A DNA stretch of 38,854 bases from Kiritimatiellia bacterium (lineage in GTDB: Bacteria > Verrucomicrobiota > Kiritimatiellia > UBA8416 > JABMPJ01): the NCBI GenBank assembly GCA_016783675.1, contig JADHWE010000016.1:1-38854 (forward strand), given 5' to 3'. This document shows positions 1 through 38,854 of this stretch, one piece after another. Within the stretch, counting starts at the first letter, position 1. Each line of letters starts with the position of its first letter. A program made the position numbers and the translations under genes. Below the pieces are notes generated by a model that made no database searches, was not told the origin of the DNA, and saw only the letters and a program-made list of their open reading frames with translations.

Positions 1-161
1 GGATATTCCTTGTTGGCTGTTGGATATTCAAATGGAGAAATATAGGCCATGAGAACGGGGGAGAACGGCCATTTGGTCGTAACCCACTTATAGGCAAGAT
101 GTTGGGAAGTCAGAAGTGAAATTCTTTTGACAGAACCCTATCGCACCACAGGAGACTCGAC

Positions 162-839
162 ATGAAACCAATGCCCTTCATCTGCGCCATCACTATGGCC
201 GCACTTCTGCCCGCCCTCGCCTCCGCTGACATCGTTGCGGGGTGGGAGGTGACCGGGATAGACTTGGATGATAACTACAGTGCGCCATACACCATTGGGG
301 CAGACACGACAGCAACCCACGTTCTGAGTGCGGAGATATCACTTCCGTATAGTGTTGTAAGATCGACGAGTACCAACAAGTATGGTTTCAAGATCTCCGG
401 CGGAAGCGAGCAGACAACACTGGGTGGCGCCATTACGGCTGGGCATTACATTGAAGTCACGATGACAGCAGTCGACCTCTACGGTTTCAACCTGAGTAGC
501 CTGGAAATCAATGGCGAAGCCACAGGTGACGGCTGCAACGACTTGGCGGTTCTATCAAGTGTTGACGGTTTCAGCAGCGACAAAGTGATAGCCTCTGTCA
601 CAGGAGTTGCTGGGGCAACGGGCGGATGGGATACTGATGCAAGCGGCTTCGGAGCTCCGATAGCCCTCAGTGATTCCAAGTACACTGAGTTGGAGGATGT
701 GACATTTCGCTTCTACGGGTGGAACAGTAGCAGTGGGACGGGTTCGACCCGCATCAGGAGCCTTTTAGGCTATGACATAGTATTCAACGGCACGGTTGAG
801 AAGATTCCGCGACGTGGCGCGATCATGATCATCAGGTAG
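162..839 (+). CDS. Secreted protein of unknown function
   Basis: This 225-residue protein begins with a clear signal peptide (residues 1-22, cleavage after ASA), so it is exported. The mature part is rich in Ser, Thr, Gly and Asp and looks like an all-beta extracellular domain. I recognise no catalytic motif. The layout, ending in a line like YDIVFNGTVE, resembles PVC-group proteins that carry a C-terminal sorting tail, but no PEP-CTERM motif is present. The protein ends in a short basic and hydrophobic run, PRRGAIMIIR. The start is the ATG at 162, preceded by CAGGAGA. The upstream 161 bases hold a repeated GGATATTC word and no recognised gene. Confidence 0.7.
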   Translation: MKPMPFICAITMAALLPALASADIVAGWEVTGIDLDDNYSAPYTIGADTTATHVLSAEISLPYSVVRSTSTNKYGFKISGGSEQTTLGGAITAGHYIEVTMTAVDLYGFNLSSLEINGEATGDGCNDLAVLSSVDGFSSDKVIASVTGVAGATGGWDTDASGFGAPIALSDSKYTELEDVTFRFYGWNSSSGTGSTRIRSLLGYDIVFNGTVEKIPRRGAIMIIR

Positions 840-939
840 AGTGGAACATATCGCCTGCCGAGTCTCCGGTCGCCGCGCATTTGACACCCACCGTGTGGTT
901 ACGGTACATTTCGCGCTGATTTCTGCAAGGGAGCGTGTG

Positions 940-1272
940 ATGCCGACATACGAATACGAGTGCCTCAAGTGCGGGCATACGTTCGAGAAGTTCCAGTCCA
1001 TGACGGAGGAGCGGCTTAAGGCCTGCCCGGAATGCAAGGGGCGGGTGAATCGTCTGTTCGGAACCGGGGCGGGTATCATCTTCAAGGGCGCCGGTTTCTA
1101 CGAGACCGACTACCGCAGCAGTTCCTACCAGAAGGGCGCCCAGAAGGCGTCGAGCAGTTCGGCTGCCGCGAAGGCAAGCGAGAAGAAGACGCCCGAGAAG
1201 AAGAGCAGCACCAAGTCCGCCAGCTCCGACAGTAAGACCTCCAAGGCCGGGAAGGGCAAGTCCGACGCCTGA
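940..1272 (+). CDS. FmdB-family zinc-ribbon protein
   Basis: The 110-residue protein starts MPTYEYECLKCGH and carries two CxxC pairs (C8/C11 and C28/C31), the zinc ribbon of the FmdB/CxxC_CxxC_SSSS family. A typical GAGFYETDYR block follows. The C-terminal 50 residues are a low-complexity Lys/Ser/Ala tail. Family members are annotated as putative regulatory proteins; their molecular role is not settled. The start at 940 is chosen over in-frame codons further upstream because the conserved N-terminus begins there and AAGGGAG lies just ahead. It stands at the head of a compact plus-strand series running to 7424. Confidence 0.88.
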   Translation: MPTYEYECLKCGHTFEKFQSMTEERLKACPECKGRVNRLFGTGAGIIFKGAGFYETDYRSSSYQKGAQKASSSSAAAKASEKKTPEKKSSTKSASSDSKTSKAGKGKSDA

Positions 1273-1305
1273 GCGGTTGCGACCGTGGCTGCGCGCGGCT
1301 TATCC

Positions 1306-2592
1306 ATGAAGACGTACCCGTCGGCAGAGCATCAACCTGCATACCGGTTCCCGCTGCATGCCTTGCCGATGCTGCTCTTGTGCCTGACTGCAGCATGGGG
1401 TCAGGACGTTGACCTGTCCCGCCTGCATGCCGTGAAAACCTATCGCACGCCATCGCGCCGTTTTGCGGTGGTGGGCTCCAACACGCTCGACAACCTGGAG
1501 GCCGGCCGCTGGGCTGAAACCTTGCGCACCAGGGCCGAGGAGATCGTGGGAGGACCTATATCGTTTAGCCGGCGCGAGATCCGCATCATCATCCGTTCCT
1601 CCGTAAACGCGGAAACCGGCACGCTAGCCGTAGCGGAATGTGGACCGCTCGCGCTGCGTCAGGGTCTGGAAGCCAATCGTCTCGTTCAGCGGATGATCGT
1701 TCCAAGGGCAGAATGTCTTGCCGAGGAATCGGTCCGTATCGCCTTCTGTCGTCTATTGCTGCAAGGTTTTGTCCCTTCGTCACGTATTGATCCGACCCCG
1801 GTGCAGGTCCCGCGCTGGCTACCCGTGGGACTGGCCCGCAATCTGTGGCGTGAACAGCGCGGAGCCGATGCCTTCGCGATGGTGGAGCGATGGCGGGAGG
1901 GACGCGTGCCGCCGCTGGCCGATTGGTTGGAGCGGGGCCCGGATGAATGGGATACCGCAACGGACGGACCGATGAGCGCTTTGCTGGTCGCGTGGCTGGC
2001 AGAGCCACCGGATGGCTATGGCTGTCTGCGGGAGCTGTTCAGGCGCCTGGATGAAGGAGAGACCGTTTCAGCCGGTTTGTTCGCCTCTGTACTGCTCGGC
2101 GCGGGTGCGGGGCCGGCTGACCTGGAGGTAGCCTGGGACGGGTGGATCATGCGCCAGCAACGCAAGGTGTTCCGTCCCGGCACGATGCCTGCGGATGTCC
2201 TGAAGCAACTCGCTGCCGAGTTGTTGCTTTATCCCGGGGCATTTGGTATTCCCTTGGCCAGTGATATTAGGCGAGGGGACGGGTTCCATGCGCTGATTGA
2301 GCAGCGCAACGCGGACTGGATCGATACCTTCTGCCACGCCAAGCAGGCCTCTCTGGGGGCGGTGGTCGTGGGGCGGGGTATGGCGGTTCAAGAGGTTGTG
2401 ACGCAATACGTAGCCTTCCTTGACGCGTTGGCGCGCGGGAAGCGGTCACGTCGGCTGAGGAAATTGCTGGACGAAGCGGAAGCCGCGCGGCGCGACTTGG
2501 AAGCCTCTGTTGAGAGCTCGCTTCCGGTCGCAATGAGTGAGACTGATCATGGCAACACAGACACGCAAGACGCTGGTGGGGAAAGTCGATAG
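1306..2592 (+). CDS. Secreted or anchored hypothetical protein ahead of argH
   Basis: This protein of about 428 residues has an N-terminal hydrophobic stretch (about residues 18-32, ending TAAWGQ) that reads as a signal peptide. The rest is rich in Arg, Leu, Ala and Trp. It has no HExxH or other motif I can assign, although the general layout recalls degenerate peptidase-like proteins. The start could be 1306 or an in-frame ATG at 1285; 1306 gives a better signal peptide. Its last 44 bases overlap argH, which suggests translational coupling. The next genes are argH and exbBD, so it may belong to the envelope energy-transduction operon. Confidence 0.65.
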   Translation: MKTYPSAEHQPAYRFPLHALPMLLLCLTAAWGQDVDLSRLHAVKTYRTPSRRFAVVGSNTLDNLEAGRWAETLRTRAEEIVGGPISFSRREIRIIIRSSVNAETGTLAVAECGPLALRQGLEANRLVQRMIVPRAECLAEESVRIAFCRLLLQGFVPSSRIDPTPVQVPRWLPVGLARNLWREQRGADAFAMVERWREGRVPPLADWLERGPDEWDTATDGPMSALLVAWLAEPPDGYGCLRELFRRLDEGETVSAGLFASVLLGAGAGPADLEVAWDGWIMRQQRKVFRPGTMPADVLKQLAAELLLYPGAFGIPLASDIRRGDGFHALIEQRNADWIDTFCHAKQASLGAVVVGRGMAVQEVVTQYVAFLDALARGKRSRRLRKLLDEAEAARRDLEASVESSLPVAMSETDHGNTDTQDAGGESR

Positions 2593-3940
2593 CCAGGTTC
2601 TGGCATTTACGATCGGCAAAGACCCGGTTCTCGATATGGCCCTGACCGAGGCAGACTGCATCGGTTCGGCGGCGCATGCCGCCATGTTGGCGCGGCTCGA
2701 TGTGGGGGGCGGTCCCGTTCTCTCAAAGCAGGAACTCGCGGCCACCATCGCGGCCTTGCGGGAGATCATCGCGACCGTTCGGTCCGGCAAGTTCCGGATT
2801 ACGGCGGCGGACCAGGATGTGCATCTTGCCGTTGAGCGGATGCTTAGCGCCAAGTTGGGCGAGGTGGGGCGGCGGATACACACGGCCCGGAGCCGGAACG
2901 ACCAGGTGGCGACCGATCTCCGGTTGTATGCCAAGACCGAATTGCTGGAGCTGTTGAACGAAGGCGCCCAGCTTGCAGCGGCGCTGTTGGCGTTTGCCAA
3001 GCGGTACCAGAAGGTTCCCATGGTGGGGCGGACGCATATGCAGCCCGCGATGCCCAGCTCGGTGGGGGTGTGGGCCTCGGCCCATGCCGAGAGCCTGCTC
3101 GACGACATGGCGCTCACCATGTCGGCCTACGATTTTAACGACCGGTGCCCGTTGGGTTCCGCGGCGGGATACGGTGTGCCACTGCCGATCGATCGGCAGC
3201 TCACGGCCGACCTGTTGGGATTCGCTGCCCCGCAACACAACGTGCTCTATGCCGGGAACGCCCGGGGCAAGTGCGAGACCGTCATTCTCTCGGCCTGCGT
3301 CCAGGTCATGTTGACGCTGTCGCGGTTGGCCGAAGACCTGATTCTCTTTACCACGCCGGAGATGCCCTATTTCACGCTGCCGGCTGATTACTGCACCGGC
3401 AGCAGCATCATGCCGCAGAAGCAGAACCCTGACGTGGCGGAGCTGGTGCGTGCCAAAGCTTCGCGGGTCATGGGGCACATGACCGCGGCGATGGGAATCG
3501 TGAAAGGATTGCCCAGCGGCTATAACCGGGACCTGCAGGAGGTCAAGGAGCCCTTCATGGCGGGCGTGGCAACCACGCGGGCTTGCCTGGCCGTGATGGC
3601 CAAGCTCGTCAGCGGGATGACCGCGGATCGGAAGGCGCTGACCAACGCGTTTGAAGCGGGCGTGTTTGCCGCCGACCGGGCACTCGAGCTTGTGGCGGAA
3701 GGGCTGCCGTTCCGGGATGCCTACCAGCAGGTTAAGGAGAGTCTTGACGCGCTCGAGACGACGAGTCCCCAAGCTGCCATAGCGCGGAAAACGCATCTTG
3801 GGGCATCGGCCGGGCTGGACCTCGCTGCGCTGAAGGAGCGGGTCAAGGCGGTCGAACGATTTTCCAGAGATGAAACGAAACAGTACCACAAATGCATTTC
3901 GGCCCTGTTGGGCGCGAACTATCCGGAGATGGGAGACTAG
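2549..3940 (+). CDS. argH: Argininosuccinate lyase
   Basis: This 463-residue enzyme splits argininosuccinate to arginine and fumarate, the last step of arginine synthesis, in the cytoplasm. The superfamily signature GSSIMPQKQNP is at residues 284-294 and carries the catalytic-loop serine. The substrate-binding block HTARSRNDQVATDLR lies near residue 110, and a TH-containing block (GRTHMQPAMP) near residue 160. Length is normal for ArgH. The ATG at 2549 fits the family N-terminus; the GTG at 2537 adds four residues with no support. The gene overlaps its upstream neighbour by 44 bases and ends three bases before exbB, so it is expressed with envelope genes rather than other arg genes. Confidence 0.95.
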   Translation: MATQTRKTLVGKVDSQVLAFTIGKDPVLDMALTEADCIGSAAHAAMLARLDVGGGPVLSKQELAATIAALREIIATVRSGKFRITAADQDVHLAVERMLSAKLGEVGRRIHTARSRNDQVATDLRLYAKTELLELLNEGAQLAAALLAFAKRYQKVPMVGRTHMQPAMPSSVGVWASAHAESLLDDMALTMSAYDFNDRCPLGSAAGYGVPLPIDRQLTADLLGFAAPQHNVLYAGNARGKCETVILSACVQVMLTLSRLAEDLILFTTPEMPYFTLPADYCTGSSIMPQKQNPDVAELVRAKASRVMGHMTAAMGIVKGLPSGYNRDLQEVKEPFMAGVATTRACLAVMAKLVSGMTADRKALTNAFEAGVFAADRALELVAEGLPFRDAYQQVKESLDALETTSPQAAIARKTHLGASAGLDLAALKERVKAVERFSRDETKQYHKCISALLGANYPEMGD

Positions 3941-3943
3941 GTC

Positions 3944-4702
3944 ATGAGTGTGATGTGTAGACAGGCAAAGATGTGGGCCGGCGCTGCGGCAGCGTGGCTG
4001 GTGGGAGTGGTGCCGCTGTGGGCCCAGGAGACCGCCGAGAGTGCGGCCGCGGAGGTGGAGCGCCTATCGTGGCAGACCGTGGTAGAAAACGGCGGCTGGC
4101 TCATGATCGTGTTGGCGGTTATGTCGCTCCTGACGGTGGCTTTCGTAATCTACTTCCTCGCCATCCTGCGTATTGGTGCGGTGACACCCCGGCCGTTGCA
4201 TCGGGAGCTGGTTGAGAAGCTGCGCGCGGGTGACGTCAAGGAAGCGCGCAAGGCCTGTGAGTACCGGCCGTCTCCGTTGGCTGCGGTTACGCTGGTGGCG
4301 ATCGACTACGTGCTGAACGTTCCGAATCCTGACGGCATGTTGCTCAAAGATGTCATGCAGGGAGAGGGCAGCCGCCAGGCTGAAGCCCTCGAGGGGCAGA
4401 CCCGCTACCTGCTGGATATCTCGGTGATTGCGCCGATGGTGGGTCTGCTGGGTACGGTGTTCGGGATGCTGCGTGCCTTCAGCGCGGTAGCGCTGGATAT
4501 TGCCCAGGCGCGTCCGATGGTGCTGGCCGGCGGTGTTTCGCAGGCTCTTGTGACGACCGCTTTCGGCCTGATTGTTGGTATTCCGGCCATGATCTTCTAT
4601 GCCTACTTCAGGCGTCGTGCCGCGACGCTCGTCTCGCAGCTCGAGGCCGCTTCGACCGACGTGTTGACCGCCCTGCTGAGCAAGAAGGCTGAAACGGAAT
4701 GA
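3944..4702 (+). CDS. exbB: MotA/TolQ/ExbB proton channel protein
   Basis: This 252-residue inner-membrane protein is the channel subunit of an ExbB-ExbD/TolQ-TolR type motor that couples proton motive force to envelope work. It has an N-terminal signal-like hydrophobic segment (about residues 10-27, ending LWAQ). A first core membrane helix lies at about 52-75 and two more at about 160-185 and 200-225, within the family block ISVIAPMVGLLGTVFGML. The extra N-terminal signal segment is common in PVC and Bacteroidota ExbB proteins. It starts three bases after argH and overlaps exbD by four bases (ATGA). The exact energised partner is not in the window. Confidence 0.9.
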   Translation: MSVMCRQAKMWAGAAAAWLVGVVPLWAQETAESAAAEVERLSWQTVVENGGWLMIVLAVMSLLTVAFVIYFLAILRIGAVTPRPLHRELVEKLRAGDVKEARKACEYRPSPLAAVTLVAIDYVLNVPNPDGMLLKDVMQGEGSRQAEALEGQTRYLLDISVIAPMVGLLGTVFGMLRAFSAVALDIAQARPMVLAGGVSQALVTTAFGLIVGIPAMIFYAYFRRRAATLVSQLEAASTDVLTALLSKKAETE

Positions 4703-5124
4703 ACTTCAAGAAGAACAACAGCGGGCCCGAGCAGAGCTTCCAGATTACGCCGATGATCGACGTGATCTTCCTGCTCCTGACCTTCTTCGTGGCCAGCCAG
4801 ATCTTCTCCCAGTGGGAGACCGAGATCGACATCACACTGCCCACGGCCCAGACCAGTGAGCAGCCCGACCGTATTCCCGGCGAGATCATCATCAACATCC
4901 GCGATAACGGAGCCGTGGTGGTGAACCAGCTTGAAATGGATGAGGCGGCCCTGGACGGTCTCCTGAACAGGATCGTCGAGCAGTTCTCCGACTGGGCGGT
5001 TCTGATTCGCGCTGACGAGGACACGCGCTACGAGGACGTCATCGATGTTCTGGACGCCTGTCGCCGCGCCGATATCTGGAACGTGTCCTTCGCGACCACC
5101 ATCGAAGACAGCAACGCACAATGA
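4699..5124 (+). CDS. exbD: ExbD/TolR family biopolymer transport protein
   Basis: The 141-residue protein has the ExbD layout: a short cytoplasmic N-terminus, one membrane helix (about residues 18-37) with the proton-carrying aspartate in the FQITPMIDVIFLLLTFF block, and a periplasmic domain. It would form the rotor or plug of the ExbB channel. The periplasmic part ends with the typical DTRYEDVIDVLDACRRADI segment. It overlaps exbB and the TPR gene by four bases on each side, a tight operon. Confidence 0.92.
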   Translation: MNFKKNNSGPEQSFQITPMIDVIFLLLTFFVASQIFSQWETEIDITLPTAQTSEQPDRIPGEIIINIRDNGAVVVNQLEMDEAALDGLLNRIVEQFSDWAVLIRADEDTRYEDVIDVLDACRRADIWNVSFATTIEDSNAQ

Positions 5125-7424
5125 TCCGTCGCTTCTTGTTGCCAAGCCTCTGCATTCTCGGCTGTCTGGCCGCCGTCGCCACGGGTCAGCTCCCGGAAGA
5201 GGGCGCGGCGCGCATGGTCCTGGCGGACGGACTTTTCGCCCGCGAGATGTTTGGCCTGGCAGCCCAGGAGTACGAGGCCATCCTGCGCGAGGAGCCAGAT
5301 CTCGCGGAAGCGGACATCGTCCATTTCCGGCTGGGCGAGTGCTACCGTCGCACCGGCACACCGCTCGATGCCGACAAGCATTTCGGATTGGTCTTCAAAA
5401 ACTACCCGCAAAGCGAGTTTCGTCACCGGGCCGGATTTCGTCGTGCCGGCCTGTTCATGGACTCAGGTCACTATGATGCAGCGGCGTATCTCTACCGTAC
5501 TGTTTTGAAGGAGGACCCTCCTGCCGAAGTGGCTGCGGCCTGCTGGTACCTGTTGGGAGAGGCTCTCCTCAAGCTCGAACAGGACGCCGAAGCCATCACG
5601 GCTTTTGAGCGTGTGGCCAAGGATTTCAAGGACTCAGAGTTCCATGCCTACGGGCTCCTGAAGCTTGGGCAGGTGCTGGTACGGGGCGAGGACGAGGCCG
5701 GGCATGCTCGTGCGCTCAAGCTTTTCCAGCAGGTGGCGGACAACCCGCCCGACCCGCGCCTGGGTGCCGAGGGGTGGTTCCAGGTAGCGGAGGCGCATTA
5801 CCGTGCCGGCACGTTCGAGAAGAGCGCGGATGCCTATCGAAAGTTAGGCAAAACGTATCCCGAGGATGTCCGCACGGGCGAGTCACGCCTGCGTGCCGCC
5901 TGGGCCAGTCACAACGCCAGTCGCTACGCGGACGCGCTGCGGACCTGTGAAGCCTCGGAAGGACGGGAGGCTGACGCGGCCGAGTGGCTCTATCTCAAGG
6001 CCAACTGCCTGCGACAGCTCCTGCGTCACGCCGACGCGGTGACGGCTTATCGCGCGCTGTTGGCCGGGCACCCGGAGAGCCGGTTCGGAGATGCAGCACG
6101 TTATGAACTGGCGCTGGCGCTCTACAACGACGGCAAGTACAAGGAAGCCGTGGCCGAGGCGGAGGATCTGACCGGCAGCGACGAGTTGCAGAAGGACATC
6201 TACTGGCTCCTCGCGGAGTCACATGCCGCCCTGAACCAGGCCGACGATGCCGTTCAGTACTACCGGCTTATCGCGCGGGAGTTTCCAACCAGCGAGGTGG
6301 CCTGCGAAGCAACCTACCGGCTGGCCTATCACCTTCAGGCCAGGTCTGACTTCGTCCAGGCGGCTGAGCAGTTTGGTATCGTCTCAACCCGGTGGCCCGA
6401 CCATGACCTTGCTCCCCGGGCGCTGTTTGCTGCGGGCTACTGCTGGTCGCGTGCCGACAGTGATGGAAAGGCAATATCGTCCTGGAGCACACTGGTCCAG
6501 AATCATGCGACCGATCCGCTGGTCGAGGAAGCCATCTTCCAGAAGGCGATGAGCGAGGTGCGTCTCAAGCGCGACACCGATGCACTCAGTTCGCTGCGCG
6601 AGCTGCGAAGGCGTTTTCCCAAGTCAGCGTTCACGGTTGAGTCCGCCTACTGGGAGGGACGGCTCCTGCAGCAGGCCGAACGGTTTGCCGATGCCGAGGC
6701 GAGCCTGCGCCTGGTTCTGGCCGCCGATACCCGTCCTGATCTGAAACGTGAGGCACAGCTTGCGCTAGCCTATGTGCTGCAATCGCAGGACAAGGACCAG
6801 GAAGCAGCCGACCGGTTCCAGAAGCTCCTGGGGACCTCTGAGGGAGACGGGCTGTCGGAATCGCTACTTGAGTGGCTGGCGCAGTACCGTCTCGAACAGA
6901 AAGCCTACGCTGAGTGTGTGCAGGCGGCTGACCAGCTGGTGCTGGATACGCGCGCGGGCAAGTGGCGTCAGTCGGGCTGGTACATCCTTGGTCGGGCCTA
7001 CGATGGGCAAGGCAAGCGTGCCGAGGCCGTCAAGGCGTACGAGCAGGTTATCGCAGGTGGGGGCGAGGCCCCGTCCGTGGCCGAGGCCGCTCTGGCTTTG
7101 GGCGACGCCGCGCTGGCTGCGGACGAAGCGGGCAAGGCCGGTCAATACTACGAACAGGCCGCCTCGCATCCCGGCAGCACGATCAGCGCGCGGGCACGCG
7201 CCTACGCGGGGCAGGGGCGCGCCGCACAAGCGGGCGGGAATTTCGATAAGGCGGCCCGGTACTTCATGAGCGTGGCCATCCTCTACAACGATCCTGTACT
7301 CGTCCCTGACTGCCTGGCCCAGGCAGCGGCCTGTCTCAAGGCAAGCGGCGACACCGATGGAGCAGACCGCGCCCTGGCGGAACGAAAAACTCGCTATCCG
7401 GACATCCCGCTCCCGAAAGAGTAG
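5121..7424 (+). CDS. Large periplasmic TPR protein
   Basis: This 767-residue protein has a signal peptide (about residues 1-22, ending ATGQ). The remainder is almost entirely tetratricopeptide repeats, with recurring A-x-x-Y/F and G-x-A patterns such as YEAILREEPDLAEA, FERVAKDFKDSEF and YEQVIAGGG. It resembles YbgF/CpoB and BamD-like scaffold proteins but is far longer. Location directly behind exbBD suggests a periplasmic scaffold that works with the energised complex; this is an inference from context. The ATG overlaps the exbD stop (ATGA). It appears to be the last gene of the operon; the hairpin that follows terminates better on the other strand. Confidence 0.85.
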   Translation: MIRRFLLPSLCILGCLAAVATGQLPEEGAARMVLADGLFAREMFGLAAQEYEAILREEPDLAEADIVHFRLGECYRRTGTPLDADKHFGLVFKNYPQSEFRHRAGFRRAGLFMDSGHYDAAAYLYRTVLKEDPPAEVAAACWYLLGEALLKLEQDAEAITAFERVAKDFKDSEFHAYGLLKLGQVLVRGEDEAGHARALKLFQQVADNPPDPRLGAEGWFQVAEAHYRAGTFEKSADAYRKLGKTYPEDVRTGESRLRAAWASHNASRYADALRTCEASEGREADAAEWLYLKANCLRQLLRHADAVTAYRALLAGHPESRFGDAARYELALALYNDGKYKEAVAEAEDLTGSDELQKDIYWLLAESHAALNQADDAVQYYRLIAREFPTSEVACEATYRLAYHLQARSDFVQAAEQFGIVSTRWPDHDLAPRALFAAGYCWSRADSDGKAISSWSTLVQNHATDPLVEEAIFQKAMSEVRLKRDTDALSSLRELRRRFPKSAFTVESAYWEGRLLQQAERFADAEASLRLVLAADTRPDLKREAQLALAYVLQSQDKDQEAADRFQKLLGTSEGDGLSESLLEWLAQYRLEQKAYAECVQAADQLVLDTRAGKWRQSGWYILGRAYDGQGKRAEAVKAYEQVIAGGGEAPSVAEAALALGDAALAADEAGKAGQYYEQAASHPGSTISARARAYAGQGRAAQAGGNFDKAARYFMSVAILYNDPVLVPDCLAQAAACLKASGDTDGADRALAERKTRYPDIPLPKE

Positions 7425-7445
7425 CTTCCGGCCTTCCGCATGCAC

Positions 7446-7489
7446 AAAAAATGGGGGCCGCTGCCTTGTGCACTCAACAGCGACCCCCC
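7446..7489 (-). terminator. Rho-independent terminator, minus strand
   Basis: An 11-bp stem with one mismatch (GGGGGCCGCTG at 7453-7463 against CAGCGACCCCC at 7478-7488) encloses a 14-base loop. Read on the minus strand it is followed by six T residues (the A run at 7446-7451). It would end transcripts coming from hisHF and may also end the plus-strand TPR operon, where no T run follows. Confidence 0.7.
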
Positions 7490-7666
7490 GTGCCCCTTGT
7501 GCGCCAGCCATCAGGGACTACCGTCACCAGACAGCCGACGCAAAATCAAAAAGGGCGTTGGTTAAACCTGTTTATCTCCCATCCAGCACACCTCCTTTGT
7601 TGATGTACTCAATGCGGGTGATGTATAGAGCAGAATCCGGGCCAACGCCGGAGATCGGAGATAAAG

Positions 7667-7767
7667 ACAACCAGGAGGGCACAAAGACACGAAGAAAAGG
7701 AGGGGATAGCTACGTGTCCTGCCGGAAATCCGTCAGCAGACCTTCGTGCCTCAGTGACTTGGTGGTT
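7667..7767. repeat. Imperfect inverted repeat of the 'cacaaagacacgaag' type
   Basis: The left arm at 7667-7694 contains CACAAAGACACGAAG. The right arm at 7741-7767 contains CTTCGTGCCTCAGTGAC and is its imperfect reverse complement, with about 45 unrelated bases between. Such paired words recur between genes in many environmental genomes and look like small non-autonomous palindromic repeats. The rest of 7490-7857 contains no gene I can support. Confidence 0.5.
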
Positions 7768-7818
7768 GCATTTTGCATCACCAGACAGTCACATGTGGAT
7801 GATTCTGTTACAGGGGTG

Positions 7819-7853
7819 CTACCTACAGTCTACAGCCTATAGCCTACAGCCTT
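7819..7853. repeat. Degenerate 7-bp tandem repeat just after hisF
   Basis: On the minus strand the word GGCTGTA/GGCTATA/GACTGTA repeats about five times, beginning right after the hisF stop codon. It belongs to the same style of degenerate short-word repeat seen at 8640-8677 between hisF and hisH. Confidence 0.6.
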
Positions 7854-7857
7854 CCCC

Positions 7858-8637
7858 CTACCAGTGCTGGCGGATGGGGATGCCGGCGGCGACCAGCTCG
7901 GCTTTGATGGCCGGGATGGTGGTGTCGCCCGTATGGATCATGCCGGCAATGATGGCGGCATCGGCGTGGGCTTGTTCGAAGACATCAGTGAGGTGTTGTG
8001 CGTTGCCCGCACCGCCTGAGGCGACAACCGGGACCGGGACGTTCTCGGCAATCAGCTTTGTTAGTTGAATCTCGAACCCGGCCCGGGTGCCGTCAGCGTC
8101 GACGGAATTGACGACAATCTCACCCACGCCCAGGTCCACCGCACGGCGTGCCCACTCCAGCGCATCCATGCCGCTGCGTTCGCGGAAGCCGCGGGTGGTG
8201 ATTTCGTAGCCGCTCGGACACCGCTCCAGATTATCCACGGCCAGCGGATCCATGCCCAGCACGATACACTGTGATCCGAACGCGCGCGCGCCCTGGGCGA
8301 TGATGTCCGGGTTTTTCACTGCCAGTGAATTGACCGACACTTTCTCCGCGCCTGCCAGCAGCACGCGGGACATATCATCCAGCGTGGAAATGCCCCCGCC
8401 CACCGCAAAGGGAATGCGAATGGCGTGTGCTACCTCGGCCACCATTTCGATATCGATCGGCCGCCGCTCGGCCGACGCCGTGATATCATAGAAAACCAAC
8501 TCATCGCAGCCCTCCTCGTAATAACGGGCCGCCATCTCAACCGGATCACCCAGGACGACGTTATTCTTGAACTTAACGCCCTTGGTCACCTTCTTATCGT
8601 GGATGTCCAGGCAGGGGATAATGCGCTTCGTCAACAT
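7858..8637 (-). CDS. hisF: Imidazole glycerol phosphate synthase, cyclase subunit
   Basis: This 259-residue TIM barrel makes imidazole glycerol phosphate and AICAR from PRFAR with ammonia supplied by HisH, the fifth step of histidine synthesis. The catalytic acids are in place: D11 in IIPCLD and D130 in VLGMD. Phosphate-binding loops FAVGGGI and VVASGGAG are also present. Length is normal. The start overlaps the hisH stop by seven bases (ATGTTGA), as expected for paired HisH/HisF synthesis. The GGAGG of its ribosome-binding site is supplied by the tandem repeat that also encodes the end of HisH. Confidence 0.96.
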   Translation of the reverse strand: MLTKRIIPCLDIHDKKVTKGVKFKNNVVLGDPVEMAARYYEEGCDELVFYDITASAERRPIDIEMVAEVAHAIRIPFAVGGGISTLDDMSRVLLAGAEKVSVNSLAVKNPDIIAQGARAFGSQCIVLGMDPLAVDNLERCPSGYEITTRGFRERSGMDALEWARRAVDLGVGEIVVNSVDADGTRAGFEIQLTKLIAENVPVPVVASGGAGNAQHLTDVFEQAHADAAIIAGMIHTGDTTIPAIKAELVAAGIPIRQHW

Positions 8638-9296
8638 TCCTGACCTCCGACTTCTGACCTCCGACCTCCGACCTCCGGTATCCCGTTCCAGTTTGCGAAG
8701 TTGTTCAGGAGGCGCAGGCCGATGCGGCCGGATTTCTCGGGGTGGAATTGGGTGGCGACGAGGTTGCCTTTGCCCATGACCGATGCGAACGTGACGCCGG
8801 CGTAGTCGGTCTCACCCAGCACGCAGTCTGGATCCGTGGGTGCCGGGTGATAGCTGTGCACGAAGTAGAACTCACTCTCGTCTTCGATGCCCTCAAAGAT
8901 GGGGTGGGACCGCTTCTGCTTCACCGAGTTCCAGCCGATCTGCGGAACTTTGACCAGTGGGTCGCCGGGCCGGAAGAGCCGCACATTGCCGTCAAGCAGG
9001 CCGATCGTATCGACGCCGCCGTCCTCTTCAGAGTGTCCCAGGATGATCTGGGTGCCCAGGCAGATGCCCAGGAACGGCAGGCCGCTATCTACCACCATGC
9101 GCAGCGTGTTGACCAGCCCCAGCTCGTTTAGATGACCCATGGCGGCGCCGGCCGCGCCGACACCGGGGAAGATGACGCGCTCGGCCCTGCGTATCGCTGC
9201 CGGATCGGACGTGATCTGCGCATCCAGCCCAAGCGATTCACATGCCAGCCGTACACTGGTCAGGTTGCCGGCCCGGTAGTCAATAATCGCAATCAT
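8631..9296 (-). CDS. hisH: Imidazole glycerol phosphate synthase, glutaminase subunit
   Basis: This 221-residue class I glutamine amidotransferase releases ammonia from glutamine and channels it into HisF. The nucleophile C79 sits in FLGICLGTQ, and the His/Glu pair in QFHPEKS near residue 188. The start at 9296 gives the family N-terminus MIAIIDYRAG; an upstream ATG at 9332 would add 12 unlikely residues. The enzyme normally ends near LLNNFANW. Here about 17 extra residues (IPEVGGRRSEVGGQEC) are encoded by a GGAGGTC-type tandem repeat, so the tail is probably not functional. It is divergent from the transglycosylase gene at 9438. Confidence 0.95.
   Translation of the reverse strand: MIAIIDYRAGNLTSVRLACESLGLDAQITSDPAAIRRAERVIFPGVGAAGAAMGHLNELGLVNTLRMVVDSGLPFLGICLGTQIILGHSEEDGGVDTIGLLDGNVRLFRPGDPLVKVPQIGWNSVKQKRSHPIFEGIEDESEFYFVHSYHPAPTDPDCVLGETDYAGVTFASVMGKGNLVATQFHPEKSGRIGLRLLNNFANWNGIPEVGGRRSEVGGQEC
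8640..8677. repeat. Degenerate tandem repeat inside the hisH tail
   Basis: On the minus strand GGAGGTC with small variations (GGAGGTCGGAGGTC, then AGAAGTC, then GGAGGTCAGG) repeats five times. It encodes the non-conserved C-terminus of HisH and supplies a Shine-Dalgarno-like GGAGG for hisF. Confidence 0.75.
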
Positions 9297-9437
9297 GGGC
9301 AGGATGGTAGAAGGCCCTCGCGGAATGGTCAAGCATGCGGCATGTGGCGAGCAGCAAATGCAAGTCCCCGTTTGCCAGATGGCCTCGCCTATGCCATGAT
9401 CAGGCTCAAGAGAGCGTATCTAACCGGGGAGGTCACC

Positions 9438-10835
9438 ATGCGCACGTGTATTGCAATGGCAGGTGGAATCGGACGCCTAATCCTCCTGCTCACACTACCC
9501 ACGACGGCATCAGCCCAGACGCAGTCATTCGAGGAATGGTTGGCGGAGGATCGGGCGGCATTCATCGAGTACAGCGAAACGGTAACCAGGCAGTACCAGG
9601 AATTCGTTGAACAGGAGCAGAAAGCCTTCGAGGCATTTGTGAAGGAGGCCGGGCGTGTGTGGGGCAAGGATGACGTCTGGGTTCCGGAATCCAAAGTATG
9701 GGTTCAATACAGCGAGGATCTCGAGGAACGCAGCGGTGTTGATTTCGACGGCGGCGGTGTGCGGGTGCAGGTTGTGGTGGATGCGGACAGCGACGAGGCG
9801 GCGATCGAGGCCGAGCTGGCCGGGGCGGTGGAGCGGTTGGCGCTCAGTGGAACGGAGGGGCCCATCCAGATGTTCCGGCGTCGACTTTTTGGAGGCAAGA
9901 AGTCGAGCGGCACCCGATCTTCTGCCCAAGGAGGGGCTAGCTACACGGTGAGAAGCGGCGACACTTTGTGGGGGCTTGCGCGCAAGCTTGGTGTGAGCCG
10001 GAATGACCTGGCGCGCGCAAACGGCATCGATCCCGAGGGATGGCTGCGCGTGGGCCAAGTCCTCGCTATACCCGGGGCTGCGCCGGCGAAGCCTGCGTCG
10101 GGCTGGAAACCATCAAAGAATCCACTGCTCAGTGGGCAGCTCCAGATGCGTGATGGTGGCGCGGTGACGCCCAACAATGCCGCCGACTATGCACGCGAGG
10201 CGGTGGCGCAGGGCGTTGAGGTGCGCGACGTGAAGGGCAGTGATGGACGCACCCGTCGCGTGGCAGGAGTCAAGCTGTCGCTGATCCCTGAGCACATACG
10301 GGTTCGAGCGCAGCGTTTTCGTCCGCTGGTGGAGAAGTTCGCGGGCAAATATGGAGTCCTCCCCTCCTTGATATACGCTCTGATGGAGACGGAATCGTCG
10401 TTTAATCCCCGCGCCCGCTCCGGTGCGCCGGCCTACGGCCTGATGCAGCTCGTTCCTCGTTCAGGCGCGCGCGATGCCTATCGTTATGTCCATAAGCAGG
10501 ACAAGCTCGTCCCGGCTTCCTTCCTCTATAACCCGAGCAACAACGTCGAACTGGGGTGCGCATTCATGCACATCCTCTCCAATCGCTACCTCAAGAAGAT
10601 AACCCATCCGCTCAGCCGCATGTTCTGCGCTATTGCCGCCTACAACACCGGCGCCGGTAATGTGGCGCGCGCCTTCACCAACACACGCTCCGTCAACCAG
10701 GCGGCGCCGGTTATCAACGACATGAGCCCGGACGAGGTATACACACGTCTGCGCAATGACCTCCCGTACGAGGAAACGCGCAACTACATCAAGAAAGTAA
10801 CCGAGCGCATGCCGCAGTACAGCGCCTGGAACTGA
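9438..10835 (+). CDS. MltC-like murein transglycosylase with LysM domain
   Basis: This 465-residue exported protein probably cleaves peptidoglycan glycan strands. A signal peptide (residues 1-26, ending ASA) has no lipobox. A domain at about 30-125 matches the MltC N-terminal region (FEEWL...VWVPESKVWVQYSEDLEERSGVDF). One LysM at about 170-215 (YTVRSGDTLWGLARKLGV) should bind glycan. An SLT catalytic domain at about 300-460 has the glutamate in ALMETESSFNPRA and the motifs AYGLMQLVP and AAYNTGAGN. Classical MltC lacks LysM, so this is a variant architecture. The ATG at 9438 follows GGGGAGGT; longer in-frame extensions run back over hisH and are rejected. Confidence 0.9.
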   Translation: MRTCIAMAGGIGRLILLLTLPTTASAQTQSFEEWLAEDRAAFIEYSETVTRQYQEFVEQEQKAFEAFVKEAGRVWGKDDVWVPESKVWVQYSEDLEERSGVDFDGGGVRVQVVVDADSDEAAIEAELAGAVERLALSGTEGPIQMFRRRLFGGKKSSGTRSSAQGGASYTVRSGDTLWGLARKLGVSRNDLARANGIDPEGWLRVGQVLAIPGAAPAKPASGWKPSKNPLLSGQLQMRDGGAVTPNNAADYAREAVAQGVEVRDVKGSDGRTRRVAGVKLSLIPEHIRVRAQRFRPLVEKFAGKYGVLPSLIYALMETESSFNPRARSGAPAYGLMQLVPRSGARDAYRYVHKQDKLVPASFLYNPSNNVELGCAFMHILSNRYLKKITHPLSRMFCAIAAYNTGAGNVARAFTNTRSVNQAAPVINDMSPDEVYTRLRNDLPYEETRNYIKKVTERMPQYSAWN

Positions 10836-11065
10836 ACCCCTGGCTTGCCCTCTGTAGCTCCAGGAGAGAGGGGACAGACCCGTTGTGAAGGTGGCGCTTG
10901 GTTCTTGCCCCTCGGACATGGTGTAGGGCTAATCTGGCGATGATCCCTGCCAGAATGGCCGAGAGCGGCGGTGTTTCTGGGATTATTCGCCGGTTGTGGG
11001 TAGACCTCGGCTGGCTCCTGATCGCTATGTGTCCAGGAGAGCCTGAGTTTCGAGCGTTCCCCGGC
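10836..11065. other. Intergenic stretch without a supported gene
   Basis: The first part of the 10836-11634 gap holds only short palindromes, for example CCCCG/CGGGG at 11059-11075, and GGGGACAG-type words that often lie near RAYT genes. I see no coding region in it. Confidence 0.4.
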
Positions 11066-11337
11066 CTATACGGGGAGAGGGATCTGGAGTACGCTCATCC
11101 TTAGACGGCGAGCGGTGCACAATCCGTCCCAATCAGCGTGCTTCATGGGCCTTGCACCGTTGGTTCGCTTGGGACTGAAGTAGTTTCTGTGTCTCTGGAA
11201 GGCTTCATCCACGAAACTGCGGCTACCCAAGATCACTCCGTCACTGAAATACCTGACCCTACACCGCAGGGCCTGTCCCTTCGGTAAGGTGCCGCCGGCG
11301 TCGAGGACGGCTTGGACGGTTTCGGGGGTGAAACCGC
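11066..11337 (-). pseudogene. C-terminal remnant of a RAYT-type transposase
   Basis: About 89 codons on the minus strand read like the distal end of REP-associated tyrosine transposases of this group, with the recognisable run LRCRVRYFSDGVILGSR followed by FVDEAF, KRTNGARPM and WDGLCTARRLR. The catalytic Y1 domain with its HUH motif is absent. The frame runs back into a low-complexity repeat, so this is a decayed fragment. The identification rests on remembered family sequence, not a search. Confidence 0.6.
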
Positions 11338-11350
11338 GTTCTGGTGGCCT

Positions 11351-11405
11351 GTCCCCATGCGCCCATGTCCCCATGCGCCCATGCGCCGGTCCCCATGCGC
11401 CGGTC
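11351..11405. repeat. Degenerate 'CCCCATGCGC' word repeat
   Basis: CCCCATGCGC, CCATGTCC, CCCCATGCGC, CCATGCGCCGGT and CCCCATGCGCCGGTC follow one another. This is another example of degenerate short-word tandem repeats in gene-free DNA, here directly behind the transposase remnant. Confidence 0.6.
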
Positions 11406-11634
11406 AGATGGCGATGTTGAGGGCGGTGTGGGACCGACCCCACCGTCGCCGTGAATTGGTTAATGCGTGCGAAAAGGAACTGTGCGACTCTATCTGCCGA
11501 GATCTGAACAGAAGAGTGAGCGATGCACAACTACACGGACCGTAGCGGGCTTCACGGGTTCAATGTGAGCCCCTCCGTTTCGCGGAGCCGTGGCAGGTAT
11601 AGCCCCTGCCCAGCTTTTAAAGGAGGTCAGCATC

Positions 11635-13305
11635 ATGGCCGGTGAGTACGCCTATGTCCTGGAGGACGTCACCAAGCAGCACAACACCAAGACCATTCTG
11701 GATGGCATCAACTTGGCGTTCTTCTTCGGTGCGCGGATCGGGGTGATCGGGGCCAACGGGTCGGGCAAGACCAGCCTGCTGCGCATTATGGCGGGGATCG
11801 ATAGGGACTTCATCGGCCGCGCCCAGATTGCGCCGAACCGCACCATTGGCTACCTGGAGCAGGAGCCCCCTCTTGATGACTCCAAAACGGTGCAGGAGAT
11901 CGTGGCTGAAGGCGTCGCCGCCTCCCAAGCCAAGCTCGATCGTTATGATGAGCTCTGCGGCCTGATGGGTGAAGACCTCAGCGCCGAAGAGACCACGAAG
12001 CTCAACAACGAGTACGACGCGCTGCAGAACGAGATCGATACTCAGGAATTGTGGGAGCTGGATCACCATGTTGAAATGGCGATGGATGCGTTGCGCCTGC
12101 CCGAGGGTGATGCATCGATCAGTATCCTCTCCGGCGGCGAGAAGCGCCGCGTGGCGCTCTGCCGGCTGCTCCTGCAGAACCCCGATGTCCTGCTGTTGGA
12201 TGAACCGACCAACCACCTCGATACGGAGTCGGTCGCCTGGATCGAGGAGCACCTCAAGCGCTACGCCGGTACGCTGATCGTCGTTACGCATGATCGCTAC
12301 TTCCTCTCCAATGTGACCGAATGGATTCTGGAACTGGATGGTGGGCGGGCCTATCCCTACAAAGGCAACTACGAGGCCTGGCTGGAGCAGAAGCAGATCA
12401 TTGCGGCACAGCACTCCAAACAGAACGCCTCGCGGCGCAAGTTGCTGGAGCGCGAGCTTGAGTGGGTGCGCATGAATGCCTCGAGTCGATTGACCAAGAA
12501 CAAGGCGCGACTGAAACGCTACGACGAGCTGGCCTCGCAAGAGTTTGACACCGGCGAAGATAGGCTGATCATCCAGATTCCACACGGCCGACGCCTGGGC
12601 GATCTTGTGGTCAGGGCCGACGGCTTGACCAAGGTCTATGGCGACCGGGTGCTCATGGAAGACGTCAACTTCAGTCTCCCTCCCGGTGGGATTGTGGGCG
12701 TGATCGGCGGCAACGGCGCCGGCAAGACGACACTCTTCAAGATGATCACGGGCCAGGAAGACCCGACATCAGGGGCGCTGCAGATCGGTGACAGCGTGGA
12801 CATCGCCTATGTCGATCAGCTCCGGGATGATCTGGATCCGACGAAGACCGTCTTCGAGGAGATCAGTGGCGGCATGGAAATGATCGAGGTGGGTGGGCGC
12901 CAGATGAGTAGCCGCGCCTACTGTTCGCGTTTCAATCTGAAGGGCACAGACCAGCAGCAGAAGGTGGGCGTTCTCTCCGGTGGAGAGCGCAACCGCGTGC
13001 ACCTGGCAAAGTTGCTCAAGAGCGGCGGCAACCTGCTGCTCTTGGACGAGCCATCCAACGATCTGGATGTGGCGACGCTGCGTTCGCTGGAAGATGGTCT
13101 GATCAACTTCGGTGGCTGTGCGGTGGTGATCAGCCATGACCGTTGGTTTCTCGATCGGATCGCCACACACATTCTATCGTTCGAGGGAGAGAGCGAGGTA
13201 GTCTGGTTTGAGGGCAACTACCAAGCCTACCATGAGTGGCGCCAGAAGACCCTGGGCGACAAAGCCCAGCCGCACCGCGTGCGCTACCGCCCCCTGCGGC
13301 GCTAG
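11635..13305 (+). CDS. ettA: Energy-dependent translational throttle protein EttA (ABC-F)
   Basis: This 556-residue soluble ABC-F ATPase has no membrane segments. Family members bind the ribosomal E site and gate entry into elongation according to ATP/ADP. It has two complete nucleotide-binding domains: Walker [11 protein letters not shown] with [11 protein letters not shown] and [11 protein letters not shown], then [10 protein letters not shown] with [11 protein letters not shown] and [11 protein letters not shown]. The basic linker between them lies around residues 250-310. The N-terminus ([11 protein letters not shown]) and the C-terminal [20 protein letters not shown] to YRPLRR block are EttA-type, and length equals E. 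coli EttA within one residue. A near-perfect Shine-Dalgarno AAAGGAGGT at 11619-11627 fixes the start at 11635. Confidence 0.95.
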
Positions 13306-13466
13306 GCGTTGATCCGCAATGCCGTCAGCAGAACGCCGTACGTCCGGGACAGCGGCTCATCCTTGGGAACGAAAGCATCCGCGCCGGCTACGGCTTCTTC
13401 GCCTCCAGTACCCAGGACATTCCGGCCTGAGACCTTGCTCTTGGAGCGACAGCGCGGCTTGCTCAT
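13302..13466 (-). pseudogene. Possible receiver-domain-like fragment
   Basis: A 54-codon minus-strand reading frame ends four bases inside the ettA stop region. Its second half (EEAVAGADAFVPKDEPLSR) resembles the last helix-strand of a response-regulator receiver domain; the first half is basic and unlike it. The purine-rich AAGGAG touches the ATG, too close for a normal ribosome-binding site. It may be a fragment or chance. The rest of 13306-13556 holds nothing else recognisable. Confidence 0.25.
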
Positions 13467-13556
13467 CTCCTTCTTGACGACCTCTATTGCCTCTTCTATG
13501 ATTCAACGAGACTCAGCGCGGCCATTGCGAAAGTCGGGCTGCCGGGGAGACTTGCT

Positions 13557-15887
13557 GTGATTAGATGGGTGACGTGTGCCGGCTGCAATACGCGGCTGGA
13601 ACTGGAGTGTGGACTGTCGGCAACTGCCGTCCAGTGCCCGCGATGCCAGACGCTTGTTGATGTACCCGCGGGACATCTCGGACCCGGTATCACGATTGGC
13701 GGCTTTGAGATCAAGCACCTCATCAACTCCGGGCGGATGGGAAAAGTCTTCTTGGCCCACCAGCTCTCGGTCGACCGTCCCGCCGCACTCAAAGTGCTGC
13801 CACCGCAGTTCTGCATTGACGAAGCCCTCTTGGAACGATTCCTGGTCGAGGTGCGCACTTCCGCCCGCATGCACCACCCCAATATCGTCTCTGCATATGA
13901 TGCAGGAACCGATGAAGGCATTCATTACCTGGCCATGCAGTATGTCGACGGAGATTCCCTTGCCACGCTTGTCACCGCTCGGGGTCCGCTTTCCGAAACC
14001 GATGCGCTGCGCACGGCTGGCAAACTTGCCAGGGCCCTTTCCTATGGATGGGATCAACACCAACTTGTGCATCGGGATGTGAAGCCGGACAACATCCTGA
14101 TGGATCGCGGCAATGAGCCCTACCTGGTGGATATGGGTATTGCCAAGAGCTTTGCATCGTCCCTGGGCGGGACAATGGCCGAAACCATCATGGGGACGCC
14201 AAACTACATGAGCCCGGAGCAGATTGAAGGGCTTGCGTCCACTGATCTGCGTTCAGACATTTTCTCTTTGGGCGCTACGCTCTACTTCATGCTCACAGGC
14301 AATATTCCTTTTGACGGCAAGACCATTGTCCAGTCCCTTCAGCATATGGTGACCGGCAGTCTGCCCGATCCGCGTATCGCTTCACCCACACTCAGCGCCC
14401 ACTGCGTCGACCTTCTCTGTGTGACGCTTGCGCGCAAGCCGGAAGCCCGCCACCAGTCATGGCAAGCCCTTATCAGCGACATCACCTGCGTTGCAGATGG
14501 ACAGCCCATCAAGGCCCCCGTTTCACACGGTAAAGACACGTTGATTGGCGCCCGCCAGCAGCAAAGCGGACTCAAAACAGCTACCAAGAAGCACGGCGCT
14601 CCCGTGCTCAGTCCGACACCACCCGCCGGGCTGTCGGCCACGCCTTCGGCCAAGCCATCAGTCGCACCGCCTGACGGAGCTCATCCGCACCCCAAGGTTC
14701 AAGTGAAGAAGCCTAAGCCCCCTCCCCGAAAGCGTCCCGTCGCCTCCGCGGGAGACGACCACCTGCATCTACACCGTACAACACCGGCCGCCCACGGGAA
14801 GCGGAAGAAGCTAATGCGTATCGCCGTGGGTTTCGGTGCTCTTATCGTATGCCTGGGGCTGGCCGTGCTATTTGGGGACGAGGCATTCGCGCTCATCGGA
14901 AGACTCAAACAGCAGAGAACTGCAGCGGCTGTTGCCTCACAAACACGTATCGGATCTCTCGCACAGCAGCTTGAAGACGCCATCGCTTATGCCCGCACCC
15001 ACCCGGACGAGTACGAAACCACGAAACAGACGCTGACCGCCCTGGAAGCATCCCTGGACGGAACCGAACTGGCCGGCGAAGCCGAGCAAGCTCTCAAGCG
15101 TATCAGGAGCCGCTGCGAACGTGCCCGCGACTCAGCATGGAATGCCTTACGCAGCCGGGTAGATGCGCTTTTTGCCAACGGTAAGCTGGATGAAAGCCTG
15201 GACGCCCTGCGAGACTACGATGGCGAAATGGCCAGGGCGCTTGAGCCGCTGCGCTCCGACTATGTCGTGGAGCTGACTCGACGGGCAAGGGAGACCCAAG
15301 ACGCTGAAGCACAACTCCAAGCCGAACGCAAAAGCGAGGCGCAGTCCGAACTGAACGGGCTACTCGAAGCACTCGCTGACGACCAGGTCAATGGGCGAAG
15401 AACCGAAGCGGTGGCGCGTGTTCGAGAAGCCAGAATCGAAGGACGACTGGACGCCCTGGGCAGCGAGTGGACCGCTATACAGGATCGCATTGCAGCCACC
15501 GCCGATCCCGACGAAGCCATTCTCTCCACCTTCAAACGGGACATGGGGCGGCGCGTCGCCATCCTTTTCAGAACCGGCCTGCAGCGACTCCACATCCGCA
15601 GAGTGCTTGGCGACGAAGTGATGGGCGATTACCGCTCCGACACCGGCAGAACCATCATCAGGAAATTCAAGGTTGCCGACCTGGATCCCAAGGAACGCTT
15701 CATACGTGCGGGCAAGTACGAGACCGATGAAGGGCGGATCCGACAAGGCTTGGTAGCCGTGTCGGAAGGAGCATACGGTTCTGCGGCCAAGTGTTTTGCA
15801 CGGGTCAACTGCCCTGTCGCTGTGGCGCTGAAGAATGCGGCAGAGGCCATGCGGGGTGGAACGACCTCCATACCGCGAACGACGTGA
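13557..15887 (+). CDS. Zinc-ribbon membrane Ser/Thr protein kinase
   Basis: This 776-residue protein starts with a small zinc ribbon (CAGC at residues 7-10 and CPRC near 28-31) found on many PVC-group kinases. The kinase domain spans about 40-310: lysine in ALKVLPP, HRDVKPDNIL near residue 172, VDMGIAKS in place of DFG, and GTPNYMSPEQ. The glycine loop reads NSGRMGKV, so the first glycine is Asn. A Pro/Lys-rich linker leads to one membrane helix at about 420-438 (AVGFGALIVCLGLAVLF). About 330 residues of helical, coiled-coil-rich sensor follow, presumably extracytoplasmic. GGGGAG precedes the GTG start. The partner substrates are unknown. Confidence 0.85.
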   Translation: MIRWVTCAGCNTRLELECGLSATAVQCPRCQTLVDVPAGHLGPGITIGGFEIKHLINSGRMGKVFLAHQLSVDRPAALKVLPPQFCIDEALLERFLVEVRTSARMHHPNIVSAYDAGTDEGIHYLAMQYVDGDSLATLVTARGPLSETDALRTAGKLARALSYGWDQHQLVHRDVKPDNILMDRGNEPYLVDMGIAKSFASSLGGTMAETIMGTPNYMSPEQIEGLASTDLRSDIFSLGATLYFMLTGNIPFDGKTIVQSLQHMVTGSLPDPRIASPTLSAHCVDLLCVTLARKPEARHQSWQALISDITCVADGQPIKAPVSHGKDTLIGARQQQSGLKTATKKHGAPVLSPTPPAGLSATPSAKPSVAPPDGAHPHPKVQVKKPKPPPRKRPVASAGDDHLHLHRTTPAAHGKRKKLMRIAVGFGALIVCLGLAVLFGDEAFALIGRLKQQRTAAAVASQTRIGSLAQQLEDAIAYARTHPDEYETTKQTLTALEASLDGTELAGEAEQALKRIRSRCERARDSAWNALRSRVDALFANGKLDESLDALRDYDGEMARALEPLRSDYVVELTRRARETQDAEAQLQAERKSEAQSELNGLLEALADDQVNGRRTEAVARVREARIEGRLDALGSEWTAIQDRIAATADPDEAILSTFKRDMGRRVAILFRTGLQRLHIRRVLGDEVMGDYRSDTGRTIIRKFKVADLDPKERFIRAGKYETDEGRIRQGLVAVSEGAYGSAAKCFARVNCPVAVALKNAAEAMRGGTTSIPRTT

Positions 15888-16229
15888 GAAGATACGGCCC
15901 GCGATGAGTACGAGCGTATGCTCGGTTCCATCAATTGCTCATCCGCCTGACAGGGTCTTGAGCATGACGCCAAGGCCATTCGTCGGCTGGGACTCGCTAT
16001 ACCTGGGCCGTCGCCTGCTGTCCTTCAAACAGCGCTACGGCGAAACCGATTTCACCAAGGCCACAGCCTCACGGTCAGCGCCATGCAGTCCGTTGCTCGA
16101 CAGGTGCCTAGGACCCTCCTGACTGCCACAGATCGCCTACGGCCGCCGGAAATCCCCGCCTGAATCCGTCCGCAGAACGGCCAAGAATCTGGAACCATTC
16201 TACCGTGGCCGTACCGGCCGGATTTCATG
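15888..16229. other. Intergenic stretch, possible decayed coding DNA
   Basis: No intact gene. Two frames taken together give AIRRLGLA then YLGRRLLSFKQRYGE, which reads a little like a frame-shifted TPR helix pair. This is weak evidence for a degraded extension or copy of a TPR protein. Confidence 0.25.
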
Positions 16230-16264
16230 TTGTGGTGACAATTCGGTGTATGGGATGGTGTAGG
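16230..16264 (+). promoter_or_regulatory. Promoter-like motif shared with 21516
   Basis: TTGTGGTGACAAT (inverted repeat TTGT-N4-ACAA) is followed after exactly 18 bases by TAGG. The same two blocks with the same spacing occur at 21516-21550. It lies 29 bases upstream of the TTG start of the beta-helix gene and is the best promoter/operator candidate for that operon. Confidence 0.6.
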
Positions 16265-16292
16265 TTGCTGCAACCTAAGTTTGGAGGAACAA

Positions 16293-17666
16293 TTGAAGAA
16301 CGCTGTACTGCTGGTTTTCTTGTTGGGGGTATCTCTGCACGTCAGAGCTGCTGAAGATCTTTCTGTGCTGTTCGAGAAGGCACGGTTCCTTGAGACGGGC
16401 AAAGGGAGGCCCGACCAGGCCAGGGCGATCTATGCACAGATCGCGGGTGCGCAGGCCTTGAGCAACAATGTGGAGGTGGTCAAACAGAGCATGCTGCGTC
16501 TGCTCGCGTTGGGGGCGGGAGACGAGCAGGCGGCGGAGATGCGGACCTATTCCGGGAGACTGCTGAAGGAATGCGGTGTGGGACTCCAGGATGTGATTGA
16601 TGTCTGCGCAGCAGGCTCCACCATTCATCTGCCGGATGGACAGTATCAGGAGTGCATCACCATTGATAAGGCGATCCGGCTGACCGGCGAGAGTCTGACC
16701 GGCACGGTCATGCAAGTGACATCAGATATGCCACTGATATCGGTAAGGCACAAGGGTGACCTGACTCTTGAGCGGGTCACTTTGAGAAGTCAGAGGGAGA
16801 CCAGCGAGCGTCGTGATATTCCGTCCTGTGCTCTCTACGTCCGCGATGGCAAGGCGGTCGTGAACGGGTGCCGGATCGAGGCGGCCGGCGGCTTCCAGCG
16901 CTCGCCCGTGGGCGTCGTCGGCACGGGCTTCTCTGATATCTTGCTGCGCGATTCGGTGTTTAGCGGGTACGAGTACACGATTCAGTTTGCACGGGGATGC
17001 AAGGGGACGGTTAGGGACTGCGTGGTGTTGAATCCGGGACATTGCGGCATTACTGCCGGCACGGATTCCTCGGTTGAGGTCGTCCGGACGGTCGTCTGTG
17101 GCTCGCGTTTCCACGGGGTGCGCTGCACGGGCGCCACATTGAATATGCGCGAGAACCTGGTGGTCAAAAACAAGAACCGCGGGGTGTACCTCGGTAATCG
17201 AACAGCACACGGCACAATCGTCGACAACGTGATCGCCGCGAATGCGTCAGGCATCAGCGCATTTGCCAGCGCGAATGTCATGATTGAGAGCAATCTGTTG
17301 GCGGATTGCACCTATGCCGGCCTGGACCTTAGAGATACGTGTCGCCTGGTGGTACAAGGCAATACATTTCTCGGGAACCAGCGTGGCATTGTGGGCTTCC
17401 TCAATGGCAACCCGCACAGAAGCGTGTTTAAAGAGAATCGTTTCTGGCAAAACGACGCAGATACCGAGAATCTTGATCCACCAATCGTGCAACGTCCCCA
17501 GCATCCCCCCATGTATGCAACCACCGCGCGTGGCGTGATTCGCTCCGATGGCGGCTATAAGGACAAGGAAACGCCACTGTCCAGGCTGTGGCAGAAATGG
17601 GCGGACCACACGGGGCATAGCTATGAGGGCAGACGCCGGGTAGAGACTTCAGCGGAGGTACAATGA
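16293..17666 (+). CDS. Secreted right-handed beta-helix protein
   Basis: This 457-residue exported protein has a signal peptide (residues 1-19, ending VRA), a short helical TPR-like segment (about 20-95) and a parallel beta-helix region (about 105-420). The helix region shows PbH1-type rungs: IHLPDGQYQECITIDKAI, then repeated N-x-V/I, G-I/V and N-x-I patterns such as GVYLGNRTAHGTIVDNVI. Such folds bind or cleave polysaccharides; I see no definite catalytic residues. The start is TTG at 16293 with GGAGG seven bases ahead; an upstream in-frame TTG at 16281 lies in that ribosome-binding site. The stop overlaps the next ATG by four bases. Confidence 0.8.
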   Translation: MKNAVLLVFLLGVSLHVRAAEDLSVLFEKARFLETGKGRPDQARAIYAQIAGAQALSNNVEVVKQSMLRLLALGAGDEQAAEMRTYSGRLLKECGVGLQDVIDVCAAGSTIHLPDGQYQECITIDKAIRLTGESLTGTVMQVTSDMPLISVRHKGDLTLERVTLRSQRETSERRDIPSCALYVRDGKAVVNGCRIEAAGGFQRSPVGVVGTGFSDILLRDSVFSGYEYTIQFARGCKGTVRDCVVLNPGHCGITAGTDSSVEVVRTVVCGSRFHGVRCTGATLNMRENLVVKNKNRGVYLGNRTAHGTIVDNVIAANASGISAFASANVMIESNLLADCTYAGLDLRDTCRLVVQGNTFLGNQRGIVGFLNGNPHRSVFKENRFWQNDADTENLDPPIVQRPQHPPMYATTARGVIRSDGGYKDKETPLSRLWQKWADHTGHSYEGRRRVETSAEVQ

Positions 17667-20600
17667 TGCGCAATACGGCACTACGTTTGATGGCGACGTG
17701 CTTTCTCCTCTCCGCGGCTGCGAGTGGCACCGGGCAAGAGGTGACCACTATAGAAAACCGCAATCCCCTGCCTGAGGATGTGGTGTTGCGTCCTGCGGAG
17801 CAAACGCGACTGGATGCGCTTGAGCTGACAAGCCCCGATATCATTCGTATGACACGACTGCTGTTGCAGCGCCGCGGGAAGCTTGCCTCGGAAGATACCT
17901 CCCGACTGGTTCGATCCCTGATGCGTGACGATCGACCGCAGGCGCGCCGTGCGGCCGCCACTCTGTTGGGCGGGCCGAACCGGTTTGCCGTGCTGTGCGT
18001 CATCCGCAACTTGAGCATGGCCTATCAGGACATCGGGCTCTTTCTTGAGAAGTTGGACGCGCATTGGAATACGCTCTGGGAGAAGGATCTCGTAGCACTG
18101 TCCGGGCGTTTGTCGGGCATGGTGCGGGGCAATCCTGACAGCCCGGCTGTTCACGATATGGCTGCCGAGTTCGTCGCCAGGATGATTGAGCATCGCAGCA
18201 AGATGGTGCCCCTGAGAGGCATTCGCGTTTCCAGAACCATGTCCCTCAAGACCGAACGCATTACAGCGGCGCTGGAAGCCCAGTCCACGAATGCTGTCTA
18301 TGACTATCTCGATAACGTTCACCCGATACGGAAAGCGGCACTGGAGGCGCTTGGACGCAAGTATGTGCCACCAGCGGTGGAGGATGTTGACTTCTCGAGC
18401 ATCAGCGTCGCGGAGGACCAAGGACTTGAGAAGGACGATGCATTTGTTGTGGGTGTTGTCGGTAGCCTCTACACCTCAAAGGGACCATGCATCGGTGGCG
18501 GCGATGCATATGGATGGGGAGGCCAGCGAGAGAGTTTGCGGGTGTTGGTGAATCATGAGGTAAAGCCCTTGCTGTATCTACATCCCATTACGCAGCTCAC
18601 CAACACGCCGCTGCCCCGCCTGCGAGAGGAATTCAAGGTCAAGGAGCCGGTGTTGAATGCCGCATGTACGTCGGATCTGGCGATGGCGGATGTTCTGCTG
18701 CTGTATGGTTTGCACAACATGCGGGCCGAGACGATTGATGCGCTGGAGGAGTACGTGTGGAGCGGCGGCGGGATCGTTTCCGTGTGCGGGCCTGGCATGG
18801 TGACCTGCCGGGACAAACCACAACTCGCCGCCTTGCAGGATATGGACAATCTGCAATGGGGCTGGAGCTCGGTGCCGGGAGAGACGTTCCAGCTATGTGT
18901 CAGCAATGCCCTGACCGCCGGGCTGGATTGGTCACTACCCATCGTATCGCCAGGGGATGCGTTCAACACGGGTAGCTACATGTTTCGGTCACGGAAATTC
19001 ACCCCTCAGATCCTGCTGCGTCACACCCAGATTCAGTCGCCTGCACTCCGGATCGGCAGCTACGGGTCCGGCCTGATCGCACACTTCGGATCCGGGATGA
19101 GCTTCAACGACGATGCACTCAGCAAGCGGAACTGGGAGCTGTTTCACCGCGTACTGCAATGGGCGGGGAAGCGCGCCTATACCGACTTACGTCCGGATCC
19201 GGTCATTTCCAAACAGCGATACTACAAGAAACGCACTGAAGTCGACCGCGCCGCAGGGAGCGTTGCACAGCGATATGAACATGCCTATTTCCTTGAACAC
19301 GGAAGGGGCGAGACGGAGAAGGCGGCAGCCATCTACGAGGCCCTGATCAGCGACCCCGCCGCAAGCACTGAGCAGATCAAGGCCTGCCGCGTCAGGCTCG
19401 TGGCATTGCGCGAAGCACAGGGCCGCCAACACGAGACCCAGCTCTCCGTGACACCATCGGCGGACGCAACGGGTTCATGGAAGATCTACTACCACAATCA
19501 GCCCCAGACCGCCGACACCATGGAGCTGACACAGCAGGGCAACACCTTGCGTGGTGTCTGGCACAGTCCTCACGTCCCGACACCGGTAGAGATCGCTGGA
19601 TCCATCACCGGCGTCACGGTCCGCCTTGACGTACCCATTCCCGACATCCCCTGCCGGATTGATGCCACGATGTCGCAAGACGGAAACGCAATCACAAACG
19701 GAACATGGACCGTGTACAGTGGACCGCTCAAAGGGACACATCCCTGGATGGCAGAACGTCAACCAACGCGCTGGCGCATTTCTGAAGGCGAGTTTGATAT
19801 AGGCGATGCAATTATCGAAGCAACAGGCGCAGAGAACTGCATATGGTTGACCACACCATACGAGGACTTCGAAATGAGTTTCAACGCCGTAAAGGCAGCA
19901 AGGAGCGATTTCCGTATTAACATCGGCGCTCCTTCTCTCAAAACCACAAGGAAGCATGGCTTTTTCTACCAGGTCTTGGTCCCGTGGGAGGGGGGTGATT
20001 CCCGTGTTGACTACTTCAACAACGGCAGAGTCACTCATATCATGAGGGGCCTGAAGAACATTGATGAGGCGCGGTATCACGTAAAGCTGAGGGTAAATGA
20101 TGGCCGGCTGAGAGTATGGGTTGACAACCAGCCGCATATCGATTGTCCACTGGAGCAGTACAAAGGAGGTTTTGTTGGCTTTGGCACCATGACGGGCATC
20201 CGGGTAGAAGATCTCACGGTCAGGTCGGGTCATACAGAATTCCCGACTTCACTCAACGAGCATGTGGTCCTCAGTTGCTCTTTCGACGAGCAAGGGCCTA
20301 CTGTGACGGATGGAAGCGGGAAGCAGCATCACGGAACGGTGCATGGCGCCAAATGGACGCCGAGGGGGAAGCGTGGGGGCGCTTATCAGTTCGACGGTGT
20401 GGATGATTACATTGAGTACGCAGCACTGGGTCTCACGAACTGTGAAAGGACTGTGTGTGTCTGGCTAAAGGGCATGGACGCCAACAGGTTTCATATTCTT
20501 GGACAATGGGATGGGTCAGGAAACCGGAATCGACACAATATCGGTGTTGGCACGGGCAGCGCTGACGCATACACGCGCAACGAGCAAGGCGTTGATAATC

Positions 20601-20890
20601 GTCCCTACCATATTGGCGTGACGACCGATCCGGAAGAATGGTCTCACTGGTCCTTCATCAGTGCCGATGCATTTCGTGACAATGAAAAGGTGCATGTATA
20701 CAAGAACGGTTCCCTGGTGGGAAAGATATCGAGCAGGGCGATTCGCGAAGTGACCGGGCCCTATACCCTCGGCAAAGCAAGGCATGATCGCCATTGGGAG
20801 TGTAGCCAAGGACAAGTGGACGAGCTCATGGTCTTCGACCGCGCACTGTCGGAAACAGAGACCAGACTGATTTACAAACTCTACGAGTAG
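17663..20890 (+). CDS. Large secreted multidomain protein with LamG end
   Basis: This 1075-residue protein has a signal peptide (about 1-25) and a helical region. A flavodoxin/glutamine-amidotransferase-like fold sits at about 260-500 (DVLLLYGLHNM, GGGIVSVCGPGMV, GLIAHFGSG); it resembles the ThuA/GATase-1-like domains of PVC proteins, but no nucleophile is clear. A TPR-like segment with YEHAYFLEHGRGETEKAA follows at about 530-580, then a small beta domain. After that comes a DUF1080-like sugar-binding domain (about 700-865) with a trailing WVDNQPHIDC...GFVGFGT, and finally a LamG/concanavalin domain (about 870-1075; DGVDDYIEY, VDELMVFDRALSETE). It is translationally coupled to the beta-helix gene. 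A role in carbohydrate capture or degradation at the cell surface is inferred. Confidence 0.75.
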   Translation: MMRNTALRLMATCFLLSAAASGTGQEVTTIENRNPLPEDVVLRPAEQTRLDALELTSPDIIRMTRLLLQRRGKLASEDTSRLVRSLMRDDRPQARRAAATLLGGPNRFAVLCVIRNLSMAYQDIGLFLEKLDAHWNTLWEKDLVALSGRLSGMVRGNPDSPAVHDMAAEFVARMIEHRSKMVPLRGIRVSRTMSLKTERITAALEAQSTNAVYDYLDNVHPIRKAALEALGRKYVPPAVEDVDFSSISVAEDQGLEKDDAFVVGVVGSLYTSKGPCIGGGDAYGWGGQRESLRVLVNHEVKPLLYLHPITQLTNTPLPRLREEFKVKEPVLNAACTSDLAMADVLLLYGLHNMRAETIDALEEYVWSGGGIVSVCGPGMVTCRDKPQLAALQDMDNLQWGWSSVPGETFQLCVSNALTAGLDWSLPIVSPGDAFNTGSYMFRSRKFTPQILLRHTQIQSPALRIGSYGSGLIAHFGSGMSFNDDALSKRNWELFHRVLQWAGKRAYTDLRPDPVISKQRYYKKRTEVDRAAGSVAQRYEHAYFLEHGRGETEKAAAIYEALISDPAASTEQIKACRVRLVALREAQGRQHETQLSVTPSADATGSWKIYYHNQPQTADTMELTQQGNTLRGVWHSPHVPTPVEIAGSITGVTVRLDVPIPDIPCRIDATMSQDGNAITNGTWTVYSGPLKGTHPWMAERQPTRWRISEGEFDIGDAIIEATGAENCIWLTTPYEDFEMSFNAVKAARSDFRINIGAPSLKTTRKHGFFYQVLVPWEGGDSRVDYFNNGRVTHIMRGLKNIDEARYHVKLRVNDGRLRVWVDNQPHIDCPLEQYKGGFVGFGTMTGIRVEDLTVRSGHTEFPTSLNEHVVLSCSFDEQGPTVTDGSGKQHHGTVHGAKWTPRGKRGGAYQFDGVDDYIEYAALGLTNCERTVCVWLKGMDANRFHILGQWDGSGNRNRHNIGVGTGSADAYTRNEQGVDNRPYHIGVTTDPEEWSHWSFISADAFRDNEKVHVYKNGSLVGKISSRAIREVTGPYTLGKARHDRHWECSQGQVDELMVFDRALSETETRLIYKLYE

Positions 20891-20938
20891 AAAGCACAGG
20901 AGTACGTATAAGCGAAGGAAGGAAAGCGGTGCAGCACT

Positions 20939-21463
20939 ATGAATAGTCGAACGTTCCCAATTGCACTGTTCTTACTTCTCTGTGTCGCCTGTCTGGCGCA
21001 CGGGCTCTATTACTACCCGCGTCTACCGGCAGAGGTCGCACACCATTTCGGGGCATCCGGACAGCCGGATGCATGGGGCAGTAAGGAGCACTTCCTTGTC
21101 GTCTACCTTGTCACGGTGGCTGTAATGGCCGCAACGTTTCTCGGCTTGGGTCTCGCCATGCCAAAGATACCCAATTCGGCGATCAATCTCCCCAACAAGG
21201 AGTATTGGCTCGCACCGGAGCGTCGCCGGCAAACATTGGACTACATGCTGCCGCGACTTCTCTGGCTCGGGTCTCTCACCATGGTGCTCTTGCTCGATAT
21301 CTTCCATCAGTCGTTCCAGGTCCACCTTGGCAAGGCGACCTCGCTACCCCATGTTTGGTACAGTATGGTTGCGTACTTGATAGCAACCGCTGTGTGGTGC
21401 ATCGCGGTCTATAGAAGGTTCGGAAAAAGAGAATCTCAGCTAGAAAAGAGGAGTGAATTGTGA
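20939..21463 (+). CDS. DUF1648-type membrane protein
   Basis: The 174-residue protein has four probable membrane helices (about 5-22, 50-75, 105-125 and 135-158). The first connecting loop carries the DUF1648 pattern LPAEVAHHFGASGQPDAWGSK. Function of the family is not established; some members are immunity- or transport-associated membrane proteins. AAGGAAAG stands 12 bases before the ATG. It follows the LamG protein by 48 bases and is probably transcribed with it. Confidence 0.75.
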   Translation: MNSRTFPIALFLLLCVACLAHGLYYYPRLPAEVAHHFGASGQPDAWGSKEHFLVVYLVTVAVMAATFLGLGLAMPKIPNSAINLPNKEYWLAPERRRQTLDYMLPRLLWLGSLTMVLLLDIFHQSFQVHLGKATSLPHVWYSMVAYLIATAVWCIAVYRRFGKRESQLEKRSEL

Positions 21464-21515
21464 AAGTAACAGGTCGACCGTTTGTCGTGTTCCTCGGATA
21501 ACCGACTGATTCACA

Positions 21516-21550
21516 TTGTGGTGACAATGTGCGTGCCGTGATGCGCTAGG
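21516..21550 (+). promoter_or_regulatory. Promoter-like motif shared with 16230
   Basis: TTGTGGTGACAAT, 18 bases, then TAGG, identical in both blocks and spacing to the motif at 16230-16264, while the 18 bases between mostly differ. Here the palindrome extends to ATTGT-N4-ACAAT. It precedes the Ig-like protein/sensor kinase/regulator operon. Confidence 0.6.
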
Positions 21551-21629
21551 CTTCACGGTATGGCTGGTGACAGAGCAGGAAGTGATGGCGCATAACAGAA
21601 AGGGGCGCATGATGACGGAGGGTAGATTG

Positions 21630-22037
21630 ATGATGACAGGAATCAGAACGGTAGCGGGCATTGCGGTCGTGGTGGCTTGCTTGACTCCCGCCAGCGCACA
21701 GGAAATCAGCATTGAGGCGATGCCGCCATCGGTAATCAAGACGGTACCCGTTTGTGGGGACGCCACGGTGCCTGCCGCAACACGGCAGATCAAGGTGACA
21801 TTCAGCAAGACGATGATGAACAAGAGTTGGTCGTTCACGCAGATCTCGAAGGACTCGTTTCCTGAGCTCGCGGGACAACCGAAGTACCTTCTCGATGGAC
21901 GTACATGCGTGCTCCCCGTAAAGCTCAAGCCCAACAAGACATACGTGCTCTGGCTGAACTCGCAGAAGTTCACGAACTTCAAGGATGCATCGGGCAGTCC
22001 CGCGGTGCCCTACCTGCTGGTGTTCAAGACGAAGTAG
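21630..22037 (+). CDS. Secreted Ig-like (Big_5/SbsA type) protein
   Basis: A 135-residue protein with a signal peptide (about 1-24, ending ASAQ) and a single Ig-like domain of the Big_5 kind: PPSVIKTVPVCGDATV, IKVTFSKTM, LKPNKTYVLWL and YLLVFKTK are the usual strand blocks. Upstream in-frame starts exist at 21567, 21585 and 21609; 21630 is preferred because GGAGGG sits eight bases ahead and the signal peptide is then normal. It lies 37 bases before the sensor kinase and could be its periplasmic partner or simply a co-regulated surface protein. Confidence 0.7.
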   Translation: MMTGIRTVAGIAVVVACLTPASAQEISIEAMPPSVIKTVPVCGDATVPAATRQIKVTFSKTMMNKSWSFTQISKDSFPELAGQPKYLLDGRTCVLPVKLKPNKTYVLWLNSQKFTNFKDASGSPAVPYLLVFKTK

Positions 22038-22074
22038 GGCGTCCCGCGCGTGAGCACAGGGACGAGAGGACTAG

Positions 22075-23799
22075 ATGAAGAAGTGGCTGCAAGCGCTGTT
22101 CTACATGCTTCTTGCGGCTGTCCTGGCAGTTCTGTTCTACCTGGGCTTCACACTGAATCATACGCGTTGCGAGACGGCCTTACGGTCAGTCCAGGCCGAT
22201 CTTCAGCAAGTGCTGGATGACAACGTCACGGCTTTGCAGCAGGAGATTGCCGACAGGGAAGCAAGAACATTTGCCCTGTTTGACGACTCGGCTGTCTTGG
22301 TCCGCGAATCGACACGCCTTGACCTGTTCCTGGTGACGGAAACGCGTGTATTGCCGGCGGTGCTGTCGCCGGGGTGGGTCGACCCCCTGGATGAGATTCC
22401 ATTTGCGGAGGCCCATGTAGCCTACGAGCGTGGCATCGAGCGCATGCGGGCCGGTGCGGCTGCTGATGCGGGAGACCTGTTTCGCACCGCGAGCCAGATC
22501 TTCGCCACCTCGCCGGAGGAGTTGTACGTCAAGGTTTGTGCGCACATAAACCTCATTGAAGTATCGCCTGAGCTGCCCCTCCCTGTTTTCTACCGCCTGT
22601 TGCATCTGTTGGCTGAGAAGCAGGGGGCGCATCTGACTATCGCCCAACAGACTTTCTTTGAACAGCGTCTGCGTGAACAGGTTCCGAAATTTGACCGCAT
22701 CGCCAGCCGGAGTAATGCCCTGTGGGCATTGGCGGGGGAGATTGAAGGATTGGCATTCGGTCGCCCGCTCCCTTTCAGAGCTCTTCTGGGTGACGGCCGG
22801 ATCGTGAGCGTCGATGGCCGGGGGCGTTGTGGCGTGTTTCGCCCCCAACACCTCCAACCCGAGACCATTCGGGATCCGGTCCGCCTGTCGACAGGATCAC
22901 TTCCTGAGAGTGGGGTCGCCGTATCTCGTCCCATGGAATCGTTTCCGGCTACAATCGCCTGGGTGCCGGCATCTGCCGCAGACGGACGGCGGCACGAGAT
23001 CATGCGGCAATACCGTCTTGGCAACCTTACATTGGGGGTCATGGCCATCCTTACCGCTTGTTTGGGCATTGGCATCCTCCTCGCAACGCGGCGCGAAAGG
23101 GAGCTGGCGCAGCTCAAGACTGGATTCGTGTCAACCGTATCACATGAACTCCGAACACCTCTGTCCCTGATCAGGCTCCACGCCGAAACACTTTACATGG
23201 GGCGCGTAAGCGGGGAAAAGCTGCAGGACTACTACCGCACAATACTGCTGGAGTCAGAGCGGCTGACGGGAATCGTCAATAACGTACTGGACTTCTCTCG
23301 TATGGCGCGGGGGCGACACCGGCTGCATGCAGAACGAACAAATATCTCGGACTTGGTCAGGAAGGTCGCGGATACCTTCCAGTTTCGCTTGGAAAAGGAG
23401 AAGTTCGAGTTGCACCAGGACATTGCCGAGTGTATCTATCTGAAGACCGATCCATTGGCCTTTTCGCAGATAGCGTTTAACCTTATCGACAATGCGATCA
23501 AGTATTCCGGGGCAGCCAGAGTAATCAAGATTGTGCTGCGCCGCATGGACGACCACGTGGTGTTCTCGGTGAAGGACAACGGGCTGGGGATCTCCGATCA
23601 CGATAAGAAGCAGGTGTTCCGCGAGTTCGTCCGCGTGGATGATGCCCGTGTGCGCTCACAACGAGGTAGCGGGATTGGTCTGACGGTGACGAAGAAGCTT
23701 GTTGATCGCTTGGGCGGCAGGATATGCGTGTTGGACAACCAACCGGCCGGTTCGGTGTTTGAAGTGGTGTTCAATGATAAGGACTGGGACGCGGCATGA
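22075..23799 (+). CDS. Membrane sensor histidine kinase
   Basis: This 574-residue kinase has two membrane helices (about 7-27 and 317-337) around a 290-residue periplasmic sensor of unknown ligand. The HisKA block FVSTVSHELRTPLSL contains the phospho-acceptor H357. The ATP-binding domain shows the N box (NLIDNAIKYS), G1 (VKDNGLGIS) and G2 (GSGIGLTVTKKL). It overlaps the response regulator by four bases, so the pair is certain. The periplasmic part is helical with a TPR-like look (VAYERGIERMRAGAAADAGDLF). All catalytic boxes appear intact. Confidence 0.92.
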   Translation: MKKWLQALFYMLLAAVLAVLFYLGFTLNHTRCETALRSVQADLQQVLDDNVTALQQEIADREARTFALFDDSAVLVRESTRLDLFLVTETRVLPAVLSPGWVDPLDEIPFAEAHVAYERGIERMRAGAAADAGDLFRTASQIFATSPEELYVKVCAHINLIEVSPELPLPVFYRLLHLLAEKQGAHLTIAQQTFFEQRLREQVPKFDRIASRSNALWALAGEIEGLAFGRPLPFRALLGDGRIVSVDGRGRCGVFRPQHLQPETIRDPVRLSTGSLPESGVAVSRPMESFPATIAWVPASAADGRRHEIMRQYRLGNLTLGVMAILTACLGIGILLATRRERELAQLKTGFVSTVSHELRTPLSLIRLHAETLYMGRVSGEKLQDYYRTILLESERLTGIVNNVLDFSRMARGRHRLHAERTNISDLVRKVADTFQFRLEKEKFELHQDIAECIYLKTDPLAFSQIAFNLIDNAIKYSGAARVIKIVLRRMDDHVVFSVKDNGLGISDHDKKQVFREFVRVDDARVRSQRGSGIGLTVTKKLVDRLGGRICVLDNQPAGSVFEVVFNDKDWDAA

Positions 23800-24473
23800 A
23801 GATACTCGTGGTCGATGACGAACGAAGCATGGCGGACTCCTTGCGCGACAATTTTGACTACGAGGGTCACAGCACGACCTGTGCGTACAGCGGGCAGGAT
23901 GCTCTCGATTGCCTGAAGGGCGATGTGTTTGATCTGGTGATTCTGGATGTCATGATGCCGGATGTAGATGGTTTTGATGTGCTGGCAACAATACGGAAGG
24001 AGGGCGTGCAAACGCCCGTGATATTCCTGACGGCACGCTCAGCCGAAGCCGATAAGCTGCGCGGACTGGGGTTAGGCGGGGATGATTATGTGACAAAGCC
24101 CTTTAGCCTCAGGGAGCTTCTGGCGAGAGTAGATGCCGTCTTGCGTAGAAGTTGCGCCGGGAGTGATTTAAAGGAATTCGTCATTGGTAGCGCACATGTT
24201 GATCTGGCCTGTTTGACAATCGAGCGCGATGGAGCGGAACATGGCATGGGGCGATATGAAGGCAGCATCCTTCGATTGCTGGCATCAGCTCCAGGCAAGG
24301 TGTTCAGTCGAGAAGACATTCTCAACCAGGTATGGGGGCGTCACGCCTTTCCCACCATGCGAACGGTGGATAATTACATCGTCAAGCTGCGTCAGAAGAT
24401 CGAGCCCGAGCCGGGACAGCCCCGTTATCTCACGTCGGTCTACGGCGCAGGCTACCGTCTGTCATTGGACTGA
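23796..24473 (+). CDS. OmpR/PhoB-family response regulator
   Basis: The 225-residue regulator has a receiver domain (about 1-118) with acidic pocket DDE at 7-9, phospho-acceptor D51 in LVILDVMMP and the conserved K in VTKPFSLREL. A winged-helix DNA-binding domain (about 130-224) ends in RTVDNYIVKLRQKIE and YGAGYRLSLD. It is the partner of the overlapping kinase. The palindromic motif at 16230 and 21516 is a plausible binding site, which would make the operon autoregulated and link it to the beta-helix/LamG operon. Confidence 0.93.
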   Translation: MKILVVDDERSMADSLRDNFDYEGHSTTCAYSGQDALDCLKGDVFDLVILDVMMPDVDGFDVLATIRKEGVQTPVIFLTARSAEADKLRGLGLGGDDYVTKPFSLRELLARVDAVLRRSCAGSDLKEFVIGSAHVDLACLTIERDGAEHGMGRYEGSILRLLASAPGKVFSREDILNQVWGRHAFPTMRTVDNYIVKLRQKIEPEPGQPRYLTSVYGAGYRLSLD

Positions 24474-24553
24474 TGTTCCGTGACACGCCGTGGTTCGGGA
24501 ACGGGTGCGTGATGGTGCCACAGTAGATCGTGGGGGGCGGTCTGTGCACCCGC

Positions 24554-25867
24554 TTATAGACATGAAGCAAGATAGAGCGGCGCATGGAGCAGTCCGTTGT
24601 CCTGCTGATTCGCTCCTTGCGCGGACAGAAGAACGGCTAGATCAGGCGAGTACTTCTGGCGGAACACCCCCATGCTCTTGGCTTTGGTGTTGAGACCAGC
24701 CTTTACTTCAACGGGGATAGTCTTGCCTTCTTTCGATGTGATGAACTCAATTTCTGATCTACCTTCCCGCCAAGTGTAGACCGGTTTGATCCCGCCGCAT
24801 TTCATCTCGTTGAGCACGGCGTTCTCGGCCAAGAAGCCCTTGAACTGACCAAAGTCGTACTGGTAGAGCACCGATGAATCGAGATCCAACATGGCACCCA
24901 GTATGCCGACATCAAACAAGTAGAGCATAAAGGCGTTCTTTGTCGTGTACGCTGCCAATGGCTGATGGATAGTCCGACAGATCGGCACACGGTGAATCAG
25001 CCCAGCTTGGGAGAGCCATTCGATGGGGGCCTCCAGTTCGTCGTAGCTTGATTTACCGGGAAGCACATCTTTGAAGATGAACTTCCGGATGCCGGTGGTC
25101 TCTCGGGCCAACTGTTCGGGTATGTTGTTAAAGACACCGGCAATACGCATTGCTTTGAGCTTTCCCGAATGCTTGGCAATGTCATCCATATAGGATTCTA
25201 CCAACTCGTTTTGCAGAGACCGCGCCGCCTGAAATGCAGCCACTCGTGTGTCGCGCAACCCGACATAGGTCTCTACCACTTCAGGCAGTCCTCCGCAGAC
25301 TAGATACTCCTTGAACAGTCCGAACGCCTTTTCGTGGATGGGCTGTGACAACGGTGTCTTGTCTCGACCAGTGGATTGCAGCGCCCTCCTGAATGGCTCC
25401 ATACCAAGAGCGTCCACAAATTCGAAGAATGACATCGGATGTAACCACTCCCGCTGCACCTTACCCACCGGGAAATTCTGCTCCGACAGGCCGATACCAA
25501 GAAGCGACCCTGACGCACATATGTATGCCTCAGGATACTTCTCACAGAAGTACTTCAGTGAGGTCAGAGCTTCCGGGCATAGCTGGATTTCATCGAAGAT
25601 TAGCAGAGTGTCTTCCAGCGTGATATCTGCATCAAGATAGAGTCCCAAGTCGGTCAGTATGCGCTTCGGCCTCAAATCGGGCTGAAAGAAACCGTTCAGT
25701 GTCTTGTTCTCTGCGAAATCAAGCAGGATGCAGTTCTTGAACCGTGACTCCCCAAAACGCTTGAGAATCCACGTCTTTCCAACCTGACGCGCGCCCTGAA
25801 TCAGCATCGGCTTTCGCTTAGGAAGAGCTTTCCATGCAGTCAATTCATCCCATAAATATCGTTTCAT
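24554..25867 (-). CDS. AAA ATPase with DUF4143 (ATPase-nuclease-like)
   Basis: This 437-residue protein has an AAA_14-type P-loop (GARQVGKTW near residue 25), Walker B LLIFDEIQ and sensor ASGSLLG. The C-terminal DUF4143 domain ends with a PD-(D/E)xK-like arrangement (EIEFI...IPVEVKAG at about 375-398). Such proteins are abundant, often mobile and lineage-specific; their biological role is poorly known. The start at 25867 (MKRYLWDEL) has GAGGAA upstream. A 16-bp direct repeat covers the ribosome-binding site. It marks the left part of the accessory island and is convergent with the response regulator. Confidence 0.88.
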   Translation of the reverse strand: MKRYLWDELTAWKALPKRKPMLIQGARQVGKTWILKRFGESRFKNCILLDFAENKTLNGFFQPDLRPKRILTDLGLYLDADITLEDTLLIFDEIQLCPEALTSLKYFCEKYPEAYICASGSLLGIGLSEQNFPVGKVQREWLHPMSFFEFVDALGMEPFRRALQSTGRDKTPLSQPIHEKAFGLFKEYLVCGGLPEVVETYVGLRDTRVAAFQAARSLQNELVESYMDDIAKHSGKLKAMRIAGVFNNIPEQLARETTGIRKFIFKDVLPGKSSYDELEAPIEWLSQAGLIHRVPICRTIHQPLAAYTTKNAFMLYLFDVGILGAMLDLDSSVLYQYDFGQFKGFLAENAVLNEMKCGGIKPVYTWREGRSEIEFITSKEGKTIPVEVKAGLNTKAKSMGVFRQKYSPDLAVLLSAQGANQQDNGLLHAPLYLASCL

Positions 25868-25875
25868 GGCTATAT

Positions 25876-25923
25876 ATTCCTCGCATATATTCCGAAATAC
25901 AAGGATTATTCCTCGCATATATT
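25876..25923 (-). promoter_or_regulatory. Paired 16-bp direct repeat at the ATPase start
   Basis: ATTCCTCGCATATATT occurs twice, at 25876-25891 and 25908-25923, 32 bases apart (about three helical turns). The first copy covers the ribosome-binding site of the minus-strand ATPase gene. A repressor site is likely. The region is AT-rich compared with its surroundings. Confidence 0.5.
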
Positions 25924-25973
25924 ACGGGACATAGGCGTTCTAGTCAGAAATGGCTCTGAAATGCGGCGCTGTT

Positions 25974-26031
25974 CATCATGTTCATTCTTCTGCTTCGTTC
26001 AGGAATTATGAACAAGCATAAATAATGAACG
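25974..26031. repeat. 58-bp direct repeat, copy 1
   Basis: The 58 bases match 28791-28848 at 52 positions by eye. Both copies contain the palindrome TGTTCA/CGTTCA-GGAATTA-TGAACA followed by AGCATAAA and AATGAACG. The two copies bracket the abiE-like cassette and its long upstream repeat. Confidence 0.7.
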
Positions 26032-26221
26032 GGCCGTGGTGTGTCCTGTGGCCAAAGTCGGCTGGGGCTGACCTTGGCTATCGCCCCATTCAAAAGTCGA
26101 TGTTCAATGTTCGATGTTCAACGTTCTCCCCCACGGGCAGGGCCTCGATGCCTTTCAGTATCTTCACGCTTCTCGGCATCTCGCCTAGTCCCTGCGGTCA
26201 CACTGAGGTCTAGGCCACCCG
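26032..26221. other. Gene-free spacer with short-word repeat
   Basis: No gene. It contains a degenerate repeat of the word TCGATGTTCAA/TGTTCGATGTTCAACG at about 26098-26124, of the same style as those at 7819, 8640 and 11351. Confidence 0.5.
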
Positions 26222-26562
26222 AAACCCAATCCTGCTCTACCGTGCAGAGCCGTGCAACTACCAGTCATATTAATCACTTACGCAATATCAAAAGACGCCA
26301 ATCATGCACCAAAATGCAGCATCTTTGCGCCGCAGTCTACCGGAAGTCTACCGGTGGCCTTTGCCCCGGACGCATGGACTAGGATGAGCTTGCCCCTTCT
26401 GATCTAAGGCCCATTCATGAGTTCAGAGTCTACCGAAGGTCCACCGGAGCTATAGGCTGAGCGCCGCAGTCGACCGAAACCGCCAGCGCAGTCAGTCCAC
26501 ATGTCCGAGGGCTTCCTGGATGCACCGGGCTTGCCATGTGTGTTGAATGTAGAAGACACGGC
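26222..26562. repeat. Long imperfect direct repeat, copy A
   Basis: From AACCCAATCCTGCTCTACCG onward, 26222-26396 matches 34808-34985 at about 85% by eye, and 26461-26562 resumes matching 35065-35160 (CAGTCCACATGTCCG, GTGTGTTGA, TAGAAGACACGG). The repeat is rich in TCTACCGG words. It carries no reading frame I believe. Both copies lie directly upstream of AbiEi-type genes. Copy A lacks the tRNA 3'-end sequence that abuts copy C. Confidence 0.8.
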
Positions 26563-26600
26563 TCGCCAATCGGAGACATACTACAATTTCGGTTGCACAA

Positions 26601-26653
26601 TACCACTCTTTGCGGTAGCGTGCGGGCGTGTGGTAGATACATGAAAGGTGGTA
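26601..26653 (+). promoter_or_regulatory. TACCAC/GTGGTA operator-like repeats ahead of AbiEi-1
   Basis: TACCAC at 26601-26606 is inverted at 26630-26635 (GTGGTA), and GTGGTA appears again at 26648-26653 just before the AbiEi start. Characterised AbiEi antitoxins repress their own promoters through inverted repeats, so these are candidate sites. The evidence is short repeats only. Confidence 0.35.
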
Positions 26654-26657
26654 CGCA

Positions 26658-27662
26658 ATGAAGCTCCACGAGAAGTTGCGTGAATATCTAGAGCAGGTTG
26701 GCGCTGGCCGGATGCCTCTACAGCACCATCCTGATGCAAGTCGTAAGCTCCCCGTGTTTCTTGGCCAGGCGTATGACGTCTATGCGGCTACGATCTTCGG
26801 GCAGGTTCACATCCTTCTCCTTGCGCGTACTTCGGACAGGCCGACCCCGGCCCAGGCCGCGAAGCACATTCAGATCGCCAGGCAGAGCCTGGGAAGCGAC
26901 GTGGCCTTTGTCTTTCCGGAAATGCCGTCGTTCGACCGGAAGCGGTTTGTCGAAAAGGGCGTTCCGTTCATTGTTCCAGGCAAGCAGACGTTCCTCCCGA
27001 TGGCCTTGGTCGACTTGCGCGAAAGCGGCGGAAGGGCGGTGGCAGTCGCTTATGGGAACACTGATAATCTCTCGGGACCTGCTCAGTCTGTGCTTCTCTA
27101 CTACCTGCAACACCCGGATGCTAACAGATGGTCGCTGAATCAGTGGGCCGCCACGCTGGGCTGCTCACCGAGCACGATGACCCGTGTGCGGGCCGAACTT
27201 GCACAGCACGAGCTTTGTGATGAGGTCGGCGAGATGCGGGCGCTGTTGCTCGTCTTCCCGGAAGACCGGCGAGATTTGTGGGAGAGGATAGAGCAGCGAC
27301 TGGTGTCACCCGTCAGGGACGTGCACCATGTTGCGCTGCAGGGACGTGCAGGAGAGTCACAGCTATTGCGAGCGGGGTTCTCCGCGCTGGCCGAGATGAC
27401 CATGCTGGCGGATCCCCCCGAAGACGTGTACGCGGTCCACTCGCCCAGGTTCCGTGAACTGCTGAGAGCGGGTATAGTGGAGGAGTTGCCTGCGGCAACA
27501 GAGGAGAGTAATGTTGTTGAGAGGTGGCGATATGACCCCGTGCCACTGTCTGTCGAAGGTGAGCGCGTGGACAGGCTCTCGCTTGTGATTTCGCTCCGTG
27601 AAAGTCACGATGAGCGTGTGCAGATCGCACTCGATGAGGTCTTGAAGGGGATGCCATGGTAA
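26658..27662 (+). CDS. AbiEi-like antitoxin/transcriptional regulator
   Basis: A 334-residue protein of the MarR-like/AbiEi type. The N-terminal part (about 1-130) has the block FIVPGKQTFLPMALVDLRE seen in this family. A winged helix follows at about 140-200 (LSGPAQSVLLYYLQHP, WSLNQWAATLGCSPSTMTRV). The C-terminal domain at about 230-334 includes ADPPEDVYAV. It overlaps the nucleotidyltransferase gene by seven bases, the normal order for type IV AbiE toxin-antitoxin pairs, in which the first protein counteracts and autoregulates the toxin. GGTGG precedes the ATG. The family call is from recognised patterns, not a search. Confidence 0.75.
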   Translation: MKLHEKLREYLEQVGAGRMPLQHHPDASRKLPVFLGQAYDVYAATIFGQVHILLLARTSDRPTPAQAAKHIQIARQSLGSDVAFVFPEMPSFDRKRFVEKGVPFIVPGKQTFLPMALVDLRESGGRAVAVAYGNTDNLSGPAQSVLLYYLQHPDANRWSLNQWAATLGCSPSTMTRVRAELAQHELCDEVGEMRALLLVFPEDRRDLWERIEQRLVSPVRDVHHVALQGRAGESQLLRAGFSALAEMTMLADPPEDVYAVHSPRFRELLRAGIVEELPAATEESNVVERWRYDPVPLSVEGERVDRLSLVISLRESHDERVQIALDEVLKGMPW

Positions 27663-28417
27663 GAGGATTGGAAACGTTCCGAAGCCACTTCCGGGACTAC
27701 GTGGACAGCTACGTACTTGTTGGGGGCACGGCGTGCGACCTGTGGATGGGAGCAGCCGGACTGCCTTTCCGTGCCACAAAAGATCTCGACATCGTGCTGG
27801 TTATTGAAGCCCTGAGCCCGGGCTTTGTTGCGCGCTTCTGGGAATTCGTGAGAGCGGCAAAGTACGCAAGCCTGCTGCAAGGCGAGCAACGACCGGAGTT
27901 CTACAGGTTCACCGGGACGTCAGACGAGGCCTACCCCTTCATGATTGAGCTGCTTAGCAGGAACGTGCTGGAGCTACCCGAAGGCACGCACTTGACGCCG
28001 ATCCCGGCTGATGAAGACATCTCCAGTCTCTCAGCGATCCTGTTGGACGACGTTTACTACCAGTTCGTCATGGCAACCCGGACAGAGATCGACGGCGTCC
28101 CGACGATCCCGGCCCAATGCCTCATGCCGCTCAAGGCCAGGGCCTATCTGGACCTCGTCGGACGTAGAGAGGAAGGCGCCCCGGACGTCAAGGGATCAGA
28201 CATCAAAAAGCACCGCAATGACGTGTTCCGGCTCTACGTCACGCTCGCTGCCGCCGACCGATTCGATCTACCCGGTCAACTGGCCGCCGATCTCCGTCGT
28301 TTTCTGGACACCATTCCGGAGGGCGATCAGCCTGCCATCCAGGCGGCCGTCGGTAGAGTGAGCATGCCCGATTTCAACGAAGCGGCTGCAGGCATGCGCC
28401 GCATCTTTCAGCTGTAA
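27656..28417 (+). CDS. AbiEii-like nucleotidyltransferase toxin
   Basis: This 253-residue protein has the nucleotidyltransferase signature: VGG at 22-24, then D43 and D45 in KDLDIVL, the two metal-binding acids. AbiEii toxins are GTP- or NTP-dependent nucleotidyltransferases, and some modify tRNA acceptor ends. A lysine near residue 160 (MPLKARAYLDLVGRR) and the KGSDIKKHRNDVFRL block fit the AbiEii/AbiGii family. It is coupled to the upstream AbiEi-like gene. It looks intact and complete. Confidence 0.82.
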   Translation: MVRGLETFRSHFRDYVDSYVLVGGTACDLWMGAAGLPFRATKDLDIVLVIEALSPGFVARFWEFVRAAKYASLLQGEQRPEFYRFTGTSDEAYPFMIELLSRNVLELPEGTHLTPIPADEDISSLSAILLDDVYYQFVMATRTEIDGVPTIPAQCLMPLKARAYLDLVGRREEGAPDVKGSDIKKHRNDVFRLYVTLAAADRFDLPGQLAADLRRFLDTIPEGDQPAIQAAVGRVSMPDFNEAAAGMRRIFQL

Positions 28418-28566
28418 CGGCCAAGGCGCGCTGAGGCAAGAGTGAGGCTGCGTCGTTGTCAGGCCACTGCTCACCGGGCACTCTGGCTCCCACAGAAACT
28501 CCCACGAGGAAAATGAGGGCAAAAAATATAGCCGTTGTAATCTTTTGATTATCAACGGCTTAAAGA
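28418..28566. other. Gap between abiE cassette and tRNA fragment
   Basis: No gene. It holds the minus-strand terminator at 28523-28560 and otherwise unassigned DNA. Confidence 0.5.
28523..28560 (-). terminator. tRNA-type rho-independent terminator, minus strand
   Basis: AGCCGTTG-TAATC (28530-28542) pairs with GATTA-T-CAACGGCT (28547-28560) with a four-base loop and one bulge. On the minus strand it is followed by TATATTTTTT. It lies seven bases past the tRNA 3'-end copy at 28567, where a tRNA gene would have its own terminator. Confidence 0.75.
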
Positions 28567-28611
28567 GTGGCGGCACAGGGACTCGAACCCCGGACACGTG
28601 GATTATGATTC
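28567..28611 (-). repeat. Attachment-site-like copy of a tRNA(CAT) 3' end, copy B
   Basis: Read on the minus strand these 45 bases give a CAT anticodon loop (ATCATAA), anticodon-stem 3' half TCCAC, a T arm CGGGG-TTCGAGT-CCCTG and acceptor end TGCCGCC plus A. The 5' half of a tRNA (GGCGGCA, D arm) is missing, so it is not a working tRNA gene. The same 45 bases are repeated without mismatch at 34761-34805. Integrative elements that use tRNA genes leave exactly such displaced 3' ends. Confidence 0.8.
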
Positions 28612-28790
28612 CAAACCGGGCACTTTTCAGAAACGCCGACTTCTTTAACAAATAACGCTATATCAATCGTTTGTGTATATCCAATCAGGGCACAATCACG
28701 CAGCTTAGCGCAGCTTTGGCAACCTTTGGTGTCACGGAAACGCCACAGGAAGTGGATTTTGGAGGATTGCGGTCTGTGCATCCACCTGTC

Positions 28791-28848
28791 CATCATGTTC
28801 AGCGTTCTGCCTTGTTCAGGAATTATGAACAAGCATAAACAATGAACG
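28791..28848. repeat. 58-bp direct repeat, copy 2
   Basis: Partner of 25974-26031 (52 of 58 identical by eye). It lies between the tRNA fragment and the 3' end of hipA. The segment 28612-28790 holds no gene; near 28669 it contains a GATTGATATA-like word (minus strand) that also occurs beside copies A and C and may be an integrase arm-type site. Confidence 0.7.
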
Positions 28849-28903
28849 TCAGCGATAGAACTTCGAGATGCATCGCGGCAGACAATATCTCAGCCTGAAG
28901 CTA

Positions 28904-30094
28904 CTATTTCTGCAAATGCGAATCTATTCCCCTGAAGCGGAGAATGTCTTTGTCCAAAACGCCAAGGCTTTTGAATGCTTCCCTCCACCCCGCCACGGCA
29001 TCGAACACCTGGTCCACGATGCCAGCAGCGTTGCGAACGCCCCAACGTTTCCCGAGATATTCAAGACTGCTTCTGCCTGGATAATACGCACCATGGTCAA
29101 AGAACAGAACATGTTCACCCCTCCGCCCCACGTCTGGTATCAGATCGAAAGCGGGCGAAAGCCGCCAGCCATGTTCGCCATCATAAACCATCCAAAAGTT
29201 CTTCAGGTGGTCATCCGTATTGCCCATCACAGCGTTGAAAACCATCTGGCGGTAAAGCCGTTCCGAATCATCGAGTGGATCTTGACTGTACTTTCGAACA
29301 ACGGCCAGTAGGTCGGGGTATCGGTGTTGATAGTATCCATGCGCCTTCAAGAGGGTCTGAAAACTGACCATATGGCGGCGCCCGGAAGGAATGACATCAA
29401 ACCTCTGGACCAGGAGCACGGATTTACCAGAACACTGAACAAGCTGGGTATCGGGAACGACCAGGCCCGCCTTCACCGCCAGATTCATGGTGGCTGCCTC
29501 GATTTTCACCACATCCACCTGATCTCTCGTGCTCGGGAACTTGGCCAGGTAGTGAATAGTACGATCTTCATCGAACACCACGGCCTTGGGGCGGGCACCG
29601 CCGGGTGAACTCCCGGCACTCAAAAGAAGGGATATGTCCGAGTCTCGAATCTCACCACGCTCGTATTGTTCAGCCGTTTCGACAAGCGTTGAGAGGTGCA
29701 GCGTTGAGATGTCGGAAGGCGGCTGTTGTGGCTTTGCATGATCAGTGAATGACAATGCCCCCAAGCCTGTGCTGCCAAGGGCAAGAAGCAGATTCGGCAG
29801 GTTCTGCTCGTGCCTTGGGATCTGATGCTTGCGAACGAGAAGATTACGCCCCCAGTCATCAGGGAGGCTGTCTTCAAACACACCGAACATATCAGGGCGC
29901 TCGGTTAAAAACGAATCAGACGTCAAGGGGAGAGAGACGGGATCAAGCGCGAAAGCATCGTTTCTTTTAAGATAGTCATGTTCATATCTGAACGCCGTTC
30001 TGGTTCGACCGTTCTCGGCGATCTCGCAGATCATCTCGCCAACTAACCGATGATCACCGCTTGATCTTTCCCACACCCCGATCCGATGGATCAT
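28904..30094 (-). CDS. hipA: HipA-family serine/threonine kinase toxin
   Basis: This 396-residue HipA-fold kinase belongs to a type II toxin-antitoxin pair; the E. coli toxin phosphorylates glutamyl-tRNA synthetase. Gly-rich loop SAGSSPGGARPKA sits at 159-171. The catalytic block GNTDDHLKN at 291-299 contains D294, and the metal-binding Asp D317 is in SPAFDLIP. An N-terminal HipA_N-type domain covers about 1-115 (DMFGVFEDSLPDDWGRNLL). It overlaps hipB by four bases. All catalytic residues are present, so it should be active unless held by HipB. Confidence 0.92.
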   Translation of the reverse strand: MIHRIGVWERSSGDHRLVGEMICEIAENGRTRTAFRYEHDYLKRNDAFALDPVSLPLTSDSFLTERPDMFGVFEDSLPDDWGRNLLVRKHQIPRHEQNLPNLLLALGSTGLGALSFTDHAKPQQPPSDISTLHLSTLVETAEQYERGEIRDSDISLLLSAGSSPGGARPKAVVFDEDRTIHYLAKFPSTRDQVDVVKIEAATMNLAVKAGLVVPDTQLVQCSGKSVLLVQRFDVIPSGRRHMVSFQTLLKAHGYYQHRYPDLLAVVRKYSQDPLDDSERLYRQMVFNAVMGNTDDHLKNFWMVYDGEHGWRLSPAFDLIPDVGRRGEHVLFFDHGAYYPGRSSLEYLGKRWGVRNAAGIVDQVFDAVAGWREAFKSLGVLDKDILRFRGIDSHLQK

Positions 30095-30387
30095 CGAGAC
30101 CTCCTCGATGCTCGACGGGGAAGTGATTGTTTCACCTGATCGTACTTGGCAAACAGGTCCTCTGGCGCGGCCAGGATAGCATCCAAATCCCCTGCACGAT
30201 CGAGAACATTCAAGGCGGCCACCCAGTAGCCGACTGATACGCCAGGATCGCCAGACTCCATTTTACGAAGGGTTGGCACACTAATACCGAGTCTGGCCGC
30301 GAACATTGTCTGCGTATCGTTCCGCCTCAAGCGCTCAGCCCGAAGCCTGGAACCAAGACTCTGCAAGTTCTCATAGATCCGAAGCAT
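30091..30387 (-). CDS. hipB: HipB-family antitoxin (HTH)
   Basis: A 98-residue protein with an XRE-type helix-turn-helix at about 12-65 (TQTMFAARLGISVPTLRKMESGD). It would bind HipA and repress the operon. The C-terminal tail is basic (PRRASRRSR). Order hipB-hipA and the four-base overlap are normal for the family. A perfect inverted repeat covers its promoter. Confidence 0.88.
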   Translation of the reverse strand: MLRIYENLQSLGSRLRAERLRRNDTQTMFAARLGISVPTLRKMESGDPGVSVGYWVAALNVLDRAGDLDAILAAPEDLFAKYDQVKQSLPRRASRRSR

Positions 30388-30419
30388 AACAGTCCTATTT
30401 AACAGAAAGTATCATTTGT

Positions 30420-30447
30420 ATTATGCGGACTTCCTGGCATAATTCAA
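30420..30447 (-). promoter_or_regulatory. hipBA promoter and operator
   Basis: On the minus strand ATTATGC-N10-GCATAAT (30420-30443) is a perfect 7-bp inverted repeat. The right half contains a -10-like CATAAT (30420-30425), with a -35-like TTGAAT (30442-30447) 16 bases upstream. A dimeric HipB is the expected ligand. Confidence 0.6.
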
Positions 30448-30485
30448 ACTATTATTTCCATTCAAATACGTCGGTCTCGGCATTG

Positions 30486-31642
30486 GGCATTGGGGTCGGT
30501 CTTTGAAATAAGCTTTACGGGATTAATGTCGATTGGTAGTGTTTGGCCATGGCACGACGACCGCGAGTGGAATTTGCCGGCGCACTTTACCATGTTACCG
30601 CACGCATTATTGGGGAGCGCACGGGGCGGGGGGTAGAGGGAGGGAGTCCATCGCAGTGGCTCTTCCGCGATGAACGGGATCACCAGGCCTTCATGGAGCG
30701 ACTGATCGACCGGATCGATACCTACAACATCCGCCTCTATGCCCACTGTGAAATGCGGACACACTACCATGCCCTGGTCGAGACCCCGCAGGCCAACCTC
30801 GGGCGATTCATGCACAGTCTCAATACGGCCTATACTGGCTTCTACAATGGGCGGTATCGCCGGCATGGCCACCTGTTCCAGGGCCGCTATGGTGCGAAGC
30901 CTGTGGAAGGCGACAACTACCTGCTATCACTCTCCCGCTATATCCATCTCAATCCCGTACACATCAGGAAGGTCAAGGCGTTGCCGGTCTCCGAACAACT
31001 CCGTCATTTGCACGACTTCCGTTGGAGTAGCTACAGGGCATATATCGGCCGGGCCAAGACGCCGGACTGGCTGGAGGCGGGGCCGGTGCTGGCACAGTGC
31101 GGGAGCACAGGGAAGGAGCAGCGCCAGCAGTATCGGCAGTTCGTGGAGAAGAGCCTGTCAGAAGAAGATGAGGAATTGCTCTCTCTATTGGAAGGACCGC
31201 GTCTTGCGATAGGCGGAGATGCCTTTGTGGATGATATCCGCGCCCGCATGATTGAGCGGATGGGTAGCTGCAAGAGGCGGGAAGACGTGAGCCTTCGGCA
31301 TGTCTATGAACGACTGGACCCGGAGGCCGTGTTGGTCATGACGGGAGTGGTCATGGAGGTTGAGCCTGCAGAATTCCGGGTGCGTCGGCGCAACTGCGTA
31401 TTGCGGGCAGTCGCCGCCCGAATGCTCTGCAAGTATGCGGGACTGACGCAGCGGGAAACAGCCGATGTACTAGGGGTCAGCAGCAGCGCCACCGTGAGCA
31501 AGCAACAGGAACGGCTGGCAGAAGAACTGAAGGGCAACCGGCAGCTCCGCCGCCGGGTCGGCCAATTGGAAGCGCGCCTGGCAACTGTGATTCATCCATG
31601 ACCGAAGGCCTAAAGCTTATTTCAAAGACCGACCCCAACGCC
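30486..31642 (+). mobile_element. RAYT transposase unit with terminal inverted repeats
   Basis: The transposase gene is flanked by a perfect 28-bp inverted repeat: 30490-30517 and 31611-31638. Each arm contains GGTCGGTCTTTGAAATAAGC in its own direction. The match extends about six bases further out with one mismatch. RAYT genes are usually flanked by REP-like hairpins; here a clean pair bounds a 1.15-kb unit. I cannot identify a target-site duplication. Confidence 0.75.
30549..31601 (+). CDS. REP-associated tyrosine transposase (Y1_Tnp/RAYT)
   Basis: This 350-residue HUH-family single-strand DNA transposase resembles the IS200/IS605 family. The N-terminal domain (about 1-160) starts RRPRVEFAGALYHVTAR. 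It has the HUH-type histidines in THYHALVETP near residue 78 and a candidate catalytic tyrosine in LSRYIHLNPVHI near residue 140, then a typical FRWSSYRAYIG. The C-terminal part (about 270-330) is a DnaA/HTH-like DNA-binding region (RRNCVLRAVAARM, TQRETADVLGV). RAYTs act on REP palindromes. It looks complete. The ATG at 30549 is preferred to the TTG at 30543. Confidence 0.9.
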   Translation: MARRPRVEFAGALYHVTARIIGERTGRGVEGGSPSQWLFRDERDHQAFMERLIDRIDTYNIRLYAHCEMRTHYHALVETPQANLGRFMHSLNTAYTGFYNGRYRRHGHLFQGRYGAKPVEGDNYLLSLSRYIHLNPVHIRKVKALPVSEQLRHLHDFRWSSYRAYIGRAKTPDWLEAGPVLAQCGSTGKEQRQQYRQFVEKSLSEEDEELLSLLEGPRLAIGGDAFVDDIRARMIERMGSCKRREDVSLRHVYERLDPEAVLVMTGVVMEVEPAEFRVRRRNCVLRAVAARMLCKYAGLTQRETADVLGVSSSATVSKQQERLAEELKGNRQLRRRVGQLEARLATVIHP

Positions 31643-31785
31643 GATACAGAGCATGCCTCTCGGGCGCAAAGAGCTCCAGAGCGCGCTCGGGCTGAAGGCG
31701 CAGGCGAATTTTAGGGATCGATATCTGCGACCAGCTTTGGAATCTGGGTTCATAGAAATGACCATTCCAGATAAGCCTAATAGGT
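31643..31785 (+). pseudogene. C-terminal remnant of an ATP-dependent helicase/Fic-type protein
   Basis: A short run reading GRKELQSALGLKAQ, FRDRYLRPAL and FIEMTIPDKPN matches the conserved C-terminal winged-helix end found on AlbA/RecG-like putative DNA-binding proteins and some Fic proteins (normally continuing SRxQKYRLT). Here the expected continuation is lost after PDKPN. The start is cut by the RAYT inverted repeat. It cannot be functional as it stands. Confidence 0.55.
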
Positions 31786-31830
31786 GTACCGGTCGCCATG
31801 GAGACGATTGGGGTAAGAATGACGGGGTAC

Positions 31831-31901
31831 GGATATCACAGGATATCCAAAGAGGGGTATATTGCCCCTTGACGCCCTGTCAGGGATATCACAGGATATC
31901 C
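31831..31901 (+). promoter_or_regulatory. Twin 18-bp operators of the XRE-PP2C operon
   Basis: GGATATCACAGGATATCC occurs twice without mismatch, at 31831-31848 and 31884-31901, 53 bases apart. Each contains two GATATC palindromes. The second ends five bases before the ATG at 31907 and covers the ribosome-binding position. A -10-like TATATT (31858-31863) lies between. The XRE domain of the gene product is the obvious candidate ligand. Confidence 0.65.
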
Positions 31902-31906
31902 CCATC

Positions 31907-33196
31907 ATGACACCGGACGAGATACGGGAAACACGACGTGCACGGGGATGGACGCAGGCGGACTTGGCGAAACGGGTCGGTTGCGGTCAGTCCACGATCT
32001 CCATGATCGAGAAGGGCACCCGTGATGCGCCCCTGATCATGGTGGAGGTCGAGCGCGTCCTCATTCAAGAGGAAGACCGCCCCGCCGCGACGACCCAAGC
32101 GGTGCATTTCGTACTACCGGAGTTCGACCGGCTCACGCTGCCTCCCAAGCTCCCGATCAACGTGAGCCGCTGGCAGCGTCCGGACTACACGGGTGACTTC
32201 CTATACATGCAACCCCTTGCTGGCGACGCCGTACTGGTCGCGGCAGTCGATATTGCCGGGCACGGGGCCAGCGCCATGCCGTCGGGGCTCTATCTCCATG
32301 GGTGGCTACGCGGATGGATGCACGGGCAGAGCGCCCCACCTCGACTTGAGAACCTTGTGATCGAGATGTCGAGGGAGCTACGGCAAACAGGTATCGATGC
32401 CACGGGTTTCTTCGCGATCATATCACGTCACCGTAGCCGGCCCCACACGGTAACGTATGAGGCGATCACGTGTGGCTTCCCTCCACCGCTACTTATGACG
32501 GAGACCCCCACGGCGACGCTTGACAGCACGGGCACCGGTCCCTCGTTGCCGGTCAGCGACCAAGAGCAGCTTCAGCCCGTCAGACGGGATGTGTCAGCGC
32601 CATGGCGTCTGGTCATCGCGACTGATGGCATGCTGGGACGGCTGGGGAACCGCAATGAGCAAGACGGGCTTCGCAAGGTGCGGAAGTGGCAGTCGGGCGG
32701 CGAACGAGACCTGCCGCTTGAGTCCTACCTCTCGACGGACTCCGCAGTTGTCGATGATGAGTTGCTTGCGGTGCTTCAGTGGAATGGATGGGACATAAAC
32801 ATGCCGTTTGACGTCGACAGCCACAGCGAACGGCACTGGGCGATAAACATGATTGAGGCGTCAACGGAGCATCTGAGCGAGGAGCGTCGGTCTCGTCTGC
32901 TGCAGGCCCTTGTCGAAGGAATGTCAAACGTGCGGCGTCACGCTTACGGCGGTCAGTCCGGTGTACTGCGCGTGAGATTCCGCGAAGAAGAGAAGAGCTA
33001 CCGAGTGGAAATTCTGGACGAAGGGACGGACAAGGTGACGACGGCTGTGACGAGCAAGCCGAAGAGCGGTTTTTCGATCATGAAGGCGGGAGCCGACGAC
33101 TTCTCCGTACGTCGGAGCCACACTGGCGGCACCGTCGTTGCCCTCGTTGCGAGGAAATTGATATCAAAGACTAGTGGAGGTGAATATGCCCTTTGA
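31907..33196 (+). CDS. XRE - PP2C phosphatase - RsbW-like kinase fusion
   Basis: This 429-residue protein fuses three signalling domains. Residues 1-55 are an XRE helix-turn-helix (RARGWTQADLAKRVGCGQST). Residues about 85-290 are a SpoIIE/PP2C-type phosphatase with its metal acids present: D97 in GDF, D115 in VDIAGHG, D240 in ATDG, and D283/D284. Residues about 300-420 are a GHKL/RsbW-like anti-sigma kinase domain with E337 and N341 in the N box, D371-x-G373 and a GGT at 407-409. Partner-switch phosphatase and kinase normally sit on separate proteins. The gene overlaps a STAS gene by 11 bases. Start 31907 is chosen because the HTH begins there and the operators lie directly upstream. Confidence 0.8.
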   Translation: MTPDEIRETRRARGWTQADLAKRVGCGQSTISMIEKGTRDAPLIMVEVERVLIQEEDRPAATTQAVHFVLPEFDRLTLPPKLPINVSRWQRPDYTGDFLYMQPLAGDAVLVAAVDIAGHGASAMPSGLYLHGWLRGWMHGQSAPPRLENLVIEMSRELRQTGIDATGFFAIISRHRSRPHTVTYEAITCGFPPPLLMTETPTATLDSTGTGPSLPVSDQEQLQPVRRDVSAPWRLVIATDGMLGRLGNRNEQDGLRKVRKWQSGGERDLPLESYLSTDSAVVDDELLAVLQWNGWDINMPFDVDSHSERHWAINMIEASTEHLSEERRSRLLQALVEGMSNVRRHAYGGQSGVLRVRFREEEKSYRVEILDEGTDKVTTAVTSKPKSGFSIMKAGADDFSVRRSHTGGTVVALVARKLISKTSGGEYAL

Positions 33197-33533
33197 TGAC
33201 AGTACTCCTTACGAAGTCGACGAGAGGACAGCGGAGCGGGCGGTCATACGTTTTGCCCCAATCTGTGACCATCAGCGGCTTGCTGAGCATGAGGATGAAC
33301 TCAACAGCGTTGTTGAGCAACACGCCGCCGTGGCTTGCGATATGTCTGAGACCAAGATGATCGCGTCTGACTGGCTCAGATGGATTGCACGGCTAGCAAT
33401 AAAGGCAGAGAAGGCTGGCACGACCTTCGCCGTGGCCGGTGTAAATGACATCGTCAGTCAAACGGCAGACCTGTTGGGTATTAAGGAATCCCTGACAGTC
33501 GTAGATTCGGTAGAGGACGTTTGGTCGCTATGA
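33186..33533 (+). CDS. STAS-domain protein (SpoIIAA/RsbV-like)
   Basis: A 115-residue protein with the STAS fold pattern: beta strand VACDMSETKMIASDWLRW, helix, TTFAVAGVND and LGIKESLTVVDSVEDV. S61 lies where SpoIIAA-type antagonists carry their phosphorylated serine, although the local sequence is IASDW instead of DSSG. GGAGG precedes the ATG at 33186. As the gene is coupled to the phosphatase-kinase fusion, it is the expected substrate and switch partner. Its ATGA stop overlaps the dehydrogenase start. Confidence 0.75.
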   Translation: MPFDDSTPYEVDERTAERAVIRFAPICDHQRLAEHEDELNSVVEQHAAVACDMSETKMIASDWLRWIARLAIKAEKAGTTFAVAGVNDIVSQTADLLGIKESLTVVDSVEDVWSL

Positions 33534-34477
33534 AAGTCGGCGTATGGGGAGCAGGAAGCATTGGCGCAGGGCTGGCGTATCGACTGACGACGTTGCCGGT
33601 CGTGTCGGAGCTCGTCTGGATCAACCGGACGATCCAGAAGATCGAGAAGCAGGTCATTGACCTCACTCACGGACTATCGTTCGCGCCAACCTGCCACACC
33701 GTGCGCGCCTGTGAACAGGCGCATGCGGCCCGGGAAATGCCAACGCTTGATCTCTTGGTCTTGACGCTCGGGGCATCGGTAAAGGAGGGCGAGACGCGGG
33801 ACCAGAAGTACCCGGTGAACGCTGGTATGCTTCGGGAATCGGTATTGCCTGCGTTGCAAGCTGGGTTTAAGGGAATCATTCTCGTGATCACCAACCCCGT
33901 GGATCTCGTTGCGCGCCTGGTTCATGTGGAGGGCGGCGTGGCAGCCGACAAAGTGCTTGGGCTGGGGACGGTTGTCGAAACAGCCCGGTTACGCAGCAGC
34001 CTTGCCAGCTATCTGTCACCCCGCCGAGCGCCAAGAGATGTGCGGGCCTACGCAGTGGGGACACATGACCCGCAGTTTGTGCCCATCGTGAATGGGGAAG
34101 TTGCCGCCGGCGACAACACTCCGGGCGAAGTACTGGAAGGCATCGTTGAGTGCGCCAGACGAGAGGTCGCCAACGGGGCTGAGCGGGTGAAGACAGGAGA
34201 ACGTTCGTCCCTTCATCCGATTGTGGAGGGCGCCGTCGAGGTCATTGAGGCCATAGGGCTGAACAAGCGCAGTGCCCTGACGGTGTCCGTGCTCGATCCG
34301 GACTCCGGCGAAGACAAGCTCTTCTACTCAATGCCATGCACCGTCGGTCGAGACGGCAACCTCCGCCGGTTCGACGACATCCTGGGGGATTCGGCCGTTC
34401 GCGACCAGATCAGTCGGTGCTGCGACAGTCTGCGTGCCGTTCTTCAAGCAGCCGACGAGCTGCCGAGGGTGACGTGA
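33530..34477 (+). CDS. Lactate/malate dehydrogenase homologue
   Basis: A 315-residue Rossmann enzyme. The nucleotide loop GAGSIG is at 7-12, the substrate arginine R90 in GETR, TNPVD at 121-125 and the catalytic histidine H179 in GTHD. Two deviations stand out: the position of the catalytic aspartate (D-S-A-R in the family) is E150 in ETAR, and the residue after the second strand, usually acidic for NAD, is N32 followed by R33, which could favour NADP. Length is normal. Being coupled to a partner-switch pair is unusual for this enzyme, so a signalling or sensing use is possible. The start is the ATG at 33530. Confidence 0.75.
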   Translation: MKVGVWGAGSIGAGLAYRLTTLPVVSELVWINRTIQKIEKQVIDLTHGLSFAPTCHTVRACEQAHAAREMPTLDLLVLTLGASVKEGETRDQKYPVNAGMLRESVLPALQAGFKGIILVITNPVDLVARLVHVEGGVAADKVLGLGTVVETARLRSSLASYLSPRRAPRDVRAYAVGTHDPQFVPIVNGEVAAGDNTPGEVLEGIVECARREVANGAERVKTGERSSLHPIVEGAVEVIEAIGLNKRSALTVSVLDPDSGEDKLFYSMPCTVGRDGNLRRFDDILGDSAVRDQISRCCDSLRAVLQAADELPRVT

Positions 34478-34635
34478 AGAAGAAGGCTGTTGCAGGCTAT
34501 GTGTTCCACGTCGCCATTGTAGGTGCGCCCGACATATGGCGGCGAATCCGTATCCGGGCCGACTGGACGCTATGGGAGTTGCACGAGGCCATCACCGTCT
34601 CCACCCGGCCCAAGTTCCTGCCAACATCAGCCTGA
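34474..34635 (+). pseudogene. Truncated pRiA4b ORF-3 family gene
   Basis: Fifty-three codons from the GTG at 34474, overlapping the dehydrogenase stop, read VAGYVFHVAIVGAP then DIWRRIRIRADWTLWELHEAI, the N-terminal signature of the pRiA4b ORF-3 family (normally about 180 residues or more). The frame then degenerates and stops, about 125 bases before the attachment-like repeat. The operon has therefore lost most of its fourth gene. Confidence 0.7.
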
Positions 34636-34760
34636 AAACAGCCCACTAGATGAGGCTCCGCTCTCCCTCGCGGAACTCCCGCTTCCGCAATATCTTCCGC
34701 ACAGGAAATCTGGGCAGAAAACTACCTTGTGTAAGTCGTTGGTATTAAACAGGTAAGGTG
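34636..34760. other. Gap left of tRNA fragment C
   Basis: No gene; unassigned bases between the truncated pRiA4b-like gene and the 45-bp repeat. Unlike copy B, no hairpin terminator follows the tRNA end on the minus strand here. Confidence 0.4.
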
Positions 34761-34805
34761 GTGGCGGCACAGGGACTCGAACCCCGGACACGTGGATTAT
34801 GATTC
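34761..34805 (-). repeat. Attachment-site-like copy of a tRNA(CAT) 3' end, copy C
   Basis: Identical over 45 bases to 28567-28611 and in the same orientation. The identity breaks in the anticodon stem-loop, a common crossover region for tyrosine integrases. The flank on the higher-coordinate side (TTTACC, then the long repeat C) differs from a tRNA 5' half, so again no complete tRNA. Confidence 0.8.
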
Positions 34806-34807
34806 GG

Positions 34808-35160
34808 TAAACCCAATCCTGCTCTACCGTGCAGAGTCGTGCAACTACCCGTTATATCAATCACTTGCGGCATACCGAAAGACGCCAATCATGCAGCGAA
34901 ATGCAACAAGTTTGCGCCGCAGTCTACCGGGAGTCTACCGGAGACCTTTCCCCCGGACGTGTGGATCAAGATGAACTTGATCCCCTGATTGCGGGTTAGA
35001 TCATGATTTCAGCTCACTACCGGATCCGTAACCGGAGCTGGAGCCTGTAGAGTAGGCTGCGCGCCGCAGTCTACCGAAACAGCCGGCACGCCCAGTCCAC
35101 ATGTCCGTGGGATTCCCGCAGGGGCTGGACTGCCGTGTGTGTTGAGTATAGAAGACACGG
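34808..35160. repeat. Long imperfect direct repeat, copy C
   Basis: Partner of 26222-26562. It begins three bases after the tRNA 3'-end copy and ends about 50 bases before the AbiEi-2 operator. The opening bases contain GGTAGAGCAG when read on the minus strand, a D-arm-like word, and AAGTGATTGATATAACG. No believable gene lies within it. Confidence 0.8.
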
Positions 35161-35212
35161 TGGGCCGCATAACCCAAGATCCTCGTCTTGCACGGCCATA
35201 ACGCACTGTCGC

Positions 35213-35264
35213 GTTCTCTATGTGGGTATGTTTTCTCTTGACAAAATCGACCCATATAGAGAAC
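35213..35264 (+). promoter_or_regulatory. 15-bp inverted repeat ahead of AbiEi-2
   Basis: GTTCTCTATGTGGGT (35213-35227) and ACCCATATAGAGAAC (35250-35264) are inverted copies with one mismatch, separated by 22 bases that contain a -35-like TTGACA. AbiEi proteins repress their promoters through paired inverted repeats, so this is a strong operator candidate. It also argues against a translation start at 35220. Confidence 0.65.
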
Positions 35265-35291
35265 TTGTGGGCGAGCAAGGGGAGGTCTGCC

Positions 35292-36359
35292 ATGCAGAGA
35301 TACGAAGAGACTATCTTAGAATCGGGCATCAAGCGACTGGGCGATATGCTCGACCGGTCTGGCTTTCACGGGCACCATTTGCGTTCCCCGCGTTCTGGTG
35401 AATCAGATGGAGTCTTTGAAGTTCCGTGCGAGGGGGTCACCCTCTATCTTGAAGTGAGGGACTCGCTACACCCTTACCAAGTCAAGCAGATCGTAGAGAG
35501 GAATTCGCAACGGCTTCAGCGTGAAGACGGAACCAATCAGAAGGTACTCGTCGTTCTGGTTCGCGATCTAACGCGATCAACCCTTGACCAATGCATTGAG
35601 TCGGGACTTTGTGTGCTGACCGAAGGCGGCAATGGCTACATTCGCTTCACTCGATTTCTGTATCATCGCTTTGTACCGGCCAAGTCCAGACGCAAGTCAA
35701 GCAGCGGACCGGGCTCCATCTTCTCCGCGAAGGCGTCACGGATCGTTCGGGCCATGTTGGCCCGATATCCAGATCCATGGTCGCAGTCGGCACTCGTGGG
35801 TGAAGCCGATATAAGCCGAGGATACGTGAGCTCCGTGGTCAAGAAGATGCTTGATGCTGATTATGTGCGACGCGACAACGGTCGCCTCCGGGTTGTTGAC
35901 CCTGACCGTCTACTGGATGACTGGGCGGCCCGATACAGGTTTGACCGGCACAACCGGTCTCGGTTCGCCATCAGTATGGGCGAATACGGACAGGGCCTTC
36001 GAAAGTTCCAGCAGGAGATGCGACGCCACGACATCCGATGTGCATTGACCGCTTGGAGCGCGGCATATCTTCGCGCATCGTACGGGTCGCCGGATTCGAT
36101 TGTGGCGTACGTCGATCGTCCCGTTTTCAGCCTGAATCTCAGGTCTCTTCATGAGGTCGAAGGAAAAGGAAACGTACTTGTGCTTGTGCCCCAGGATGAG
36201 GGCGTCTTCCAGTTTGGGCAGGAAACTGATCTCGGATACGTTGTCTCGGATGTCCAGTGCTATCTCGACCTTCTCAACCTGCCCGGTCGGGCCTCCGAGC
36301 AGGCTGAGGTATTGCGTGAGAAGCGATTAGATTTCAAGGAGATGATTGATGCCAAGTAA
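35292..36359 (+). CDS. AbiEi_2-type antitoxin/transcriptional regulator
   Basis: A 355-residue protein of the type IV AbiEi_2 class. The N-terminal half (about 1-145) looks like a restriction-nuclease-like fold with VTLYLEVRDSLHPYQ and QKVLVVLVRDLT. A winged helix at about 150-215 has FSAKASRIVRAML, ISRGYVSSVVKKM and a following LRVVDPDRLLDDWAARYRF. The C-terminal half is the conserved partner domain (FQQEMRRHDIRCALTAWSAA). The ATG at 35292 has GGGGAGG just upstream. Its end overlaps the start of a toxin gene that is cut off after about ten codons, so the antitoxin is now orphaned. Confidence 0.82.
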   Translation: MQRYEETILESGIKRLGDMLDRSGFHGHHLRSPRSGESDGVFEVPCEGVTLYLEVRDSLHPYQVKQIVERNSQRLQREDGTNQKVLVVLVRDLTRSTLDQCIESGLCVLTEGGNGYIRFTRFLYHRFVPAKSRRKSSSGPGSIFSAKASRIVRAMLARYPDPWSQSALVGEADISRGYVSSVVKKMLDADYVRRDNGRLRVVDPDRLLDDWAARYRFDRHNRSRFAISMGEYGQGLRKFQQEMRRHDIRCALTAWSAAYLRASYGSPDSIVAYVDRPVFSLNLRSLHEVEGKGNVLVLVPQDEGVFQFGQETDLGYVVSDVQCYLDLLNLPGRASEQAEVLREKRLDFKEMIDAK

Positions 36360-36378
36360 ACCGCTAGATGTAACCGGG
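36349..36378 (+). pseudogene. Truncated start of a second AbiEii-like toxin gene
   Basis: An ATG with AGGAG eight bases ahead overlaps the end of AbiEi-2, as abiEii does in intact pairs. The frame MPSKPLDVTG then runs into sequence that, on the other strand, encodes the LamG domain of the phosphatase. The breakpoint lies near 36370-36378. That the lost gene was AbiEii is inferred from position. Confidence 0.5.
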
Positions 36379-37890
36379 TACCCACACCGAGAGGCTCACG
36401 CTGCTTTCCCCGGCCAGGTTCAGAATGTCCGACTCCGCAGCGTTCGCCGTGAAGCGGGGTTGATTGTAGGCGCCGTCGGCCTTGCCGGTGATCCAGCTCC
36501 CGGCAGCACTAACTCGGTCGAGGTCATAGCCGTTGCCCGACGAATCCACGGCATTCGTAGCGGTGCCGTCATCGAACTGCCACCACCCGATCAGTCCAGC
36601 GTAGGGCTCCGGGTTCGGGGTCTCAGCGGCCTCGCCGGGGGAGAGCACCTCGGAATACCGGGACAGCGCCGCACCGGCTTCGAAACGGATGCGGTACTTG
36701 TATTCCGCGGCGGGATGAGTGGGCGTATGGCCATAGCTCCCGCCTGTGGGGAGCGCAAGGGTGGTGATCACCTGCCAGGGCTCGGCCGTAGGTACACGCC
36801 GAGCTTCGATCACAACCGCGGTGACTCCAGCCGGTTCCGCATTCCAGCTCAATGAGGCAACGCCGGCAGCATTGGTCGCGACAAAGCCGTAGGGAGGATC
36901 GACGGTCAGGGGAGGCCTTGAAATATCGAGATCATGGACGGGCGTGTTCGTTTCCTCGGCCTTATAGACAAGGACCCGATCCGGGGAGAACTCGATCTCG
37001 TACCAGTTCTCCGCCTCGTTCTGCATGCCCTTGAGGTTCACATGATGACGCCGCCCCTCAAGGGCGTAGTCGCCACTGTGGTTGTGTCCGTTCAGCCACA
37101 TGACCACATTCGAGTACCCGTTAACGATGTCCAGCATTTCAGTGCTATTGAGCAGCGAGTGGTGCCCAATGGGGTTGTGAATCGGATAATGGCACATGAT
37201 GACAACCGGTTCGTCCAGGACCGAGGACTCGTCCAGAGCATTCATGAGCCAGATTCTCTGGTCGACTGAAATGGCGGCATTCCACCAGGTCTTCTGCGGG
37301 CCGGACAGGGCGTTGTAGTAATCAAGGGCCTGCTGGTATTCAGGAAGGTCGGGGTCAAAATTCAGGTAACAGAAGTCTCCGTCCAGCACGATGAACCGGA
37401 AGTCTTTGTGGCGGAAGCTGTAGTAAGCCTTCTGGTCGAATCCGAACTTGCGATAGACGCTATAGGGTTTACTCAGTCCGTCGACGTCCTTGTTGGGCAC
37501 GTAGAACTCATGGTTTCCCAGCACCATGTACTTCAGGATGTTGAGCTGGTCCCAGGCCCCAAGAATCGCATCGGCATTGCTCCAATCCTGCGTTCCGGTC
37601 GCTGATGGGGTTCCGGGAGGGGGATTGCCATAGTCAATATCATCAAAATCAATGATATCCCCCACGATGACGCCCCAATCCAGGGCGCGCTGGTTGTACT
37701 GCGATACCGCGTAGCTCAGTCGATTGACCCCCTCCTCAGGCTCCCGCCCACCACCACGCCAACCGACAGGCACGTCGGCATACTGCGGATCGGCAACGGC
37801 CGCTATTGAAAAGGTCTCGCCGGCGGAGGCGGTTAAGCCCTGGGCCATCAGTGCCAAGGCCACAATTCCTGGAATGGTAAATCTCTTCAT
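36364..37890 (-). CDS. Secreted metallophosphatase with truncated LamG domain
   Basis: This 508-residue protein has a signal peptide (1-23, ending ASA) and a calcineurin-like phosphoesterase domain (about 25-305): AVADPQYAD, GDIIDFDD, GNHEF, MCHYPIHN and NGHNHSGDY. The nearest remembered relatives are ADPRM-type Mn-dependent ADP-ribose/CDP-alcohol diphosphatases (compare FRFIVLDGD). An FN3-like domain follows at about 335-425, then a LamG domain from about 437 that breaks off after SVSLSVWV and ends in four unrelated residues. The catalytic part is complete, but the LamG domain, normally about 150 residues, has lost more than half. The break coincides with that of the neighbouring toxin gene. 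Confidence 0.85.
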   Translation of the reverse strand: MKRFTIPGIVALALMAQGLTASAGETFSIAAVADPQYADVPVGWRGGGREPEEGVNRLSYAVSQYNQRALDWGVIVGDIIDFDDIDYGNPPPGTPSATGTQDWSNADAILGAWDQLNILKYMVLGNHEFYVPNKDVDGLSKPYSVYRKFGFDQKAYYSFRHKDFRFIVLDGDFCYLNFDPDLPEYQQALDYYNALSGPQKTWWNAAISVDQRIWLMNALDESSVLDEPVVIMCHYPIHNPIGHHSLLNSTEMLDIVNGYSNVVMWLNGHNHSGDYALEGRRHHVNLKGMQNEAENWYEIEFSPDRVLVYKAEETNTPVHDLDISRPPLTVDPPYGFVATNAAGVASLSWNAEPAGVTAVVIEARRVPTAEPWQVITTLALPTGGSYGHTPTHPAAEYKYRIRFEAGAALSRYSEVLSPGEAAETPNPEPYAGLIGWWQFDDGTATNAVDSSGNGYDLDRVSAAGSWITGKADGAYNQPRFTANAAESDILNLAGESSVSLSVWVPGYI

Positions 37891-37956
37891 TCGGAGTGAA
37901 TCGAACAGGGCGCTTGTGTTGTGACCTGCAGATGTCCAGTCGCAGCCGCCTCCAAA

Positions 37957-38853
37957 TCAGAGGATCATGATGACCGTGCCTGAGACAAAGGCTACGTCAT
38001 AGACTTCCTTTGCGCTCAGGGCCCGATTGTAGATCCGCACGTCATCGACGGCTGCGTTTAGAGGATAACTTCCGCTGTCGGCCGCGTTGTGACCCATTTG
38101 GAAGTCGGTTGCTTTGAGCTGAATTGATGTCGGCACCGAGGTGACATCCGACGCGTTAAGCACGCCGTTCACGTATAGGTAAGCACCCACGCCGGGATCG
38201 AAGACACCGGCCAGATGGACCCATCCGTCGGCTCTGGCGGCGCTGAAGTTCGCCAGTGTATCGGTGGCATCGAACTCTACGCTGTCTCCCCCTCCACCCG
38301 ACACCACCGCCCATCGCGGTTTGTCGCCGCCATCGGTCTTGAGCGAGTACATGTCGTTGGCGGTGCCGCCCGTAGTATCTATACCGGCGATGAGGCCATA
38401 GCTTGAGGCCGTCAATGGCTTCACCCAAGCCGCCACGGTTACGGCGCCAGTCACTTGCAGGTGGCCGGAATAGGCCAGTTCAAAGCGGCTGGAAAGGCCC
38501 CCGAGTCGATAGGCGTTGTCATACTTGCCACTGACCCACGAGCCGACCGTACCCGCCTGGGTAGCGGTGTTGGCGTGTGACGAGGAATCCGCCGCAGTCG
38601 TCCCTGCGCTCTCGTCGAAGGTCCAGTGACCGATCAGCCCATCAGGGAAGGTCTCCTCGATAATTTCCGCCGGCGTCATTACCGAGTCGTAGACCCGCAC
38701 GTCATCAATGGATCCCTGCTCTGCGCGCGCGGATTTAGGAGGAAAGTGAAGCATAATTGGTCGACATAGCTCAACCGTAGAAGCGGGCACTTCAAGGATT
38801 CTTGAGGTGGATCCGTGAGAGGAGGAGCTATGAGCAGGAAGAAGCCGAAGCAT
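37957..38853 (-). CDS. LamG-domain secreted protein, N-terminus missing
   Basis: The frame is open to the window edge, so the start is not seen. It begins with about 45 residues that do not look like LamG, then the last strand of one LamG domain (GSIDDVRVYDSVMTPAEI). A complete LamG domain follows (GLIGHWTFDES, YDNAYRLGG, VTVAAWVKPL, DDVRIYNRALSAKEV) and the end is SGTVIMIL. LamG domains bind carbohydrates on the cell surface. The first part may be out of frame or rearranged. It lies 66 bases upstream of the phosphatase on the same strand. Confidence 0.75.
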   Translation of the reverse strand: MLRLLPAHSSSSHGSTSRILEVPASTVELCRPIMLHFPPKSARAEQGSIDDVRVYDSVMTPAEIIEETFPDGLIGHWTFDESAGTTAADSSSHANTATQAGTVGSWVSGKYDNAYRLGGLSSRFELAYSGHLQVTGAVTVAAWVKPLTASSYGLIAGIDTTGGTANDMYSLKTDGGDKPRWAVVSGGGGDSVEFDATDTLANFSAARADGWVHLAGVFDPGVGAYLYVNGVLNASDVTSVPTSIQLKATDFQMGHNAADSGSYPLNAAVDDVRIYNRALSAKEVYDVAFVSGTVIMIL

Positions 38854-38854
38854 A

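Follow-up and report, generated by a model that had tools for sequence, protein, structure and literature searches.

The window, by which we mean the whole stretch of 38,854 nucleotides from a Kiritimatiellia bacterium analyzed here, carries a real, conserved and apparently undescribed three-gene variant of partner switching. An XRE DNA-binding domain, a PP2C phosphatase and an RsbW-like GHKL kinase are fused in one chain, and the fusion gene is coupled to genes for a STAS protein and for a homolog of lactate and malate dehydrogenases (LDH and MDH). Our preferred reading, which we hold to be about evenly balanced between right and wrong, is that these three coupled genes make up a mobile, self-contained partner switch whose output is the XRE domain in the same chain, and whose input is most likely the LDH-like protein.

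Gene organization of the module

The module observed at 31831–34635 was confirmed with refined boundaries, and consists of a three-gene core of approximately 2.6 kb and a PRiA4_ORF3 remnant (Table 1). The fusion most likely starts at the ATG at 31907, versus 31862 for the mechanical open reading frame. An earlier note on this DNA had claimed translational coupling, and neighboring frames do overlap, by 11 nt between the fusion and STAS genes, by 4 nt between the STAS and LDH genes, and by 4 nt between the LDH gene and the remnant. The domain calls of that note were also borne out by profile searches, with E-values of 1.7e-10 (HTH_3), 4.9e-10 (SpoIIE) and 3.6e-10 (HATPase_c_2) for the fusion, 2.7e-7 (STAS_2) and 2.2e-6 (STAS) for the STAS protein, and 1.5e-19 (Ldh_1_N) for the LDH-like protein, all above the Pfam curated cut-offs. 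The Ldh_1_C match, at 21.7 bits, fell just under its cut-off of 22.6. The PRiA4_ORF3 match was likewise just under its cut-off, at 25.3 bits versus 26.6, and covered profile positions 3–37 of 173.

Table 1. Positions of the module features in the window.
Feature	Position	Strand	Remarks
Operator-like box 1	31831..31848		GGATATCACAGGATATCC; 7-bp inverted arms, 4-bp spacer (GGATATC-N4-GATATCC); overlaps -35
Operator-like box 2	31884..31901		GGATATCACAGGATATCC, identical to box 1; ends 5 nt ahead of start codon
XRE-PP2C-GHKL fusion, 429 aa	31907..33196	+	HTH residues 6-42, PP2C/SpoIIE ~79-295, RsbW-like kinase ~305-415
STAS protein, 115 aa, putative anti-sigma-factor-antagonist-like	33186..33533	+	ATG at 33186; Ser61 codon 33366-33368
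LDH/MDH-like dehydrogenase, 315 aa	33530..34477	+	Ldh_1_N match, residue set
PRiA4_ORF3 remnant, 53 aa	34474..34635	+	Outside conserved core; ends shortly before att-like repeat
45-nt identical repeat, right copy	34761..34805		Left copy 28567-28611; possible attachment-site scar

Homologous loci and distribution

The module is known from three instances: the window, the Deltaproteobacteria MAG SZUA-265 (G538, locus L040), and genome G566. A motif-weighted scan of GTDB contigs, steered by an artificial alignment in which the non-motif positions had been varied and which itself carries no evidence, returned SZUA-265 as its one true relative (LDH 47% identical over residues 1–175), and a search of the phylum of SZUA-265 gave G566 (LDH 46% identical over residues 1–307, E 1.6e-67). 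The earlier note had asked whether other genomes keep these genes together, and the fusion–STAS–LDH order of the window is repeated at both loci. That note had counted a pRiA4b ORF-3 gene as a fourth member. Neither homologous locus has an adjoining PRiA4_ORF3 gene, and the window holds only a stub; we therefore rejected this gene as part of the module and take the unit to be three genes.

The G566 module is intact (XRE-PP2C-kinase 406 aa, STAS ~109 aa, LDH 307 aa). At SZUA-265 the fusion is without the XRE domain and half of the PP2C domain, the STAS protein is without its first half, and the stretch of the LDH with the catalytic His is deleted; despite these deletions, all three frames are open and joined by 4-nt overlaps.

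The LDH profile (E <= 1e-36) matched three of 290 sampled genomes of the class of SZUA-265 and G566, namely these two and G951, whose protein has the motifs of an ordinary housekeeping LDH and was rejected as a module member. The fusion profile matched SZUA-265 and G566 among 280 sampled genomes of that class, with the LDH adjacent both times. In the families to which SZUA-265 and G566 belong, one genome out of 34 and one out of 108 carry the LDH. In the window's class the module LDH was found in 1 of 346 genomes, that of the window itself, and no second copy was found in the window's phylum or class in 289 genomes searched for the fusion or 345 others searched for the LDH. Absence from these 345 genomes indicates that the module is sporadic and probably mobile. 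From strict linkage combined with sporadic occurrence, we infer horizontal movement of the three-gene unit, probably between distant bacteria.

Plasmids, phages and viral contigs yielded no close relative in direct searches, and five inspected neighborhoods of plasmid LDHs held no switch genes. Eleven other matches of the pattern scan were of low identity, and the two inspected (L041 and L042) are ordinary LDH/MDH-like proteins. Two XRE matches in the window's phylum or class (L008 and L011) proved to be unrelated XRE proteins with cysteine pairs, and a stand-alone LDH in SZUA-265 (L053), of the Asn-Arg (NR) type described below, has no partner-switch neighbors.

Phosphatase, kinase and STAS residues

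The earlier note had made its idea depend on conservation of the kinase and phosphatase residues in homologs, and these residues are indeed kept. In the kinase domain, E337-x3-N341 and D371-x-G373, aligned to SpoIIAB, are invariant in all three copies; the HATPase_c_2 match and these positions identify a GHKL serine kinase with N-box and G1 box, a feature of partner switching. The SpoIIE match and its motifs likewise place in the fusion the PP2C phosphatase characteristic of Rsb/SpoII-type switches. Both intact copies keep GD, DIAG, [TS]DG and a C-terminal Asp-Glu: the window has GD 96–97, DIAG 115–118, TDG 239–241 and DDE 283–285, and G566 has GD, DIAG, SDG and ADE, with Ala for the first Asp of the last pair. 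The G566 fusion also has Asn in place of the His of DxxGHG, and its SpoIIE score of 23.6 bits lies just under the cut-off of 25.

Searches of the STAS protein or the kinase domain alone against PDB with phmmer gave nothing useful, and profiles were therefore used for these comparisons. Ser61 of the STAS protein aligns with the phospho-serine of TM1442; the three copies have Ser, Ser and Thr at this position. This alignment predicts a STAS partner with a phospho-acceptor Ser or Thr, as partner switching uses; the Asp that precedes the phospho-serine in classical antagonists is not retained in the module STAS protein. Predicted structures, made from three-sequence alignments, were of low confidence (mean pLDDT 49 for the fusion, and 65). 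The closest solved structure to the low-confidence fusion model was the RsbU-RsbW tandem of Rv1364c (3ke6, E 2e-12).

The dehydrogenase

The three module LDHs group in one clade (support 100/99) that excludes the other LDH/MDH proteins in the comparison; owing to several long branches, its deeper placement is unsure. A Rossmann NAD(P)-binding domain is indicated by the Ldh_1_N match and by the predicted fold, which matches LDH structures. Arg90, Asn122, Arg153 and His179 are retained in the window protein, and across the module LDHs the equivalents of Arg109, Asn140 and Arg171 are kept, with that of His195 in the two intact copies. In NAD enzymes the second strand of the Rossmann fold ends in an Asp. 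The window protein has Asn32-Arg33 at the cofactor ribose site, presumably the NADP(H)-type motif of Rossmann enzymes, and by this motif the module dehydrogenase is probably of the NADP(H) type. The specificity position 102 is Gln in LDH and Arg in MDH; in the window protein it is Val, which suggests a hydrophobic 2-keto acid as substrate or loss of the usual one. Glu150 replaces Asp168.

Departures common to the clade are the NR motif, Val102, Glu for Asp168, and a GTHD motif one residue shorter than GEHGD. The NR motif also occurs in the archaeal L042 and in the stand-alone L053, and Glu for Asp168 also in L041. With Glu for Asp168 and Val102, the clade lacks a complete canonical active site and an LDH or MDH specificity residue. 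Judged by its residues, the module dehydrogenase is a member of the superfamily assignable neither as LDH nor as MDH, and is neither a housekeeping LDH nor plainly dead.

Operator-like boxes and genomic setting

The earlier note had proposed that the fusion has its own operators, and two perfect, operator-like 18-bp boxes do flank the start. The sole promoter-like match lies at 31835–31863 (ATCACA-17-TATATT), and is at chance level by itself. No third GGATATC-N4-GATATCC site with at most one mismatch was found in the 2.6-Mb assembly (71.6% complete). The boxes are thus unique in the assembly, and any action of the XRE domain looks dedicated to the module operon. An HTH_3 domain together with repeats at its own promoter is the feature set of an XRE regulator of its own operon, and the role of the repeats as operators is predicted from it. 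G566 has, directly ahead of its start codon, two perfectly matching 12-bp inverted arms separated by 22 nt (ATATTTACTAAT and ATTAGTAAATAT).

The module lies in an accessory stretch at 24.5–36.4 kb of the window, along with an AAA/DUF4143 protein, AbiE-like genes, HipBA, a Y1 transposase with 32-nt inverted ends, an AbiEi_2 gene and long direct repeats; the remaining window holds mostly housekeeping and surface-protein genes, where tested. The 45-nt repeat probably represents the 3' portion of a tRNA gene lying on the opposite strand, and ARAGORN found no whole tRNA. In G566 the module is followed by a 249-aa protein without a Pfam match, and then by HigBA, a HicB-like antitoxin and a weak ParE match. 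Two of the three copies thus adjoin toxin-antitoxin genes, and no such neighbors were found at SZUA-265. PADLOC returned no model beyond generic HTH-level matches and a weak PglX-like score. The three core proteins matched no toxin family, which a type II toxin-antitoxin system would have along with a cognate antitoxin.

Proposed mechanism and alternatives

In established partner switches, a kinase and a phosphatase work against each other to set the phosphorylation of a STAS protein, and this state decides whether the STAS protein binds the kinase (PMC11418112). The kinase–phosphatase–STAS half of our model follows from the known families. The RsbW-like domain would phosphorylate Ser61 of the STAS protein, the PP2C domain of the same chain would remove the phosphate, and the unphosphorylated STAS protein would bind the kinase domain, like SpoIIAA and RsbV. 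The output would be the fused XRE domain and not a sigma factor of the operon; no sigma factor or other released partner is encoded in the three-gene unit at any of the three loci. By binding two operators that bracket the promoter, the XRE domain may repress its own operon, and binding of the STAS protein to the kinase domain, or its release, would alter this repression by changing how the XRE domain occupies the two boxes. The LDH-like protein would be the input, a 2-hydroxyacid dehydrogenase whose ligand state may set the balance of kinase and phosphatase. A more specific proposal, which we hold only tentatively and would put somewhat below even balance, is that of a mobile one-operon signaling device: partner switching would act on the XRE repressor within its own chain, a dedicated homolog of pyridine-nucleotide dehydrogenases would gate it, and the phosphorylation switch would directly read or change the cell's redox or 2-keto-acid state.

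The dehydrogenase could instead be the effector: the switch would set how much of it is made, via the XRE operators, or how active it is, via STAS binding, and would thereby alter the NADP(H) or 2-keto acid pool under stress. Its place as the last conserved, translationally coupled gene agrees with this, as does a catalytic set that is nearly complete (Arg109, Asn140, Arg171 and His195 equivalents, with Glu for Asp168). However, the frame in SZUA-265 is open despite the loss of the His195 region, so that something other than catalysis may have been kept, and the substitutions would fit a ligand-binding sensor equally; we regard an effector role as rather doubtful. It is unlikely, in our judgment, that the module is a conventional switch in which the kinase domain acts as an anti-sigma factor on a sigma factor encoded in the chromosome, the XRE domain doing no more than limiting its own expression. 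HsbR and CrsR, which have the same phosphatase-kinase fusion, bind RpoS (PMC6482189), and operators at the module promoter only are what pure autoregulation predicts; but a unit that moves among distant phyla would have to find its target in every host, none of the three copies encodes a sigma factor, and the dedicated dehydrogenase would be left unexplained.

Another conceivable role is that of a toxin-antitoxin-like or anti-phage system, in which a disturbed switch would release a growth-stopping action of the dehydrogenase. The HipBA and AbiE-type genes beside the window copy, the HigBA, HicB-like and weak ParE matches near the G566 copy, and a sporadic occurrence that suits a mobile accessory system point in this direction, but the generic PADLOC result, the lack of a toxin fold, the SZUA-265 copy without such neighbors, and the tendency of islands to gather passengers as well make it quite unlikely. 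The full length of the three genes in the window, with catalytic positions, overlaps and two perfect operators intact, renders it very improbable that a formerly functional module is decaying as a passenger in an island scar, even though the adjoining PRiA4_ORF3 is a stub, the SZUA-265 copy has large deletions, and the window copy lies amid a transposase and att-like repeats.

Usual partner switches end in a sigma factor and receive their signal via receiver, PAS or stressosome parts. The module described here seems to end in a repressor built into the chain of the switch itself, and its dehydrogenase clade is passed on solely together with the switch. The module may be tied to redox or metabolite state. 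Were the dehydrogenase a sensor, it would link a metabolic enzyme directly to the kinase/phosphatase balance; were it an effector, partner switching would be applied to metabolism and not to transcription.

Comparison with known systems

No operon of this kind was found described in the literature searches. New in it are an XRE domain at the position usually held by a sensor domain, operators of its own, and a dehydrogenase that is inherited together with the switch. Rv1364c of Mycobacterium tuberculosis (sensor-PP2C-RsbW-STAS in one chain) has the phosphatase followed by the GHKL kinase, as in the window fusion, and is both the best structural (3ke6) and the best profile match to the fusion family. 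Its N-terminus, however, is a sensor and not an XRE domain, and its antagonist domain lies in the same chain. Both activities toward its own STAS-type domain are described in the available part of PMC7693655, which mentions no dehydrogenase gene.

HsbR-HsbA of Pseudomonas aeruginosa and CrsR-CrsA of Shewanella also combine PP2C and kinase in one protein with a separate anti-sigma-factor antagonist, but have an N-terminal receiver domain in place of XRE, and their outputs are sigma factors, FlgM or a diguanylate cyclase; the accessible portion of the source describes no dehydrogenase for them (PMC6482189). SypE of Vibrio fischeri likewise carries kinase and phosphatase in one chain that acts on a STAS protein, SypA, but in the order kinase-REC-PP2C and without a DNA-binding domain (PMC10120452). 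The SpoIIE/SpoIIAB/SpoIIAA and RsbU/RsbW/RsbV switches of Bacillus subtilis are alike in catalytic logic, conserved residues and position of the STAS phospho-serine (PMC11418112). They differ in having separate chains and a sigma-factor partner, and are without XRE and dehydrogenase.

L-lactate/malate dehydrogenases (PF00056/PF02866) have the Rossmann N-domain and most active-site residues in common with the module LDH, but are without the clade's combination of NR, Val102, Glu168 and GTHD. Plasmid and phage LDH/MDH matches were 23–29% identical to the window protein, and solved LDH structures match it along its whole length.

Genomic neighborhood of the module

Comparison of the long direct repeats in the window showed that they match over three segments (171 nt at 86%, 79 nt at 78% and 30 nt at 90%), and the edge of the island is duplicated in a nested arrangement. 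AbiE-like genes, HipBA, a transposase and the module are enclosed between the repeats. No toxin partner was noticed adjoining the second AbiEi_2 protein. The transposase, which resembles REP-associated transposases, lies immediately 5' of the module, and its element carries 32-nt inverted repeats (97% complementary) on either side.

Features near the module and in other genomes that carry it
Feature	Location	Remark
AAA_14/DUF4143 ATPase	window 24554-25918	PADLOC candidate model PDC-S01 match, 2.6e-133
Long direct repeats	window 26222-26561 and 34809-35160	~8.6 kb apart
AbiE-type piece	window 26658-27662	family match not confident
AbiE-type piece	window 27656-28417	AbiEii match slightly under cut-off
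Y1/IS200-like transposase	window 30543-31601	element with inverted repeats, 30486-31642
Second AbiEi_2 protein	window 35220-36359	
HigBA, HicB-like antitoxin, weak ParE-type match	L056 11197-13894	3' of the intact module of a second genome (G566)
Stand-alone LDH-like protein (L053)	L067 7932-8909	Deltaproteobacteria MAG SZUA-265 (G538)

The window fusion, a stand-alone LDH-like protein and the SZUA-265 copy

DUF7008/BREX PglX C-terminal models matched the phosphatase-kinase linker region of the window fusion (residues 253-344) weakly, with values between 0.0025 and 0.06; these hits may be due to chance. The stand-alone LDH-like protein of SZUA-265 has the Asn-Arg cofactor motif, yet its Asp168 and GEHGDS are ordinary, and there are no switch genes near it. 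The module locus of that genome (L040 6577-8431) retains three adjoining module genes, each with large deletions, which may represent decay, a trimmed functional form or an assembly artefact; every frame is open despite the deletions, with 4-nt overlaps between the genes.
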